Notes under the pieces: generated by a model
The model's database searches: none
Seen by the model: only the letters and a program-made list of their open reading frames with translations
What the model was told of the DNA's origin: nothing
Source: Bizionia myxarmorum
Lineage (GTDB): Bacteria > Bacteroidota > Bacteroidia > Flavobacteriales > Flavobacteriaceae
Length of the DNA: 64,000 nucleotides
NCBI RefSeq assembly: GCF_008086205.1
Contig: NZ_VSKK01000001.1
Coordinates: forward strand, 496,001 to 560,000
Direction: 5' to 3'
Position numbers and translations under genes: made by a program
In this document: piece after piece, positions 1 to 64,000 of the stretch
Position numbering within the stretch: the first letter of the stretch is position 1
Layout of the letters: each line of letters begins with the position of its first letter

Positions 1-89
1 TGGTATTCACCCCCAAAAATATGATCAGACAACCGACGCGTCTTAATCTCTATTTTTCGTACTTTTTTTAGTAATTCTTTGGTATCCAT
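1..89 (-). CDS. DUF58 domain protein, N-terminal fragment
   Basis: Only the first 29 codons are inside the window; the gene runs off the left edge. The fragment starts MDTKELLKKVRKIEIKTRRL and continues SDHIFGGEY. From family knowledge, this is the usual opening of Bacteroidota DUF58 proteins, which are encoded just after a MoxR ATPase. The gene follows moxR on the same strand after 76 bp, so the two are probably co-transcribed. MoxR/DUF58 pairs often head clusters of von Willebrand A-domain (Bat) proteins tied to envelope maintenance. The assignment rests on the short N-terminus plus the neighbour; the rest cannot be checked here. Confidence 0.8.
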   Translation of the reverse strand, partial: MDTKELLKKVRKIEIKTRRLSDHIFGGEY

Positions 90-165
90 TTCTTGAATTC
101 AAGATTTAATATTTAAAATTCAAAGTCCGAAAACATTGAATTTAGAATTTGAAATATTGAACTAT

Positions 166-1167
166 CTAGGGTACTTCAATTTCATTTATAATCTTGCTGA
201 TTATGTCTTCAGAAGTGACGTTTTCGGCCTCGGCTTCATAGGTAATTCCTATTCTATGGCGCAGTACATCATAAACTACGGCACGAACATCTTCCGGGAT
301 TACATAACCACGACGCTTAATGAACGCATAACATTTAGCAGCAGTTGCTAGGTTAATACTTCCACGTGGTGATGCGCCAAAAGAGATAAGCGGTTTTAAA
401 TCTGCCAACTTATATTTTTCAGGATATCGCGTTGCAAAAATAATATCAAGAATATATTTTTCAATTTTTTCATCCATGTAAACACCACGAACGGCTTCTT
501 GAGCACGTAAAATTTGCTCTACAGAAACAACAGGATTTACTTTTTCATAAGCACCTTTTAAGTTGGCGCGCATGATAAGTTGCTCGTCTTCCATTTTAGG
601 ATAATCGATAACCGTTTTCAACATAAAACGATCTACTTGCGCCTCTGGTAACGGGTAGGTTCCTTCTTGCTCAACAGGGTTCATAGTTGCCATAACTAAA
701 AATGGCTTATCTAAAATAAAAGTTTCATCGCCAATAGTAACTTGCTTTTCCTGCATAGCTTCTAATAAAGCTGATTGTACTTTGGCAGGTGCCCGGTTAA
801 TCTCATCTGCCAATACAAAATTCGCAAAGATGGGTCCTTTTTTTATCTTGAAATCATTTTCCTTCATGTTGTAGATTAATGTTCCAACCACATCGGCAGG
901 TAATAAATCTGGGGTAAACTGAATTCTACTAAACGAACCTTGCACGGCTTGCGATAAGGTATTAATAGCTAAAGTTTTTGCTAAACCAGGAACACCTTCT
1001 AATAAAATATGACCTTGACCTAATAAACCAATAAGTAAGCGTTCCACCATATGCCTTTGACCAACAATAACCTTGTTCATTTCAAACATAAGTAAATCAA
1101 TAAAAGCACTTTCTCTTTCAATTTTCTCGTTAATAGACGCAATGTCAATTGTACGCGTATCTTCCAT
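166..1167 (-). CDS. MoxR family AAA+ ATPase
   Basis: A 333-residue AAA+ ATPase of the MoxR (AAA_3) family. Walker A is GVPGLAKT at residues 58-65 and Walker B is VLADEINRAP at about 118-127. A sensor-1 stretch (MATMNPVEQEG) and the C-terminal lid domain follow. MoxR proteins are chaperone-like ATPases that help mature or regulate partner proteins, often vWA-domain proteins. The DUF58 gene immediately downstream on the same strand is the classic partner. Length is normal for the family. The minus-strand ATG lies close to a poorly conserved promoter-like stretch near 1180-1200, and the start agrees with the usual family N-terminus. Confidence 0.95.
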   Translation of the reverse strand: MEDTRTIDIASINEKIERESAFIDLLMFEMNKVIVGQRHMVERLLIGLLGQGHILLEGVPGLAKTLAINTLSQAVQGSFSRIQFTPDLLPADVVGTLIYNMKENDFKIKKGPIFANFVLADEINRAPAKVQSALLEAMQEKQVTIGDETFILDKPFLVMATMNPVEQEGTYPLPEAQVDRFMLKTVIDYPKMEDEQLIMRANLKGAYEKVNPVVSVEQILRAQEAVRGVYMDEKIEKYILDIIFATRYPEKYKLADLKPLISFGASPRGSINLATAAKCYAFIKRRGYVIPEDVRAVVYDVLRHRIGITYEAEAENVTSEDIISKIINEIEVP

Positions 1168-1496
1168 CCTTTTTTCTATTTAAAACACCCTAAAGTAATG
1201 GGTTTATTCTAGAATGCTAAATTGTTAAAATTTTTGCTTTAAGGCTGTTAATAATTGGTTAAAAATTGACACTAGTTTTTGGGATGAATTACTAAAATTT
1301 TAACTATTAATTTATGTAAACAACCGTTCTATCCTTTAAATTGCAGAGAATTTCAGGTAAATTAACAAGCTTTACGCTTATAAAAGTAAAGGTAGAAATT
1401 ACTAAATGACTTTTAATTTTATTAATTTCAATTATACTAATAATAACATGAATTAGCTTTTAACGCAAATAATAAACATAGTAATAGAATTAAAAA
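1168..1496. other. Divergent intergenic region (329 bp)
   Basis: AT-rich spacer between the divergently transcribed moxR and SDR genes, presumably holding both promoters. I found no ORF with family resemblance, no RNA gene and no strong terminator. The only structure seen is a weak inverted repeat, CTTTAC (1370-1375) with GTAAAG (1386-1391), too short to interpret. Confidence 0.5.
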
Positions 1497-2252
1497 ATGA
1501 CAAATAAAACAGCATTAATAACCGGAGCAACTAGCGGAATTGGTCACGCAACAGCCCAGGAATTCGCCAAACATGGCATTCAATTAGTTTTATGTGGAAG
1601 ACGTCAAGAACGGTTGGATACTATTAAAAATGCCTTACAGAAACAAACTGAAGTGCATACCTTAAATTTTGATGTAAGAGATTTTGATGCGGCTAAGAAG
1701 GAGTTTGAAACTTTACCTGACGCATTTAAAAATATTGATATTTTAATTAATAACGCTGGAAATGCCCATGGAATGGATACCATTCAAGATGGTGATGTGG
1801 ATGATTGGGATGCCATGATCGATATTAACGTGAAAGGTTTATTATATGTAAGTAAACTTATTATGCCACGCATGATTGAAAGAGAATCTGGCCATATTAT
1901 TAATATAGGATCATCTGCTGGGAAGGAAGTTTATCCAAAAGGCAATATTTATTGCGCAAGTAAGCATGCTGTTTTAGCTATTACGGAAGGTATGCGAATG
2001 GACCTCAACCCCTATGGTATTAAAGTTTCAGCCATAAATCCTGGATTAGTAGAAACTGAATTTTCAAAAGTCCGTTTTAAAGGTGGCAGTCAAGCCGACT
2101 CGGTTTATAAAGGTTATAAAGCCTTGCAACCTGAAGATATTGCAGATATTATTTATTTCACTATTAGCAGACCTGCGCATGTTACAATTGCTGATTTGTT
2201 GGTTTTTCCAACCGCACAAGCGAGTAGCACGATTGTTAAAAAGGATCTGTAA
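1497..2252 (+). CDS. SDR family NAD(P)-dependent oxidoreductase
   Basis: A 251-residue classical short-chain dehydrogenase/reductase. The cofactor motif TGATSGIG is at residues 9-16, NNAG at 85-88, catalytic serine around 139-140 (IGSSAG), and the YxxxK pair at Y152 and K156. Arg-rich residues after beta-2 (CGRR) suggest NADP(H) preference. Overall it resembles the YdfG type, which oxidises L-allo-threonine, serine or 3-hydroxy acids, but the true substrate is not determinable from sequence. It lies 33 bp upstream of an AlbA_2-domain gene on the same strand, so co-transcription is possible though no functional link is evident. Confidence 0.92.
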   Translation: MTNKTALITGATSGIGHATAQEFAKHGIQLVLCGRRQERLDTIKNALQKQTEVHTLNFDVRDFDAAKKEFETLPDAFKNIDILINNAGNAHGMDTIQDGDVDDWDAMIDINVKGLLYVSKLIMPRMIERESGHIINIGSSAGKEVYPKGNIYCASKHAVLAITEGMRMDLNPYGIKVSAINPGLVETEFSKVRFKGGSQADSVYKGYKALQPEDIADIIYFTISRPAHVTIADLLVFPTAQASSTIVKKDL

Positions 2253-2285
2253 TTAAAAGTTTACCATATTTTCAATGGCTTAACC

Positions 2286-3416
2286 ATGATTAACAAACGT
2301 TTACTTATCAAAAATTTGCTGGCTCATAATGATGAGAACAGCTTTTATGATAAAAAACGACTAATTGACATCAGTTTACAAGAAGGAAAAGCCAAATTTT
2401 TAAAACATATTTGCGCGCTTTCTAATAGTAACCCTAAAAACAACTCTTACATTGTTATTGGTGTGGAAGATGAAGACAGCGAAATAGTTGGTGTCGACTT
2501 TTTTGATGACAGTAAAATTCAAAACCTCATCAATGCCTATTTAGCAAATCCGCCGATTGTTCAGTATGAAAATATTTCATTTCCCCATTTACCAGAAGGA
2601 AAAGTGGTGGGCTTGGTTACCATACGCCCAACAGGAAAAATAACCTCTTTGCGTAAAAATATTTGGAAATATTACGGCGGTTCCGTCTTTTTCAGAGATG
2701 GTAGCATGAGTATGTCTAAAGTATATGACATTGAAATAAAAGACAACAATTCGGAAATTGTACAAGCCATTGAAGCACATTCTCAAAACAATATTGCTCA
2801 TACTTTGGATGGTGTTTTCGATTTTTTGAATGCTAGAAAAGATTACAATCCGAAATACAAAGTTTTTAAAGAATATTTCGTGGTGTGTTGGGCTGGACAG
2901 AAGAAAGTGGTTAAAGATGAAACCTTTTATTCCCGTGTAGATATTGAACTAATTAATGAACAAGTTCGCTTATTTTATTCCGCTTTAGATGAAGTAACTA
3001 TTACTTTTAATGAAGATTCCTTTAAAATTGTTGAATATATTAATTTAGGTTTACAACAAGCTTTTAAGCATTTTCCGTTGGAAGAAACCACTATTCACTT
3101 TTCCGAGCATGGTAGTTACAATATTGACAGCAAATTGCTTTTCATGCCGCCACAGTATGATAAAAAAGTTTTACACCATATCTATAATACCAATAATGCG
3201 CTTTTAGTAAAATTACAATCGGCGCAAAAACTAACAAAAAATGAGTTGATAGATTTGGAAAATTTACCTGCTACCTATCTTATTTGCTACTTAAATGGCT
3301 TCGATGATGCCATAGATAAACTTATTACAGCCAAAGAACTTTTGAAAAAGGATGATAAACTTTATCTCTCCTATAAGCAAACGATGCGCATTTTAAGGAA
3401 AGTAAAATACAACTAA
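2286..3416 (+). CDS. AlbA_2 (Schlafen-like) domain protein
   Basis: A 376-residue protein whose N-terminal ~150 residues match the AlbA_2/Schlafen-type putative nucleic-acid-binding domain: a helix, a basic region, then a strand reading IVIGVEDEDSEIVGVD, followed by the INAYLANPP segment. This domain is common in Bacteroidota proteins labelled 'ATP-binding protein'. The C-terminal ~220 residues match nothing I recognise. No Walker motif, signal peptide or membrane segment is visible, so it should be cytoplasmic. It follows the SDR gene closely and converges on an HhH-domain gene across a hairpin. A role in DNA or RNA binding is a family-level inference only. Confidence 0.75.
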   Translation: MINKRLLIKNLLAHNDENSFYDKKRLIDISLQEGKAKFLKHICALSNSNPKNNSYIVIGVEDEDSEIVGVDFFDDSKIQNLINAYLANPPIVQYENISFPHLPEGKVVGLVTIRPTGKITSLRKNIWKYYGGSVFFRDGSMSMSKVYDIEIKDNNSEIVQAIEAHSQNNIAHTLDGVFDFLNARKDYNPKYKVFKEYFVVCWAGQKKVVKDETFYSRVDIELINEQVRLFYSALDEVTITFNEDSFKIVEYINLGLQQAFKHFPLEETTIHFSEHGSYNIDSKLLFMPPQYDKKVLHHIYNTNNALLVKLQSAQKLTKNELIDLENLPATYLICYLNGFDDAIDKLITAKELLKKDDKLYLSYKQTMRILRKVKYN

Positions 3417-3521
3417 AGGTTAGCCATACAAGAATACATAGATATACTGCCAGTTGTGAAATTCTCTATTGTACTAATGCTAATTTCTTTATCTTTGTTT
3501 TGCTATTAATTGAGAGTTTAG

Positions 3522-3567
3522 AAAAAGGCCTTGAAAAAAGTAAGTTTTACTTTTGGAAAGGCTTTTC
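3522..3567. terminator. Imperfect hairpin between convergent genes
   Basis: An imperfect inverted repeat: a left arm beginning AAAAAGGCCTT and containing AAGTAA, and a right arm TTACTTTTGGAAAGGCTTTT. T-runs occur in both directions. It sits between the convergent AlbA_2 gene (ends 3416) and the HhH protein gene (ends 3637), as expected for a bidirectional terminator. Confidence 0.55.
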
Positions 3568-3636
3568 TTTTTTAAATAATTCGCTTTATTTTTATTTAAA
3601 ACTAACAGAATCTCTACATCTGTATCACTAGAACTT

Positions 3637-4101
3637 TTACATCTCTTTTTGCCATTCCAGTAAAGCTTTCCAATTACCTTCATAGGCTAATTTTGCTTGT
3701 TCGGGCCAAGTACTTGGATTGTAAATTTTATGATTTTTCGAACTAGAATCTAATATTTCTCTACAGGTTTCCACTGAAACTTCAGAAAGTGCTTTCCAAG
3801 TTCTAATATGGTGAAGAGCAAATAATGCAACTGTTTGTGGACCTATTCGCTTAATAATAGTCAAATCATTTTCTGTGATTTTTTTTCCAAAAACAGCTTC
3901 TGCTTTTTCCGAATTAAAAGGAATTAATTGTTTTGATGCCTGACACATTTTTAAATCATTTTCAAGTTTGGCTACTTTATTTTTCCAAACATCCGCATTA
4001 ATAGGTTTATGTTGGTTTTTAAATGCTTTTTTACCCATTAAATAACCAAGCAAAAAACAAGAGGCACCGATAAGTATGGGGAGAATTATAAACCAATTCA
4101 T
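3637..4101 (-). CDS. Membrane-anchored helix-hairpin-helix protein
   Basis: A 154-residue protein with one N-terminal membrane segment (residues ~4-24, WFIILPILIGASCFLLGYLM) followed by a basic, helical linker. From about residue 80 it carries a helix-hairpin-helix-type domain (IIKRIGPQTVALF), ending with the STWPEQAKLAYEGNWKALLE pattern. That closing pattern is typical of the FEN1-like '5-prime DNA nuclease' HhH module found fused to membrane or OmpA-like proteins in Bacteroidota. No nuclease catalytic residues are evident, so DNA binding is only a possibility. It is monocistronic, converging on the AlbA_2 gene. Orientation is probably N-out with the HhH module in the cytoplasm, from the basic residues after the helix. 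Confidence 0.72.
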   Translation of the reverse strand: MNWFIILPILIGASCFLLGYLMGKKAFKNQHKPINADVWKNKVAKLENDLKMCQASKQLIPFNSEKAEAVFGKKITENDLTIIKRIGPQTVALFALHHIRTWKALSEVSVETCREILDSSSKNHKIYNPSTWPEQAKLAYEGNWKALLEWQKEM

Positions 4102-4180
4102 AAGCTGATTTTTAAGAAATTCTATTATTCTAATTTAGAGTCACGCTGTACATTCAAAGATAAAAGAGAAATGCGAAAAG

Positions 4181-4221
4181 AAAAAAGCCGTTTTATTTCC
4201 TTAATTGGAAAAAAACGGCTT
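4181..4221 (-). terminator. Intrinsic terminator of the aldehyde dehydrogenase gene
   Basis: Perfect 10-bp stem AAGCCGTTTT (4185-4194) with AAAACGGCTT (4212-4221); an inner TCC/GGA pairing extends the stem. On the minus strand it is followed by a run of six T. It lies 26 bp after the stop of the minus-strand ALDH gene. Confidence 0.9.
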
Positions 4222-4246
4222 CTATATTTATAATTTTAAGAGTCGA

Positions 4247-5800
4247 TTATAAATCGAACTTAATACCTTGAGCTAATGGTAACTCATCAGAATAGTTTAC
4301 CGTATTAGTTTGACGGCGCATATAGACTTTCCAAGCATCAGATCCAGACTCACGGCCTCCACCTGTTTCTTTTTCGCCTCCAAAAGCACCACCAATTTCA
4401 GCACCCGAAGTTCCAATATTTACATTGGCAATACCACAATCCGAACCAGAAAAAGATAAGAATTTTTCAGCTTCTTTTAATTCATTGGTCATTATTGCTG
4501 ATGATAAACCTTGAACCACGCCATTTTGTTGTTCAATAGCATTTTCTACTTCACCAGAATATTTCATAAGATATAAAACAGGAGCAAATGTTTCGTGTTG
4601 TACAATTTCATAATGGTTTTTAGCTTCAATAATTGCTGGTTTTACGTAGCAACCACTTTCATAACCTTCACCTTCAAGAACACCACCTTCAACTAATACA
4701 TTTCCACCTTCTCCTTTCGCTTTTTCAATAGCAGCCAAGTACATATTTACAGCATCTTTGTCAATTAATGGTCCAATATGATTTTTCTCATCCAATGGAT
4801 TCCCTATGGTTAATTGTCCATAAGCACCAACAATAGCATCTCTTACTTTATCATAAACAGATTCGTGAATAATTAAACGACGCGTTGATGTACAGCGTTG
4901 TCCAGCTGTTCCTACTGCACCAAATACGGCCCCTGGAACTACTACTTTTAAATCGGCAGTTGGTGTAATAATAATCGCGTTGTTTCCACCTAATTCCAAT
5001 AAAGATTTTCCAAAACGTTCTGCAACGGTTACACCAACAATTTTACCCATTCGTGTTGAACCTGTAGCAGAAATTAATGGAACGCGTTTATCAGTTGTCA
5101 TCATTTCACCAACTTTATAATCGCCATTTATAATATTCGAAATACCTTCTGGTAAATTATTATCTTTTAAAACGCCAGCTATAATATTCTGACAGGCTAT
5201 AGAACATAAAGGTGTTTTTTCTGAAGCTTTCCAAATACATACATCACCACAAACCCAAGCTAAAGCCGTATTCCATGCCCAAACAGCAACTGGAAAGTTA
5301 AATGCGGAAATAATACCAACTACACCTAATGAATGCCATTGCTCACGCATAACGTGACCTGGACGCTCTGACGGCATTGTTTGTCCGTTTAATTGTCTTG
5401 ATAAACCAACTGCAAAATCACAGATATCAATCATTTCCTGAACTTCGCCGTAACCCTCTTGGAGTGATTTCCCCATTTCGTAAGAAACAAGTCTTCCTAA
5501 AGGCTCTTTTAATTCGCGTAGTTTATTACCAAACTGACGCACAATTTCACCACGTTGTGGCGCTGGCATAGTTCTCCAAGTTAAGAAAGCAGAAGTTGCG
5601 GTCTCTATCACTTTTTCATAATCCGCTTTAGTAGTTGTTTTAACTTTAGCAATTAATTTTCCGTTCACAGGTGAAATACTTTCAATAAGATCACCACTGG
5701 CAAAATTATTAGAACCTGTTGAAGTTCCTTCATTTATATCTTTAACACCTAAAGTCTTTAGGGCTTTTTCAATTCCGAAATCTGTTGCAACTGCTTGCAT
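4247..5800 (-). CDS. Aldehyde dehydrogenase, ALDH7 (antiquitin) type
   Basis: NAD-dependent aldehyde dehydrogenase. With the start at 5800 (MQAVATDFGIEKAL) it has 517 residues. The open frame extends 33 codons upstream, but those residues are AT-rich, unlike the family, and the ATG at 5800 has a purine-rich leader. The FNFPVAVWAWN motif (residues ~167-177) is characteristic of ALDH7A1/alpha-aminoadipic semialdehyde dehydrogenases. The general base is E269 in LELGGNN and the nucleophile is C303 in GQRCTST. The likely reaction is oxidation of alpha-aminoadipate (piperideine-6-carboxylate) semialdehyde in lysine catabolism, or a related amino aldehyde. It is monocistronic with its own strong terminator. 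Confidence 0.93.
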   Translation of the reverse strand: MQAVATDFGIEKALKTLGVKDINEGTSTGSNNFASGDLIESISPVNGKLIAKVKTTTKADYEKVIETATSAFLTWRTMPAPQRGEIVRQFGNKLRELKEPLGRLVSYEMGKSLQEGYGEVQEMIDICDFAVGLSRQLNGQTMPSERPGHVMREQWHSLGVVGIISAFNFPVAVWAWNTALAWVCGDVCIWKASEKTPLCSIACQNIIAGVLKDNNLPEGISNIINGDYKVGEMMTTDKRVPLISATGSTRMGKIVGVTVAERFGKSLLELGGNNAIIITPTADLKVVVPGAVFGAVGTAGQRCTSTRRLIIHESVYDKVRDAIVGAYGQLTIGNPLDEKNHIGPLIDKDAVNMYLAAIEKAKGEGGNVLVEGGVLEGEGYESGCYVKPAIIEAKNHYEIVQHETFAPVLYLMKYSGEVENAIEQQNGVVQGLSSAIMTNELKEAEKFLSFSGSDCGIANVNIGTSGAEIGGAFGGEKETGGGRESGSDAWKVYMRRQTNTVNYSDELPLAQGIKFDL

Positions 5801-5922
5801 AAACTTATTTTTTTTAATTATTATTCTTACTATTTGCGAATATACTAATAAATGTCGCTTTACTAAAGTGAAAAGATTTAAAAAAATGTTAACTTTCAAT
5901 TCTCATTTAAAAGTGATTACCC

Positions 5923-7032
5923 ATGAAAAACCCCTTATTTATTTTAATTATTTTGCTTTTAGTTTTTAATTGTAAAAGTAAAGAAGAGCTAGAAGCTATT
6001 TCCAATAAGCAACATCCTGAAGTTATAGATAGCACCGAAATGACGGTTAATAAATTTGCCATTGTTATTCATGGTGGTGCTGGTACCATTTTGAAAAAAA
6101 ACATGACGGCTGAAGATGAAGCAGCCTATGAAGCCAAGCTAGAAGAGGCCATTAGGGTGGGTCATAAAATTTTAAGTGATGGTGGCAGCAGTTTGGATGC
6201 TGTAGAACAAACCATAAATATTTTAGAAGATTCCCCTTTGTTTAATGCTGGAAAAGGAGCCGTTTTTACCAATGCTGAAACGAACGAATTGGACGCTTCC
6301 ATTATGGACGGTAAAACTTTAAATGCGGGCGCATCTGCAGGAACAAAAACTGTAAAAAACCCTATAAATTTGGCGCGAGCTATTATGGATAAGTCACCAC
6401 ATGTTATGCTTTCTGGTCAAGGTGCGGAACAATTTGCAGCAGAGCAAGGTATCAAACTAGTGAATCAGCGTTATTTTTATACTGAAAACAGAATGAAGGA
6501 TTTGAAACGTTTAAAAGATCGTGAAAAGATAGAACCTGCAGAACGCGTAGAAAAAGAAAAAGCTATTAACAAATCTGTTTTTTATGATTCTACTATTAAA
6601 GATTCAAAATTTGGAACGGTTGGCTGCGTAGCTTTAGATAAAGATGGAAATTTAGCTGCCGGAACATCAACTGGCGGTATGACCAACAAACGTTGGGGAC
6701 GAATTGGCGATGCCCCTATAATTGGTGCTGGAACCTATGCCAATAACAATACTTGCGCCGTTTCAAGTACAGGTTGGGGTGAGTTTTTTATTCGTGGTTT
6801 GGTAGCTTATGATATTTCTGCACTTATGGATTATAAAGGCTTAACGCTTCAGGAGGCTGCGCATGAGGTCATTCAGAAAAAAAATCCAGCGCTTGGTGGC
6901 GATGGCGGCATAATTGCTGTAGATAAATATGGTAATATGGTAACGGAATTTAATACAACTGGCATGTATCGCGCCTCTATGAATGAAAAAGGAGAACTAA
7001 CTGTCGGGATTTATAAAGATGTTGAAGAATAG
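5923..7032 (+). CDS. Isoaspartyl peptidase / L-asparaginase lipoprotein
   Basis: An Ntn-hydrolase of the plant-type asparaginase (isoaspartyl aminopeptidase) family, 369 residues. An SPII signal ends at C17 (LLVFNC), so the protein is a lipoprotein exported across the inner membrane. The HGGAG motif lies at 50-54. The autocleavage and catalytic threonine is T232 in KFGTVG, giving the expected alpha and beta subunits. The GGMTNKRWGRIGDAPIIGAGTY region (around residues 245-267) carries the substrate-binding residues. It likely removes isoaspartyl residues from peptides or hydrolyses asparagine in the envelope. It is divergent from ALDH and lies 90 bp upstream of the alpha-2-macroglobulin gene, without a visible terminator between them. 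Confidence 0.94.
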   Translation: MKNPLFILIILLLVFNCKSKEELEAISNKQHPEVIDSTEMTVNKFAIVIHGGAGTILKKNMTAEDEAAYEAKLEEAIRVGHKILSDGGSSLDAVEQTINILEDSPLFNAGKGAVFTNAETNELDASIMDGKTLNAGASAGTKTVKNPINLARAIMDKSPHVMLSGQGAEQFAAEQGIKLVNQRYFYTENRMKDLKRLKDREKIEPAERVEKEKAINKSVFYDSTIKDSKFGTVGCVALDKDGNLAAGTSTGGMTNKRWGRIGDAPIIGAGTYANNNTCAVSSTGWGEFFIRGLVAYDISALMDYKGLTLQEAAHEVIQKKNPALGGDGGIIAVDKYGNMVTEFNTTGMYRASMNEKGELTVGIYKDVEE

Positions 7033-7122
7033 ACTTTTATAACTTTAACAAGCTTTCCGGTATCAATTAGCTATGAATAGCGCCAATTTTCATTTAGTTT
7101 TACGCCTTTAAAATCATCAGTT

Positions 7123-10100
7123 ATGTCCTTTAAAAAAATCATCACATATGTTGTCATTCTATCCTTTATCGCTTCTTGTAAAAAAGAAGCTGTAGAAAAA
7201 GACAATCTTTTTAAATTTAGGGAATATATTAGTTATACCACATCTGGTTTAAGTTCTATTTCAGATCCTATCCAGATTAATTTGGCCAAGCCTGTTGAAT
7301 CTTGGGAAATGGGTCAAGAATTAACAGATAATATTGTGAGTATTTCTCCACATGTTTCTGGCAAATTAATGATTGTAAGTAAACAATCACTTCTTTTTAA
7401 ACCTGATGAACCTTTAGAGCCTTCTACCGAATATACCGTAACCGTAAAACTGGACAAAATCTATAAAGATCTTCCTAAAGACTTTGGAAACTTTACGTTT
7501 CAGTTTAAAACTATCACACCAAATTTTTCCATTGTTACCAATAATTTGCAATCCTACAGTAAAGAATGGCAATATGTTGAAGCGGTTTTGCGTGCATCCG
7601 ATGTTATTTCGGTGCAACAAGCCAAACAATTAGTATCAGCTACCCAAAATGGTAAAAAACTATCTATCGTTTTTAATGAATATAATGAACGTTCTAGTGT
7701 TTTCGATTTTAAAATAGATAGTATTAATCGGAAAATTGATGATTCAGAAATTTTAGTAACATGGAATGGAAAAGCTATAAAAGCAGATAATACAGGTGAA
7801 AATACCGTGAAAATTCCCGGTATAAATAACTTCACCATTACCAAGGTAGAAGTCATACAAACGCCTGAACAATATGTAACTATTAATTTTTCGGATCCTT
7901 TAAAAAAGCAACAAAATTTTGATGGCTTAGTAACGATTGAAAAATCCACCAATCCTAAATTTATTGTAGACGGCAACGTTTTAAAAGTGTACCCTGAAAG
8001 TAAACTAGTTGGTGATATTCAGGTGGATGTTTTTCCGGGAATTTCAAATACAGATGGTTTTAAATTGAAGAAAGCCTTTTCAGAAAAAATAACGTTTGAA
8101 AACCTGAAACCACAAGTACGTTTAATTAGTAATGGTAGCATATTGCCAAATTCACAGCAACTCAAGTTTAATTTTGAAGCCGTAAACTTAAAGGCAGTTG
8201 ATGTCCGCATTATTAAAATTTATGAAGATAATATCCTCCAGTTTTTACAAGATAATGACTGGAATAGCAATAACGAATCATCCATTAAAAAAGTTGGTCG
8301 CCGAATTGCTAAACAAACTATGGAGCTTCAAACAAGCGCTGAAAATACCGGAAAATGGCGCGCCTATAGCATTGATTTATCCAAATTTTTCACAGCCGAT
8401 CCTGGCGCCATCTACCGTGTAGAGTTAAGCTTTAATCAAGATTACTCCTTATATGATTGTAGCGCCAACACCGCTTCTACTGGTAGTGACGACGATTATG
8501 AAGATTACTATTATGAAGATGATTACTATGGCAGCAATTATTCTGAAGATGAATACTCCGAAGATGATGATTTACGCGAAGAAGCTTATTGGGATAACGT
8601 TGTTTACCGCTATAAAAACTATCCATACAATTGGCGCGAACGAGAAAACCCATGCCATGCAGCCTATTATAATGAAGAGCGCGTTGTATCTCAAAATTTA
8701 GTGGCTTCCAATTTAGGTGTTATTGCAAAACGTGGTGAAAATAATTCGTATTATTTCGCAGTCACTAACATTTTAAATACCAATCCAGAAGCCAATGCTT
8801 CCGTGACACTTTATAATTATCAGGGACACGAATTGGTATCACTTTCTACAGATTCTGAAGGTTTATTAACTATTGATGCCGACAAATATGCCGCTTTTGC
8901 CATTGTTAAAAAAGGCAACAATACAACTTATGTTAAGCTTGCAGATGGCAATTCTTTATCCTTAAGTAAGTTTGATGTTTCAGGGAATAAAATGCAGCGC
9001 GGTTTAAAAGGGTATTTATATGGCGAACGCGGTGTTTGGCGTCCTGGCGATACCTTGCATTTAACTTTTATGCTAAATGACAAAGCCAATAAGCTTCCAA
9101 AAGGGCATCCTGTTAAGTTAGAAATTACAGATCCAAACGGGAAACTTACGTATAAAAATATCACAACAGATCAATTAAATAATTTTTACAAATTTACGGT
9201 TCCAACCAATTCCGAAGATAAAACGGGGAATTACAGTGCCAAAGTATCTGTTGGAGGCGCTACTTTTTATAAAACCTTAAAGATTGAAACCGTTAAACCG
9301 AATCGCTTAAAAATAAAAGTCGATTTTGAAAGCGAAATACTAACAAACAACGAACCATTAGCTGGAACACTAGATGTAAAATGGTTACATGGAGCACCTG
9401 GAAAAAATTTAAAAGCCGAAATTAAAGCTAAAATAAGTAGCTCTAATGCCAGTTTTAAAAACTACAAAAAATATACGTTTACAGATCCAACACGCGAATT
9501 TGACACCGAAGAAATTACGCTATTTGAAGGTAATGTAGACATGGATGGTCGTGCTAAAATTGACAACCAATTAAAAGTGGGTTCCAATGCGCCAGGCATG
9601 TTGAATGTGCAATTTTTGGTTCGTGCCTTTGAAAATGGAGGCGATTTTTCCATGGACGCTTTCTCCATGCCTTACGCTCCTTATGAATCTTTTGTAGGAC
9701 TACGTTCACCAGAAGGAAAAGCATATGGATCCTTTTTTACAGACGAAAACCAAACCTTTGATGTGGTGGTAGTTGATAAAGATGGTAAACCCATTCAACG
9801 AAATAATTTAGAAGTAAAAATTTATAAAATTGAATGGCGCTGGTGGTGGAATTCCTCTAGTGATAATTTATCAAGTTATGTATCTAGTAATTACCACAGA
9901 CCGTATTTAGATAGTAAAGTAAATACCAACGCTCAAGGAAAAGGGAGTTTCAATTTAAATATTCCCGAAGAAGAAGGTGGCCGATATTTAATTCGTGTGG
10001 TAGATCCAGAAAGTGGTCATGCTACAGGACGAACCGCTTATTTTTATAGAAATTGGTGGGCAAAATCACCATCAGATGACAAAGAAGCTGCTAAAATGCT

Positions 10101-12696
10101 CGTGTTTTCTGCAGATAAAGAAACATATAATGTTGGTGAAACAGCCACTATTAAATTCAATTCTGGGAATGAAGGTCGCGCGCTTGTAAGCGTAGAAAAT
10201 GGCACGGAAGTTCTAGAAACCAAATGGGTAAAAACAAATCAAGGCGAAACTACCGTAAAAATTCCTGTTACAGCAGAAATGGCGCCGAATGTGTTTATTA
10301 ATATTTCATTATTACAACCACATGCGATTACTGCAAACGATTTACCTATTCGACTATTTGGTGTCATTCCAATTATGGTTGAAGATCCAAATACCCAATT
10401 GGAACCGCAAATAAAGATGCCGGATGTTTTAAGACCAGAACAGGAATTTAAAGTTACCGTTTCGGAAAAAAACAATAAGTCCATGACCTACACTATTGCT
10501 ATGGTTGAGGAAGGCTTGCTAGATTTAACACGCTTTAAAACCCCAAATGCTTGGGATGATTTCTATGCGCGTGAAGCTTTGGGCGTTAAAACTTGGGATG
10601 TTTTTGATGATGTTATTGGCGCCTATTCTGGAAGTATTGATCAAGTATTTGCTATTGGTGGTGATGGGAATGCCGCTGCTGGAAAAAATAAAAAAGCCAA
10701 TCGCTTTAAACCAGTAGTTACCTTTTTAGGGCCTTTTACATTGAAATCTGGCGAAAACCAATCACATACTATAAAATTGCCTAATTATATTGGTTCTGTT
10801 CGCACAATGGTTGTTGCGGGAAATGCAAAAAATGAAGCCTATGGTAGCGTGGACAAATCGGTTGAGGTTAAAAAACCATTGATGGTTTTAGCATCACTTC
10901 CAAGAAAATTAAGTCCAGGTGAAAAAGTTACCTTACCAGTTACCGTTTTTGCTATGGAAAGTAAAGTTAAAAATGTTGAAATTAGTCTGAAATTAAGCAA
11001 AGGTATTTCTGTAGTTGGTGAGAAAACACAAACTTTAAGTTTTGCAAAACCAGACGAGCAAATGCTTTATTTTGAACTGGATGTAAGTCAAGCAAAAGGT
11101 TTTAATACCATTGAAGTTATAGCCAGCGGAAATGGAGAAAAATCGACTTATAAAGTAGAAATAGATGTTATAAATCCAAATCCGATTTCATCAAAATCTA
11201 TTGATAAATCGGTTGCGGCAAATGCGGAAGAAAGCTTAACCTTCTCAACTTTTGGAGAATTGGGCACAAATTCGGCTACGGTAGAGTTTTCAACATTACC
11301 TCCAATGGATTTCACACGCCGTTTACAATTTCTAATTCAATATCCACATGGCTGTTTGGAGCAAACCACTTCTGGCGTGTTTCCGCAGTTATATTTAAAC
11401 GATATTTTCGATTTAACTCTAGATAAAAAACAAGCTATTCAGAAGAATATTAAAAGTGGCATTAAACGTTTAGCGCAATTTCAATTGCCAAATGGCGGTA
11501 TGAGTTATTGGATGGGTGAAAACTCAATCGATGATTGGTCTACAAGTTATTCGGGTCATTTTATGTTAGAAGCTGAAAAGAAAGGCTATGTTTTACCACT
11601 AACATTTAAGAGTAACTGGATTTCATATCAAAAACAAGCGGCCCGCGACTGGCGCCCAAGCTATAGAACTTATAATTCGGATTTAGCACAAGCCTACAGA
11701 CTTTATACGTTGGCATTGGCAGGTAGTGCGGATTTGGCTGCCATGAACCGGTTACGTGAGTTTACAGAAATTTCTAATGAAGCTAAATGGCGTTTAGCTG
11801 CAGCTTATGCTTTAGCTGGACAGAATGAGGCAAGTAAAGCTATTTCTAAATCCGCAAATATTAACTTCCAGGCACCAAAATATAACTACTACACTTATGG
11901 TTCAGTGGATAGAAATCGTGCCATGGCATTGGAAACAATGGTGTTGACTAAAAATTCGCAGCAACGTGAATTAGCCGAAGATTTAGCTAAAGATTTATCC
12001 AGTAATCGTTGGATGAGTACCCAAACCACGGCCTACAGTTTGTTAGCAATGGCTAAAATGGTGGAAGCCAATGGTGGAAAAGATTTAGATTTGCAATATG
12101 TTATGAATGGAAAATCAGAAACCATTTCATCTAAAAGCGCTATTGCTCAACGCGATTTACAAATTAAAAACGGTGAAAACCAGCTCGTATTCACTAACAA
12201 AAAAGCCAATTTGGTATATGTTCGGGTATTGAATTCCGGAAAATTACCATTAGGTCAAGAACTTGTTGAGCAGCGTGGATTAAGTGTTTCCGTTGGTTAT
12301 AAAGACTTGAATGGGAATATTATTAATATTTCAAACTTAAAACAAGGTCAAGATTTTGTGGCAACTATTAATGTTACTAATCTTAAAAATGCAGATGTAA
12401 ATGATGTGGCATTAACACAATTATTTCCATCTGGATGGGAAATTATTAATACTCGTTTTACTGATTTTGGTGAAATGACTACAAGTCAAGCACGATATAC
12501 AGACATTCGTGATAACGAAGTTAATTTCTATTTTGATTTGCAGAAAAAAGGAAAACAAGGAACTAAAACATTTAATATTATGCTAAATGCCTCATTTTTG
12601 GGAACCTACTATCTACCAGGAATTCAAGCAGAAGCTATGTATGATAATGATTATTTGGTGCGCAATAAAGGGCAATGGATTACTATTGAGAAGTAA
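7123..12696 (+). CDS. Alpha-2-macroglobulin family lipoprotein
   Basis: A giant 1857-residue protein. An SPII signal with lipobox cysteine C19 (FIASC) predicts a lipoprotein. The order is a Big_5/MG1-like start, a run of MG domains (YGERGVWRPGDTLHL is a typical A2M_N motif), an alpha-2-macroglobulin domain (around GPFTLKSG), then the thioester domain with an intact C-L-E-Q motif at 1411-1414 (YPHGCLEQTTSG). The toroid and a C-terminal receptor-like domain follow. Bacterial A2Ms are thought to trap attacking proteases through the thioester and are commonly paired with PBP1C, which is the next gene here. Oddity: an Asp/Glu/Tyr-rich insert lies between C446 and C511. No frameshift is seen across 5.6 kb. 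Confidence 0.95.
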   Translation: MSFKKIITYVVILSFIASCKKEAVEKDNLFKFREYISYTTSGLSSISDPIQINLAKPVESWEMGQELTDNIVSISPHVSGKLMIVSKQSLLFKPDEPLEPSTEYTVTVKLDKIYKDLPKDFGNFTFQFKTITPNFSIVTNNLQSYSKEWQYVEAVLRASDVISVQQAKQLVSATQNGKKLSIVFNEYNERSSVFDFKIDSINRKIDDSEILVTWNGKAIKADNTGENTVKIPGINNFTITKVEVIQTPEQYVTINFSDPLKKQQNFDGLVTIEKSTNPKFIVDGNVLKVYPESKLVGDIQVDVFPGISNTDGFKLKKAFSEKITFENLKPQVRLISNGSILPNSQQLKFNFEAVNLKAVDVRIIKIYEDNILQFLQDNDWNSNNESSIKKVGRRIAKQTMELQTSAENTGKWRAYSIDLSKFFTADPGAIYRVELSFNQDYSLYDCSANTASTGSDDDYEDYYYEDDYYGSNYSEDEYSEDDDLREEAYWDNVVYRYKNYPYNWRERENPCHAAYYNEERVVSQNLVASNLGVIAKRGENNSYYFAVTNILNTNPEANASVTLYNYQGHELVSLSTDSEGLLTIDADKYAAFAIVKKGNNTTYVKLADGNSLSLSKFDVSGNKMQRGLKGYLYGERGVWRPGDTLHLTFMLNDKANKLPKGHPVKLEITDPNGKLTYKNITTDQLNNFYKFTVPTNSEDKTGNYSAKVSVGGATFYKTLKIETVKPNRLKIKVDFESEILTNNEPLAGTLDVKWLHGAPGKNLKAEIKAKISSSNASFKNYKKYTFTDPTREFDTEEITLFEGNVDMDGRAKIDNQLKVGSNAPGMLNVQFLVRAFENGGDFSMDAFSMPYAPYESFVGLRSPEGKAYGSFFTDENQTFDVVVVDKDGKPIQRNNLEVKIYKIEWRWWWNSSSDNLSSYVSSNYHRPYLDSKVNTNAQGKGSFNLNIPEEEGGRYLIRVVDPESGHATGRTAYFYRNWWAKSPSDDKEAAKMLVFSADKETYNVGETATIKFNSGNEGRALVSVENGTEVLETKWVKTNQGETTVKIPVTAEMAPNVFINISLLQPHAITANDLPIRLFGVIPIMVEDPNTQLEPQIKMPDVLRPEQEFKVTVSEKNNKSMTYTIAMVEEGLLDLTRFKTPNAWDDFYAREALGVKTWDVFDDVIGAYSGSIDQVFAIGGDGNAAAGKNKKANRFKPVVTFLGPFTLKSGENQSHTIKLPNYIGSVRTMVVAGNAKNEAYGSVDKSVEVKKPLMVLASLPRKLSPGEKVTLPVTVFAMESKVKNVEISLKLSKGISVVGEKTQTLSFAKPDEQMLYFELDVSQAKGFNTIEVIASGNGEKSTYKVEIDVINPNPISSKSIDKSVAANAEESLTFSTFGELGTNSATVEFSTLPPMDFTRRLQFLIQYPHGCLEQTTSGVFPQLYLNDIFDLTLDKKQAIQKNIKSGIKRLAQFQLPNGGMSYWMGENSIDDWSTSYSGHFMLEAEKKGYVLPLTFKSNWISYQKQAARDWRPSYRTYNSDLAQAYRLYTLALAGSADLAAMNRLREFTEISNEAKWRLAAAYALAGQNEASKAISKSANINFQAPKYNYYTYGSVDRNRAMALETMVLTKNSQQRELAEDLAKDLSSNRWMSTQTTAYSLLAMAKMVEANGGKDLDLQYVMNGKSETISSKSAIAQRDLQIKNGENQLVFTNKKANLVYVRVLNSGKLPLGQELVEQRGLSVSVGYKDLNGNIINISNLKQGQDFVATINVTNLKNADVNDVALTQLFPSGWEIINTRFTDFGEMTTSQARYTDIRDNEVNFYFDLQKKGKQGTKTFNIMLNASFLGTYYLPGIQAEAMYDNDYLVRNKGQWITIEK

Positions 12697-12699
12697 CAA

Positions 12700-12719
12700 A
12701 TTCCTCCGAAAGCAGGAAT
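12700..12719 (-). repeat. 20-bp palindrome, copy A
   Basis: ATTCCTCCGAAAGCAGGAAT, starting 3 nt after the alpha-2-macroglobulin stop codon. It is a degenerate member of the palindrome family also seen at 12787, 28497, 44152 and 46226 (core CTGCCTTCGCAGG). Relative to copy B, 67 bp downstream, it is in inverted orientation. Confidence 0.7.
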
Positions 12720-12786
12720 CTAAAAATACTTAATAATGTATTGAACATAAATTCTAATAAATAAAATTATTAGTTTGAGTAAAAAG

Positions 12787-12806
12787 ATCCCTGCCTGCGC
12801 AGGGAT
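12787..12806 (+). repeat. 20-bp palindrome, copy B, abutting pbpC start
   Basis: ATCCCTGCCTGCGCAGGGAT has perfect 8-bp arms (ATCCCTGC/GCAGGGAT) and a 4-nt loop. It ends 5 nt before the pbpC ATG at 12812, so the hairpin occupies the position where a ribosome-binding region would lie. Confidence 0.8.
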
Positions 12807-12811
12807 TTAAC

Positions 12812-15163
12812 ATGGACAAATTCAAAACCTACATATTAGCAAACAAAATAAAATCGGCAATTGTATTAATCTTACTAATTGCTTACTATTTCTGTTTGCC
12901 AAATCAGTTGTTTAAAGATCCTACAGCAACCGTTATTACGAGTAGAACAAATAGACTTTTGGGAGCTCAAATTGCTAATGATGGTCAGTGGCGCTTTCCG
13001 CAAAACGATACCATTCCTGACAAATTTAAAACCTGTATAATTGAATTTGAAGATGCTTATTTTTATAAACATCCTGGTTTTAATCCTGTTTCTATTTTTA
13101 AAGCCTTTCGTGATAATTTATCATCAAAAGACAGTAAGCGTGGTGGCAGTACCATAACGCAGCAAGTGATTCGTTTATCCAGAAAAGGACAAAATAGAAC
13201 CTATTTTGAAAAAGTAATTGAAATTATTTTAGCCACGCGATTAGAACTTCGCGAAAGTAAAGAACAAATTCTCGCATATTATGGCAGTAATGCACCCTTT
13301 GGAGGTAATGTAGTTGGAATAGATGCCGCATCTTGGCGTTATTTTAATCGAGATGCCACACAATTATCATGGGCCGAAAGTGCAACTTTGGCTGTTTTAC
13401 CAAATGCACCGAGTCTTATTTATCCAGGGAAAAATCAGGATCAATTACTTAAAAAACGGAATAGATTACTCAAAAAATTATTAGAGAATACAGATATTGA
13501 TTCCCTTACCTATCAGCTTTCTATTGCTGAAAGTTTACCTCAAAAACCCTATGCTTTGCCACAAATAGCACCGCATTTATTGCAAAAGGTGGCGAAAATC
13601 CATTCGGGAAAACGGGTACAAACTACGCTAGATAATCACTTACAAGAACGCGTTAACCAAGTTGTAAAAACGCATTATTACCAACTAAAGCAAAATGATG
13701 TTCATAATGCCGCCATTTTAGTTTTAGATGTAAAAACGCGTGAAGTCTTGGCTTATGTTGGCAATACGCCAACTGATAAATTACATCAAAAAGATGTTGA
13801 TGTTATTGATAAAGCCCGAAGTCCAGGTAGTGTTTTAAAACCGTTTTTGTACGCTGCTATGTTGGATGCAGGAGATTTGTTACCGAATACCTTGGTGGCT
13901 GATGTTCCAACGCAGTATGGTAGTTATAATCCTGAAAACTATAACAAAACCTACGATGGCGCCGTGCCTGCAAGTCAGGCTTTATCTCGTTCTTTAAATG
14001 TGCCGTCTGTACGCATGTTGCAGGAGTTTGGTCTTGATCGGTTTTATCAGTACTTAAAGAAATTACATCTTAAAGATGTATCACAATCAGCTAATTATTA
14101 TGGCTTATCACTGATTTTGGGCGGCGCTGAAAGTAATTTATGGGATTTATGCAAAAGCTATGCTGGGCTATCTTCCACCTTAAATCATTTTTCAGAAACA
14201 TCTAGTGAATATTATAGCAATGAATTTTGCGAACCCACTTTTATAAAATCAGAATCCGTAGATTTTGGAAAGAAAACAGCTGATAAAACGCTTTTTGATG
14301 CTGCTTCCATTTATTTAACCTATCAAAGTTTAAAAGAAGTGAACCGTCCAGAAGGAGATGATAACTGGGAGTTTTACGATGGCTCCAAACAAATAGCTTG
14401 GAAAACAGGCACAAGTTTCGGCTTTCGTGATGCTTGGGCTATTGGAACCACCAAAGATTTTGTTGTGGGGGTTTGGGTTGGTAATGCTGATGGTGAAGGC
14501 AGACCCGGTTTGGTAGGTGTGCAAACTGCCGCGCCTATTTTATTTGACGTCTTTAATTTATTGCCTAATTCCGAGTGGTTTTCAAAACCCTTTGATGAAA
14601 TGCAGGAAGTAAGTATCTGCAAAAAAAGTGGACATCGCGCATCACCAAATTGTGATGTAATAGAACAAAAATTCATTCAAATTTCTGGATTAAAAACCAA
14701 GCCTTGTCCCTATCATATTTTAATTCATGTAGATAAAGACCAACAGTTTCAAGTGAATTCTTCCTGCGAATCCATTTCCAATATAACCCAGAAATCCTGG
14801 TTTGTGTTACCTCCTTTAATGGGCTATTATTACAAAACTAAAAATCCGTTTTATAAACCAATACCACCATACAGAGCAGACTGTTTGGGAGAAAATGCTG
14901 TTTCCATGCAATTTATTTACCCTAATGATAACAACACCATTTTTCTTCCTAAAGATTTTGACGGAAAGGTTAATGAGCTCATCTTAAAAATAGCACATTC
15001 AAAACCTGAAACAACGGTGTTTTGGTATTTAGATGATCAGTTTTTAGGAAGTACGCAGGATATCCATGAATTGGCAATTATCCCGAAAAAAGGCAAACGT
15101 TTAATTACAGTTGTAGATACGTTTGGAAATGAAGCCAAACGTTGGATGACGATTTCCGAATAA
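12812..15163 (+). CDS. pbpC: Penicillin-binding protein 1C
   Basis: A bifunctional peptidoglycan synthase of 783 residues. It has a short cytoplasmic N-terminus and one membrane anchor (~14-30). The glycosyltransferase (GT51) domain has its catalytic Glu in FEDAYFYKHPG (E80) and GGSTITQQ at 111-118. The transpeptidase domain has the nucleophile in SPGSVLK (S340, K343) and KTGTS at 531-535. A C-terminal BiPBP_C-like domain (~700-783) is diagnostic of PBP1C rather than PBP1A or 1B. It polymerises and possibly cross-links glycan in the periplasm. It follows the alpha-2-macroglobulin gene, the same pairing as yfhM-pbpC in enterobacteria. A palindrome sits immediately before the start codon in place of a normal leader. 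Confidence 0.95.
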   Translation: MDKFKTYILANKIKSAIVLILLIAYYFCLPNQLFKDPTATVITSRTNRLLGAQIANDGQWRFPQNDTIPDKFKTCIIEFEDAYFYKHPGFNPVSIFKAFRDNLSSKDSKRGGSTITQQVIRLSRKGQNRTYFEKVIEIILATRLELRESKEQILAYYGSNAPFGGNVVGIDAASWRYFNRDATQLSWAESATLAVLPNAPSLIYPGKNQDQLLKKRNRLLKKLLENTDIDSLTYQLSIAESLPQKPYALPQIAPHLLQKVAKIHSGKRVQTTLDNHLQERVNQVVKTHYYQLKQNDVHNAAILVLDVKTREVLAYVGNTPTDKLHQKDVDVIDKARSPGSVLKPFLYAAMLDAGDLLPNTLVADVPTQYGSYNPENYNKTYDGAVPASQALSRSLNVPSVRMLQEFGLDRFYQYLKKLHLKDVSQSANYYGLSLILGGAESNLWDLCKSYAGLSSTLNHFSETSSEYYSNEFCEPTFIKSESVDFGKKTADKTLFDAASIYLTYQSLKEVNRPEGDDNWEFYDGSKQIAWKTGTSFGFRDAWAIGTTKDFVVGVWVGNADGEGRPGLVGVQTAAPILFDVFNLLPNSEWFSKPFDEMQEVSICKKSGHRASPNCDVIEQKFIQISGLKTKPCPYHILIHVDKDQQFQVNSSCESISNITQKSWFVLPPLMGYYYKTKNPFYKPIPPYRADCLGENAVSMQFIYPNDNNTIFLPKDFDGKVNELILKIAHSKPETTVFWYLDDQFLGSTQDIHELAIIPKKGKRLITVVDTFGNEAKRWMTISE

Positions 15164-15196
15164 GATTTAATTATATTTCTGAAGTTTTAAAAGTTT

Positions 15197-15664
15197 TTAC
15201 CAAGTAGAAAAAGGCTTTTTACTCAATTGGGAATTGTAGTATTTAATATCGCCTGTAACTTGTTCTCCTAACCAGCTTGGTTTTTCAAAGACTTCATCTG
15301 GATGCTTTAATTCCACTTCTGCCACAATTAAACCTGCATTATCACCAAAAAATTCATCCACTTCAAATAGATGGTTCCCAACTTCTACTTCGTATCTAAA
15401 TTTATCAATAATACCTTTTTCACACAACTTTAATAAAGCTTCAGCATCCATTTTTGAAATTTCATTTTCCCATTCAAAACGTGAAACACCATCAGCTGTA
15501 GATTCACCTTTAACCGTAATAAATCCTATTTCACCTTTAATTCGCACGCGAACCGTTCGGTCTTTATCAGTATTTAGAAAACCTTGCTTAATGCGTATTT
15601 TTCGAATGGCTTCGGTTTTAAACTGTTCCGATTTGACTAAAAATTTGCGTTCTATTTCAAGCAT
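15197..15664 (-). CDS. CYTH domain protein
   Basis: A 155-residue CYTH (triphosphate tunnel metalloenzyme) protein. The signature ExExK is visible as EIERKFLV at residues 3-10. Alternating charged strands follow (VRVRIKGEIGFITVKG and YEVEVGNHLFEVDEF), as expected for the eight-stranded tunnel that binds triphosphate and divalent metal. Bacterial single-domain members of this size usually act as inorganic triphosphatases, though adenylate or thiamine triphosphate activity exists in the superfamily. It lies 23 bp downstream of a NAD(P)-binding protein gene on the same strand, so the two are probably one transcript. It is cytoplasmic, with no signal peptide. Confidence 0.88.
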   Translation of the reverse strand: MLEIERKFLVKSEQFKTEAIRKIRIKQGFLNTDKDRTVRVRIKGEIGFITVKGESTADGVSRFEWENEISKMDAEALLKLCEKGIIDKFRYEVEVGNHLFEVDEFFGDNAGLIVAEVELKHPDEVFEKPSWLGEQVTGDIKYYNSQLSKKPFSTW

Positions 15665-15687
15665 ATAAATGTGCGCTAATAAGCGAT

Positions 15688-16347
15688 TTATTGAATTCCA
15701 ATTTGTTTAATTTCATCCGATAAAATACGCGGAGATGGATAGCTATTGTTGTCCAGAAAAATCATGCATTTTGAAATAATTTCGGGCTTAATAGCCTTGT
15801 ATTTTGACAATGAACCCATTAAAAAAGGATCAAAAAAGGATAATAAGGCTTTTCCAAATTTCTCGCCTGCCCGTTTTTCTTCTCTTTCACCACCAATTAA
15901 AGACGGTTGCAATAAATAGGTATGTGTAATTTGTTCTGCTAAAACAGACTCTTCCATTCTACCTTTGGTTCGATTATAGAAAATTTTACTGTTTTTATCA
16001 GCACCCAAAGCCGAAATAGCAATAAAAGTATGGATGTTATTTTCTTTAGCAAGTTCTGCCGCAGCTACTGGAATACCGTAATCAATTTTCAAATATTCTT
16101 CTTGATTAGGTGTTTTAGCCTTCGTAGTTCCAATGCAACAAAAAACAACATTTGCTGTAAAATCGGATTTATGATTTTTTAATTCGAATAAATCCACAAC
16201 AAATTCTTCAATTTTAGGATGCTGAAGTCCAGAGGCCGATCGTGAGAATAGTTTAATTTTATCGTATCTACTGTCTTCTAAAAGTTGCTCCAAAAGCAAT
16301 CCTCCTGTTAATCCTGTTGCTCCTAAAATGATAGCTGTTTTACCCAT
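15688..16347 (-). CDS. NAD(P)-binding Rossmann protein, HTATIP2-like
   Basis: A 219-residue atypical short-chain dehydrogenase. The nucleotide-binding motif is GATGLTGG at residues 9-16. The rest resembles the HTATIP2/YbjT-like group of NAD(P)H-binding oxidoreductases: FCCIGTTKAKT near residue 70 and the FIAISALGADKNSKIFYNRTKG block near 105-126 that holds the active-site-like Ser and Tyr/Asn-x-x-Lys region. The substrate is unknown. It is divergent from dinB (42 bp apart) and shares a strand with the CYTH gene. Confidence 0.85.
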   Translation of the reverse strand: MGKTAIILGATGLTGGLLLEQLLEDSRYDKIKLFSRSASGLQHPKIEEFVVDLFELKNHKSDFTANVVFCCIGTTKAKTPNQEEYLKIDYGIPVAAAELAKENNIHTFIAISALGADKNSKIFYNRTKGRMEESVLAEQITHTYLLQPSLIGGEREEKRAGEKFGKALLSFFDPFLMGSLSKYKAIKPEIISKCMIFLDNNSYPSPRILSDEIKQIGIQ

Positions 16348-16376
16348 AATGTCCTGTTTATATGCTAAAGATATTA

Positions 16377-16384
16377 TAAATTTA
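16377..16384 (+). promoter_or_regulatory. TAnnTTTG-like element 4 nt before dinB ATG
   Basis: TAAATTTA differs from the Bacteroidota -7 consensus TAnnTTTG at the last base only. It ends 4 nt before the dinB ATG (16389), which would place the transcription start at or next to the start codon. Confidence 0.35.
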
Positions 16385-16388
16385 CATC

Positions 16389-17492
16389 ATGCCAGACACT
16401 TTTCCCATTAGAAAAATTATTCATGTGGATATGGATGCATTTTATGCATCTGTTGAGCAAATGGATAATCCCGAATTGAAGGGCAAACCGTTAGCAGTTG
16501 GTGGTGGTGGTCCGCGTGGTGTTGTAGCTGCTGCAAGTTATGAGGCCCGAAAATTTGGCGTTCGCAGTGCTATGAGTGGAGCACTAGCCCAGCGTCTTTG
16601 TCCAGAATTGATTTTTGCACCGACCCGCTTTGATCGGTATCGCGACATTTCACAACAGGTTCGCAAAATTTTTTATGATTACACGGATTTAGTGGAACCT
16701 TTATCTTTAGATGAAGCGTATCTAGACGTTAGCGAAAATAAAAAAGGCAATCCAAGTGCCAGTTTAATTGCACAGGAAATTCGCGCCCGCATTTTCAATG
16801 AAGTTGGGATCACCGCCTCTGCTGGTATTTCTATCAATAAATTCATAGCCAAAGTTGCCAGTGATTACAACAAACCGAATGGCCAAAAAACGGTAAACCC
16901 GGAAGATGTTTTACCATTTTTAGAAGCCTTGGATATTCGAAAATTTTATGGCGTTGGCAAGGTTACCGCCGAAAAAATGTATCAGCTTGGTATTTTCACT
17001 GGCACTGATTTAAAGTTGAAAACCATAGAGTATTTGGATACGCATTTTGGAAAATCGGGTCGGTTTTATTTTCATGTGGTTCGCGGTATTCATACCAGTG
17101 AAGTGAAGCCTAACCGCATCCGGAAATCGCTTGCTGCTGAACGTACTTTTAGTGAGAACTTGTCTTCTGAAATTTTTATGCTCGAAAAATTACAGCATAT
17201 TGCCGATGAAGTTTCAAAACGCCTAAAAAAGAGTGATGTGGCCGGAAAAACTATCACCTTAAAAATAAAATACAGCGATTTCACTTTGCAAACGCGTAGT
17301 AAAACCTTGCCGTATTTTGTTAATGAAGCCTCTATGATTTTAGAAACGGCTAAAGATTTATTGTATCAAGATAGTTTGCAGAATTCCGTGCGACTTTTAG
17401 GTATTTCACTTTCCAACCTCAACACAGAAAAAACCAAGAAAAAACCAGTTAACAAAGAAGCGATTAGTGTGCAATTGCAATTTGCGTTTTAA
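16389..17492 (+). CDS. dinB: DNA polymerase IV (Y family)
   Basis: Translesion DNA polymerase of 367 residues, a normal length for DinB. The palm carries the metal ligands D14 (HVDMDAFYASVEQ) and D108-E109 (SLDEAYLDV). The steric-gate aromatic is in the DAFYAS segment. The thumb HhH motif (FYGVGKVTAEKM) is near residue 195, and the little-finger domain follows from about 240. It copies past damaged bases without proofreading. The C-terminus ends QLQFAF, resembling a beta-clamp-binding peptide (QLxLF type). It is divergent from the NAD(P)-binding gene. No LexA-box-like palindrome was evident in the short upstream region. Confidence 0.96.
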   Translation: MPDTFPIRKIIHVDMDAFYASVEQMDNPELKGKPLAVGGGGPRGVVAAASYEARKFGVRSAMSGALAQRLCPELIFAPTRFDRYRDISQQVRKIFYDYTDLVEPLSLDEAYLDVSENKKGNPSASLIAQEIRARIFNEVGITASAGISINKFIAKVASDYNKPNGQKTVNPEDVLPFLEALDIRKFYGVGKVTAEKMYQLGIFTGTDLKLKTIEYLDTHFGKSGRFYFHVVRGIHTSEVKPNRIRKSLAAERTFSENLSSEIFMLEKLQHIADEVSKRLKKSDVAGKTITLKIKYSDFTLQTRSKTLPYFVNEASMILETAKDLLYQDSLQNSVRLLGISLSNLNTEKTKKKPVNKEAISVQLQFAF

Positions 17493-17537
17493 TACTTACC
17501 TTTAGCAATTTAAATGCATAATTTTCAATGGATTACT

Positions 17538-18917
17538 ATGAAACAAATTTATATTCTTTTCCTGTTTTTTTCACTCGGTATTCATGCGCAGATTGATGAA
17601 TTTTCATTTGTACGCGATTCCGTATCATCTGAAATATTACATGAAAGCCGTCAATTCTCCGTGTTTTTGCCCGCATCATATTATGCAAGTGATCAGACTT
17701 ATCCGGTTTTATATATTATGGATGGCGATTACAATTTTCATTATGTATCTGGAATTCTAGAACTTCAAGCCTCCATAAGTGAAAATATTCCCGAAATGAT
17801 ATTAATAGGTATTTCTGGAAAAGGAAGTGAAACCTATAAGAGAAATTGTAAACCCCAAATTGCTGGAATTGCAGATTCTGGAAACGCTGAAGAATTTGCC
17901 AATTTTATTGCAAAAGAACTTATGCCTTATGTAAATACTCAATACAAAACGGCCGATTATAATATTTTGGCTGGGCATTCCCTTGGTGGATTATTTGTAA
18001 TGAATACGGTCCTTGATAAACCACATTTTTTTAATAATTATATAGCTATAAGTCCTGCATTATGGTGGGAAAACAATGCTATAAATGCCAAAGCAGAGAA
18101 AACGGTAGCCAACAACCCTAATTATATTACAGACGTTTATATGTCTTTAGCTAATGAAAGAGGCATGGGTATTGACAGTTTTTTAGGTGAAGTGACCAAT
18201 AATATTTTAAAGAATAAGGTTGTCATTTTCGGGATAGCCATTCTATCGCTACTTGGTGCTTTTCTTTGGGTTTTAGTCACCCGAAAAAAGAGGTTGCCAT
18301 TGCTATTGGTTTTTTTAGGGGTTGGAATTTCAGTATATTTATTTTTCTTTTTTATTCCAACGAATTCCAACTTCAAATTTAAACAATTCAGTAATGAAAA
18401 TCATAATTCGGTAGGTGCACCAACCTATAAATGGGCTTTAAACAGTATTTTTAAAACGTGGAAAGTTAGCGATGATTATTTTAGTTCCGAACAAGAATTA
18501 GTTGCACATTACGATGAAGTTTTAAAACATTTTGGGCAGACCTTTAGTTTACAAAATGGGGTTTTAGCCAATACGGTTTATAAACTTCAGGAGAATCCAA
18601 CGGAGCTAGAAAAAATACAAACCAAGTTAAAAAGTTTATATCCAAATTCAGTTGCTTATTTTAATGTGCAATGGGCAAGCCGTTTATTGGCTCTAGATTC
18701 CAAAACGGAAGCTATAAACGTCTTAAACGAAACTATAACGGACTATCCAGAAAATTTCTATGCTTATGACGCCTTGGCCAAAATAGAACTAGAAAACACC
18801 AATAAATCTATAGCTGATAGTTTATCAAATAAAGCTTTACAACTTTCCAAATCAGAGAATGCGCGGCAATGGCAGATTAATGAATTTTTGGAAACTAAAG
18901 CCAAAATAAATCAGTGA
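17538..18917 (+). CDS. Alpha/beta hydrolase (esterase) with internal membrane hairpin and C-terminal TPR-like region
   Basis: Start chosen at 17538 (MKQIYILFLFFSLGIHAQ), a clean signal peptide; an upstream ATG at 17514 would add eight residues and spoil it. The Fes/IroE-type esterase fold has nucleophile S148 in AGHSLGG and the catalytic His likely H279 in NENHNSV. Between the LANERGMGID segment (~205) and the His, two hydrophobic helices (~218-237 and ~243-263, separated by TRKKR) are inserted where relatives have a short loop. Residues ~340-459 form helical repeats of TPR type. It is probably periplasmic or membrane-associated and hydrolyses an ester; the substrate is unknown. No stop or frameshift is seen. 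Confidence 0.82.
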   Translation: MKQIYILFLFFSLGIHAQIDEFSFVRDSVSSEILHESRQFSVFLPASYYASDQTYPVLYIMDGDYNFHYVSGILELQASISENIPEMILIGISGKGSETYKRNCKPQIAGIADSGNAEEFANFIAKELMPYVNTQYKTADYNILAGHSLGGLFVMNTVLDKPHFFNNYIAISPALWWENNAINAKAEKTVANNPNYITDVYMSLANERGMGIDSFLGEVTNNILKNKVVIFGIAILSLLGAFLWVLVTRKKRLPLLLVFLGVGISVYLFFFFIPTNSNFKFKQFSNENHNSVGAPTYKWALNSIFKTWKVSDDYFSSEQELVAHYDEVLKHFGQTFSLQNGVLANTVYKLQENPTELEKIQTKLKSLYPNSVAYFNVQWASRLLALDSKTEAINVLNETITDYPENFYAYDALAKIELENTNKSIADSLSNKALQLSKSENARQWQINEFLETKAKINQ

Positions 18918-18925
18918 TATAAAAC

Positions 18926-18961
18926 AAAAAACCTCATCAATTATATAAGTGATGAGGTTTT
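18926..18961. terminator. Bidirectional intrinsic terminator
   Basis: Perfect 12-bp stem AAAACCTCATCA (18928-18939) with TGATGAGGTTTT (18950-18961). It lies between the convergent esterase (ends 18917) and pyk (ends 18980), with A/T tracts on both sides. Confidence 0.9.
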
Positions 18962-18979
18962 AATAGTGTGATTTAAAAA

Positions 18980-20428
18980 TTATTCTAAAAAATTACACCG
19001 CGTAATTTCTGTAATACGTAAGGTATTTACCATTCCTTTTTCTTGAATAGGCATGGCGGCTAAACTTACTAGCATATCACCTTCTTTCAAATATCCTTTT
19101 TGGCAGGCAATAGCGTTAACATCTTCTATGGTTTCATCTGTACTTACAAACTTATCATAGAAGAACGCTTTAACGCCCCAAAGTAAATTGAGCTGCGTTA
19201 AAATACGCTTGTTGGATGTAAATACTAAAATATGTGATTTTGGTCGCCAAGCTGAAATTTGAAATGCTGTATAACCACTATTCGTTAAAGTAGAAATAGC
19301 TTTGGCATCAATTTCATTAGCCATGTTAGCGGCGTGGTAACAAATAGATTTTGTTATATAACGCTTTGTGCGAATATGCGGCGGCATTTGCGGTACTTTA
19401 ATTAATGCTGAATCTTCAACACTTTTAATAATATTAGACATTTGCCTAATAACTTGAACCGGATATTGACCAACAGATGTTTCTCCTGAAAGCATCACCG
19501 CATCGGCGCCATCCATTACAGAGTTGGCAACGTCATTTACTTCCGCACGAGTTGGCGTTAAACTGGAAATCATTGTTTCCATCATTTGAGTAGCAATAAT
19601 AACAGGAATTCGCGCTTGTTTAGCACGTAATACCAATTGCTTTTGAATAAGCGGTACTTCTTCAGCAGGAATTTCAACACCTAAATCGCCACGAGCCACC
19701 ATTAAACCATCACAATAAGCGACAATTTTATCGATATTTTCAACAGCTTCTGGTTTTTCAATTTTGGCTATAATTGGAATTTTATGCGCACTGTGTTTAC
19801 TTATTAGTTCTTCTAGTTGCATTAAGTCTTCAGCATGACGTACAAAAGACAAAGCCATCCAATCCACTTCCATTTTTATAGCGAAAATAGCATCTTCAAT
19901 ATCTTTTTCCGTTAAGGCTGGTTGTGAAATATTGGTATTTGGTAGGTTCACACCTTTTTTAGAACGTAAAGGCCCTCCCTGGATAACACGTGCTTTAACT
20001 TCCGATTTCAAATCGGTTGAAATAACTTCAAAAATTAATTTACCGTCATCTAAAAGAATACGTTCGCCAGGTTTCGCATCTTGTGGAAACTTATCATAAG
20101 TCATGTAAACGCGCTCTTTGGTACCTTCAAAGCGCTCGCCGGTAGCAAAAATGATCTCATCACCTTCGTTTACTATAACTTCACCCTTCATAGTGCCAAC
20201 ACGCAATTTAGGCCCTTGCAAATCGCCTAAAATGGCCGCATTGTAACCAAATTCCGCATTTAGTTCGCGAATCATGATAATACGTTCTTCAACATCTTTA
20301 TAATCAGCGTGAGAAAAATTAATTCTAAACACATCCACACCTTCATCAAGCATAGCTTTTAAAACGGCTTTGGTACTTGTTGCAGGGCCTAACGTGGCTA
20401 CTATTTTGGTTTTTTTTCTTTTTACCAT
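18980..20428 (-). CDS. pyk: Pyruvate kinase
   Basis: Catalyses phosphoenolpyruvate + ADP to pyruvate + ATP, the last step of glycolysis. The protein has 482 residues, usual for the type without an extra C-terminal domain. The N-terminal KIVATLGPAT and INFSHAD motifs, the active-site IIAKIEKPEAVENID block (catalytic Lys in the IxKIE motif), and the MVARGDLGVEI and MLSGETSVGQYPV motifs are intact. The C-terminal alpha/beta domain follows. The ATG shares one nucleotide with the stop codon of the IPExxxVDY gene (TAATG), so the two are translationally coupled. It is the last gene of the acpP-fabF-rnc-pyk series. Confidence 0.97.
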   Translation of the reverse strand: MVKRKKTKIVATLGPATSTKAVLKAMLDEGVDVFRINFSHADYKDVEERIIMIRELNAEFGYNAAILGDLQGPKLRVGTMKGEVIVNEGDEIIFATGERFEGTKERVYMTYDKFPQDAKPGERILLDDGKLIFEVISTDLKSEVKARVIQGGPLRSKKGVNLPNTNISQPALTEKDIEDAIFAIKMEVDWMALSFVRHAEDLMQLEELISKHSAHKIPIIAKIEKPEAVENIDKIVAYCDGLMVARGDLGVEIPAEEVPLIQKQLVLRAKQARIPVIIATQMMETMISSLTPTRAEVNDVANSVMDGADAVMLSGETSVGQYPVQVIRQMSNIIKSVEDSALIKVPQMPPHIRTKRYITKSICYHAANMANEIDAKAISTLTNSGYTAFQISAWRPKSHILVFTSNKRILTQLNLLWGVKAFFYDKFVSTDETIEDVNAIACQKGYLKEGDMLVSLAAMPIQEKGMVNTLRITEITRCNFLE

Positions 20429-20913
20429 TAATAAAATATTAAGTTGTTTTTAGATTTTAATTCCATCGGATCTATGCTATATGTAGCAATTACGTTTGGA
20501 ATATTTTGAATTTTTTTAAGAAGCTCTTGAATCTGCTCATCGCTAATAGCATCATCAGTTATCTTTAAAAAATAATTCACTTTTTTATACTCTGGAATTA
20601 AGTAAAAAGTGGTTGTTACCGTTTCTTGGGAACTAAAGAGTGTATTAGCATTCTCGTTGGATGCTAATTCTACAGAACAGCTATTGGAAACAAAATGCCA
20701 GGTTGAAAAATTATGAATGTCTTCCCACTCAAAAATTTCATAGAATTTATGATTTCCATAATCTAGATCCTCCGGTTGTCTTGATAAATGAATTTGTAGT
20801 TCTCTGTTTAAGAAATAAGCTAACCGATAACTCTCTAAATTACAATGAATACCAATTAATGCATAATCAATGGCACATCCAAAGTCATTTAAAATAAGTT
20901 TTTGCACAGACAT
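20428..20913 (-). CDS. IPExxxVDY family protein
   Basis: A 161-residue protein if started at 20913 (MSVQKLILNDFG); the frame also opens seven codons earlier. The motif naming this Bacteroidota-only family appears as IPEYKKVNYFLKI, with Asn in place of the usual Asp. The family has no established function. The position between rnc and pyk, with a one-base overlap to pyk, is the typical gene order in Flavobacteriia and supports the call. Cytoplasmic, with no signal or membrane segment. The separation from rnc is about 100 bp. Confidence 0.88.
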   Translation of the reverse strand: MSVQKLILNDFGCAIDYALIGIHCNLESYRLAYFLNRELQIHLSRQPEDLDYGNHKFYEIFEWEDIHNFSTWHFVSNSCSVELASNENANTLFSSQETVTTTFYLIPEYKKVNYFLKITDDAISDEQIQELLKKIQNIPNVIATYSIDPMELKSKNNLIFY

Positions 20914-21012
20914 AATCATCAAAACGAAGTACAAAGATAGCCATAAATCACTTCATAAAGTGGCTGTTTACATTAAACTTAACAGGAAAATAATCTTGGA
21001 AGATCTTGGAAT

Positions 21013-21762
21013 TTATAAGCTCGAGTTGCCTTTAGAAATCTCTTTCTGGAACACAAAAAAGGCACGTTTAGAGGCTTTTTCTTCCGCTTTCTTTTTGGAA
21101 GTGGCGCGTGCTTTAGAAACAACTTTATTATCAATAGATAATTTTACAGAAAAATGACGAATTTCATCATTTCCAGTGTCTTCATAAACGTTGTAATCAA
21201 AAATCTTCTTCTCTTTTTGGCACCATTCTATCAGTAAGCTTTTATAACTAATTACTTTGCCTTCCAATTGCGAAATATCCACATACGGAATAATCACTTT
21301 TTTATAAATGAATTTCTCGCAGTATTTATATCCGCGATCAAGGAATATAGCTCCTACTAAAGCTTCAAATAAGTTGCCGTAAATATTATCTCCAAAATGA
21401 CCTTTTGGAATTTTACTTTCAACCAAATCTATTAAATGCAAATCTTTTCCCAGCTCATTTAAGTGCTCCCGACTCACAATTTTAGAGCGCATTTTAGTTA
21501 AGTAGCCTTCATCACCACTAGGACTTTCGGTATATAAATGGGAGGCAATAACAGATCCTAGCATGGCATCACCTAGAAACTCTAGTCGCTCATAATTAAT
21601 AGGATGACCTTCCGCGTCCTTGATATTCATGGAGCGGTGGGTAAATGCTTTTTTGAAATACGCTATATTTTTAGGTTTAAACCCAAGAATATTTTGAATA
21701 GATACAAAAAAATTCCCGTCATTTTTAGAACGGGAATTTAATATGTTTCGAATGTTTCTCAT
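21013..21762 (-). CDS. rnc: Ribonuclease III
   Basis: Double-stranded-RNA endonuclease for rRNA and mRNA processing, 249 residues. The RNase III signature ERLEFLGDAMLG starts at E58 and contains E61 and D65. The second metal-binding Glu is in the GNLFEALVGAIFLDRG segment around residue 135. A C-terminal double-stranded-RNA-binding domain spans about 178-245. The extended N-terminus before the signature is usual in Bacteroidota. It lies 7 bp downstream of fabF on the same strand, the conserved acpP-fabF-rnc order. Confidence 0.96.
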   Translation of the reverse strand: MRNIRNILNSRSKNDGNFFVSIQNILGFKPKNIAYFKKAFTHRSMNIKDAEGHPINYERLEFLGDAMLGSVIASHLYTESPSGDEGYLTKMRSKIVSREHLNELGKDLHLIDLVESKIPKGHFGDNIYGNLFEALVGAIFLDRGYKYCEKFIYKKVIIPYVDISQLEGKVISYKSLLIEWCQKEKKIFDYNVYEDTGNDEIRHFSVKLSIDNKVVSKARATSKKKAEEKASKRAFFVFQKEISKGNSSL

Positions 21763-21769
21763 TCGTTAT

Positions 21770-23020
21770 TTAATCAATTTTCTTAAATAATACGCATGCA
21801 TTATGGCCACCAAAACCAAACGTATTACTCATGGCAATCCTAACATCGCGTTTTTGTGCTTTGTTTAATGTTAAATTTAATTCGGGATCAATATTTTCAT
21901 CAACAACCTCATGGTTAATAGTTGGTGGTACTATTCCATGTTCCATAGCTAAAATAGAAGCAATGGATTCAATAGCTCCAGCAGCACCTAACAAGTGACC
22001 TGTCATAGATTTTGTTGAATTGATATTGATGTTTTTTGCATGAGCGCCAAACACTACAGAAATCGCTTTCAGTTCGGCAACATCTCCTAGAGGCGTTGAC
22101 GTTCCATGCGTGTTGATATGATCAACTTCTTCAGGTTTTACACCGGCATTTTCCAAACAATTTCGCATTACAGCAATAACCCCAATACCTTCAGGATGTG
22201 GTGCCGTCATGTGGTAAGCATCTGAAGACATTCCGCCTCCTAAAACTTCCGCATAAATTTTAGCGCCACGTGCTTTAGCATGTTCGTAATCTTCTAAAAT
22301 AATAGCGCCAGCACCTTCACCTAAAACGAAACCATCTCTGGTTGCATCAAAAGGTCTTGAAGCTGTTGTTGGGCTTTCATTTCTAGTTGATAAGGCATGC
22401 ATGGCGTTAAAACCACCCATACCTGCAATGGTTACTGCAGCTTCACTTCCACCAGTTACAATAACATCGCAATATCCTAAACGTATATAGTTTAAGGCAT
22501 CAATCATGGCATTGGCTGAAGAGGCACAGGCAGATACCGTTGTGTAATTAGGACCCATAAAACCATGTTTAATGGAAATGTTTCCTGGGGCAATATCTGC
22601 AATCATTTTCGGGATAAAGAACGGGTTAAATCGTGGTGTACCATCACCAGCGGCAAAGTTTAAAACTTCGTCTTGGAAGGTTTCCAAACCACCTATTCCT
22701 GCTCCCCAAATTACACCGACTCTTAATTTGTTTATCACGTTCAGGTCCAATTTCGAATCTACAATAGCTTCATCAGAAGCTACCATAGCATATTGCGCAA
22801 ATCGGTCCATTTTTCGTGCTTCTTTCCTATCAAGAAAATCGGTGACATTAAAGTTTTTTAATTCGCATGCGAATTTGGTTTTGAACTTTTCAGTATCAAA
22901 ATACGTTATAGGCGCAGCCCCACTTTTTCCGCTTATAAGTGCTTCCCAAAATTCATCTTTGGTGTTTCCTATAGGTGTCAGTGCTCCTAAACCAGTAACT
23001 ACAACTCGCCGTAACTCCAT
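21770..23020 (-). CDS. fabF: Beta-ketoacyl-ACP synthase II
   Basis: Condensing enzyme of fatty-acid elongation: acyl-enzyme + malonyl-ACP to 3-ketoacyl-ACP. The protein has 416 residues. The nucleophile is C165 in TVSACASSAN. The two catalytic histidines lie in INTHGTSTPLGD and SMTGHLLGAAG. The C-terminal glycine-rich GFGGHNA loop is present. It starts 13 bp after the acpP stop, so the carrier protein and synthase are co-expressed. Its ketoacyl-synthase II identity follows from overall sequence and gene order rather than from any single residue. Confidence 0.97.
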   Translation of the reverse strand: MELRRVVVTGLGALTPIGNTKDEFWEALISGKSGAAPITYFDTEKFKTKFACELKNFNVTDFLDRKEARKMDRFAQYAMVASDEAIVDSKLDLNVINKLRVGVIWGAGIGGLETFQDEVLNFAAGDGTPRFNPFFIPKMIADIAPGNISIKHGFMGPNYTTVSACASSANAMIDALNYIRLGYCDVIVTGGSEAAVTIAGMGGFNAMHALSTRNESPTTASRPFDATRDGFVLGEGAGAIILEDYEHAKARGAKIYAEVLGGGMSSDAYHMTAPHPEGIGVIAVMRNCLENAGVKPEEVDHINTHGTSTPLGDVAELKAISVVFGAHAKNININSTKSMTGHLLGAAGAIESIASILAMEHGIVPPTINHEVVDENIDPELNLTLNKAQKRDVRIAMSNTFGFGGHNACVLFKKID

Positions 23021-23033
23021 AAATTCTAATGAA

Positions 23034-23267
23034 TTATTTTGCTGTTTCTATATAAGAGATAGCTTGACCAACGGTTGCAATATTTTCTGCTTGATCGTCT
23101 GGAATTTGAATATCGAATTCTTTTTCGAATTCCATAATTAATTCTACAGTGTCTAATGAATCTGCTCCTAAATCGTTTGTGAAGCTAGCTTCAGTTACAA
23201 CTTCGTTTTCATCAACACCTAATTTGTCTACGATAATCGCTTTTACTCTTGATGCAATGTCTGACAT
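23034..23267 (-). CDS. acpP: Acyl carrier protein
   Basis: A 77-residue acidic acyl carrier protein. The phosphopantetheine attachment serine is S37 in [10 protein letters not shown]. It carries growing acyl chains for FabF and the other fatty-acid enzymes. It is the first gene of the minus-strand cluster and is divergent from purN, with a TATTTTTG promoter element about 30 bp upstream. Confidence 0.98.
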
Positions 23268-23298
23268 AATCTTTTAATTTTAAGTTTTAATTAGTTGG

Positions 23299-23306
23299 CA
23301 AAAATA
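23299..23306 (-). promoter_or_regulatory. -7 promoter element for acpP
   Basis: On the minus strand this reads TATTTTTG, a perfect match to the Bacteroidota TAnnTTTG element, 31 nt before the acpP start. It would drive the acpP-fabF-rnc cluster. Confidence 0.6.
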
Positions 23307-23451
23307 AAAATTTTATTCTTATTCCACACCTTTACTTCAAAAATGTGGTGGTAATTTACTAAAATTCCTTCAAGAAAATCCTTTTTACCTTCTAATTGTT
23401 ATTATTTATTCTTTTTTTTGCGGTACTATTCATAACATGAAAAGCTGCTAA

Positions 23452-24021
23452 ATGAAACGTATTGTAATTTTTGCCTCCGGGTCTGGAACTAATGCTGAAA
23501 ATTTAATTCGGTTTTTTCAAAACAACGCGCATGTTGAAGTCACGCAAGTTATGACAAACAATCCACATGCCAAAGTGCTTGATCGTGCAAAAAATTTAAA
23601 TATTAGTGCGTTTTCTTTTAATAGGCAAGCCTTTTCAAAAAGTGACGATGTCTTGAATATACTTAAAGTATTCAATCCCGATTTAATAGTATTGGCGGGT
23701 TTTCTTTGGAAATTTCCCGAGCATATTATTGCCGAATTTCCCAATCAAATTATTAATATTCACCCGGCACTTTTGCCTAAATATGGTGGAAAAGGCATGT
23801 ATGGCGAACATGTTCACCACGCTGTTGTAAGCAATAAAGAAATTGAAACTGGCATCAGTATTCATTATGTAAATGAACATTATGATGAAGGCGCGCTTAT
23901 TTTTCAAGCAACCTGTCCTGTTTTACCAACCGATTCCGCCCAACATATAGCCGAAAAAATTCATACTTTAGAAATGGAACATTTTCCAAAAGTGGTAATT
24001 AAATTATTAAATGAAAAATAG
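23452..24021 (+). CDS. purN: Phosphoribosylglycinamide formyltransferase
   Basis: Transfers a formyl group from 10-formyl-THF to GAR in de novo purine synthesis; 189 residues, normal length. The phosphate-binding loop ASGSGTN is near residue 8. The catalytic N102 and H104 lie in INIHPALLP and the catalytic aspartate is D145 in NEHYDEGAL. It is divergent from acpP and followed after 8 bp by an RNase H gene. The upstream ATG near 23438 is out of frame; the annotated ATG matches the conserved MKRIVIFASG start. Confidence 0.96.
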   Translation: MKRIVIFASGSGTNAENLIRFFQNNAHVEVTQVMTNNPHAKVLDRAKNLNISAFSFNRQAFSKSDDVLNILKVFNPDLIVLAGFLWKFPEHIIAEFPNQIINIHPALLPKYGGKGMYGEHVHHAVVSNKEIETGISIHYVNEHYDEGALIFQATCPVLPTDSAQHIAEKIHTLEMEHFPKVVIKLLNEK

Positions 24022-24029
24022 TTCTCACT

Positions 24030-24671
24030 TTGAGTAAAAAGAAGAAGAAATATTATACTGTTTGGAAAGGACATCATACCGGTGTGTTTGAAAACTGGAA
24101 CGACTGTAAAGCTCAAATAAAAGATTATCCAAGCGCGGTTTACAAATCCTTTGACACTTTTGATGCGGCTAAAAAAGCCCTAAATTCTAACTATAAAGAT
24201 TATATAGGAAAGAAAACAGCCTTTAAAAGTGACTTGTCTGAAGCGCAACTCAAAAAAATAGGACTTCCCAACTACAATTCCATTTCAGTAGATGCGGCAT
24301 CATCGGGAAATCCGGGTATTATGGAATATCGCGGCGTGGATACCAAAACTAAAAAGCAATTATTTATTCAAGGCCCATTCCCTGAAGGCACCAATAATAT
24401 AGGCGAATTTCTAGCGCTTGTTCATGGATTAGCCTTTTTAAAGCAACATAAAAGCGAACGTATTTTATACACCGATTCCAAAATAGCTATGAGTTGGATT
24501 CGTAAAAAAACCTGCAATACCAAATTACCGCGCACGGCTACAAATGCCAAACTCTTTGAGTTGGTGGATCGTGCTGTTATATGGTTAAAAGAAAATACGT
24601 ATACAACGACTGTTGTAAAATGGGAAACGAAGGCTTGGGGAGAAATTCCTGCGGATTTTGGCCGGAAATAG
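24030..24671 (+). CDS. Viroplasmin/RNase H domain protein (ribonuclease H1 type)
   Basis: A 213-residue two-domain protein. The N-terminal viroplasmin/RNase H1 hybrid-binding domain (KKYYTVWKGHHTGVFENWND, residues ~6-50) binds RNA:DNA hybrids, as in eukaryotic RNase H1. The C-terminal RNase H fold has metal-binding D (SVDAASSGNPG), E (NIGEFLALVHGL) and D (LYTDSKIAM) residues. It degrades RNA in hybrids. The start codon is TTG at 24030: no in-frame ATG precedes the conserved domain, and TTG lies 8 bp after the purN stop. Co-transcribed with purN. Confidence 0.92.
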   Translation: MSKKKKKYYTVWKGHHTGVFENWNDCKAQIKDYPSAVYKSFDTFDAAKKALNSNYKDYIGKKTAFKSDLSEAQLKKIGLPNYNSISVDAASSGNPGIMEYRGVDTKTKKQLFIQGPFPEGTNNIGEFLALVHGLAFLKQHKSERILYTDSKIAMSWIRKKTCNTKLPRTATNAKLFELVDRAVIWLKENTYTTTVVKWETKAWGEIPADFGRK

Positions 24672-24672
24672 G

Positions 24673-24925
24673 TTAACTAATAATAGTTGCCTTTCTAAAT
24701 TCAGCTTCACTTAAATACTTCGATTTGACTTTATTATGATTGTCAATCATTTTGTTCATCATCATCTTATATTCTTCGGAAGGTTCAAAAGCTTCAGCCC
24801 CTTCCGTTAGTATAAATTCCATATAATTTTTAAAATTGCGACCTTGAGCTTTTGCCTTTTCTTCAAGTATTGCAAGAATTGCTTCATCTAAAACAACTTC
24901 CTTTCAATTTTTTTTGCGCTTTCAT
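24673..24925 (-). pseudogene. Frameshifted antitoxin-like gene remnant
   Basis: On the minus strand, codons from about 24900 down to the TAA at 24673-24675 read EVVLDEAILAILEEKAKAQG, then GRNFKNYMEFILTEGA and KYLSEAEFRKATIIS. This resembles short flavobacterial antitoxin-type proteins that accompany RelE/ParE toxins. The only plausible ATG (24925) opens MKAQKKLK in a different frame; removing one G near 24900 joins the two into 83 codons. In the downstream frame a TGA stands just before the homologous part. Without the shift only a short internal ATG is available. No toxin gene lies beside it: the next sequence is the convergent RNase H gene. A decayed gene or a sequencing error are both possible. 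Confidence 0.55.
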
Positions 24926-25062
24926 ATCAGATAAATTTAAAATAAAGATACGTATAATTTACGTAGGTGTTCTTTTCAACAACTATAAAAAATCGTTTGA
25001 CACCATGTATATTTATGAATTTTGTAACATAAATAAATTCGCTTTTTAGTTGACAAAAACCC

Positions 25063-25070
25063 TATATTTG
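25063..25070 (+). promoter_or_regulatory. -7 promoter element for the PfkB kinase gene
   Basis: TATATTTG, a perfect TAnnTTTG match, 22 nt upstream of the ATG at 25093. A TTGAC sequence lies 10 bp further upstream, closer than a usual -33 element would be. Confidence 0.6.
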
Positions 25071-25092
25071 CATCAAAATTTGAAACCGCTTT

Positions 25093-26019
25093 ATGAGCAA
25101 ATTAGTAATTGTAGGAACAGTAGCTTTTGATGCTATTGAAACACCTTTCGGAAAAACTGATAAAATTTTAGGAGGCGCTGCCACATATATAAGCCTAGCT
25201 GCTTCTCAGTTTAATGTAGATTCTGCTGCCGTATCTATAGTGGGAGGCGACTTTCCGCAGGAATATTTAATTTTATTATCGGATAGAGGTGTTGATATTT
25301 CAGGTATTGAAATCGTAAAAGAAGGAAAAACTTTCTTTTGGAGTGGTAAATATCATAACGATATGAACACGCGCGATACTTTGGCAACCGAGTTAAATGT
25401 ATTGGCTGATTTTCACCCAGTAGTTCCAACGGAATACCGCGATGCTAAAATAGTCATGTTAGGAAACTTGCATCCACTAGTACAATTAAGCGTTTTAGAG
25501 CAAATGGACCACAAACCAGAATTGGTAATTTTAGATACCATGAATTTCTGGATGGATTGCGCGCTTGACGATTTACTAAACGTGATTAAAAAAGTGGATG
25601 TTATTACCATTAATGATGAGGAAGCAAGACAACTTACGGGGGAATATTCTCTCGTAGTTGCTGCTAGCAAAATTCAAGAAATGGGACCTAAATATGTCGT
25701 AATTAAGAAAGGCGAACATGGCGCGTTATTGTTTCATAAGGATAAGGTATTTTATGCGCCTGCACTACCTTTAAAGGAAGTGTTTGATCCAACTGGCGCT
25801 GGCGATACGTTTGCTGGTGGATTTGCAGGTTATTTAGCGAAGTCTGAAGATATCTCTTTTGAAAACATGAAAAATGCCGTTATTTACGGATCTACTTTAG
25901 CCTCTTTTTGTGTGGAAAAATTTGGCACAGAACGCATGGTTACTTTAAAAAGTAACGAAGTTCATCAACGCTTACAACAGTTTAAGAGTTTAACACAGTT
26001 CGATATCGAATTAACATAA
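25093..26019 (+). CDS. PfkB family carbohydrate kinase
   Basis: A 308-residue ribokinase-fold (PfkB) sugar or nucleoside kinase. The C-terminal PfkB signature DPTGAGDTFAGGF starts at D232, and the catalytic base is D238. The N-terminal GG motif (KILGGAATYISLAASQF) that contacts the sugar is present. The substrate cannot be fixed: ribokinase-, fructokinase- and adenosine-kinase-like members all share these motifs. It is cytoplasmic. It has its own promoter element and a strong terminator before purF, so it is a single-gene unit; the kinase-purF neighbourhood recurs in related genomes as I recall. Confidence 0.88.
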   Translation: MSKLVIVGTVAFDAIETPFGKTDKILGGAATYISLAASQFNVDSAAVSIVGGDFPQEYLILLSDRGVDISGIEIVKEGKTFFWSGKYHNDMNTRDTLATELNVLADFHPVVPTEYRDAKIVMLGNLHPLVQLSVLEQMDHKPELVILDTMNFWMDCALDDLLNVIKKVDVITINDEEARQLTGEYSLVVAASKIQEMGPKYVVIKKGEHGALLFHKDKVFYAPALPLKEVFDPTGAGDTFAGGFAGYLAKSEDISFENMKNAVIYGSTLASFCVEKFGTERMVTLKSNEVHQRLQQFKSLTQFDIELT

Positions 26020-26025
26020 TACAAG

Positions 26026-26051
26026 CGCGCTCCTAATTGAGCGCGTTTTTT
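26026..26051 (+). terminator. Intrinsic terminator after the PfkB kinase gene
   Basis: Stem CGCGCTC (26026-26032) with GAGCGCG (26039-26045), 6-nt loop, followed by six T. GC-rich stem in an AT-rich setting. Confidence 0.92.
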
Positions 26052-26092
26052 ATTTACATAAATAATATATTGACAACAACACAACACATACC

Positions 26093-27991
26093 ATGAGTGA
26101 CGCTTTAAAACATGAATGCGGTATTGCACAAATTCGCTTATTAAAACCACTGGAATTCTATAAAGAAAAATACGGAAGCGCCTTTTATGGTGTTAACAAA
26201 ATGTATTTACTAATGGAAAAACAGCACAACCGTGGGCAAGACGGTGCTGGTTTTGCAAGTATTAAATTGGATACAGAACCTGGCGAACGTTACATTAGTC
26301 GGGTGCGTTCTATTGCCCAACAACCCATTCAGGATATTTTTGCACAAATAAATGAGCGCATTAATAAAGAACTTACTGAAAACCCTGAGTATGTTGATAA
26401 TGTTGCGCTTCAAAAAAAGAATATCCCGTATATAGGCGAATTATTTTTAGGCCATGTACGTTACGGAACTTTTGGAAAAAATAGTATAGAAAGTGTCCAT
26501 CCCTTTTTACGTCAGAATAACTGGATGCACCGAAACCTAATTTTAGCTGGAAACTTTAATATGACTAACGTGAATGAGCTTTTTGATGGCTTGGTACGCA
26601 TTGGTCAGCACCCAAAGGAAAAAGCGGATACGGTTACTATTATGGAGAAAATTGGTCATTTTTTAGATGATGCTGTTTCTAAAATCTATAAGAAGCTAAA
26701 ACAAGAAGGTTATAGCAAACACGAATGTTCTCCTTTAATTGCCGAACGCTTAAATGTTGCTAAAATATTAAGAAAATCTGCTAAAAACTGGGATGGTGGT
26801 TATGCTATGGCGGGATTATTAGGCCATGGTGATTCTTTTGTTTTGCGTGACCCTGCAGGTATTAGACCAGCTTATTATTATCAAGATGATGAAATAGTTG
26901 TTGTTGCATCAGAACGTCCTGTAATTCAAACGGTTTTTAATGTGAATTTTGAAGATGTCAAGGAATTAGAACCTGGACATGCTATTATTACTAAAAACTC
27001 TGGCGAAGTTGCCATTAAAAAAATATTAGAACCGGTTGAACGTAAAGCCTGTTCTTTTGAGCGCATTTATTTTTCTCGCGGTAGTGATGCCGAAATTTAT
27101 CAAGAACGTAAAATGCTAGGGAAATTATTAATGCCGAAAGTTTTAGAAGCCATTGATAATGATACCAAAAACACGGTATTTTCTTATATTCCAAATACAG
27201 CTGAAACCTCTTTCTTCGGAATGATTGAAACGGTTGAAGATCATTTAAACAAGAAAAAAACGGCTGCTATTTTAGCAGGAAATGGGCAATTAAGTGCGGA
27301 AGCGGTAACGCGTATTTTATCTGAGCGCCCACGAATAGAAAAAATAGCGATTAAAGATGTAAAACTGCGAACCTTTATTACTGAAGATAGCAGTCGTGAT
27401 GATTTAGTAGCGCATGTTTATGATGTAACCTACGGTGTTATTAAACCAACCGATAACTTGGTTATTATTGACGATAGTATTGTTAGAGGAACCACTTTAA
27501 AGATGAGTATTATTAAAATGGTAGACCGTTTGAATCCTAAAAAGATTGTTGTGGTTTCTTCTGCTCCTCAAATTCGGTATCCGGATTGCTATGGTATTGA
27601 TATGGCTAGAATTGAAGATTTAATAGCTTTTAGAGCCATGTTGGAATTATTAAAGGAGGCTGATAAATACCATATGATTAAGGAAGTTTATGACAAATGT
27701 AAAAAGCAAGTTGAATTAGAAGATAAAGATATTCGCAATTTTGTAACGGATTTATACGGACAGTTTTCTGCTGAAACGATTTCTAATAAAATAGCTGAAT
27801 TAATTTCTAGTGAAAATATCAATGCTGAAGTGGTTGCTATTTTTCAACCAGTAGAAAATTTACATAAAGCCTGTCCTAAAAACCTAGGCGACTGGTACTT
27901 TACAGGAAATTATCCAACTCCAGGAGGTAATCGCGTGGTAAACCGTGCGTTTATTAATTTTTATGAAGGCAACAAGGAACGCGCTTATTAA
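26093..27991 (+). CDS. purF: Amidophosphoribosyltransferase (long Bacteroidota form)
   Basis: First committed step of purine synthesis: PRPP + glutamine to phosphoribosylamine. The protein has 632 residues, longer than the ~500 of E. coli PurF but similar to the flavobacterial form. The N-terminal nucleophile is C9 in HECGI, to be exposed after removal of a short propeptide. Class II glutaminase motifs follow (GHVRYGTFGK; NRGQDGAGF). The PRPP loop VIIDDSIVRGTT lies at about 457-468. Extra length includes an insert after the N-terminal strands and a helical C-terminus. The length and insertions leave some room for a paralogue rather than PurF proper. Confidence 0.88.
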   Translation: MSDALKHECGIAQIRLLKPLEFYKEKYGSAFYGVNKMYLLMEKQHNRGQDGAGFASIKLDTEPGERYISRVRSIAQQPIQDIFAQINERINKELTENPEYVDNVALQKKNIPYIGELFLGHVRYGTFGKNSIESVHPFLRQNNWMHRNLILAGNFNMTNVNELFDGLVRIGQHPKEKADTVTIMEKIGHFLDDAVSKIYKKLKQEGYSKHECSPLIAERLNVAKILRKSAKNWDGGYAMAGLLGHGDSFVLRDPAGIRPAYYYQDDEIVVVASERPVIQTVFNVNFEDVKELEPGHAIITKNSGEVAIKKILEPVERKACSFERIYFSRGSDAEIYQERKMLGKLLMPKVLEAIDNDTKNTVFSYIPNTAETSFFGMIETVEDHLNKKKTAAILAGNGQLSAEAVTRILSERPRIEKIAIKDVKLRTFITEDSSRDDLVAHVYDVTYGVIKPTDNLVIIDDSIVRGTTLKMSIIKMVDRLNPKKIVVVSSAPQIRYPDCYGIDMARIEDLIAFRAMLELLKEADKYHMIKEVYDKCKKQVELEDKDIRNFVTDLYGQFSAETISNKIAELISSENINAEVVAIFQPVENLHKACPKNLGDWYFTGNYPTPGGNRVVNRAFINFYEGNKERAY

Positions 27992-28088
27992 AGCACTGTA
28001 AATAAGCTCATTATAGAAGTTTTTTTACTTTATAACGAATTTAATAGCAGTTCATCAGATTTATAGTTTATTACTATTAAAAATAATA

Positions 28089-28096
28089 TACATTAG
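28089..28096 (+). promoter_or_regulatory. -7 element of small-RNA unit 1
   Basis: TACATTAG, one mismatch to TAnnTTTG. It ends 4 nt before the ACCATAAC that begins the repeated unit, the same spacing as in unit 2. Confidence 0.5.
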
Positions 28097-28173
28097 AATC
28101 ACCATAACATAAGTAGGTTAAGTTCATGGTAGATTTGGGGCAAAAAAAGGTGAACTTCTGTTCGCCTTTTTTT
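28097..28173 (+). ncRNA. Putative small RNA, unit 1
   Basis: About 73 nt from ACCATAAC (28101) to a T-run at 28167-28173. The predicted structure has a 5-prime hairpin (ACCATAAC pairing with GTT-C-ATGGT, one bulged base, 13-nt loop), a single-stranded stretch AGATTTGGGGCAAAAAAA, and a 3-prime terminator stem GGTGAAC/GTTCGCC followed by T7. Unit 2, 320 bp downstream, is nearly identical. A short frame from the internal ATG is not conserved: a one-base A-run difference shifts it. An independent trans-acting or structural RNA is the best reading. The Flavo-1 motif is one Rfam model to test; I cannot confirm a match from memory. Confidence 0.65.
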
Positions 28174-28408
28174 ATTTAGTATCGTTATCTCTTGAAATCT
28201 TCTTAACATCTCCAAATAAAGTTGAATACTATTATTATTATCCTTTACTACACAAAATACCTTTTCTCTATAAAACGGTTTTGATAAAAATCGGTCAAAA
28301 AACTACCTATTTATAACTGTTTTCGCAGTTATTCGGAAAAAACTATTCGTTTATCCCAGTTTATAAGTCGTTTGTCTAATTTTTTATTAATTGGGATATA
28401 AGTAACCT

Positions 28409-28416
28409 TATATTTG
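28409..28416 (+). promoter_or_regulatory. -7 element of small-RNA unit 2
   Basis: TATATTTG, perfect TAnnTTTG, with a TTG 15 nt upstream (28391-28393). It ends 4 nt before ACCATAAC, so the predicted transcript starts at about 28421. Confidence 0.65.
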
Positions 28417-28491
28417 CTTCACCATAACATAAGTAGGTTAAGTTTATGGTAGATTTGGGGCAAAAAAGGTGAACATCTGTTCACCTTTTTT
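28417..28491 (+). ncRNA. Putative small RNA, unit 2
   Basis: Second copy of the 28.1 kb unit. Four differences are seen across ~70 nt: the bulged base in hairpin 1 (C to T), one A fewer in the linker run, one change in the terminator loop, and G to A in the terminator stem (GTTCACC). The last change turns a G-U wobble into a Watson-Crick pair. The loop ATAAGTAGGTTAA and the linker AGATTTGGGGC are unchanged. The better promoter and the perfect terminator stem suggest this is the more strongly expressed copy. Confidence 0.68.
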
Positions 28492-28496
28492 CATAT

Positions 28497-28516
28497 ACAC
28501 CTGCGAAGGCAGGTGT
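28497..28516 (-). repeat. 20-bp palindrome, copy C
   Basis: ACACCTGCGAAGGCAGGTGT, perfect 8-bp arms around GAAG, directly after small-RNA unit 2. The arm ends have changed together (ACA/TGT instead of ATT/AAT), which keeps the pairing. Confidence 0.75.
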
Positions 28517-28695
28517 CTCTTCATACTTAAGGAAATCTCAAATATCCTCTTATAAATAATTATCTCACTAATAATTAAAAATCTTGATAGCTAATCTGAA
28601 AAGCTTTCATAATTATCAACAGATTCAACTTACACTTAACAAATATTTCGCAATCATCAACTAAAGAGGGAAATTATTCAAATTATATATAAAAG

Positions 28696-28723
28696 ACCTC
28701 ACAAGTTTTGAAAACCTGCGAGG
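28696..28723 (-). repeat. Hairpin repeat, wobble-complete on the minus strand
   Basis: Arms ACCTCACAAGTTTT and AAAACCTGCGAGGT around one G. On the minus-strand RNA the two mismatches become G-U wobbles, giving a 14-bp stem. I recall palindromes of the type CCTCGCAGGTTTT...AAAACCTGCGAGG as recurrent in flavobacterial genomes. It may act as a secondary terminator after sod. Confidence 0.5.
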
Positions 28724-28734
28724 TGTAAACAAAA

Positions 28735-28763
28735 AAAAAGCAAATCCTTTCAGATTTGCTTTT
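28735..28763 (-). terminator. Intrinsic terminator of sod
   Basis: Stem AAAAGCAAATC/GATTTGCTTTT with loop CTTTCA; a long A-run on the plus strand gives the T-tract on the minus strand. It lies 25 bp past the sod stop. Confidence 0.9.
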
Positions 28764-28788
28764 CATATAATAACAAGATTTTAGCTTC

Positions 28789-29397
28789 TTATTTCTCTTC
28801 AGCGTAACGTCTTTCAACCTCATTCCAATTAATGACATTGAAAAAAGCATCAATATAATCTGGACGTCTGTTTTGGTAATTTAAGTAATAAGCATGTTCC
28901 CAAACATCCAATCCTAAAATTGGTGTTCCACCACAACCAACACCTGGCATTAGTGGATTATCTTGGTTTGGAGTTGAGCAAATTTCAACTTTTCCACCTT
29001 TGTGAACACAAAGCCACGCCCAACCAGAACCAAATTGTGTAGCGGCTGCATTACTGAATTTTGTTTTAAATTCTTCCATGCTACCGAAAGCTGCTTCAAT
29101 AGCATCTTTTAAGTCGCCAGATAAACGTCCTTTTCCTTCTGGATTCATTACTTCCCAAAATAAAGAATGGTTATAAAATCCACCACCATTATTTCTAACA
29201 GCTTTGTTTTCCATGTCTAAATTAATCAGAATATTTTCAATCGTTTTTCCCTCTAAATCTGTGCCTTTAATAGCGTCATTTAATTTTGATGTATAACCAG
29301 CGTGGTGTTTAGAGTGGTGTATTTCCATTGTGCGTGCATCTATGTTCGGCTCTAAAGCGTCATAGGCATATTTTAATTTCGGTAATTCGAAAGCCAT
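28789..29397 (-). CDS. sod: Superoxide dismutase (Mn/Fe)
   Basis: Converts superoxide to oxygen and peroxide. Start set at 29397 ([18 protein letters not shown]), giving 202 residues; the longer frame adds 21 AT-coded residues unlike the family. Metal ligands are visible in HHSKHHAGY (His), NHSLFW (His) and [13 protein letters not shown] (Asp, His). The GSGWAWL motif is intact. The NQDNPLM segment favours a manganese or cambialistic enzyme over a strict iron form, but metal identity is not certain. There is no signal peptide, so it is cytoplasmic. Monocistronic with its own terminator, and divergent from the helicase gene. Confidence 0.96.
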
Positions 29398-29527
29398 AAT
29401 ATATATGTTTTTAAGAGTTAATAATTTAATTATCTCAAATTTACGGAATATCGGCTTCAATTAAAAATAATAAATACCTATCAAATCATTGATAGTTTTT
29501 ATCTTGTGTAAAATTTCATAAAATAAC

Positions 29528-32500
29528 ATGTCCGCCAACCATCCGTACCTTATTTATAATGCTTCAGCAGGAAGTGGTAAAACGTACACGCTTGTAAAAG
29601 CTTATTTGACAATTCTATTAAAGTCTTCAGGTAACATGGCTTTTAAAAACATTTTAGCTATCACCTTTACAAATAAAGCGGCAGGCGAAATGAAAACGCG
29701 GATAATTGATGCGTTAAAACAATTTTCTTCGGAAGATATTTTGATAGAACCCAGTTCTATGTTTGAAGATCTTTGCCGCGAATTAGAGGTCCAGCCAGCA
29801 GTTTTAATGGATAAAAGCACACGTATTTTAGATGCTATTATGCATAATTATGCTGCTTTTGATATTTCAACTATTGATGGTTTTACTCATAAACTAATTA
29901 GAACCTTTGCCCACGATTTAAAATTACCCTTAAATTTTGAAGTGGCTTTAGATGTTGAAACCTTATTGAATGAGGCGGTAGATCGGCTAATTTCTAAAGC
30001 AGGAACTGATAAACGCCTCACCAAAACATTGGTAGATTTTGCCATTGAAAAAGCCGATGATGATAAAAGCTGGGATGTTTCACGCGATTTTTATGCCATT
30101 TCGAAACTTTTGGTGAATGAAAACGACCGTCCTTATATAGAAAGTCTACAGGATAAAACCTTGGACGATTTTAAAGAATTGAAATCTACTTTACACAAAG
30201 AGATTAAAACCAATAAGCAGTTATGCCTGGATTCCGCAAATTCCGCGCTTTCTTTTATTGAAGATCATGGTTTAACGTTTGAGGATTTTTTGAGAGGTTC
30301 TATTCCTAATTATTTCAAAAAAATAACAACGGGCGACTTTACTCCAGACTTAAGCAAAGTAAATTGGCCAAATGATTTGCTAGCCGGAAATACCATTTAC
30401 CCAAAATCTAAAACCAAACCAGATGTTGCAGCAACTATTGAAAATATACAACCACAATTAGCTGAATTTTTTAAAACAACTACGTCTGCCGTTTTAAATT
30501 TCAAATTGCTAAAAGCTATTTATAAAAATTTAACCCCACTATCGGTTTTAAGTGCCATAAATTCAGAGTTACAGCTTATAAAAGACGAACAAAACGTGAT
30601 GCTTATTTCCGAATTTAACGGTTTAATTAGTCAAGAAATAAAAAATCAACCAACACCATTTATTTACGAGCGTATTGGTGAAAAGTTCAAACATTATTTT
30701 ATTGATGAATTTCAAGATACTTCCGAATTACAATGGCAAAATTTAATGCCCCTATTGGATAACGCCATTGCCTCGCAACCTGGAAGCATGATGTTAGTTG
30801 GCGATGCTAAACAAGCTATTTACCGCTGGCGTGGTGGGAAAGCAGAACAGTTTATTAATCTATATAATCAAAAAGAAAACCCATTTTCTTTAAAACCTGA
30901 AATTCGTTCATTAGAGTCTAATTATAGAAGTTTTCAGGAAGTCATTAATTTTAATAATGGTTTTTTCAACTATCTATCGGATACCATTTTTAGTCATGCT
31001 GATCATAGCGGTTTGTACAAAAACGCCAAACAGCTCATTAAAAAAGAACAAAACGGTTATGTACAACTCCAATTTTTGGATTTAAATGAGGTTGATGATA
31101 AAGCTTTAGCCTATTCTGAAGAAGTTTATAATACTATTTTATCCTGTTTAGAAAATGGTTTTCAGGAAGCAGATATTTGCGTCTTGGTCCGAAAGAAAAA
31201 GGATGGTGTTGCCATTGCCAATTACTTAAGCGAGCAAGGTTTGAATATCATGTCATCAGAAACCTTGTTGCTTAATAATTCACAAAATGTCCAGTTTGTA
31301 AATAATATTCTACGTTTGCTTTTACAGCCCGAAAATCAAGAAACCAAAGCAGCGATTCTTTTACACATTAGCAATTTATGCCATATTGAAGAAAAGCATA
31401 ACTTTTTAAAAACACATATTCATTTAGATATTTCGGCCTTGTTTAAGAAACTCGAAGCCTTGGATTTCTTTATAAATTATAATGATCTAATTCAACTGTC
31501 CTTTTATGATATGGTTGAAACCATTATTCGTGAATTTAAGTTGGTCAATCATTCTGATGCCTTTATCCAATATTATATGGATGTTGTTTTAGAATTTTCT
31601 GAAAAACAACTGGCGGATATGGGAAGCTTTTTGCAATATTTCGATTCTAAAAATGAAAAATTAAGCATTGTAACACCGGAAGGCTACCAAGCTATTCAGA
31701 TTATGACGGTTCACAAATCTAAAGGACTGGAATTTCCAGTTGTTATATTTCCCTTTGCAGATTTAGATATTTACAGAGAAATAACGCCACAAGAATGGTT
31801 TCCTATTAATCCTGAAACGTTTAATGGCTTTAATCATACCCTATTAAATTACAGTAAAACCTTTGAAGATTACGGCGATGCTGGAAAGGAAATTTTTGAT
31901 AGGCATCAATCGGAATTAGAACTAGATAATATCAATATTCTTTATGTGGCCTTAACAAGACCGATTGAACAGTTATATATTATTTCAAAACTTGATATAA
32001 ATCCAAAAGGTGTGGTTAACGCCAAAACTTATTCTGGGTTTTTAATTAGCTATTTGCAACAACTGGGGAAATGGGAAAATCAACAAATGGTGTATCAGTT
32101 TGGAGATAAAGTGAAAGTATCTGAAACCAAATCTGAAGAAACGGCTACTATTATTCGAAATACATTCATTTCAACCCCAAAAGAAACTCATAATGTTAAG
32201 GTGGTCACCCGTTCAGCTAGTTTATGGGACACGGTTCAAGAGCAAGCTATTGAAAAAGGGAATTTAATTCATGATATCATGGCGCAAATCAAAACAGAAT
32301 CTGATGTGGATTTTGTAATGCAATCCTTTTTAGAAGATGGCACCATTAATTCAACCCAATCACCACTTTTAAAAGAAACGGTTTTGCAAATTATTCGCCA
32401 TCCGCAACTTCAAGCTTATTTTCAACCGGAAAACATAACGGTTTATAATGAACGGGATATTATTTCTAATGACGGCAGTATTTTAAGACCCGACCGTTTG

Positions 32501-32674
32501 GTAATTATGAATAAAAACGAGGCGGTAATTATAGATTATAAATCGGGGAAAGAATTAGAAAGACATACCCAACAGTTGGAAAGTTATGCGGCTATTTTAA
32601 AAGTTATGAATTTCCATGTCACCAAAAAAATACTTATCTACATTAATAATAGCATTGCCATAAAAGAATTTTAA
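29528..32674 (+). CDS. UvrD/AddA-like helicase-nuclease subunit
   Basis: A 1048-residue superfamily 1 helicase. Walker A is ASAGSGKT at residues 12-19; Walker B is in [13 protein letters not shown] near 397. The [14 protein letters not shown] (motif III), [17 protein letters not shown] (motif V) and [15 protein letters not shown] (motif VI) motifs follow. The C-terminus has a RecB-type PD-(D/E)XK nuclease: D989 (LRPDRLV) and D1003-Y-K1005 (IIDYKSGKE). This organisation matches AddA/RecB subunits of double-strand-break resection enzymes. The AddB-like partner is at 35443. In between are kbl and an OmpA gene, so the pair is split but on the same strand. Confidence 0.9.
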
Positions 32675-32679
32675 CTTTG
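32672..32679 (+). promoter_or_regulatory. -7 promoter element for kbl
   Basis: TAACTTTG matches TAnnTTTG. A TTG lies 14 nt upstream (32655-32657), and the kbl ATG is 17 nt downstream. The element overlaps the end of the helicase gene, so kbl can be transcribed independently. Confidence 0.55.
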
Positions 32680-32696
32680 TAGAAATATTAAAGATT

Positions 32697-33890
32697 ATGT
32701 ACGGAAAAATTCAACAACATTTAGAAAAAGAGTTACAAGAGATAAAGGACAACGGACTTTATAAAACCGAGCGTGTAATTACGTCAGCTCAAGGCGCTGA
32801 AATAACTTTAGACACCGGCGAAACCGTTTTAAACTTTTGTGCTAACAACTATTTAGGCTTATCAGCTCACCCAGATGTTATTCAAGCAGCCAAAGATGTT
32901 ATGGATACGCACGGTTTTGGTATGTCGTCTGTACGTTTTATTTGTGGTACTCAAGATATCCATAAAGAATTAGAACAAAAAATAGCCGATTTTTACGGAA
33001 CTGAAGACACTATATTATATGCAGCAGCTTTTGATGCCAACGGCGGTGTTTTTGAACCTTTATTAGATAAAGAAGATGCTATTATTTCTGATTCCTTAAA
33101 TCACGCATCTATTATTGATGGTGTTCGTTTGTGTAAAGCTGCTAGATACCGTTATAATAATAGCGATATGGCAGATTTAGAGAAACAACTTATTGATGCG
33201 AATGCCAATGGTGCTCGTCATAAAATAATTGTTACAGATGGCGTGTTTTCTATGGATGGTATTGTTGCGCCTTTAGATAAGATTTGCGATTTAGCAGATA
33301 AATATGATGCTCTAGTTATGATTGATGAATGCCATGCTACTGGCTTTATTGGCAAAACTGGCCGTGGTACTTTAGAAGAAAAAGGTGTAATGGATCGTGT
33401 GGATATTATTACGGGTACTTTAGGAAAAGCTATGGGTGGCGCTATGGGTGGTTATACAACTGCCAAAAAAGAAATCATTGAAGTTTTACGTCAACGATCT
33501 AGACCTTATTTATTTTCAAACTCTTTAGCACCAGCTATTGTTGGCGCTTCTATAAAGGTGTTTGATATGCTTAAAAATGATACAACCTTACGTGATAAAT
33601 TAGCATGGAATACGGAATATTTCAAAAACGGCGTTAAAAAAGCAGGTTTTGATATCGTTGATGGTGATTCTGCAATTGTTCCTATTATGTTATATGATGC
33701 GAAATTATCTCAAACCATGGCCAATATGCTTTTAAAAGAAGGTATCTATGTTATTGGATTCTTCTTTCCAGTTGTACCCAAAGATAAAGCGCGTATTCGT
33801 GTGCAGTTATCGGCTGCTCATGAGAAGGAGCATTTAGATAAAGCCATTTCCGCTTTTATAAAAGTTGGAAAAGTATTAGAAATTATTTAA
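32697..33890 (+). CDS. kbl: Glycine C-acetyltransferase (2-amino-3-ketobutyrate CoA ligase)
   Basis: PLP-dependent alpha-oxoamine synthase, 397 residues. It converts 2-amino-3-ketobutyrate + CoA to glycine + acetyl-CoA in threonine breakdown. The PLP lysine is K244 in [11 protein letters not shown], the same number as in the E. coli enzyme. [29 protein letters not shown] and FSNSLAPA are typical of KBL rather than the 7-keto-8-aminopelargonate or serine palmitoyl relatives. The usual partner tdh (threonine dehydrogenase) is not in the window. Length and start agree with the family. Confidence 0.95.
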
Positions 33891-33937
33891 AATAAAGACA
33901 AACAAGCACATTTTAGGGGAAGTATACAATATTTTTC

Positions 33938-33945
33938 TATATTTG
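33938..33945 (+). promoter_or_regulatory. -7 promoter element for the OmpA porin gene
   Basis: TATATTTG, a perfect TAnnTTTG, 68 nt upstream of the ATG at 34014. The long AT-rich leader that follows fits a highly expressed outer-membrane protein mRNA. Confidence 0.6.
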
Positions 33946-34013
33946 TCTTTGTTAATAATATTTAACAACTTACTTTTGTTTACAATTAACACTTAAAAAT
34001 TAAACTTTTGAAT

Positions 34014-35378
34014 ATGAAAAATCTTAGCAGATTATTGTTCGTTATGTTACTTATGTTCGGTATGAGTAATACTTTCGCACAAGATGAAAACAATCCTTGG
34101 GCTATTACCTTAGGAACAAACGCCGTTGATTTTTACCCTACAGGTGAAAATGCGCCATTAGGTGAGTATTTTGATGAATACTTTAATGCTTCAGACCACT
34201 GGAACATTTTACCATCATTATCTTCATTAACTGTTGGTCGTTACTTAAGTAATGGTTTTACATTAGGTGCAACAGCGTCTATAAACAAAATTGATAAATT
34301 TGGTGATGACCGTTCTAGATATAACGGCGTAACTTATTTTGGTCTTGACGGTATTGTAAAATACGGTTTTGGTCATTTATTCAATGGAGCTTGGTTCGAT
34401 CCTTACTTAGGTGTAGGTGGTGGATATACTTGGGTTGACGAAATTGGTGCTGGTACGTTAAACGGAACTTTAGGAATTAATTTCTGGGTTAGTGAAAACG
34501 TTGGTATTACAGTTCAATCTGCTTACAAACATGCTTTCGAAGATTATTTAGATACACATTTCCAACATACTGCTGGTATTACCTTTAAATTTGGAGGAAA
34601 AGATACTGACGGTGATGGTATATATGACAAAGATGACGCTTGTCCAGAAGTATTCGGTTTAGCAGCTTTCAACGGTTGTCCTGATACAGATGGTGACGGT
34701 ATTGAAGATAGTAAAGATTCTTGTCCAAATGAAGCTGGTCCAGCTGAATTTAACGGATGTCCTGATACTGACGGTGATGGTGTTCCAGACAAAGATGACG
34801 ATTGTCCTACTGTTGCTGGTTTAAAAGAATTAAACGGTTGTCCTGATGCTGATGGCGATGGTGTAGCTGATAAAGATGACAAATGTCCAAATGAGGCAGG
34901 TCCTGCAGCTAACAACGGTTGTCCTTGGCCAGATAGAGACGGTGACGGTGTTGCTGATAAAGATGATTTATGTCCAGACAAAGTTGGTACAGTAGCTAAC
35001 AATGGTTGTCCTGAAGTAACTGAAGCTGTTCAAAAAGCTTTAAATGCTTACGCTAAAACAATCTTATTTGATACAGGTAAATCAACTATCAAAAATCAAT
35101 CTGAAAAAGTTCTTCAAGATATTATTGCTATCTTAAACGAGTATCCTAATGCTAAATTTGCAGTAGAAGGTCATACTGATAGTGTAGGTAGTGATGCAAA
35201 TAACATGAAGTTATCTGATGCTAGAGCATTATCTGTAAAAGATTACCTAGTATCTAAAGGTGTTGATCAGTTCAGATTATCTTCTAAAGGTTTCGGTGAG
35301 GATAAGCCAATCGATTCTAACAAGACTAGAGATGGTAGAGCTAATAACAGACGTGTTGAAATCAATTTAGTAAAATAA
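34014..35378 (+). CDS. OmpA family porin with thrombospondin type 3 repeats
   Basis: Start set at ATG 34014 ([20 protein letters not shown]), which gives a clean signal peptide cut after FAQ; the frame also allows a TTG two codons earlier. The mature protein has an N-terminal outer-membrane beta-barrel (~25-195) and five aspartate-rich TSP3-type calcium-binding repeats of the form [15 protein letters not shown] (~196-335). A C-terminal OmpA peptidoglycan-binding domain carries [11 protein letters not shown] and NRRVEINLV. It links the outer membrane to the cell wall and is probably abundant: strong promoter, strong terminator, and codons such as GGT and GCT are frequent. Single-gene unit. Confidence 0.95.
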
Positions 35379-35400
35379 TTTATTTCACATAAATAAATAG

Positions 35401-35431
35401 AAAAACGCCCCGTATATTCGGGGCGTTTTTT
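35401..35431 (+). terminator. Strong intrinsic terminator after ompA-like gene
   Basis: AAAAACGCCCCG (35401-35412) pairs with CGGGGCGTTTTT (35419-35430), loop TATATT, followed by T. It isolates the porin transcript from the AddB-like gene that starts at 35443. Confidence 0.95.
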
Positions 35432-35442
35432 ATTTTTATAAT

Positions 35443-38205
35443 ATGATTACTTTTATACAAGAAGCCCTCCTAGATTTAAAAAAGAGGCAAATTGATATTT
35501 CTAATATCAAACTTATTTTACCAAGTAAGCGCGCTGGTGTTTTTTTGAAACATCAATTGGCAAACCTATTAGATCAACCCATTTTTTCTCCAGACATTTT
35601 AAGTATTGAAGAGTTTGTAGAAGAACTTTCAGAACTGAAAGCCATTTCTAACACCGAATTACTTTTCGAGTTTTACGAAACCTATCTTCAAGTTCACACA
35701 GAAAAAAATCCAGACAGTTTTGATGCCTTCTCTAAATGGGCCCAAATACTACTTCAAGATTTTAATGAAATAGATCGCTATCTTATTCCTCAAGAACAAA
35801 TTTTCGATTATTTAAGTGCTATTAAGGAATTAAACCATTGGTCCGTTGATACCAATCAAACTGATTTTGTAAAAAATTATCTCGTTTTCTGGAAAAAGCT
35901 TAAAATTTATTATACCCAACTCACCGAAAATCTCGTCAAAAAAAAGAAAGGTTTTCAAGGCCTAATTTACCGAGAGGCGGTTGCCAGTATTCAAAATTAT
36001 ATAAATTCCAATCCAAATAAACATTACGTCTTTTTAGGTTTTAATGCGCTTAATAAGGCTGAAGAAACCATCATCCAAAAACTCCTACAAAATAATAATG
36101 CCGATATTTATTGGGATATTGACGCGGTATTTTATGACAACAAAAATCATGATGCCAGCCTATTCATTAGACAGCATAAAAAAAATTGGAATTTTTTTGA
36201 GAGCAATCCCCTAAACTGGATTGCCGATAATTATAAGACACCAAAAGATATTTCTGTTATTGGCGTACCAAAAAATGTAGGCCAGGCCAAATGCATTGGT
36301 AATATTCTTAATAAACTGCACGCGGAAAATAATACGCTTAATAACACGGCCGTTGTACTCGGCGAAGAGACCTTATTATTGCCAGTGTTGAATTCTATAC
36401 CTGAATCTATAAAAGCGTTAAACATCACCATGGGATTGCCGTTAAAATCGATTCCTTTAGCCACGCTTTTCGAACAACTATTTTATATTCATAAAAAAGA
36501 TACGGGAGCCTATTACTTTAAAGATGTTATTAAATTATTGTCTCATCAATTTATCAGCCCGCTACTCCAATCAGGAAGTACTAATGATGTTCAGAAAGTG
36601 ATTCAAACTATAGAATCTAATAATTTAATATACCTATCGCTTCCACGTTTAATAGAATTAGCGCCACAACATAAAACCTTATTAGAGTTACTTTTTGGAA
36701 ATTGGAATAATCACGCAACGAAAGCTTTAAACCATGGCCAAGCTCTAATTCTTAAAATTAAAACGCATTTAGAAGAGAACAAAAGTCAAAATCTATTGGC
36801 TTTAGAGCATTTATTCAAATTCAATAGTCTGTTTAATGAACTCACATTATTAGATAGCAACTTTAAGCATCTAAAAGACATAAACAGTTTATTTAGTGTT
36901 TATAAAGAGTTATTAAGTTCAGAAACATTAGATTTTAAAGGTGAACCTCTAGAAGGTTTACAAATAATGGGTATGTTGGAATCTCGCGTATTGGATTTTG
37001 AAACCGTTATCATTTCATCAGTAAACGAAGGTGTTTTACCGTCTGGAAAATCAAACAATTCATTTATTCCTTTTGATGTGAAATTGGAAAACAAACTTCC
37101 TACCTATAAAGAAAAGGATGCTGTTTACACCTATCACTTTTACCGTTTGCTTCAACGTGCAAAACGGATATTCATTATTTATAATACAGAAATTGATGCC
37201 TTAAAAGGAGGCGAAAAAAGTCGTTTTATAACTCAATTGGAATTAGAAGGCATTCACAAAATTAAGCACAGCATTGCGGTTCCAGACATTTCTATGGAAG
37301 CGCATCATCAAGAAACTGTGATTGCCAAAAATGAAGATGTATTAAACCAGATTAAAACCTATGCAGCAAAAGGATTTTCCCCTTCCGCTTTAACTAGTTA
37401 TATTAGAAATCCTATTGATTTTTATTTTCAGAAAGTCCTAAAAATAAAAGAGCATGACGATGTAGAAGAAACCGTTGCCGCCAATACCTTGGGAACCATA
37501 ATACATAATACGCTGGAAGATTTTTACAAACCTTTTGAAGGGCAGCAATTAACTTGGGAACAAATTAATGAAATGAAACCAAAAATTGATGCAACGGTAA
37601 CGCATCATTTTAAAAGTTTATACAAGGAAGGTGATATTACCAAAGGTAAAAACCTCATCGTTTTTGAAATTGCAAAGCGCTACATTTCCAATTTTTTAAA
37701 TTTAGAAATAGCCGATCTTAAAGATGGTAATACAATTGAAATAATTGCTATAGAATTAAATAATACCGCTGAAATTAGCATTCCAGAATTAGATTTTCCA
37801 ATTCGCATTACAGGGAAAGTGGATCGCGTGGACAAACGCAATGGCATTACCCGAATCATCGATTACAAATCCGGGAAGGTGGATTCCAGCAAGGTTCAAG
37901 TAATTGATTGGTCCGATTTAACGATGGATTATGATAAGTACAGCAAATCCTTTCAAGTATTAACTTACGCGTATTTAATGCACGCTAATAAGCCTTTTAC
38001 AGAACCTGTTGAAGCTGGTATTATCTCATTTAAAAACTTAAGCGCTGGTTTTATAAACTTTGCGAAAAAAGACAGCGTTTATGACAGAAATAAAAACGTC
38101 GTGATTACCAACGATATTTTACAGGCTTATGAAATGGAGTTAAAAAAACTCATTTTAGAAATCTGCGACCCAAAAATTGATTTTATAGAAAAGAAGATTT
38201 CATGA
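35443..38205 (+). CDS. PD-(D/E)XK nuclease, AddB-like subunit
   Basis: A 920-residue protein with a degenerate helicase N-terminus (LPSKRAGVFLKHQL near residue 27; no proper Walker A) and a C-terminal RecB-family nuclease. In the nuclease, D794 (GKVDRVD) and D807-Y-K809 (IIDYKSGK) form the active site, preceded by the FSPSALTSYIRNPIDFYFQKVLK segment (around residue 645) typical of AddB. It likely pairs with the helicase at 29528 to resect double-strand breaks. No iron-sulfur cysteine cluster like that of Bacillus AddB was found. The stop overlaps the next ATG by 4 nt (ATGA), so the downstream hydrolase is co-translated. Confidence 0.87.
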   Translation: MITFIQEALLDLKKRQIDISNIKLILPSKRAGVFLKHQLANLLDQPIFSPDILSIEEFVEELSELKAISNTELLFEFYETYLQVHTEKNPDSFDAFSKWAQILLQDFNEIDRYLIPQEQIFDYLSAIKELNHWSVDTNQTDFVKNYLVFWKKLKIYYTQLTENLVKKKKGFQGLIYREAVASIQNYINSNPNKHYVFLGFNALNKAEETIIQKLLQNNNADIYWDIDAVFYDNKNHDASLFIRQHKKNWNFFESNPLNWIADNYKTPKDISVIGVPKNVGQAKCIGNILNKLHAENNTLNNTAVVLGEETLLLPVLNSIPESIKALNITMGLPLKSIPLATLFEQLFYIHKKDTGAYYFKDVIKLLSHQFISPLLQSGSTNDVQKVIQTIESNNLIYLSLPRLIELAPQHKTLLELLFGNWNNHATKALNHGQALILKIKTHLEENKSQNLLALEHLFKFNSLFNELTLLDSNFKHLKDINSLFSVYKELLSSETLDFKGEPLEGLQIMGMLESRVLDFETVIISSVNEGVLPSGKSNNSFIPFDVKLENKLPTYKEKDAVYTYHFYRLLQRAKRIFIIYNTEIDALKGGEKSRFITQLELEGIHKIKHSIAVPDISMEAHHQETVIAKNEDVLNQIKTYAAKGFSPSALTSYIRNPIDFYFQKVLKIKEHDDVEETVAANTLGTIIHNTLEDFYKPFEGQQLTWEQINEMKPKIDATVTHHFKSLYKEGDITKGKNLIVFEIAKRYISNFLNLEIADLKDGNTIEIIAIELNNTAEISIPELDFPIRITGKVDRVDKRNGITRIIDYKSGKVDSSKVQVIDWSDLTMDYDKYSKSFQVLTYAYLMHANKPFTEPVEAGIISFKNLSAGFINFAKKDSVYDRNKNVVITNDILQAYEMELKKLILEICDPKIDFIEKKIS

Positions 38206-39047
38206 GAAATAAAAATCTAGTTTTAAATAGAATTCAGAAGAAACCTATTGTTTGGGATGCCTTTTTTAACAAAAATAGCGAGCATAAACCTCTAGTCGTA
38301 TTTTGTCATGGGTATAAAGGGTTTAAAGATTGGGGTCCTTGGAATTTAGTGGCAGAAGAATTTAAAAAAGCCAATTTGTTTTTTGTTAAATTCAACTTTT
38401 CCCATAATGGCGGAACCGTTGAAAATCCTATTGATTTTCCAGATTTAGAGGCCTTTGCTGAAAATAATTATAGTAAAGAACTGAACGATTTAGATGCTAT
38501 TCTAAATTATTTACTGTCTCAAGAAAATGAATTCCTAAAAGAAATAGACACAAATAATATTACGCTTATTGGACATTCTCGTGGTGGCGGAATCTCCATA
38601 ATTAAAGCATCTACAGACACAAGAATAAAAAAAATCATAACGTGGGCTAGTGTTTGCGATTTTTCAAAACGAACTGCAACAATAGGCGATTTACATAAAT
38701 GGAAAAAAGACGGTGTTAAATACGTTTTAAACGGAAGAACCAAACAACAAATGCCTCATAATTATCAATTTTATGAGGATTTTAAGGCGCATGAAAACCA
38801 ACTCAATATTAAACTAGCTTCTGAAAGCATAAAGGTTCCGCAGTTGATAATTCACACTAGTAATGATCCATCTGTAGACTTTAATGAGGCCGAAACTTTA
38901 CATACATGGAATAACAAAAGTCACTTAATTAAAATAGAAGATTCCAACCACGTTTTTGACGGAAAGCATCCCTGGAATGACAGCGAATTACCCAAAGCAC
39001 TGGAAACGGTAGTTTTGGAGAGTATATTTTTTATAAAGTCAGCCTGA
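38202..39047 (+). CDS. Alpha/beta hydrolase (dienelactone-hydrolase-like)
   Basis: A 281-residue cytoplasmic alpha/beta hydrolase. The oxyanion HG motif is in VFCHGYKGFKDWG (~34-46); the nucleophile is S126 in IGHSRGGG. The acid is probably in the HTSNDPSVDF segment, and the catalytic His is in EDSNHVFDGKHPW near the C-terminus. The substrate is unknown; the family covers esterases and lactonases. It overlaps the AddB-like gene by 4 nt, suggesting translational coupling, though I know of no functional link with recombination. Confidence 0.87.
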   Translation: MRNKNLVLNRIQKKPIVWDAFFNKNSEHKPLVVFCHGYKGFKDWGPWNLVAEEFKKANLFFVKFNFSHNGGTVENPIDFPDLEAFAENNYSKELNDLDAILNYLLSQENEFLKEIDTNNITLIGHSRGGGISIIKASTDTRIKKIITWASVCDFSKRTATIGDLHKWKKDGVKYVLNGRTKQQMPHNYQFYEDFKAHENQLNIKLASESIKVPQLIIHTSNDPSVDFNEAETLHTWNNKSHLIKIEDSNHVFDGKHPWNDSELPKALETVVLESIFFIKSA

Positions 39048-39168
39048 ACCGAGAGGGAACTGTAAAAAAATAATTTCAAAATATATAATCAGGAAATCTC
39101 ATTCGCATACAAAGCTATTTATCACGTTTTTAGTATCTTACAGTCGTTTATCATTATATAATGCCTGT

Positions 39169-39714
39169 ATGTTTACGGTTAAAATAGAAAATAGCATCCT
39201 TGCACATTGCGAAAACGTTGTAAACAACCACGATTTTGGCAAGCGCTGTATAGCAAACGGCAATAAAACGCAGCAGCTAACAGGAATTATTGGCCAGTCT
39301 GTAATTATGTCCTTTTTCAATTTGGGTTTAGTGGATGGATCTGGCGGTTGTGATAATGGTGTGGATTTGGTGATTAATAATAAAACCATTGATGTAAAAA
39401 CCATGGGCCGCACTACTGATGTGAAAACTAATTACACCAATAATTTTTTGAAACTTCAAGATTATTTCAAAACAGATATTTATATTTTCTGCAGTTATCA
39501 TAAAAATAAACAAGAATTAACTGTTTGCGGATGGATAAATAAAGCTGATTTTAAAATCAGTAGACGCTATTATCCCAAAGGAACTATAAGAACCCGAACG
39601 GACAAAACAACCTTTACCACGTTCACCGACTTATTTGAAATAGACAATTGCCATTTAAATGATGTTTCAAACATCGATGATTTAAAACTGCAACTTTTTA
39701 AACTACCTATATAA
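39169..39714 (+). CDS. Hypothetical protein with PD-(D/E)XK-like motif
   Basis: A 181-residue protein that I cannot place in a named family. Residues D66 (GVDLVINN) and D75-V-K77 (TIDVKT) fit the second half of the PD-(D/E)XK nuclease motif: a beta-hairpin carrying D, then D/E-x-K. The upstream helix has Q43 (GIIGQSVIM) where an acidic residue is often found. Similar small proteins occur in phages, from general knowledge. It stands alone: 121 bp after the hydrolase, converging on tRNA-Ala across a shared terminator. There is no signal peptide or membrane segment. Nuclease activity is a suggestion only. Confidence 0.6.
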   Translation: MFTVKIENSILAHCENVVNNHDFGKRCIANGNKTQQLTGIIGQSVIMSFFNLGLVDGSGGCDNGVDLVINNKTIDVKTMGRTTDVKTNYTNNFLKLQDYFKTDIYIFCSYHKNKQELTVCGWINKADFKISRRYYPKGTIRTRTDKTTFTTFTDLFEIDNCHLNDVSNIDDLKLQLFKLPI

Positions 39715-39724
39715 GTTAAAAACA

Positions 39725-39752
39725 AAAAAGCAATGCTTTCACATTGCTTTTT
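39725..39752. terminator. Bidirectional terminator between orphan gene and tRNA-Ala
   Basis: Perfect 11-bp stem AAAAAGCAATG (39725-39735) with CATTGCTTTTT (39742-39752), loop CTTTCA. It serves the plus-strand gene ending at 39714 and the minus-strand tRNA ending at 39756. Confidence 0.9.
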
Positions 39753-39755
39753 AAG

Positions 39756-39829
39756 TGGAGAATATCGGATTCGAACCGATGACCTCTACGCTGCCAGCGT
39801 AGCGCTCTAGCCAACTGAGCTAATCCCCC
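39756..39829 (-). tRNA. tRNA-Ala (anticodon GGC)
   Basis: A 74-nt cloverleaf on the minus strand: acceptor GGGGGAT paired with ATTCTCC (two G-U pairs), D-arm around GCTCAGTTGGCTAGAGC, anticodon stem CTACG/CGTAG with loop CTGGCAG (anticodon GGC), T-arm with GGTTCGAATCC. The discriminator is A, and the 3-prime CCA is not encoded (the next bases are CTT). It reads GCC and GCU codons. Confidence 0.96.
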
Positions 39830-39916
39830 AGAATAAACGTATGGCTACTAATTCCGCTTATTAGGCCACGAAAATAAACTATTTTTGTTTAGTTTTAATC
39901 TTTCTTTTGAAAAAAA

Positions 39917-40714
39917 TTATTTCAAACCGCTTAATACTAAAACAGGTAAGGTATTGCTTTGAAAATCCCTTTTCAAGATGGTGTTTTTCTCCCATAATTT
40001 AGAGAAAAATCCGCGTTTGCGTCTTACTACACAAAGCATATCTGGATCATTTTCCTTATAATGTTCCAACACACCTTGGAAGGTTGTAGCATTTTCCGTT
40101 TTAGTTGTATTGGTAATTAATTTTGCTAAATCAGGATTTACATCAAAATCACCTTCATTATAAAATGGCGTTTTAACCAAAAGTAAATTCACGATAGATT
40201 TGAACTGCTCTTTTATGGCAATTAAAGGCAACAAAGCTTCTTCTTTTTTGATAACAGCAGATTTCAAAGCCACTAAAATATAAACAATAGGTTTAAAACT
40301 GATACCTTCAGGAACTATTAAAGCTGGAATATTAGTCTGCTTTATAATTTTTCCTGATGTTTTTCCTAAATATACTTCTTCTCTTAAAGAATTGGTGCGC
40401 GGTTCAATCATGATTAAATCAATATCCAATGAATGGCATACCAACTCTAAAGTATCCACAAGTTTCCCTTTAAAAGATTTTATAACAATTTCGACACCTT
40501 TAGTATCCACTTGAGCAACATGAGATTTTAAGAACTCATAACTTTCCCGCTCTAAAATATGATCAATTTTTATCATGGTTCCTGCTTTGGAATACACATC
40601 ATAAACTTGAACTAAATAAATTTTGGCACCAAATGCTTTAGCAAAATCTATTGCATACTGCAAATGACTAACCGCATTTTTGGATGATCCTACTGGTACT
40701 AAAATATTCTTCAT
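39917..40714 (-). CDS. Universal stress protein, tandem-domain
   Basis: A 265-residue protein made of two UspA-type domains. The first (1-~147) begins MKNILVPVGSSKNAVSHLQY and ends with the loop GKTSGKIIKQTNIPALIVP, which approximates the ATP-binding G-2x-G-9x-G(S/T) pattern. The second (~150-265) is degenerate and lacks a clear copy of that pattern, though it ends with a matching strand (TLPVLVL). Tandem USPs of this kind are common in Bacteroidota and respond to starvation or redox stress; no specific ligand can be assigned. It is divergent from the GNAT gene, monocistronic and cytoplasmic. Confidence 0.88.
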   Translation of the reverse strand: MKNILVPVGSSKNAVSHLQYAIDFAKAFGAKIYLVQVYDVYSKAGTMIKIDHILERESYEFLKSHVAQVDTKGVEIVIKSFKGKLVDTLELVCHSLDIDLIMIEPRTNSLREEVYLGKTSGKIIKQTNIPALIVPEGISFKPIVYILVALKSAVIKKEEALLPLIAIKEQFKSIVNLLLVKTPFYNEGDFDVNPDLAKLITNTTKTENATTFQGVLEHYKENDPDMLCVVRRKRGFFSKLWEKNTILKRDFQSNTLPVLVLSGLK

Positions 40715-40770
40715 ATTAAAAAATTTATAACTAATTTAGGTGAAATTTTTGACAAAAATACACATTTATT

Positions 40771-41271
40771 ATGATTCGGAAAGCAAGCAGTGCAGATATT
40801 GATCCGATTTTAGAAATCACAAAAGCATGTGCTATTGATATGATTTCTAAAAACATACAGCAATGGGATTCGGCGTATCCCAACAGAACTGCTTTTGAAA
40901 ATGACCTAATTAGAAATGAATTATATGTTTTGGAAAATAACAACGCGATAATAGGTTGTATTGTGATCTCTGATTTTATGGATTCGGAATACGATTCCAT
41001 ATCGTGGTTAACACATAATACTAAAAATATTTACATTCATAGGTTGGCCATCCATCCCGATTATCAAGGCAAAGGTTTGGCCAGAAAACTTATGGATTTT
41101 GCCGAAAAATTTGCTCAAAAAAATGACTTTACCTCTATTCGTTTAGATACTTTTTCTAAAAACATTAAAAACCAAAAGTTTTACGAACTTCGCGGATACA
41201 AGAAATTAGGTTCTATTTATTTTCCCAAACAAAGTGAATATCCCTTTTACTGTTACGAATACGTATTTTGA
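40771..41271 (+). CDS. GNAT family N-acetyltransferase
   Basis: A 166-residue GCN5-related acetyltransferase. The acetyl-CoA-binding motif A is HRLAIHPDYQGKGLARKLMD (~90-109), containing the Q-x-x-G-x-G/A loop. The C-terminal strand pair includes FYELRGYKKLG. The acceptor is unknown; the fold also covers amino-acid and ribosomal-protein acetyltransferases. Its stop overlaps the TTG start of the MATE gene by 4 nt, so the two are translated together. Confidence 0.88.
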   Translation: MIRKASSADIDPILEITKACAIDMISKNIQQWDSAYPNRTAFENDLIRNELYVLENNNAIIGCIVISDFMDSEYDSISWLTHNTKNIYIHRLAIHPDYQGKGLARKLMDFAEKFAQKNDFTSIRLDTFSKNIKNQKFYELRGYKKLGSIYFPKQSEYPFYCYEYVF

Positions 41272-42602
41272 GCACCAATATCAGTTTAAAAAACATTAAT
41301 AAATTAGCTATTCCTGCTTTAATTGCTGGTGTTGCGGAACCTATTCTGTCCATAACCGACACCGCTATTGTAGGAAATATTTCCATAAACGCCACGGAAT
41401 CTTTAGCCGCCGTTGGAATTGTGGGAACTTTTATTTCCATGCTTATTTGGGTTCTGGGTCAAACCCGAAGTGCCATTTCCTCTATCGTTTCGCAATATGT
41501 AGGTGCTAATAATTTGGAAAAAGTTAAAAATCTCCCCGCTCAAGCTATTTTTATCACAACAGCCATAAGTATCCTCATTATTTTAGGAACCTATCCGTTT
41601 GCGGAATCCATTTTCAGACTTTATAACGCTTCGAATTTAATTTTAGATTACAGTGTTGAATATTACCAAATACGGGTTTTTGGCTTTCCATTTACCCTTT
41701 TCACTTTTGCCATTTTTGGAACATTCAGAGGACTTCAAAACACCTATTACCCTATGATTATTGCCATAGTTGGCGCCAGTGTCAATATTGTTTTGGACGT
41801 GGCGTTTGTTTATGGAATAGACGGTTATATTCCAGCTATGAATATTAAGGGTGCAGCCTATGCCAGCGTTATTGCACAAATGATTATGGCTATTATGTCA
41901 GCTTATTATTTATTGAAAAAAACAAATATTCCATTGTTATTTGGTTTTCCATTTAACAAAGAGATTAAGAGATATTTAATCATGATTCTGAATCTATTTG
42001 TTAGAACCTTAGCCTTAAATGTAACGCTTTATTTAGCCAGTTCATTTTCCACGAGTTATGGTAAAGAATACATTGCAGCTTATACGATTGCTATAAATTT
42101 ATGGTTTTTAGGTGCTTTTATAATAGATGGATATGCCAGTGCTGGAAACATATTATCTGGTAAATTAGTGGGTGGAAAAGAATATGGCAAACTTATTACT
42201 TTAAGCAATAAGTTGATGAAATATGGTGTGATTCTAGGAACTGTTATGGCGGTAATTGGCGCATTATCTTATAATTTTATTGGTCATGTATTTACGCAAG
42301 AAGAAGCTGTTTTAGAGGAATTTTATACTATTTTTTGGATTATCCTAGCCATGCAACCGTTGTGTGCTATTGCCTTTATTTTTGATGGTATGTTTAAAGG
42401 TTTAGGGAAAATGAAAGCACTCCGAAACGTATTACTTATGGCTACATTTCTCGTTTTTGTACCTTTGGTATTTCTATTCGATCATTTAGAATACAAGCTT
42501 TATGGCATCTTCATAGCCTTTACATTTTGGATAATTGCACGAGGATTACCTTTAATTATAAAATTCAGACAAGAATTTTTACCGCTTTCAGAAAAACAGT
42601 AA
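41268..42602 (+). CDS. MATE family efflux transporter
   Basis: A 444-residue membrane protein with about 12 hydrophobic helices, of the NorM/DinF-like MATE family of cation- or proton-coupled drug and metabolite exporters. Typical segments are IPALIAGVAEPILSITDTAIVG in the first helix pair and LGQTRSAISSIVSQYVGANN. The start is TTG (MSTNISLKNINKLAIPAL): no ATG precedes helix 1, and TTG overlaps the GNAT stop in the sequence TTGA. The substrate is undetermined. Inner membrane. Confidence 0.92.
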   Translation: MSTNISLKNINKLAIPALIAGVAEPILSITDTAIVGNISINATESLAAVGIVGTFISMLIWVLGQTRSAISSIVSQYVGANNLEKVKNLPAQAIFITTAISILIILGTYPFAESIFRLYNASNLILDYSVEYYQIRVFGFPFTLFTFAIFGTFRGLQNTYYPMIIAIVGASVNIVLDVAFVYGIDGYIPAMNIKGAAYASVIAQMIMAIMSAYYLLKKTNIPLLFGFPFNKEIKRYLIMILNLFVRTLALNVTLYLASSFSTSYGKEYIAAYTIAINLWFLGAFIIDGYASAGNILSGKLVGGKEYGKLITLSNKLMKYGVILGTVMAVIGALSYNFIGHVFTQEEAVLEEFYTIFWIILAMQPLCAIAFIFDGMFKGLGKMKALRNVLLMATFLVFVPLVFLFDHLEYKLYGIFIAFTFWIIARGLPLIIKFRQEFLPLSEKQ

Positions 42603-42627
42603 CTTTGGCATATAAATAAGAAGTTTA

Positions 42628-42804
42628 ATGATAGCACTTTTTTCGATTTTACAAGAAATTGATATTCAAGAGAAAGTAAAAAATGCCCCAAATGGCGATT
42701 ATGAAATCGGGATTTTTATTGGATCTTTTTTACCTTTTTTGGTGCTCGTTATTATTGCTTACGTTATTTACAGGTATAATAAAAACAACGTTAATAAGGA
42801 TTAG
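42628..42804 (+). CDS. Small single-pass membrane protein (58 aa)
   Basis: A 58-codon frame beginning MIALFSILQEIDIQEKVKNA. It has a polar N-terminal half, one membrane helix (IGSFLPFLVLVIIAYVIY, ~32-49) and a basic tail (RYNKNNVNKD), predicting N-out/C-in. It lies 25 bp after the MATE stop, and its stop is followed at once by a second small ORF. The coding look (charged start, coherent helix, basic end) is good, but I do not recognise the family. Confidence 0.6.
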   Translation: MIALFSILQEIDIQEKVKNAPNGDYEIGIFIGSFLPFLVLVIIAYVIYRYNKNNVNKD

Positions 42805-42805
42805 T

Positions 42806-42886
42806 ATGGGTGGAAATATGCTTTTTTTAGTTTTGGCAGTAGTTTTAGTAATTATCTACATTTATAACCGAAATAAACGCCGATAA
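42806..42886 (+). CDS. Very small membrane ORF (26 aa)
   Basis: ATG at 42806 lies one base after the stop of the 58-aa ORF (TAG-T-ATG). It encodes MGGNMLFLVLAVVLVIIYIY followed by NRNKRR: one hydrophobic helix with a basic tail. Its stop (TAA, 42884-42886) abuts the stop of the convergent 2OG oxygenase. Two consecutive tiny membrane proteins with positive-inside tails suggest a translated unit, but a chance frame is possible at this length. Confidence 0.4.
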   Translation: MGGNMLFLVLAVVLVIIYIYNRNKRR

Positions 42887-43528
42887 TTACCGGGTTTTAA
42901 GCCATCCTGTAATACTTAAACGTTCTGCTTTTACAGGCTTAACTTCGTGTTCTAATAGTTGACTTTCAAAAATTACCACGCGTCCTGGAAATGGGTAAAT
43001 AACCTTTTCCAATTCTTTGCCATTTTCATCAAAATACAGCACCAATTCGCCACCATTTTCGGGTAGCCAACCCGCTTCATTTAAATAACATACAAAAGAT
43101 AGTTTGCGTCTATCGTCATTTTGAAAAGTATCCAAATGCCGCTTATAGTAAGTGCCTTCAGGATATAAGGCGTAGTGAAATTCCTTGTGTAAAATACCCA
43201 AAAAACAGGTTTGATTAAGATATTCTATTAGGTTGTTGACCTTTCTAAAAAAAGCAACTTCCATAGCATCGGCACGGTTTTCATCAATCCATAAAATCAC
43301 ATCGCCACGAATCGTTTTTTCAATCACCTCATTGACTTTATTGCCAATGGCTGCTTTTTTAAAAATATCAGCATCGTGCTTTTCTAACAGCGATTGTCTT
43401 AACTCTAAAACTTCATCTTCCGAGAAGAAATTTTCCACTAAACTATATTTTTGCTTTAAAATGTCATCAATTATACGCTCATATTGCGGATTTTCTTCAA
43501 AAGAAATTTCTTCAAATAATTGATTCAT
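42887..43528 (-). CDS. 2OG-Fe(II) oxygenase (prolyl-4-hydroxylase-like)
   Basis: A 213-residue dioxygenase of the P4Hc/2OG-FeII_Oxy family. The iron triad is visible: H131 and D133 (KRHLDTF) and H194 (LLEHEV). R203 (AERLSITGW) is positioned to bind 2-oxoglutarate. The YLNEAGWLPENGGELVLY strand is typical of prolyl-hydroxylase-like bacterial enzymes. The target is unknown, either a protein residue or a small molecule. It is monocistronic, cytoplasmic and divergent from queD. Confidence 0.88.
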   Translation of the reverse strand: MNQLFEEISFEENPQYERIIDDILKQKYSLVENFFSEDEVLELRQSLLEKHDADIFKKAAIGNKVNEVIEKTIRGDVILWIDENRADAMEVAFFRKVNNLIEYLNQTCFLGILHKEFHYALYPEGTYYKRHLDTFQNDDRRKLSFVCYLNEAGWLPENGGELVLYFDENGKELEKVIYPFPGRVVIFESQLLEHEVKPVKAERLSITGWLKTR

Positions 43529-43592
43529 AAGTATTTGCTAAATAAAAGGCGCGCAAATGTAACCTAAAAACCAATTGCTTTTACAAAACGAT

Positions 43593-43600
43593 TACCTTTG
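43593..43600 (+). promoter_or_regulatory. -7 promoter element for queD
   Basis: TACCTTTG matches TAnnTTTG exactly. A TTG is 15 nt upstream (43575-43577), and the queD ATG is 17 nt downstream, which leaves no room for a leader riboswitch. Confidence 0.65.
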
Positions 43601-43617
43601 CACTGAAATTAATTATC

Positions 43618-44067
43618 ATGGAAAACATTCGAATTACAAAACAATTCTCATTCGAGACTGGACATGCCCTTTATGGCTATGATGGAAAATGCAAAAATGT
43701 GCATGGACATAGTTATAAATTATCGGTTACTGTTATTGGGAAACCTATAGCAGACTCCAATAATGTGAAGTTTGGGATGGTTATAGACTTTGGCGATTTA
43801 AAGAAAATAGTAAAAACTGAAATCGTTGATGTATTTGATCACGCTACAGTTTTTAATAAAAATACACCACATGTAGAGTTGGCTAAAGAACTTCAAGATC
43901 GTGGTCATTGTGTGCTTTTGGTAGATTATCAACCAACAAGTGAAATGATGGTGATTGATTTTGCCAAAAAAATCAAAACTTATTTACCAACACATATTGC
44001 ACTTCACTCCTTAAAACTATCGGAAACGGATACTAGTTTTGCTGAGTGGTATGCTTGTGATAACTAA
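43618..44067 (+). CDS. queD: 6-carboxytetrahydropterin synthase / PTPS family
   Basis: A 149-residue pterin-synthase-fold enzyme. Zinc ligands are H16 (FETGHALYG), H29 and H31 (NVHGHSYKL), with catalytic C25 (GKCKNVHGH) and the FDHATVFNK motif. The CxxxHGH arrangement is characteristic of QueD, which makes 6-carboxy-tetrahydropterin from dihydroneopterin triphosphate for queuosine. A pyruvoyl-tetrahydropterin synthase role is the alternative. No other que genes are in the window. It is preceded by a good promoter and followed by lpxH on the same strand. Confidence 0.88.
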   Translation: MENIRITKQFSFETGHALYGYDGKCKNVHGHSYKLSVTVIGKPIADSNNVKFGMVIDFGDLKKIVKTEIVDVFDHATVFNKNTPHVELAKELQDRGHCVLLVDYQPTSEMMVIDFAKKIKTYLPTHIALHSLKLSETDTSFAEWYACDN

Positions 44068-44151
44068 TCCCTTTGAAAAAAGCGATCTCATAACTAAAAG
44101 ATACTGAACGTTATGTTGGGTTTTTAGGTTTAAAAACTGAATAATTATTAG

Positions 44152-44171
44152 ATTTCTGCCTTCGCGGGAAT
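44152..44171 (+). repeat. 20-bp palindrome, copy D, upstream of lpxH
   Basis: ATTTCTGCCTTCGCGGGAAT; its two imperfect pairs are G-U wobbles in RNA, so the hairpin is kept. It lies 16 nt before the lpxH ATG, in the same orientation relative to the gene as copies B and E. Confidence 0.65.
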
Positions 44172-44175
44172 TAAT

Positions 44176-44183
44176 TATATTTA
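44176..44183 (+). promoter_or_regulatory. TAnnTTTG-like element 4 nt before lpxH ATG
   Basis: TATATTTA, one mismatch to TAnnTTTG, ending 4 nt before the ATG at 44188. It is the third start in the window with this exact spacing. Confidence 0.35.
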
Positions 44184-44187
44184 CTGC

Positions 44188-44940
44188 ATGAACATCCCGA
44201 AAGGAAAAAAAATATACTTTGCATCCGATAATCATTTAGGCGCGCCTACAGCCGAAGCCTCGCGTCCGCGTGAACAAAAATTTGTGGCTTGGTTAGACGA
44301 AATCAAAGGCGATGCCGCCGCTATTTTCTTGATGGGCGATTTGTTCGATTTTTGGTTTGAATATAAAATGGTGGTTCCTAAAGGTTTTACGAGAACGCTA
44401 GGGAAACTTGCCGAAATTACAGATTCCGGTATTCCTATTTACTTTTTTGCGGGTAATCATGATTTATGGATGGATGGTTATTTTGAGGAAGAATTAAATG
44501 TTCCTGTTTACCATAAGCCTCAAGAATATACCTTTAATACTAAAACTTTTTTAATTGGACATGGCGATGGTTTAGGTCCTGGTGATAAAGGTTATAAACG
44601 CATGAAAAAAGTATTTAAAAATCCTGTTTTTAAATGGCTTTTTAAATGGTTACATCCAGATATTGGCGTTAAAATCGCCCAATATTTAAGCATTAAAAAT
44701 AAACTGATTTCAGGTGATGATGATGCTAAATTTTTAGGTGAAGACAATGAATGGCTCGTTCAATATTGCAAACTAAAATTAGAAGACAAGCACCGCGATT
44801 TTTTTGTTTTTGGTCACAGACATTTACCGTTAGAAATAAACCTCAACAACAATTCTAAATACGTAAATCTAGGCGATTGGATTCAATATTACACCTATGG
44901 CGTATTTGATGGTGAAACGCTGGAGTTGAAGAAATTTTAA
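44188..44940 (+). CDS. lpxH: UDP-2,3-diacylglucosamine diphosphatase
   Basis: A metallophosphoesterase of 250 residues that removes UMP from UDP-2,3-diacylglucosamine to give lipid X in lipid A synthesis. The metal-binding set is complete: D14 and H16 (FASDNHLG), GDLFDFW, GNHDLWMDG, GHGDGLGPGD and the C-terminal GHRHLP. The SDNH rather than SDLH opening is usual in Bacteroidota. It is cytoplasmic or peripheral at the inner membrane. It ends 11 bp from the stop of the convergent MFS gene with no clear terminator between. Confidence 0.88.
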   Translation: MNIPKGKKIYFASDNHLGAPTAEASRPREQKFVAWLDEIKGDAAAIFLMGDLFDFWFEYKMVVPKGFTRTLGKLAEITDSGIPIYFFAGNHDLWMDGYFEEELNVPVYHKPQEYTFNTKTFLIGHGDGLGPGDKGYKRMKKVFKNPVFKWLFKWLHPDIGVKIAQYLSIKNKLISGDDDAKFLGEDNEWLVQYCKLKLEDKHRDFFVFGHRHLPLEINLNNNSKYVNLGDWIQYYTYGVFDGETLELKKF

Positions 44941-44951
44941 AAAATAAACTT

Positions 44952-46220
44952 TTACTCCGCATTTTCATGTTCCTCCAAATCCTTCGTTAAATCCAGTTTT
45001 CTAAATGTTGGCGAAACAATTCCTGTAGTAAGTACCGTAATTAAAGTCATAGTTCCACCAAAAACAACAGCAGTTACTGTTCCCATATATTTAGCTGTTA
45101 AACCGCTTTCAAGCGCACCTAATTCGTTAGAAGAACCCACAAACATGGAGTTGACCGAAGAAACACGACCACGCATATGATCTGGTGTTTTAATTTGAAG
45201 AATCGTTTGTCTAATTACCATGGATATACCATCTGTAACACCACTAAAGAAGAGTGCTACAACTGAAACCCAAAATATGGAAGAAAGACCAAACACAATA
45301 ATACAAATTCCGAAACCAAAAATAGCAACTAGAAGTTTCATTCCGGCATTTTTACTTATTGGAATATATGCAGTCACCAACATGGTTAAAAAGGAACCAA
45401 CTGATGGAGCTGCTACTAAAACCCCAAAACCCTGTGGACCAATTTTTAAAATATCTTCTGCGAAAACTGCTGCTAAAGCAATTGCGCCTCCAAATAAAAC
45501 GGAAACCATATCTAAAGTAATAGCACCTAAAATTGCTTTCGTATTAAAAACGAATGATAAACCTTCTTTTAAACTTGAAATAACACCCTCACCAATTTTT
45601 GGGTTCAATATTGGTTTTCGAGGTATTTGAAATATGGTTATAAATGAAAATAATACCAAGCCAAAAACAATGCATAAAGACCAATGCACTCCAATCCAGC
45701 TAATCGAAAAACCTGCAAATCCCACTCCTAAAACTCGAGCCATTTGCCAAGTAGAACTATTCCAGGTTGCCGCATTTGGATATATTTTTTTCGGAACAAT
45801 AAGTGCTACTAAAGAAAAAATAGTTGGTCCAAAAAACGCTCTCAATAAACCACCAAAAAATACCAAAGTATAAATAGAATAGAGTATACTATTTTTAGAC
45901 CATGATTCTATCACAGATGGAGACGTTAGCCAAAACAATCCAAAACTTATTAATGAAAATGCAGCAATACATAAAGCCAAAAGATTTCTCTTTTCACGCT
46001 GATCTACTATATGCCCTGCAAACAAAGCCATAGCAAACGCAGGTGCAAACTCAAAAAGACCTATCAACCCTAAACTCAATGGATCTTTTGTTAAAGCATA
46101 AACCTGCCATTCTATAACAATAAATTGCATAGACCAACCAAAAATCAATGCAAAACGAACTAACAGAAAAATATTGAATTCTTTGATACGCAAAGCTGCG
46201 TAAGGATCTTTTTTCGCCAT
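44952..46220 (-). CDS. MFS transporter (EntS-like)
   Basis: A 422-residue major facilitator with about 11-12 hydrophobic helices; the MFS loop 2-3 motif appears as GHIVDQREKRNLLAL. It resembles the DHA3/enterobactin-exporter EntS group, which exports drugs or siderophores. The substrate is unknown and there is no siderophore biosynthesis gene nearby. A 20-bp palindrome ends 5 nt before the ATG, exactly as at pbpC. Inner membrane, monocistronic. Confidence 0.87.
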   Translation of the reverse strand: MAKKDPYAALRIKEFNIFLLVRFALIFGWSMQFIVIEWQVYALTKDPLSLGLIGLFEFAPAFAMALFAGHIVDQREKRNLLALCIAAFSLISFGLFWLTSPSVIESWSKNSILYSIYTLVFFGGLLRAFFGPTIFSLVALIVPKKIYPNAATWNSSTWQMARVLGVGFAGFSISWIGVHWSLCIVFGLVLFSFITIFQIPRKPILNPKIGEGVISSLKEGLSFVFNTKAILGAITLDMVSVLFGGAIALAAVFAEDILKIGPQGFGVLVAAPSVGSFLTMLVTAYIPISKNAGMKLLVAIFGFGICIIVFGLSSIFWVSVVALFFSGVTDGISMVIRQTILQIKTPDHMRGRVSSVNSMFVGSSNELGALESGLTAKYMGTVTAVVFGGTMTLITVLTTGIVSPTFRKLDLTKDLEEHENAE

Positions 46221-46440
46221 TCTAATTTCCTGCGAAGGCAGGAATCTTTAAATTAAAATCTACAATTTTTATAAAAGCATTGCAGATATTCTATCGGTTT
46301 AAAAACGCAACCATTTTACAAAAATATAGAAAACTAAAATAGTATTGTTTCTCATTTAAGTTATTTCTTAACAACTAAAACAGTCTAGATCTTTATTTTA
46401 GTTTTTTGTTAAAATTTAAAATAGGAATTCAACTAATAAT
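46221..46440. other. Intergenic between MFS and OmpA-like genes
   Basis: 220 bp, AT-rich. It holds the palindrome at 46226-46245 and no recognisable gene. The minus-strand promoter for the MFS gene should be here, but I see no good TAnnTTTG match next to the palindrome. Confidence 0.4.
46226..46245 (-). repeat. 20-bp palindrome, copy E, abutting MFS start
   Basis: TTTCCTGCGAAGGCAGGAAT on the plus strand, 7-bp perfect arms. On the minus strand it ends 5 nt before the MFS ATG at 46220, matching the geometry of copy B at pbpC. Confidence 0.75.
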
Positions 46441-47535
46441 CTACAATTTCATAAATTTAAATTCAACACGACGGTTTAATCCTCTGTTTTCTTCTGAATT
46501 ATTTTCAACTTTTGGTTTTGAACTTCCAAAACCAAACCATTGAATTCTGTTAAATTCTAAACCGCTTTTTATTAAATAATCTGTAACCGCTTTTGCGCGT
46601 TCTTCAGACAGTTTTTCATTATGTGTTTGCATGCCTATGGCATCTGTATGTCCATAAATTTCAACTTTAAGATTATTGTGCTCTAAATAGGAATATAGTT
46701 CATCCAATTCTTCAACAGACTCGTCCAATAAAATGGCTTTATCAAATTCAAAGAGTACGTTCTGAAACGTGTAAATTGTATCCGTTTTATAGGTGTTTTT
46801 TATGGCTTCAATAGAAATAGCGTCAATATAATAATAAGCGAATGGATGTATAAATTCAGGTTTTTCTTGATTGATATCTGTTTCTTGATTCGATTTAAAA
46901 TTTCCTATTGTGAAAAACTGCTCGTAACCTTTTGCTTGATAGATGAATGAAACCAGCATCCATTCATTCGTGTCATTATAAAACGGAATTAGCGCGTCAT
47001 TTTGGAGGATATCATTTTGGGTATTTAAGGTTTCTGGATTAATAAATTTCTTAGAAAGATTGCCGAATTTTTGATAGCTTCCTTTCGGACTATTTAGAAT
47101 AGATGCACTTTTAGTTGAAACACCAATGCGTTCACCTGTAAACAAAAGAGCTATATTTTTAATGGAATACGTTGATTTTTCAGCTAAACTGATGTAAAAA
47201 CGGATCGTGTAGGTTTCATTCGCTATTAATTTCTCATGTAATTCACCTTGAACATATTCGCGATAATCATCTTCGGCATAACAGTATATTCCAGCATAAG
47301 CATCTCCAGAAAATGGAGTTTGTTCGCCATTGTAATTGTCTTTCGTTTCTTTTGTATTTCCACAAGCTCTAAAAAAATCTGTAGAACCATGATTTGGGCA
47401 AGACCAATAGTCAACGTTTTTATTAAACATACTTATTTTCCACGGACACTTATCAAAATCTTCAAAGCTTGGGTTTTTTACCAAGTTTTGAGATACTATC
47501 ATTTGAAATGATAAGAAGAAGAGAATTTTAGTCAT
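46441..47535 (-). CDS. OmpA family outer-membrane protein
   Basis: A 364-residue exported protein. A short signal peptide (MTKILFFLSFQMIVSQ) precedes NLVKNPSFEDFDKCPW, the opening of a carbohydrate-binding-like (PEP-CTERM/GLAF-type) beta-sandwich domain (~17-245). Residues ~255-364 form an OmpA peptidoglycan-binding domain with VEIYGHTDAIGMQTHN and NRRVEFKFM. This domain order is common in Flavobacteriaceae. It is probably anchored to the cell wall on the periplasmic side, with the N-domain function unknown. It lies 29 bp downstream of recJ on the same strand. Confidence 0.85.
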   Translation of the reverse strand: MTKILFFLSFQMIVSQNLVKNPSFEDFDKCPWKISMFNKNVDYWSCPNHGSTDFFRACGNTKETKDNYNGEQTPFSGDAYAGIYCYAEDDYREYVQGELHEKLIANETYTIRFYISLAEKSTYSIKNIALLFTGERIGVSTKSASILNSPKGSYQKFGNLSKKFINPETLNTQNDILQNDALIPFYNDTNEWMLVSFIYQAKGYEQFFTIGNFKSNQETDINQEKPEFIHPFAYYYIDAISIEAIKNTYKTDTIYTFQNVLFEFDKAILLDESVEELDELYSYLEHNNLKVEIYGHTDAIGMQTHNEKLSEERAKAVTDYLIKSGLEFNRIQWFGFGSSKPKVENNSEENRGLNRRVEFKFMKL

Positions 47536-47564
47536 ACGTACTGAACGCCAATTAGCCTGAAATA

Positions 47565-49271
47565 TTACTTAATATCCCGAAGTTTCAGTTGCAAGGAAAC
47601 CTGATTGTTCCAATGGTTTTCATCAATAGAATAAACTGCTTGAAATGTTTTTTTATCAGTAACCAAATCAATTTTATCACCTAAACCAAACCCAATACAA
47701 ACCAATTTATTTTTATGACCTTTTGATTGCTCTCGAGGCGCTGTTACGGTAATGCGTAAATGACTTTTATCTTCACCTACACATTTACCAAAACCTGTAT
47801 CTTGCAGATTATCTGTCATAAAAATTGGCGACATATTTCCAGGCCCAAATGGTGCAAATTGTTTTAAGATTCTATAAAATTTCGGATTCACATCACGTAA
47901 TTCTATTTGCGCATCAATCTTTATTTCTGGTGTTAATAAGGATTTATCAATGGTTTGCGAAACCACATCTTCAAAAGCTTGCTTAAACGCTTCATAATTT
48001 TCAGATTTTAACGTGAGTCCAGCTGCATATTTATGACCACCAAATTGCTCAATATGTTCTGCACACGCTTCCAAAGCATTATACACATCAAAACCACTTA
48101 TAGAACGTGCTGAAGCTGCTAACCGATCACCACTTTTAGTAAAAACCAAGGTTGGTCGGTAATAAGTTTCAATGAGTCGAGAAGCCACAATTCCAATCAC
48201 GCCTTTGTGCCAAGATTCGTGATATACAACAGATGTAAATCCTTCTTTTTCCTTATTGGTTTCTATTTGCTCAAGCGCTTCAAGGGTTATGCGTTTATCG
48301 GTTTCTTTTCTATCGGAATTGAAAAGCTCAATTTCTTCAGCATATGTTTGTGCTAAATCCGGATTGGTTTCTGTTAGCAATGTCACGGCATAATTACCGT
48401 GTTTCATCCTTCCAGCCGCATTAATTCTTGGAGCGACAATAAATACCACATCGGTAATAGTGAGGTATTCTTTTTTGACTTCGGAAATAATAGCTTGGAT
48501 TCCTGGTCGTGGATTGGTGTTTATAACTTCTAAACCCATATAAGCCAAGGCTCTATTTTCTCCTGTAATAGGAACAATATCGGCTCCAATGGCAGTTGCA
48601 ACCAAATCGAGATATTCGGTTAGATCTGCAACCGATTGCCCTTGTTTGGATGCCAACGCTTGAATAAGCTTAAAACCAACACCACAGCCACATAATTCTT
48701 TATATGGATAATTGCAATCATCACGTTTGGGATCTAAAATGGCAATAGCTTTAGGTAATTCGGCTCCAGGTCTGTGATGATCACAAATGATAAAATCGAT
48801 ACCTTTTTCGTTAGCATAAGCGACCTTATCAATGGCTTTTATACCACAATCCAAGGCGATGATGAGCGAAATACCATTGTCATCTGCAAAATCTATTCCT
48901 TTAAACGACACGCCATAACCTTCATCATAACGATCAGGAATATACGTTGCCACCAAATCCGTTCGGGTTTTTAAATAGGAACTCATTAAAGCAACAGAGG
49001 TCGTACCATCTACATCATAATCGCCATAAACCATGATGCTTTCGTCTGTTTCTAAAGCCGTTTCAATGCGAGAAACAGCCAAATCCATATCCTTCATCAA
49101 AAATGGATCATGTAAATCCTTTAAACATGGACGAAAAAATGTTTTAGCAGCCTCATAAGTTTCAATACCGCGTTGCAAGAGTAAACTAGCAACAATAGGC
49201 TCCACCTGAAGTGCTTTTTGCAAAGCATCCACTTTTTCTGATTCGGGCTTGGGTTTAATGGTCCAGCGCAT
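47565..49271 (-). CDS. recJ: Single-stranded-DNA-specific exonuclease RecJ
   Basis: A 568-residue DHH-family 5-prime-3-prime exonuclease for recombination and mismatch repair. Motif I is YGDYDVDGT (82-90), motif III is CDHH with D164-H165-H166, and DHHA1 (GGHKYAAGLTL) is near residue 415. Length is normal. It is cytoplasmic and lies within a minus-strand run, but 70 bp downstream of the OsmC gene with a purine-rich gap. Confidence 0.95.
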   Translation of the reverse strand: MRWTIKPKPESEKVDALQKALQVEPIVASLLLQRGIETYEAAKTFFRPCLKDLHDPFLMKDMDLAVSRIETALETDESIMVYGDYDVDGTTSVALMSSYLKTRTDLVATYIPDRYDEGYGVSFKGIDFADDNGISLIIALDCGIKAIDKVAYANEKGIDFIICDHHRPGAELPKAIAILDPKRDDCNYPYKELCGCGVGFKLIQALASKQGQSVADLTEYLDLVATAIGADIVPITGENRALAYMGLEVINTNPRPGIQAIISEVKKEYLTITDVVFIVAPRINAAGRMKHGNYAVTLLTETNPDLAQTYAEEIELFNSDRKETDKRITLEALEQIETNKEKEGFTSVVYHESWHKGVIGIVASRLIETYYRPTLVFTKSGDRLAASARSISGFDVYNALEACAEHIEQFGGHKYAAGLTLKSENYEAFKQAFEDVVSQTIDKSLLTPEIKIDAQIELRDVNPKFYRILKQFAPFGPGNMSPIFMTDNLQDTGFGKCVGEDKSHLRITVTAPREQSKGHKNKLVCIGFGLGDKIDLVTDKKTFQAVYSIDENHWNNQVSLQLKLRDIK

Positions 49272-49344
49272 AGTCCGCTTTTTAATTTCCCCAAAGGGGA
49301 AAAGTTTAGTTATTCTGAATTAGATTATTTTAACCCGTCTTCAA

Positions 49345-49767
49345 CTATTTATTATGGTAATGAATACTCGTTTTTACGGTTGCAAATTTTCGAAACATTT
49401 CCATAACGCCACAGTATTTATCAATGGATAAATCGACCGCTTTTTTAATCTTATTTTCATCTAAATTTTCGCCGTAAAAATGATATTCCACTGAAACAGT
49501 ATGGTAATATTTAGGATGTTCTTCGGTTAATTCGCCGTAGGTATCCATTCTAAAATCAGAAAGTTGTACTTTCATTTTATCCAAAACGGATACTACATCC
49601 AACCCTGAACAGCCCGCCAATGCAGACAGCATCATAGCTTTTGGTGATAATCCTGAACTGTGTCCTCCATTTTCTGGACTTGTATCCATTAAAACCGTTT
49701 TCCCATTTGGGTTATCGGATTCAAACTGCATATTGCCTTTCCAATGTGTTGTTACTTTATTTGTCAT
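49345..49767 (-). CDS. OsmC family protein
   Basis: A 140-residue OsmC/YhfA-like protein. It has the two conserved cysteines of the peroxidase/redox family: one in LAGCSGLDVV and one in KYCGVMEMF. The segment TSPENGGHSSGLSPKAMMLSAL is typical. OsmC relatives reduce organic hydroperoxides; YhfA-type members are less characterised. It starts 12 bp after the M28 peptidase stop, so the two share a transcript. Confidence 0.9.
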   Translation of the reverse strand: MTNKVTTHWKGNMQFESDNPNGKTVLMDTSPENGGHSSGLSPKAMMLSALAGCSGLDVVSVLDKMKVQLSDFRMDTYGELTEEHPKYYHTVSVEYHFYGENLDENKIKKAVDLSIDKYCGVMEMFRKFATVKTSIHYHNK

Positions 49768-49779
49768 GTTTGCTGTAAT

Positions 49780-51498
49780 TTATTTCTTTAAATCATCTAT
49801 AACACGTGCTGCTGTTTTCTTTACAGTACTTTGCGCTTTATTAATAGATTCCTTTATTAACTCTTCTTTTTGAACCATATCAACCGTTGTGGCAATGGCT
49901 TTAACGTACCAATCTTCCCAAGCTTCGATTATGTCCATTTGCTCCTGTAATTTATCGCCATTTTTCAAAGCAATTTTACCTTGTTTCAATTCCTCTTCTA
50001 ATCTTAAAATAGCAGCTTTTTCAATAGTTTCAATCATATTTTTAGCTGTATTTTCATCAGAATTTAAAAGAATATAAGCAGAATTTAAAGCAGCAATTCC
50101 TACATTTTTAAGGGTTTCTTTAGAAACTTTATCAAGCCTGTCATTATCGGTGTGATAAAACTGATCTGTAAAATGCCAGAACAACACACTTGGAATATTC
50201 TTTTGTAAAAAAGGCATGTGATCACTACCACCTTCAAAAGGGTTGGTATTTACTTCCCAATTAGCACGCTTACCTTGCCTTTCAAATTCACGAATTACAA
50301 AATCGTTTAAATAATGCGGTTTCATTTGGTCCAAGCTCATCTTACTGCCACCCCATTCCGAATGCTTATCATTACCGCGTGTCCAAATGGCACTTGGATC
50401 TGGCATTTTTTCAATAAGAAATGAACCTCCGGTGATATCAGTATTTTCACCAACCATATCTAGGCTTATTCCCCATTTTATATCTTCGGCACGTGTTTTA
50501 TCTTCATTAACATAGCGAGCGGTAGAAACAATTTCATCACCCCAAAGAAACGTTAGAGTTCTTGAAGGATTCCATGTATTTTCTTTTAATAATTTCGCTG
50601 ATAATGTTGCCATTTCCAAAGCTACACCAACACCTGTAGCATTATCATTAGCGCCCGGTTCTTGCACATGCGCACTAAAAACTAAACGTTCTTTTGGCAA
50701 GGTGCTTCCTTTAATATCGGCAACAACCGTTAATTCCTCCGATTCATAAGTTTTAGTTTCAATATGAACTTTCAATTTTACGACTCCTTCTAAAAGTGAT
50801 GCTTTTAAACGTTCTTTCGCTTCAAAAGATAGCGCTATGGCCCAACCTTTCGCTTTTGCATTTAAAGGAATGGAACGAAATTGAATAGAGGTTGTATTTT
50901 TTTCTGGTTGTAAATACGATGGATTATCATAAGTCATAACCCCAATAGCGCCTTGATTTAGTGCCGTATTAAAAATTCGACCTGGATTGGTTTCGGCAAA
51001 TACTATTTTACCCTTTACATCTATGTTTTTTAAATTCTTTACATCTTGTACATAAATAACTTCCGCAGTTGCACCTCCTTCTGGTGTACTATAAGAATTT
51101 AGCGCCACCATATTTCGGTTAGTTTCTTGAGCTAAAAGTGGATTTTCTTCGGAATTAATGAGAACACGAGCATCCACAACTTCCCAAGTGGGATTTTTAA
51201 GTGCACGCTTTTCAACACGATAGGTTAATCGGTCGTTTGGAGCCGCTTTTTCTTCTAGGATATAACCTGCCTTTTCTAAATGTTCCACTACAAAATAAAT
51301 ACTTTTATCAAAACCGGTATTTCCAACAACACGCCAGTATTGTTCTACAAATGCGGTTGTTTCGTAAGCTAAATCGCCTGTGAAATGTTCTTGAATTTTT
51401 TCTGGAGTAGATAACGCACTTTTCAAATCCTTTTGAGCTTGAAGCTGTCCTAATAAAACGATGGAAAATGCTAAAGCGGTGATGTATTTTTTAAACAT
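49780..51498 (-). CDS. M28 family metallopeptidase
   Basis: A 572-residue exported zinc peptidase. A signal peptide (MFKKYITALAFSIVLLGQLQA) is followed by a PA-like insert (~110-240). The M28 domain has the ligands HVQEPGANDNATG (H and D), LTFLWGDE (E), LDMVGEN (D) and FWHFTDQFYHTDNDRLD (H). These fit a di-zinc aminopeptidase. A C-terminal helical region of ~120 residues follows. Likely periplasmic or surface peptide breakdown. Confidence 0.92.
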   Translation of the reverse strand: MFKKYITALAFSIVLLGQLQAQKDLKSALSTPEKIQEHFTGDLAYETTAFVEQYWRVVGNTGFDKSIYFVVEHLEKAGYILEEKAAPNDRLTYRVEKRALKNPTWEVVDARVLINSEENPLLAQETNRNMVALNSYSTPEGGATAEVIYVQDVKNLKNIDVKGKIVFAETNPGRIFNTALNQGAIGVMTYDNPSYLQPEKNTTSIQFRSIPLNAKAKGWAIALSFEAKERLKASLLEGVVKLKVHIETKTYESEELTVVADIKGSTLPKERLVFSAHVQEPGANDNATGVGVALEMATLSAKLLKENTWNPSRTLTFLWGDEIVSTARYVNEDKTRAEDIKWGISLDMVGENTDITGGSFLIEKMPDPSAIWTRGNDKHSEWGGSKMSLDQMKPHYLNDFVIREFERQGKRANWEVNTNPFEGGSDHMPFLQKNIPSVLFWHFTDQFYHTDNDRLDKVSKETLKNVGIAALNSAYILLNSDENTAKNMIETIEKAAILRLEEELKQGKIALKNGDKLQEQMDIIEAWEDWYVKAIATTVDMVQKEELIKESINKAQSTVKKTAARVIDDLKK

Positions 51499-51535
51499 AG
51501 TAGAGATTTTATTGAAATATAAAGGTAGCCTTTAT

Positions 51536-52108
51536 TTATGAAATAATATTTTGGATTTTTTGTTTTAGAATAGGTAAAATAGCATCTTGAAACCATGGAT
51601 TTTTAGTAAACCAAAATCGGTTTCTAGGTGATGGATGCGGTAATGGCATAAATTTCGGTAAATAGGCCTCAAAATTCCCAACGGTTTCGGTTAATGTTTT
51701 CTTGGCAGTATGTTTCAAATAATGGCGTTGGGCATACATACCAATGAGCAAAACCAATTCCACTTGAGGCAACTGTTCCCAAAGTAAATCATGCCATTGC
51801 GGTGCGCATTCGGGTCTTGGCGGCAAATCACCCGATTTACCTTTACCGGGATAGCAAAACCCCATAGGAATGATGGCGAAATTTTCTGGATTATAAAATT
51901 GTTCATCCGTAACGTTCAACCATGATCGCAATTGTTTTCCACTGGCATCGTCCCAAGGAATTCCTGAAGCATGCACTTTGGTGCCAGGCGCTTGCCCAAT
52001 AATAACAATTTTTGAGTTTATATGGGCTGTTAAAACCGGTCTTGGAACTAAAGGTAAATGTGCTTTACAAATGGTACATTGACTAATGTCATGGAGTAAA
52101 TCTTGCAT
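51536..52108 (-). CDS. Uracil-DNA glycosylase family protein
   Basis: A 190-residue member of the UDG superfamily. The nucleotide-binding motif 1 is VIIGQAPGTKVHASG (~35-49), and the leucine/histidine motif is PLPHPSPRNR (~155). Two N-terminal CxxC cysteines (CTICKAHLP) resemble those of four-cysteine UDGs, but further cysteines are sparse. GMYAQRHYL is typical of the subgroup annotated as 'uracil-DNA glycosylase family' in Bacteroidota. Uracil excision is likely but not proven. Confidence 0.82.
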   Translation of the reverse strand: MQDLLHDISQCTICKAHLPLVPRPVLTAHINSKIVIIGQAPGTKVHASGIPWDDASGKQLRSWLNVTDEQFYNPENFAIIPMGFCYPGKGKSGDLPPRPECAPQWHDLLWEQLPQVELVLLIGMYAQRHYLKHTAKKTLTETVGNFEAYLPKFMPLPHPSPRNRFWFTKNPWFQDAILPILKQKIQNIIS

Positions 52109-52212
52109 TTTTTCAATTTAAGCGCTTGATTAGAATTAAGCGTTTATTTTAGATTGTTTTTAAGTTAGTTTAAGTCAAAAATCATGTTATTAATTGAAGC
52201 TTTTTGCAGCTT

Positions 52213-53568
52213 TTAATTTTCCATCATACTCTTAAAATCGATAACATAGGAAGGATAGGTAAAAATCAAATTTTTAAACTCCTTAACAGTCATTTTATTA
52301 TAAATAGCCATTGCAAATACGTTGATGCTTTCATTAGCCTCGGAACTTAAAATATGGGCTCCGACAATTTCATCGGTCCGTTCATTAACCAAAATAGTAT
52401 AAGCATATGTATCCTCATGTTCTTTTTTAGCATTGAACCAATCCCTGGCATCACCTTGATATACTTTAATATTTTTATAACGTGTTTTGGCTTCTTCTTC
52501 TCCATAACCGACAGACGATAAATTTGGTGTCGTAAATACGGTGGATGGCACGCAAGGCACATCAAACGTTTTAGATTTTTCCATAATAACATTATGTCCT
52601 GCAATATAGCCTTGAAGTCCTGAAAGTGGCGTTAAAGCCAATGATTTATTGGAAACATCACCACAGGCATAAACATTTGGATGTGATTTGCTCTGTAAAT
52701 AATCATTAACCACAACACCATCATTGTCAACTTCAATACCTGCATTATTGAGCTCTAAAGCTTCTACAGCTGGCGCTCTTCCAGCAGCATTAATAACCAT
52801 TCTAGATTTAAGTGTTTGGCTTTTACCATCCAGAGAATACGAAACTTTTAAATTCTTTTTTAATTTTTTAACAGCCGTCACATCAGCATTGAAAATAAAT
52901 TTAACGCCTAAACTTTCCATTTTTGAAATTAATTTTTTCACTAAAAAAGGATCGAAATTAGTCAAAGACGTTTCATCTCTTTCTAAAATAGTAACTTTAC
53001 TTCCCAAAGTGGCTAACATACATGCAAACTCCATGGCAATGTAACCAGAACCGATAAAGGTAATTGACTTCGGAATTTTCTTTAAATCTAAAATATCTTC
53101 ACTTACTTTTAAAAGCTCTTTCCCTTCTATACCTAATTCTCTGGGAATATTTCCTGTAGCAATAATAAAATAATCGGCAGAAACGACTTTACCTTCTACC
53201 TCAACTTCCTGTTTACTAATAAACTTGGGCGATTGATGGTAAAGTGAAATACCTAATTCTTTTAAATTTTGTTCAGTATTGGTAGGAATAGGATTAGAAA
53301 ATGAGCGTCTGAATTTCTGCACTTTGTTCCAGTTTAACTTGGGGAGTTTTTTAACACCAAGCCCTTCAAGTTTCTTACTTTGATAAATTAATTCCGAAAA
53401 TTGCAATAATATTTTTTTAGAATCGCAACCTCTGTTAGCACAAGTACCACCAAATTCTCTATTATCCGTAATGGCAACACGTAAGTTCTGCTCTCTGCAA
53501 ATTTTGGCAGCGGTTTGTCCGGCAATACCACTGCCAATAACGAAAACATCATAATGTTTGTTTTTCAT
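52213..53568 (-). CDS. FAD-dependent pyridine-nucleotide disulfide oxidoreductase
   Basis: A 451-residue class I flavoprotein disulfide reductase relative. The FAD motif is VIGSGIAGQTAA (~10-21), the redox pair is in GGTCANRGCDSKK, the NAD(P) motif is FIGSGYIAMEFA, and the FAD-binding YACGDVS is present. At the C-terminus the usual His-x-x-x-x-Glu dyad (as in AHPTxxE) is replaced by YPSYVID, so the typical interface acid-base pair is missing. This matches a subgroup with the GCDxKK redox motif rather than true lipoamide or glutathione reductases. The substrate is unknown. Confidence 0.88.
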   Translation of the reverse strand: MKNKHYDVFVIGSGIAGQTAAKICREQNLRVAITDNREFGGTCANRGCDSKKILLQFSELIYQSKKLEGLGVKKLPKLNWNKVQKFRRSFSNPIPTNTEQNLKELGISLYHQSPKFISKQEVEVEGKVVSADYFIIATGNIPRELGIEGKELLKVSEDILDLKKIPKSITFIGSGYIAMEFACMLATLGSKVTILERDETSLTNFDPFLVKKLISKMESLGVKFIFNADVTAVKKLKKNLKVSYSLDGKSQTLKSRMVINAAGRAPAVEALELNNAGIEVDNDGVVVNDYLQSKSHPNVYACGDVSNKSLALTPLSGLQGYIAGHNVIMEKSKTFDVPCVPSTVFTTPNLSSVGYGEEEAKTRYKNIKVYQGDARDWFNAKKEHEDTYAYTILVNERTDEIVGAHILSSEANESINVFAMAIYNKMTVKEFKNLIFTYPSYVIDFKSMMEN

Positions 53569-53693
53569 ATTCTTAATTTATAAGATTAAGATACTGAAAT
53601 TTTGAAGAGATACTGTTAGAGAAAATCTAAAGTTTGGAATTAAAATAAGCGAAGAAACACAAAAACTTATAAGACAATAAACTATTTGAATTT

Positions 53694-54362
53694 TTACTTT
53701 TTTCCGCCAACAATCACCACAATTTCCCCTTTTGGCGGCTTATTCGTATAATGCTCTAAAACGTCTTTGGCGTTTCCACGAACGGTTTCCTCATAAAGTT
53801 TGGAAAGTTCACGAGACACTGAAACTGGTCTGTCTTCGCCAAAATATTCACAGAAATGTGCAAGGGTTTTAATGAGTTTATGAGGACTTTCATAAAAAAT
53901 AATGGTGCGGGTTTCTTCAGCTAGTGCTAATAATCGGGTTTGACGTCCTTTTTTCACGGGCAGAAAACCTTCAAATACAAACTTATCATTAGGTAAACCA
54001 CTGTTTACTAAAGCTGGCACAAACGCGGTGGCGCCCGGTAAGCAATCCACTTCAATACCATTTTCTATACATGCTCTGGTGAGTAAAAAACCGGGATCGG
54101 AAATCGCTGGAGTTCCTGCATCACTAATTAAGGCCATGGTAACCCCACTTTTTAATTTATTAATTAAGTTTTCTATCGTTTTATGCTCATTGTGCATGTG
54201 ATGCGATTGGGAATGTGTAGAAATCTCAAAATGCTTCAATAATTTTCCCGAAGTTCGAGTGTCTTCAGCAAGAATCAAATCGACAGATTTTAAAACCTCA
54301 ACGGCTCTAAACGTCATATCTTTGAGATTCCCAATAGGTGTTGGAACAATATAAAGTTTCAT
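53694..54362 (-). CDS. rsmI: 16S rRNA (cytidine(1402)-2'-O)-methyltransferase
   Basis: Methylates the 2'-O of C1402 in the ribosomal decoding centre. Start set at 54362 (MKLYIVPTPIGNLKDMTFRA), 222 residues; the open frame begins 13 codons earlier with no family match. The tetrapyrrole-methylase fold is clear: PTPIGNL, AEDTRTSGKLL and LISDAGTPAISDPG are the SAM-binding motifs, and the FYESPHKL and SRELSKLYEE motifs follow. Monocistronic. Confidence 0.95.
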   Translation of the reverse strand: MKLYIVPTPIGNLKDMTFRAVEVLKSVDLILAEDTRTSGKLLKHFEISTHSQSHHMHNEHKTIENLINKLKSGVTMALISDAGTPAISDPGFLLTRACIENGIEVDCLPGATAFVPALVNSGLPNDKFVFEGFLPVKKGRQTRLLALAEETRTIIFYESPHKLIKTLAHFCEYFGEDRPVSVSRELSKLYEETVRGNAKDVLEHYTNKPPKGEIVVIVGGKK

Positions 54363-54498
54363 AAAGTGCGGTAATTTCTGGTCAAATTTACAAACTTTCA
54401 AAAGAATTATTTAAAAGAAAGCCTGTCAAAAAGCAAATCTAGGATGTACGTTTCAGTCTCCATTAATTTGAAATTCAATACTGAAAATAGAAAATAAA

Positions 54499-55230
54499 TT
54501 ATTCGAATTTATGCTCAATTAAACTTAAAAAGCGCGTTTCATAAACCTCTTTACCTTCCCAATTATTATAATCTGCTTTAACCATGTTGGAGATAAAATT
54601 ATGTACCTCATCCATAGAATTGAAGGTGTTTACTTGAGAAAGCACACGATTATAATCATCGCCTTCACCATCAAACAAGTGTTTTATAAAAGCTATTTTG
54701 TCATTTAAACCAATAACAATACCGCGTTTAAGTTTATCATTAAGTGATTTTTTAGCTTCGGGATCGGTCTTTTTTACGGGATCAAAAATAGGCTCTGTGG
54801 CAAAACCTGCCGTAATTTCGTCAAAATCCATAACGCGACCTTTCATTGTAGGTTCCGTTTTATCAAAAAGCGTATCTACCATTTGGGCTTCATGGGGCAT
54901 TTGAGCTACCATATCTTTAATTTTTTCAATGGCAGGCTCCATAATATCGTCATGATCCGAATCATCCATATTAATGTAAGTACGATCTTCAAATTCAATA
55001 TTATCGCTCACTTTATTATTAAAAGCCACATTTAGCATTTCAAAAAACGAAGAATCATCACCAATAGTTGGAATATTATCGTCTAAATTTTCTTTAGCAA
55101 ATTTTAAAACGGTTAGTTTTTCATAGAGCGCAGCTACTTCTTGATGCATTTTTTTTAAATCATCTTTACCTTTTAACTTTAGTATTCTGTGTGCAATACT
55201 CATCAATTCAGCTTCTAACTTCTTCTTCAT
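54499..55230 (-). CDS. Conserved Bacteroidota hypothetical protein
   Basis: A 243-residue acidic, mostly helical protein, with a basic coiled start (MKKKLEAELMSIAHRILKLK). There is no signal peptide, membrane segment or catalytic motif I can see. The C-terminus (LNDKIAFIKHLFDGEGDDYN, then VLSQVNTFNSMDE) has a conserved look. I recall homologous genes next to tdk in other Flavobacteriia; here it is divergent from tdk across 104 bp. Function unknown. Confidence 0.78.
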   Translation of the reverse strand: MKKKLEAELMSIAHRILKLKGKDDLKKMHQEVAALYEKLTVLKFAKENLDDNIPTIGDDSSFFEMLNVAFNNKVSDNIEFEDRTYINMDDSDHDDIMEPAIEKIKDMVAQMPHEAQMVDTLFDKTEPTMKGRVMDFDEITAGFATEPIFDPVKKTDPEAKKSLNDKLKRGIVIGLNDKIAFIKHLFDGEGDDYNRVLSQVNTFNSMDEVHNFISNMVKADYNNWEGKEVYETRFLSLIEHKFE

Positions 55231-55334
55231 AACTTTTTAACTTTAAAACCTATTTATGCTTTTGATTTTTAATAAATTTACGCCACCTTTATACAAAACG
55301 AACACTCCGTTTGTTTTAGTGTTAAAATTACAAA

Positions 55335-55991
55335 ATGTTTCTCGAAAATACAGTAAATCATAAAGAACAATTTGGCTGGATAGAAGTTATCTGTGGTTCC
55401 ATGTTTTCGGGTAAAACCGAAGAGCTTATTCGTAGATTAAAGCGTGCACAATTTGCCAAACAGAAAGTTGAAATCTTTAAACCCACTGTAGATTCGCGTT
55501 ATGACGAAATGATGGTTGTCTCTCATGATGCTAACCAAATTCGTTCAACACCCGTGCCAGCCGCTGCTAACATTCCTATTTTAGCAGATGATTGTGATGT
55601 GGTTGGAATTGACGAGGCCCAGTTTTTTGACGATGAAATTGTACGCGTGTGTAATGATTTAGCCAACAAAGGTATTCGCGTTATTGTTGCTGGTTTAGAC
55701 ATGGATTTTAAAGGCAATCCTTTTGGCCCCATGCCGAATTTAATGGCTACAGCCGAGTATGTAACTAAAGTGCATGCTATTTGTACCAAAACAGGAAATT
55801 TAGCACAATTTAGTTACCGAAAATCTAGAAATGAAGACTTGGTTTTATTAGGTGAAGTGGATGAATATGAACCGTTAAGTCGCGGCGCTTATTACAAATC
55901 TATGCAACGTGATAAAATTCGGAATATGAAAGTGAGTGAAGCTGAAGAAATTGTTAATAACACCAAAGATACCAATGGAAAAAGTGCATGA
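55335..55991 (+). CDS. tdk: Thymidine kinase
   Basis: Type II thymidine kinase (ATP + thymidine to dTMP), 218 residues. The P-loop is GSMFSGKT (21-28); the catalytic Glu lies in VGIDEAQFF; the lasso loop is present. Of the four cysteine/histidine zinc ligands of E. coli-type enzymes, only one remains: the first pair is CTKT and the second region is PLSRGAYY. This is probably the Bacteroidota variant with a reduced lasso-domain metal site. Its end overlaps the start of alr by 17 nt. Confidence 0.93.
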
Positions 55992-57081
55992 AACTGTTCT
56001 TGAAATAGATTTAAACGCCTTAAAGCACAACTTCCAATACCTAAAGACACAGGTAAAACCCACCACAAAAATACTCGCCGTAGTAAAAGCATTTGCTTAC
56101 GGTAGTGATTCCGTAGAAATTGCCAACTTTTTAGAAACTTTAAATGTAGATTATTTTGCTGTAGCCTATACCAATGAAGGTGTTGCGCTTCGGGATGCTG
56201 GCGTTAAAAAACCCATTTTAGTGCTTCATCCGCAGTCTATAAATTTTAAAACACTTATTGAACGTTGTTTAGAACCTAGTTTATACAGCCATTTTGTTTT
56301 GAATAAATTTATGGAAGTTGCTGAAGCGGAAAAGCAAAGCAACTATCCTGTTCATATTAAATTTAACACCGGCTTAAACCGATTGGGTTTTGAACCTACT
56401 GATGTTTCCGATGTGGTTTCAACCTTAAAAAAAACGGATAGTATCCAGGCAAAATCGCTTTTTTCGCATTTAGCAGCCAGTGAAGATTTTAACGAAAAAA
56501 CCTTTACCGAAAAACAGATAAATTGCTTTAAAATTATTGCAGAATCGTTTACGGAATCTATTGGTTATAAACCCATGTTACACCTTTGTAATACGTCTGG
56601 GATTTTAAATTATCCTGAAGCCCATTTTGATATGGTGCGCTCTGGAATTGGCTTATATGGTTTTGGAAACTCCGATTTGGAAGATCAGCATTTTACACCT
56701 ATTGCTTCTTTAAAATCTATTATTTCGCAAATTCATACTATTGAAAAAGGCGAAAGTGTGGGCTATAACCGTAAATTTATTGCTAGCAAGCAAACCAAAA
56801 CAGCTACCATTCCTATTGGTCATGCGGACGGTATTGGTAGGCAATACGGTAACGGAAAAGGGTTTGTAACCATAAATAACCAACAAGCATCTATTATTGG
56901 AAATGTGTGCATGGATATGATTATGATTGATATTTCCGATATTGATTGCCAAGAAGGTGATGAAGTCATCATTTTTGGGAAAAATCCAACCGCTAACGAC
57001 TTCGCACACACCGCTAATAGTATCTCTTATGAAATTATAACCGCCATTTCACATCGCGTAAAACGGGTGTTTCTAAAATAA
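55975..57081 (+). CDS. alr: Alanine racemase
   Basis: PLP enzyme interconverting L- and D-alanine for peptidoglycan, 368 residues from ATG 55975 ([20 protein letters not shown]); the longer frame reaching 55936 adds residues unlike the family. The PLP lysine is K38 in AVVKAFAYG, where the usual Asn of KANAYG is Phe. The second catalytic Tyr is in the IGNVCMDMI region or GYNRKF. Overlaps tdk by 17 nt, so the two genes are translationally coupled. Confidence 0.94.
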
Positions 57082-57157
57082 TTTCAGCCATCATTGGTTT
57101 TCATTCAACTTTTTTGTTAAATTTAATCTACTAATCATTAACTAAACTATACATATT

Positions 57158-57568
57158 ATGTTTAAAGAATTCAAAAATTTTATAATGACGGGCAACGTCA
57201 TTGATTTAGCTGTGGCTGTTATTTTAGCCGGCGCTGTTGGAATGGTTGTCAACGGATTTGTAACCGATATTATGATGCCATTTATAGGACACTTTTCAGG
57301 TGGACTAGATTTTGCCGATATGAAAGTGGTTTTAGATGAAGCGGTTGTAGCTGCAGACGGAACGATTACGAAACCAGAAAATGCAATTATGTATGGAAAA
57401 TGGGTGAATAGTATCATCAATTTAATTATTGTAGGTTTTGTATTATTTATGATTGTGAAAGCTTACAACAAAACTAAAAAACCAGTTGTTGTTGCACCAG
57501 CAGCACCAGCAGGTCCTACTGACAATGAATTACTAATGGATATTCGCGATTTATTAAAAAAACAGTAA
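57158..57568 (+). CDS. mscL: Large-conductance mechanosensitive channel MscL
   Basis: A 136-residue pentameric channel subunit that vents solutes on hypoosmotic shock. The N-terminal amphipathic helix (MFKEFKNFIMTGNVIDLAVA) leads into TM1 (VILAGAVGMVVNGFVTDIMMP). A periplasmic loop follows, then TM2 (NSIINLIIVGFVLFMIVKAY) and a C-terminal amphipathic bundle rich in Ala/Pro. Length is normal. Single gene with a terminator. Confidence 0.97.
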   Translation: MFKEFKNFIMTGNVIDLAVAVILAGAVGMVVNGFVTDIMMPFIGHFSGGLDFADMKVVLDEAVVAADGTITKPENAIMYGKWVNSIINLIIVGFVLFMIVKAYNKTKKPVVVAPAAPAGPTDNELLMDIRDLLKKQ

Positions 57569-57600
57569 GTAGTAACCGCTACACTATATATTCTAACCCT

Positions 57601-57630
57601 AAACCACTTTGTAAAAGAAGTGGTTTTTTT
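57601..57630 (+). terminator. Intrinsic terminator after mscL
   Basis: Stem AAACCACTT (57601-57609) with AAGTGGTTT (57618-57626), 8-nt loop, then T-run. Lies 33 bp after the mscL stop. Confidence 0.9.
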
Positions 57631-57665
57631 ATGCGTTATTTAAACCGGAAGCCTGATTAATTATT

Positions 57666-57673
57666 TAGTTTTG
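57666..57673 (+). promoter_or_regulatory. -7 promoter element for asd
   Basis: TAGTTTTG matches TAnnTTTG, 18 nt before the asd ATG. No clear TTG element is seen at the usual upstream distance. Confidence 0.5.
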
Positions 57674-57691
57674 TAAAACAAAATTTTAAGG

Positions 57692-58681
57692 ATGAAAGTA
57701 GCAATAATTGGTGCCACCGGAATGGTTGGCGAAGTGATGTTGAAAGTTTTAGAGGAACGTAACTTTCCATTAACGGAATTAATTTTAGTTGCTTCAGAAA
57801 AATCTGTTGGAAAAAGCATCTCTTTTAAAGGAACAGATTACCAAGTTGTAAGTTTGGAAACAGCTGTATCTTTAAAACCTGAAATTGCTTTATTTTCTGC
57901 AGGTGGTGAAACATCTTTGGAATGGGCACCAAAATTTGCAGCAGCCGGAACAACGGTTATTGATAATTCTTCGGCTTGGCGCATGGATGCTGACAAAAAA
58001 TTAATTGTTCCAGAAATTAATGCGACATCCTTAACCAAAACAGATAAAATTATTGCGAGCCCAAATTGCTCTACCATTCAAATGGTGCTTGTTTTAGCAC
58101 CGCTTCATAAAAAATATAACATTAAACGCGTGGTTGTTTCTACCTACCAATCTATTTCTGGAACCGGTTTAAAAGCGGTTAAACAATTGGAAAATGAAAT
58201 GGCAGGAATTAAAGGTGAAATGGCTTATCCATACCCAATTCATCAAAATGCCTTACCACATTGTGATGTTTTTGAAGATAATGGTTATACCAAAGAAGAG
58301 ATGAAATTGGTCCGTGAAACCCAGAAAATTTTAGATGATAGAACAATTGCAGTTACAGCAACTGCGGTTCGTATTCCAACAGCTGGTGGACATAGCGAAT
58401 CGGTAAATATTCAATTTGAAAGCGATTTTGTTTTAAATGATGTTCGTAAACTTTTAAGTGAAACGGATGGCGTCATCGTGCAAGATAACACCGATGTTAA
58501 TACCTACCCAATGCCTATTTATGCCCATGGAAAGGACGATGTTTTTGTGGGAAGAATCCGCAGAGACGAGTCGCAACCAAACACCATAAATATGTGGATT
58601 GTTGCAGATAATTTACGAAAAGGCGCTGCTACAAACACCATTCAAATTGCTGAATATTTAATGAAAAACAATTTAGTTTAG
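57692..58681 (+). CDS. asd: Aspartate-semialdehyde dehydrogenase
   Basis: Reduces aspartyl phosphate to aspartate semialdehyde, feeding lysine/DAP, threonine and methionine synthesis; 329 residues. The NADP motif is GATGMVGEVML (7-17), the nucleophile is C126 in SPNCSTIQ, and the substrate-binding HQNALPHCD motif is present. The active-site His is in AGGHSESV. A single-gene unit with its own promoter. Confidence 0.97.
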   Translation: MKVAIIGATGMVGEVMLKVLEERNFPLTELILVASEKSVGKSISFKGTDYQVVSLETAVSLKPEIALFSAGGETSLEWAPKFAAAGTTVIDNSSAWRMDADKKLIVPEINATSLTKTDKIIASPNCSTIQMVLVLAPLHKKYNIKRVVVSTYQSISGTGLKAVKQLENEMAGIKGEMAYPYPIHQNALPHCDVFEDNGYTKEEMKLVRETQKILDDRTIAVTATAVRIPTAGGHSESVNIQFESDFVLNDVRKLLSETDGVIVQDNTDVNTYPMPIYAHGKDDVFVGRIRRDESQPNTINMWIVADNLRKGAATNTIQIAEYLMKNNLV

Positions 58682-58775
58682 CGTTTATTCATTCTAAATA
58701 TCTAATTAATACTGAATAACCAATTATTTATCAGTATTTTTTTTAAATTCGTACTCGTCTTTTTATGAGTCGATT

Positions 58776-60137
58776 ATGAAAAAAAACTACTTTTTAATAT
58801 TCTTATCTATCCTTATTTTCGTTGGTTGCAAATCTGACGATGATGCCTATGTTGGTTTACAAATTCAAACCCGACCAGATACAGTACAAGTTTTCCAGAA
58901 TAGTTTTATTGAAATTGATGTGTTTTCTAACGACAGCAATATTCCTAAAATAGGTACTTTAACCGTTACCAATTCTATTTACGCTAACATTATAATTCTT
59001 AATAACGGAACGCCAACAGATCCAAGTGATGATAAGATTATTTATACACCAACTACCGATTATTTAGGAACAGATAGTTTTGTTTACACCATTTGCTCTT
59101 CAGAATTGCAATGCGCAACTGGAACCGTAACGGTAACTATTTTACCGGCTTCACCTGTAATTTATAATCCGGATGCTTTGCCTTATCCTAAATTGTCAGA
59201 TTATAATTTTTTTGAAGGCGATTTAAAAAACCTCAACCCCGTTTCAGGTGTTATTCCTTATGATTTAAATTCTACCTTATTTAGTGATTACGCCCGCAAA
59301 AAACGATTCGTTTGGATGCCAAATGGTTCTAAAGCCACTTATAATTCAGACTATACGCCATTAGACTTTCCTATTGGCGCTTTTTTAATTAAGAATTTTT
59401 ACTACGAAAATGTCCTACCAAATAACACGACTCAAATTATTGAAACCCGCTTGATGTATTTTACAGAATCGGGATGGGAATTTGCAGAATATGTATGGAA
59501 TGCGGATCAAACTGATGCTAGTTTTACAATAGATGGTAGTTTTGTTCCTTTAGATTGGGATGAAGCCGGAACTACGAAAAGTGTTAATTATCGAGTCCCT
59601 TCTCGCGCAGAATGTTTCACCTGCCATAATAAATTTGGAACCCCAGTTCCTATCGGACCAAAACCCCAGAATTTAAATAAAAATTATAGCTATCCCGAAG
59701 GCACAACCAATCAATTAGAAAAATGGGTGAATTCCGGTTATTTAGATAGTGATTATCCAGAAATTATTGAATCTACGGTAGCTTGGGATGACACTTTACA
59801 ACCTCTGGATTTACGTGCCAGATCCTATTTCGATATTAATTGTGCCCATTGTCATTCCGAAGAAAGTTATTGTGAATATCGCCCTATGAGATTTGCATTT
59901 CATGAAAGCGAAATACCAAGTAATATGGGAATTTGTGTACAACCAGACACTAATTTAGGAAGTGCGTATCCGCTAACCGTAAACCCAGGAAATGCTGCCG
60001 GCTCTGTAGTTATGTTTAGAATGAGTTCTATTGAAGAACAATATCGCATGCCAGTTTTAGGAAGAACTCTGCAACATACGGAAGGTATTGCTCTAATTAC
60101 AGAGTGGATTAACGGATTAACAGACCGTTGCAATTAA
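58776..60137 (+). CDS. Diheme c-type cytochrome lipoprotein (SO2930 family)
   Basis: A 453-residue exported lipoprotein, with the lipobox ending at the Cys in FVGCKSDDD. An Ig/cadherin-like domain (~30-130) precedes the C-terminal region. Two heme-binding CxxCH motifs, C280-F-T-C283-H284 and C356-A-H-C359-H360, match the SO2930/HNE_0200 diheme family I recognise; the spacing between motifs is about 70 residues. It is likely a periplasmic or surface electron-transfer protein. The gene after it encodes a T9SS-exported ASPIC/VCBS protein, suggesting a possible functional pair. Confidence 0.82.
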   Translation: MKKNYFLIFLSILIFVGCKSDDDAYVGLQIQTRPDTVQVFQNSFIEIDVFSNDSNIPKIGTLTVTNSIYANIIILNNGTPTDPSDDKIIYTPTTDYLGTDSFVYTICSSELQCATGTVTVTILPASPVIYNPDALPYPKLSDYNFFEGDLKNLNPVSGVIPYDLNSTLFSDYARKKRFVWMPNGSKATYNSDYTPLDFPIGAFLIKNFYYENVLPNNTTQIIETRLMYFTESGWEFAEYVWNADQTDASFTIDGSFVPLDWDEAGTTKSVNYRVPSRAECFTCHNKFGTPVPIGPKPQNLNKNYSYPEGTTNQLEKWVNSGYLDSDYPEIIESTVAWDDTLQPLDLRARSYFDINCAHCHSEESYCEYRPMRFAFHESEIPSNMGICVQPDTNLGSAYPLTVNPGNAAGSVVMFRMSSIEEQYRMPVLGRTLQHTEGIALITEWINGLTDRCN

Positions 60138-60228
60138 GGTTAAAACCATAACATACAATAAGTTAAAATTATTTATTACATTAGTAAAGTAAAAATTATC
60201 ACTTAGCTATTAACCAATATATTATCTC

Positions 60229-62295
60229 ATGAAAACAAAATTACTTTTTATTGCATGCGTTTTTAGTGCAATATCTTATGCTCAAACCAGTTCTAATACC
60301 TGCGCTGAAGCCGATTCAGCAACGCCTATTACGCAACCTGGCGTATATAACGTAGCTGCTATTAATGGAAGTCAAGCACCAGACCCCAGTTGTATTACGC
60401 TTTATAGTAATGGAACTAAAGGAGAATGGTATAGATATATTCCTAATGAAGATACCTATTTAACTATTTCAACAGATTTAATTCAAAATAGCGGTGGCGA
60501 CACACGTTTTCACGTATATAGTGGAACTTGCAGTGCATTGGTTTGTGAAGGTGGCGATGAGGACAGCGGAGATATCGGTAATGGTTTTCTATCCATTGTG
60601 TCCATAAACGTTACAGCCGGAGAAACTTATTATATTGTTTTTGATAATAAGTGGCGGTCTGATGCTTTCGATTTTCAAATTACCGAAAGTGAGCCACCAC
60701 CACCACCACCTATTACGTTCAGCGTTGAAAATATTTCTACAACAGGTTCAAATCGTGCTATTGTGGATATGAATGGTGATCAATTAGACGATATTGTTTC
60801 CATTTCAAATACCAATATCAACATTCAGGAACAACAAGCTTCTGGAGGTTTTATTACACGAAACATTACAACAACTTACGCTACAAATATGCCATCTTGG
60901 AGTTTAGCAGCAGCAGATTATAATGCAGATGGTTATACAGATTTAGTTTACGGTGGCGGTAATGGCGTAACTTTTATGCGCTCCAATAGCAATGGGAGTT
61001 ATACGCAAGTTACCGGTAGTGAATATGTTTTTTCTCAACGGTCTAACTTCATCGATATTAATAACGACGGGCATTTAGATGCTTTTGTATGCCATGATAC
61101 CGCACCCAACGTTTATTACTTAAATGATGGTCTTGGAAACCTAGTGTTTCATCAAGGTCAAAGCGTTACAGGTGTTCCATCTGGTTTAGGACTGTATCCT
61201 TCAGGTGGAAATTATGGTTCCATTTGGATAGATTTTAACAACGATAGAAATTTAGATATGTTTATTGCCAAATGCGGTGGCGAGGTCGCTAGACGTACCA
61301 ATCAAATGCACAAAAATAATGGCGATGGCACGTTTTCAGAAGTTGCCAATGCTTTAAATTTAGCCGATCCTATGCAAACTTGGTCTGCAGCCTGGGGCGA
61401 TTTTGATAATGATGGTGATATGGATGTGTTTGTGGGTGCCAGCTCTGGAGCTCATAAATTTTTGCGCAATGATCTAGTTGTTGATACCAATGGAAATACG
61501 ACAGTAACTTTTGTTGATATCACAGTAGTTTCTGGCATCAATGCTCTATCTACAACAGGATTGGAGCATGCCACATACGATTTTGACAACGATGGTAACT
61601 TGGATATTGTTTCTAATGGAAATATATTATTTGGAAATGGCGATTTAACCTTTAATCTACTTCCTAATTTACTTTCCGCAGATAATGGAGCATTTGGCGA
61701 TTTAAATAACGATGGTTTTATTGATGCCTTTAATGGTGGTAATATTTATTTGAACAGCGGAAATGCCAACAATTGGATTAGTATTTGTACGGTTGGAGCT
61801 GCCGGATTTAGTAATTTAAATGGAATCGGCGCTCGAATTGAAATCCATACAGCTTCTGGTATTCAAATTCGCGATGTACGCAGTGGTGAAGGCTTTAGAT
61901 TTATGAGTACTTTAAATACGCATTTTGGTATAGGAACAGATGATACTATTGACAATTTAATAATCTATTGGCCATCTGGCGTGGTAGATAATATTGTTAA
62001 TCCTAGCATCAATCAAAAGTTGTGCATAACGGAAGGACAAAGTTTAACGGTTGAAGATTACGAGTTGGAAACGCTTACTATTTATCCGAATCCTGCAGAA
62101 AACATATTGAATATTTCAGCGCCTATTTCCATAAACGGCCGTATTGGAACTGTTTTTGATATTAACGGTAAAAAAGTTATAAATGCGAGATTGGAAGATA
62201 ACTCCATTGATGTTTCAAGCTTGCAAAGCGGATTCTATATCTTACGCTTAGAATCTGAAGGTCGCGTGATTAATCGTAAATTTATTAAGAAATAA
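60229..62295 (+). CDS. FG-GAP/VCBS and ASPIC (CRTAC1-like) protein with T9SS sorting domain
   Basis: A 688-residue secreted protein. The signal peptide MKTKLLFIACVFSAISYAQ is followed by a jellyroll-type domain (~20-155), then FG-GAP/VCBS-like repeats carrying Ca-binding DxDxDG-type motifs (DINNDGHLDA, DFDNDGDMD and similar; ~175-510). A UnbV/ASPIC domain (~515-605, containing NGIGARIEIHTASG) and a type A T9SS C-terminal domain (LTIYPNPAENILN to the end) complete it. It is exported through the T9SS to the cell surface or medium. It follows the diheme cytochrome gene; the proteins may act together, but this is inference. Confidence 0.88.
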   Translation: MKTKLLFIACVFSAISYAQTSSNTCAEADSATPITQPGVYNVAAINGSQAPDPSCITLYSNGTKGEWYRYIPNEDTYLTISTDLIQNSGGDTRFHVYSGTCSALVCEGGDEDSGDIGNGFLSIVSINVTAGETYYIVFDNKWRSDAFDFQITESEPPPPPPITFSVENISTTGSNRAIVDMNGDQLDDIVSISNTNINIQEQQASGGFITRNITTTYATNMPSWSLAAADYNADGYTDLVYGGGNGVTFMRSNSNGSYTQVTGSEYVFSQRSNFIDINNDGHLDAFVCHDTAPNVYYLNDGLGNLVFHQGQSVTGVPSGLGLYPSGGNYGSIWIDFNNDRNLDMFIAKCGGEVARRTNQMHKNNGDGTFSEVANALNLADPMQTWSAAWGDFDNDGDMDVFVGASSGAHKFLRNDLVVDTNGNTTVTFVDITVVSGINALSTTGLEHATYDFDNDGNLDIVSNGNILFGNGDLTFNLLPNLLSADNGAFGDLNNDGFIDAFNGGNIYLNSGNANNWISICTVGAAGFSNLNGIGARIEIHTASGIQIRDVRSGEGFRFMSTLNTHFGIGTDDTIDNLIIYWPSGVVDNIVNPSINQKLCITEGQSLTVEDYELETLTIYPNPAENILNISAPISINGRIGTVFDINGKKVINARLEDNSIDVSSLQSGFYILRLESEGRVINRKFIKK

Positions 62296-62315
62296 TTTAT
62301 AAATCAAAACATTTC

Positions 62316-62352
62316 AAATTCGCTTCTATTCAGCTAGAGGCGAATTTTTTTT
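62316..62352 (+). terminator. Intrinsic terminator after the T9SS-exported protein gene
   Basis: Stem AAATTCGCTTCTA (62316-62328) with TAGAGGCGAATTT (62335-62347), then T8. Its T-tract runs directly into the promoter-like element of the ABC gene. Confidence 0.9.
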
Positions 62353-62356
62353 GCCG

Positions 62357-62364
62357 TATTTTTG
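62357..62364 (+). promoter_or_regulatory. -7 element 4 nt before the ABC ATPase ATG
   Basis: TATTTTTG, a perfect TAnnTTTG, ending 4 nt before the ATG at 62369. Transcription would begin at or beside the start codon. The terminator hairpin of the preceding gene occupies the -33 region. Confidence 0.5.
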
Positions 62365-62368
62365 CCAA

Positions 62369-63280
62369 ATGCTACACGTAAAAAATCTTGTTTTCGCTTA
62401 TCAAAAATCACCTATTTTACGGGACATAAACTTCACTATTAAAGCTGGAGAAAACACGGCTATTATTGGCGAAAGTGGTTCTGGAAAAAGCACGCTTTTA
62501 AAACTTATTTATGGTGAATACAATTTAAATGAAGGCCAAATATTTTGGAATGACACTGAAGTTTTAGGCCCAAAGCATAATTTAGTAGTTGGCTATGAGT
62601 TTATGAAATATGTAGCACAAGAATTTGAGCTCATGCCATTTATAACGGTTGAAGAAAACATAGGAAAACATCTTTCTAATTTTTTTCCCGAAGAAAAAAA
62701 GATACGTACCGCCGAACTGTTGGAAGTTGTAGAACTTACTAGTTTAGCTAAAACCAAAGTGAAATTATTAAGTGGCGGCCAAAAACAACGGGTTGCATTA
62801 GCACGAGCTTTAGCAGAAACTCCCGAAATATTATTACTAGACGAACCCTTTAGTCATATTGATAACCACCAAAAACAGGCATTAAGGCGTCGCGTTTTTA
62901 ATTATCTCAAAGAAAAAAACATTGCGTGTATAGTAGCAACGCATGATAAAGAAGATGTTCTCGGTTTTGCAGATCAAATAGTCGTTTTAAACAACCAAAC
63001 TATTGCTGCTCAAGGTCAGCCAAAACAACTTTATAAAAACCCAAAAAGCGCTTTGGTGGCTGCGTTTTTTAGTGAATTTAATTTTTTAGAAGGCACGTTC
63101 GTTTACGCACATCAGCTTAAAGTTGTTCAAAATTCGGCATTAAGAGTTACCGTAAAAAAAAGCTATTTTAAAGGGTCTTATTGTTTGATAGAATCGCAAT
63201 TCAATGAACAGACTATTATGTTTGAGCATTCATCCGAATTATTTCAAAATGATGAAGTTTGTTTAGAAATCTCTAAATAA
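62369..63280 (+). CDS. ABC transporter ATP-binding protein
   Basis: A 303-residue ABC ATPase from ATG 62369 (MLHVKNLVFAYQ); the open frame also allows a TTG six codons earlier. Walker A is GESGSGKST, the signature is LSGGQKQRVALARAL and Walker B is ILLLDEPF, in the usual order, with an H-loop in VATHDKEDV. The C-terminal ~70 residues form a TOBE-like extension. No permease gene is adjacent, so the transported substrate is unknown. The stop overlaps the convergent GreA-like gene by 8 bp. Confidence 0.87.
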   Translation: MLHVKNLVFAYQKSPILRDINFTIKAGENTAIIGESGSGKSTLLKLIYGEYNLNEGQIFWNDTEVLGPKHNLVVGYEFMKYVAQEFELMPFITVEENIGKHLSNFFPEEKKIRTAELLEVVELTSLAKTKVKLLSGGQKQRVALARALAETPEILLLDEPFSHIDNHQKQALRRRVFNYLKEKNIACIVATHDKEDVLGFADQIVVLNNQTIAAQGQPKQLYKNPKSALVAAFFSEFNFLEGTFVYAHQLKVVQNSALRVTVKKSYFKGSYCLIESQFNEQTIMFEHSSELFQNDEVCLEISK

Positions 63281-63731
63281 TAGTTAGGATTTCAAAGCAT
63301 TGCTGATTAAAATTTATCGTGTCATTTACGGTTTTGCCCAACAATAAAATACCAATAGGTGTTTTTGGTGAAATAGCGTAAAAGGATTGCTTGTTAACGG
63401 TAAATTCACCAGCACTAACAGCTATAAAATAATTAGCTTTCGTTGTGTAAACAACACTTCCCAAACAAATAGTTTCAGATGTTTTAAGCACATTTACTTT
63501 ATTAATAATTTTTAGTTGTTTTTGTATTTCTGCTAGTTGTGCACCTGCTTTTTCGCGTTCCAGTTGCAGCATAGCACGGCCAGTTTCGTGTTTGTCACCT
63601 GCGCTACTTTTCGTTTCACTGGTTAAAGATTCCTGAATTTCTGAAATTTGTTTCTGAATAGCTTCTAGCCTGACATTTAAAGACGTTGCGCATAATTCAT
63701 GCAACTGCCTCTTAATTATATTATTTTCCAT
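63273..63731 (-). CDS. GreA/GreB-like C-terminal domain protein
   Basis: A 152-residue protein with a coiled N-terminus containing SSAGDKHETGRAMLQLE, a pattern typical of GreA-like proteins, and a C-terminal FKBP-like Gre domain (ISPKTPIGILLLGKTVND). In some databases this family is misnamed 3-oxoacyl-ACP synthase. It may bind the RNA polymerase secondary channel, but it lacks confirmed acidic tip residues here. The start overlaps mtgA by 11 nt and the stop overlaps the ABC gene by 8 nt. Confidence 0.75.
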   Translation of the reverse strand: MENNIIKRQLHELCATSLNVRLEAIQKQISEIQESLTSETKSSAGDKHETGRAMLQLEREKAGAQLAEIQKQLKIINKVNVLKTSETICLGSVVYTTKANYFIAVSAGEFTVNKQSFYAISPKTPIGILLLGKTVNDTINFNQQCFEILTII

Positions 63732-64000
63732 TGGCTTTTGGGCTATAATTTAATGGTCCAAAATAGCCCATTTGTCTTACAATCCATTGCTTTCTGCCGG
63801 CAATAAAATTAGAAGCTGGTTGCGCTTTATAACGCATTGGACTTGGTAAAATAGCTGCAATAGAAGCCGCTTCCATAGCGGTTAATTTAGCAGCGGATTT
63901 TCCATACCAATATTTGGCAGCGGCTTCCGCGCCATAAATACCGTTGCCCATTTCTATACTGTTTAAATAGACTTCCATAATCCGTTCTTTACTCCAAGTT
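63721..64000 (-). CDS. mtgA: Monofunctional peptidoglycan transglycosylase, C-terminal part
   Basis: The gene enters from the right edge, so the start is not in the window. The visible part begins with TWSKERIMEVYLNSIEMGNG and continues GIYGAEAAAKYWYGKSAAKL. This is the GT51 fold region after the catalytic glutamates, with the family's conserved RIxEVYLN and YGAEAAA motifs. It polymerises glycan strands at the membrane. An internal ATG (63978) is not the true start. The stop overlaps the GreA-like start by 11 nt. Confidence 0.88.
   Translation of the reverse strand, partial: TWSKERIMEVYLNSIEMGNGIYGAEAAAKYWYGKSAAKLTAMEAASIAAILPSPMRYKAQPASNFIAGRKQWIVRQMGYFGPLNYSPKANGK

Follow-up and report, generated by a model that had tools for sequence, protein, structure and literature searches.

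Closest Described Systems

Two small RNAs of Bacteroides thetaiotaomicron, FopS and GibS, have been described, and the multicopy FopS is reported to pair near start codons and to repress SusC-type transporters (PMC11697453). The same paper names OmrA/B, Qrr, LhrC1-7, and the Neisseria sibling sRNAs as siblings which typically regulate overlapping targets; these belong to other phyla, and the RNA treated here is likened to them as a sibling sRNA by description, not by sequence. For Flavobacterium psychrophilum the main text of a transcriptome study presents 85 newly described RNAs, which were named Rfp1-89 (PMC9723704).

The sRNA family found at the present locus resembles FopS (PMC11697453) in being multicopy (one to six copies per genome here), in that it is predicted to pair with surface-protein mRNAs at their start codons, and in belonging to Bacteroidota. 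It is unlike FopS in that its copies stand mostly in tandem at a single locus between purF and sodA, whereas B. thetaiotaomicron has 14 paralogues, and in that its proposed seeds are a linker and the loop of a predicted hairpin, whereas the FopS seed is located in an unstructured 5' stretch. Like Rfp18 and the other Rfp RNAs it is a flavobacterial sRNA conserved beyond one species; in Rfp18, on the other hand, a third stem-loop is the predicted pairing region for metalloprotease mRNAs, while two hairpins are predicted for the units here. PMC9723704 mentions neither purF nor sodA in its main text, and as the comparison was made via that main text, the family may already be among Rfp1-89 under another name. 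A literature search, which included a search by sequence, found no paper on this sRNA, the sequence search yielding one unrelated paper.

The reading favoured here, with a probability of about 0.8, is that of a multicopy trans-acting sRNA of about 70 nt which would block translation initiation and share a regulator with its targets.

Two Units between purF and sodA

An earlier note on this DNA had described two near-identical units in the window, which is the whole stretch of 64,000 nt of the Bizionia myxarmorum genome that was analysed, and the sequence confirms them at 28101 and 28421, 320 nt apart from start to start. Copy 1 (28101..28173, plus strand, 73 nt) consists of a 5' hairpin, a single-stranded linker, and an intrinsic terminator, and copy 2 (28421..28491, plus strand) has 71 nt; they are matched by the covariance model R1 with E values of 1.1e-14 and 4.4e-14. 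The upstream neighbour is purF (26093-27991, plus strand) and the downstream neighbour sodA, which is convergent to the units and has its frame end at 28789; we take the two genes to be purF and sodA as recognised by eye from their translations, and both proteins were then used as tblastn queries. On the minus strand the sRNA array is separated from sodA by two terminator-like hairpins (28696-28724 and 28735-28764), which follow closely on the stop codon of sodA.

In both copies the predicted loop reads AUAAGUAGGUUAA (28109..28121 and 28429..28441, plus strand) and the linker AGAUUUGGGGC (28131..28141 and 28451..28461, plus strand). The loop is the proposed seed 1, which would pair with CUUAACCUACUUAUG-type sites around start codons, and the linker the proposed seed 2 for GCCCCAAAUCU-type sites. 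The copies differ just as the note had listed: C or U at nucleotide 25 in the bulge, a run of seven or six A mirrored by a run of seven or six T, one base of the terminator loop, and a wobble U-G pair versus a U-A pair in the terminator stem, with loop and linker identical. The stem and T-run with which the units were said to end are present in both. A terminator scan of the window listed the terminator of copy 1 (28142..28173, plus strand), which also covaries in relatives, and did not list the hairpin of copy 2 (28462..28491, plus strand, with its T-run), which is supported by the fold and is a perfect 14-nt inverted repeat. For both whole units, none of the 200 dinucleotide shuffles folded as well (z -4.2 and -4.3), while the first 42 nt folded alone gave z values of -0.5 and -0.7. 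The significance of the whole-unit fold thus comes from the terminator, and the predicted 5' hairpin is weak; set against the FopS-type layout of a single-stranded 5' seed followed by a terminator, the predicted fold here is a weak 5' hairpin, a linker, and a terminator.

A TAnnTTTG-type box 4 nt upstream, also claimed for both units, was found in both, and it is perfect in copy 2 (TATATTTG, 28409..28416, plus strand) but has one mismatch in copy 1 (TACATTAG, 28089..28096, plus strand). Among 215 non-redundant upstream stretches of the family this -7 box reads TTTG in 92 and TTAG in 64, with none in 56; it stands 4 nt upstream in 130 of the 215, as compared with a box in 81 of 2150 shuffled stretches. 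A sigma-70 scan, which does not cover this promoter type, found four promoters where 4.0 were expected. By sequence alone the units would thus appear to have their own promoter with the -7 box and an intrinsic terminator. Peptide coding by the units was rejected: the only short frame, broken by the change in the A-run as had been pointed out, runs to 17 codons in the first copy and 8 in the second, and the A-run length varies among copies.

Comparison with Known RNA Families

With all Rfam models no family reached its gathering score in either unit. The note had allowed for a known motif such as Flavo-1 or a new one; Flavo-1 was absent both at the gathering score and among the 25 matches up to E 10. 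The family 6S-Flavo likewise gave no Rfam match at gathering or up to E 10. Two weak matches were rejected, namely STnc40 (23.4 bits versus a gathering score of 45) and MicX on the other strand (E 0.005-0.007, 20-23 bits versus 75), the alignments of both resting largely on the terminator. The model of FopS (BTncRNA_FopS, RF04319) scored 20.4-20.9 bits versus a gathering score of 56, and since the units fail this score they are not filed as FopS members. The FopS consensus shares 14 identical nucleotides with the units, UUCAUGG and UAGAUUU with a gap of 3 nt, and 62 of 2000 shuffles were as good. FopS of Bacteroides is regarded as the nearest analogue, membership being unsupported.

Distribution of the Family

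Homologous units in related Flavobacteriaceae, which the note had named as a way of checking its reading, were found throughout the family. By DNA search the unit was matched in 28 of 36 other genomes of the same family (E 1.5e-5 or better; one of them, G020, only in part) and was not found at E below 1e-3 in 23 genomes from other families of the order. The covariance model R1, built from 52 copies and applied with a family search threshold of E 0.001, matched 163 of 199 Flavobacteriaceae genomes with one to six copies each. In a phylum sample of 395 genomes it gave 38 matches, 34 within the family (one of them, G546, marginal) and four outside it which were all marginal (E 0.006-0.048); at least seven family members among those listed were without a match, as were 337 further genomes.

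An exact 23-base core pattern retrieved at least 118 contigs with the unit, and as these were selected by that very match the invariance of their core is built in. Among the matches listed, the titles named either genera of the Flavobacteriaceae or, where no genus was given, Flavobacteriaceae, Flavobacteriia, or Bacteroidetes; viral contigs with the core numbered zero. On these contigs purF was directly upstream in 95 of the 104 loci with room for it, and in 87 of 103 sodA followed directly, in convergent orientation. They contained 247 copies with a median spacing of 206 (range 113-1343), and copies were never on mixed strands. Judged from this comparison the units of the window are probably genes of a Flavobacteriaceae-wide, tandemly multiplied sRNA family with a conserved gene neighbourhood.

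One genome (G010) has two extra diverged copies away from purF and sodA (L050:1171-1237 and L050:9795-9861), and the stretch between them includes an ORF of 460 codons and a protein of 1633 codons which looks secreted.

Conservation and Covariation

For statements on conservation, relatives were taken from BLAST, profile, and covariance-model searches. Across 60 distinct copies from relatives, near-invariance is seen in the first 42 nt, ACCAUARCAUAAGUAGGUUAAGUUYAUGGU(A)AGAUUUGGGGCAA. All 60 have C or U as the bulge base, with single exceptions in copies outside this set (in L157 and L114), and in the genus g146, probably Flavobacterium judging from how much of the sample it makes up, U replaces A at nucleotide 11 in the copies examined. 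Of 231 unique copies, 125 contain an extra A between hairpin and linker, and some genomes have the two forms side by side. Since this insertion breaks UAGAUUUG, the idea that UAGAUUUG mimics a promoter was rejected.

Two-sided changes were found in 8 of 20 pairs, 7 of the 8 in the terminator helix, and two-sided cells numbered 44 as compared with 18.6 in shuffles. The 5' stem showed mainly one-sided changes between A-U and G-U and one both-sided cell. Covariation, proposed earlier as a check of the RNA structure, is therefore seen in the terminator but hardly in the 5' stem, whose near-invariance is accordingly one of sequence.

This near-invariance of all 42 nt, stem included, could also be explained if the hairpin and linker were the site of an RNA-binding protein and pairing with mRNAs were incidental, and the RRM protein RbpB is reported to bind FopS in Bacteroides (PMC11697453). 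Protein binding, however, does not predict conservation of the antisense sequence in target leaders or constraint on third codon positions there, both of which are found (see below), and this explanation is considered rather improbable in comparison with a base-pairing sRNA.

A Small-Protein Gene as Probable Distant Partner

Partial same-sense matches from the DNA search led to a region beside a putative ABC-transporter gene, which we read as that of a peptide ABC-transporter ATPase. The opposite strand contains a small gene whose ORF has about 40 codons, with CATATTAGC as its promoter-like element and repeated sites of the GCCCCAAATCTACC...AACCTAC type in its leader. A reading of the 3' region of the ABC-transporter gene as a pure sponge was dropped, as the opposite strand holds this conserved ORF. 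In the source genome the small ORF is located at G000:C5:732810-732926, 208 kb from the units of the window. Its protein, of about 26-44 amino acids across the family, is without annotation, and four of the peptides scanned against Pfam and NCBIfam yielded nothing at the curated cut-off.

A profile of 16 peptides detected the small ORF in 95 of 199 genomes (E 0.01 or better). It occurs in 94 of the 163 genomes with the sRNA versus 1 of the 36 without (Fisher p 1.8e-10 with genomes counted as independent), the single exception, G075, being a weak match (E 0.0019); the profile search did not match it in the remaining 69 sRNA-bearing genomes. Neither sRNA nor small ORF was found in G007, G009, G015, G021, and G027. 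The ABC-transporter gene was matched in all five, most weakly in G009 and G021, where paralogues may have been hit. In G007, G009, G021, and G027 no small ORF was seen downstream of this gene, and the contig of G015 ends too early to tell.

Outside the region complementary to the sRNA, difference rates at codon positions 1-3 were 0.29, 0.19, and 0.47 (30 forms of 42 amino acids), and the peptide has a conserved hydrophobic, lysine-bearing C-terminus. This coding signature together with the conserved C-terminus indicates that the peptide itself is under selection.

A short peptide of this kind, possibly membrane-active, and complementarity extending over its start codon are also what a type I toxin-antitoxin-like pair would present, with the sRNA silencing the peptide. 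A type I antitoxin RNA is, however, encoded next to or opposite its toxin gene, while the two loci are 208 kb apart in the source genome; many genomes, moreover, have the sRNA with no small ORF detected, and other motif-linked candidate targets exist. Such a pair is thus considered improbable, and a trans-acting sRNA with more than one target remains the preferred reading.

Complementarity of the sRNA and the Small-ORF Leader

The loop GUAGGUUAAG and the linker GAUUUGGGGC of the sRNA have as many as four complementary sites in the leader and first codons of the small ORF. In distant members, for instance L333 with the leader CAATCCCAAACCAAACCAACTTAACCTACTTATG, the start codon itself lies within the complement of the sRNA loop. 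Against the 5' part of the sRNA, 77 leaders, which include members of the profile and count at least three genomes twice, gave a mean of -37.0 kcal/mol as compared with -19.1 for 51 control leaders taken from mechanical ORF starts of the window, and 66 of the 77 were below the lowest control. As the 16 members of the profile (A1) had mostly been found via the complementarity, they were excluded from a further test on 56 loci, which represent 56 of the 83 non-profile genomes with a match and comprise the best-scoring and chosen weak ones. Here 45 loci beat all 200 dinucleotide shuffles, with a mean of -36.0 versus -20.4 kcal/mol; 49 were reached by at most 2 of 200 shuffles and four by more than 10 (L321, L324, L372, and L374).

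Inside the site, difference rates at codon positions 1-3 were 0.22, 0.19, and 0.21 in the same 30 forms of 42 amino acids, the third-position rate of 0.21 contrasting with 0.47 outside. The leucine of the NL(P/S) motif is encoded by CTA in 40 of 44 distinct rows, two of which (L262 and L374) are not the N-terminal motif, as compared with 8.9% of 1524 leucine codons in the genes of the window. From this comparison of genomes, the complementarity of the sRNA to a distant mRNA is conserved. It is found to exactly the two single-stranded segments which the earlier note had singled out as those of a base-pairing sRNA, in the small-protein mRNA and in other leaders, and that proposal is supported.

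Linker-complementary cores averaged 2.1 per leader, with up to four, in 45 long ORFs, and 0.4 in 29 short ORFs; by the pattern used, 23 of 74 distinct leaders had no such core. The repeated cores would suit a small-ORF mRNA which mainly acts as a decoy, titrating the sRNA from surface-protein mRNAs with the short peptide being secondary, and so would the promoter motif which its leader has in common with the sRNA. The scarcity of cores in the short-ORF leaders and the evidence for selection on the peptide argue against this, and a predominantly decoy function appears unlikely, though less so than the protein-binding and toxin-antitoxin explanations; an mRNA that is a regulated target of the sRNA is preferred.

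A broad antisense enrichment across the genome was rejected, complements to the two segments being no commoner than reversed-pattern controls (184 versus 247 and 107 versus 244). As the seeds are nearly invariant, they leave little room for covariation between seed and target. When the pattern AACCTACTWATG was scanned in 32 genomes, most sites of the 70 loci were outside plausible leaders. By energy two loci stood out, L448 and L456, and a plausible gene was present at L448 only. This locus (identical to L526, genome G470) carries a secreted-looking gene with the promoter motif described below and a two-part site ending in CCTACTAATG, which matches the base changed in the sRNA of that genus. 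It would represent a single compensatory seed-target case and is the sole basis of the prediction that targets in genus g146 follow the change from A11 to U, to which ACCTACTAATG in L548 of the source genome is a counter-example.

A 95-nt element was observed in G012 (L055:1210-1304) and G036 (L056:1211-1304), 96% identical between the genomes, both of which have the sRNA and no detected small ORF. Its first part, GCCCCAAATCTACCATAACTTACC, is complementary to the sRNA, and a GCGCC...GGCGC hairpin comes next; in L055 the element lies beside ORFs which by eye resemble mobilisation genes. Possible interpretations are a sponge carried by a mobile element and a portion of a transfer origin.

A Shared Promoter Motif and Further Candidate Targets

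Expectation-maximisation on 73 upstream regions of the small ORF yielded TGcATTTcATCGA, and a separate run on the 215 non-redundant sRNA upstream stretches yielded GcatTTcAtCnA. At 8 bits the small-ORF matrix matched 66 of the 73 small-ORF upstreams and 95 of the 215 sRNA upstreams, compared with 67 of 4300 mononucleotide shuffles and 1 of 51 gene upstreams of the window; 78 of the 95 matches were at -73/-74 or -53/-54, two helical turns apart. The comparison thus points to a motif shared by the sRNA and its partner. In the window itself the match is weak for copy 1 (GCAGTTCATCAG, 28047..28058, plus strand, 6.0 bits, at -54) and very weak for copy 2 (GTCGTTTGTCTA, 28367..28378, plus strand, 2.6 bits, at -54).

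Exact motif sites in the whole genome numbered 13, equal to the 13 of the reversed control, and sRNA sites were present in three genes led by these motif sites, one being the small ORF, another a gene for a lipoprotein with a CAP domain (Pfam CAP, 1e-6) and the leader CCCAAATCTAAATTACCTACTAATG, and the third encoding a secreted-looking protein with CCCCAAATCAAATGAATAAACTTACCTACTTG. The shared motif (L471 at 1501, minus strand; G000:C5:1447940) is also located 277 nt upstream of a gene for a tetratricopeptide protein, which has a weak match to a sensor kinase (FimS) far below the cut-off and is a possible lead to the regulator system.

The two-part pattern CCCAAAT-N2-32-ACCTACT gave 99 matches in 23 genomes versus 29 for the reversed control. 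By reading, 54 of the 99 were the antisense strand of the sRNA, four were small-ORF sites, and 41 were others; set against the 29 of the control, these 41 are only a modest excess, with many due to chance. An ORF starts at the site in 20 of the 41, and the motif (13 bits or more, within 160 nt) was present in 10 of these 20 versus none of the 21 sites without an ORF (Fisher p 1.6e-4). The ten genes with motif and site make up seven gene families, four of the genes belonging to one family; two of the genes had first been met via the motif and L526 via the earlier pattern. By eye their starts resemble those of secreted proteins and lipoproteins, and one has leucine-rich repeats. ATG-AAA-AAC-CTA spells a common signal-peptide start, and as the site covers this sequence the share of secreted candidates is inflated. 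The ten further site ORFs without the motif may be targets or chance matches.

Proposed Mechanism

The favoured mechanism assumes that the loop and linker of the sRNA anneal to the leader and start codon of the small-protein mRNA, and in the same way to a few mRNAs of secreted proteins and lipoproteins, which would block the entry of the ribosome. One putative transcription factor binding TGcATTTcATCGA would drive both the sRNA and its targets and thereby form a feed-forward loop, and the tandem copies would raise the dosage to match a target with up to four sites. From the conserved complementarity and the shared motif we infer annealing, repression, a regulator, and the direction in which the loop acts.

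A more detailed version is advanced tentatively, as a possibility of somewhat better standing than a mainly decoy mRNA, yet still a doubtful one. In this family-wide circuit one transcription factor would switch on surface and secreted proteins, the micro-protein, and the tandem sRNA which represses them. The mRNA of the micro-protein, with up to four sites, would have one of these in codons 5-12 (the NLPEQPT motif), where pairing would have moulded the protein, and would in addition act as a decoy which sets the dose of the sRNA.

Significance

To our knowledge the Flavobacteriaceae are abundant bacteria whose sRNA biology is little worked out. If the favoured reading is true, most of the family would possess an sRNA which is without an Rfam family and has predicted targets and a regulator motif, so that its function would be directly testable. 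The N-terminal codons of the micro-protein, doubling as an sRNA site, would then be a clear case of RNA regulation constraining the sequence of a protein.
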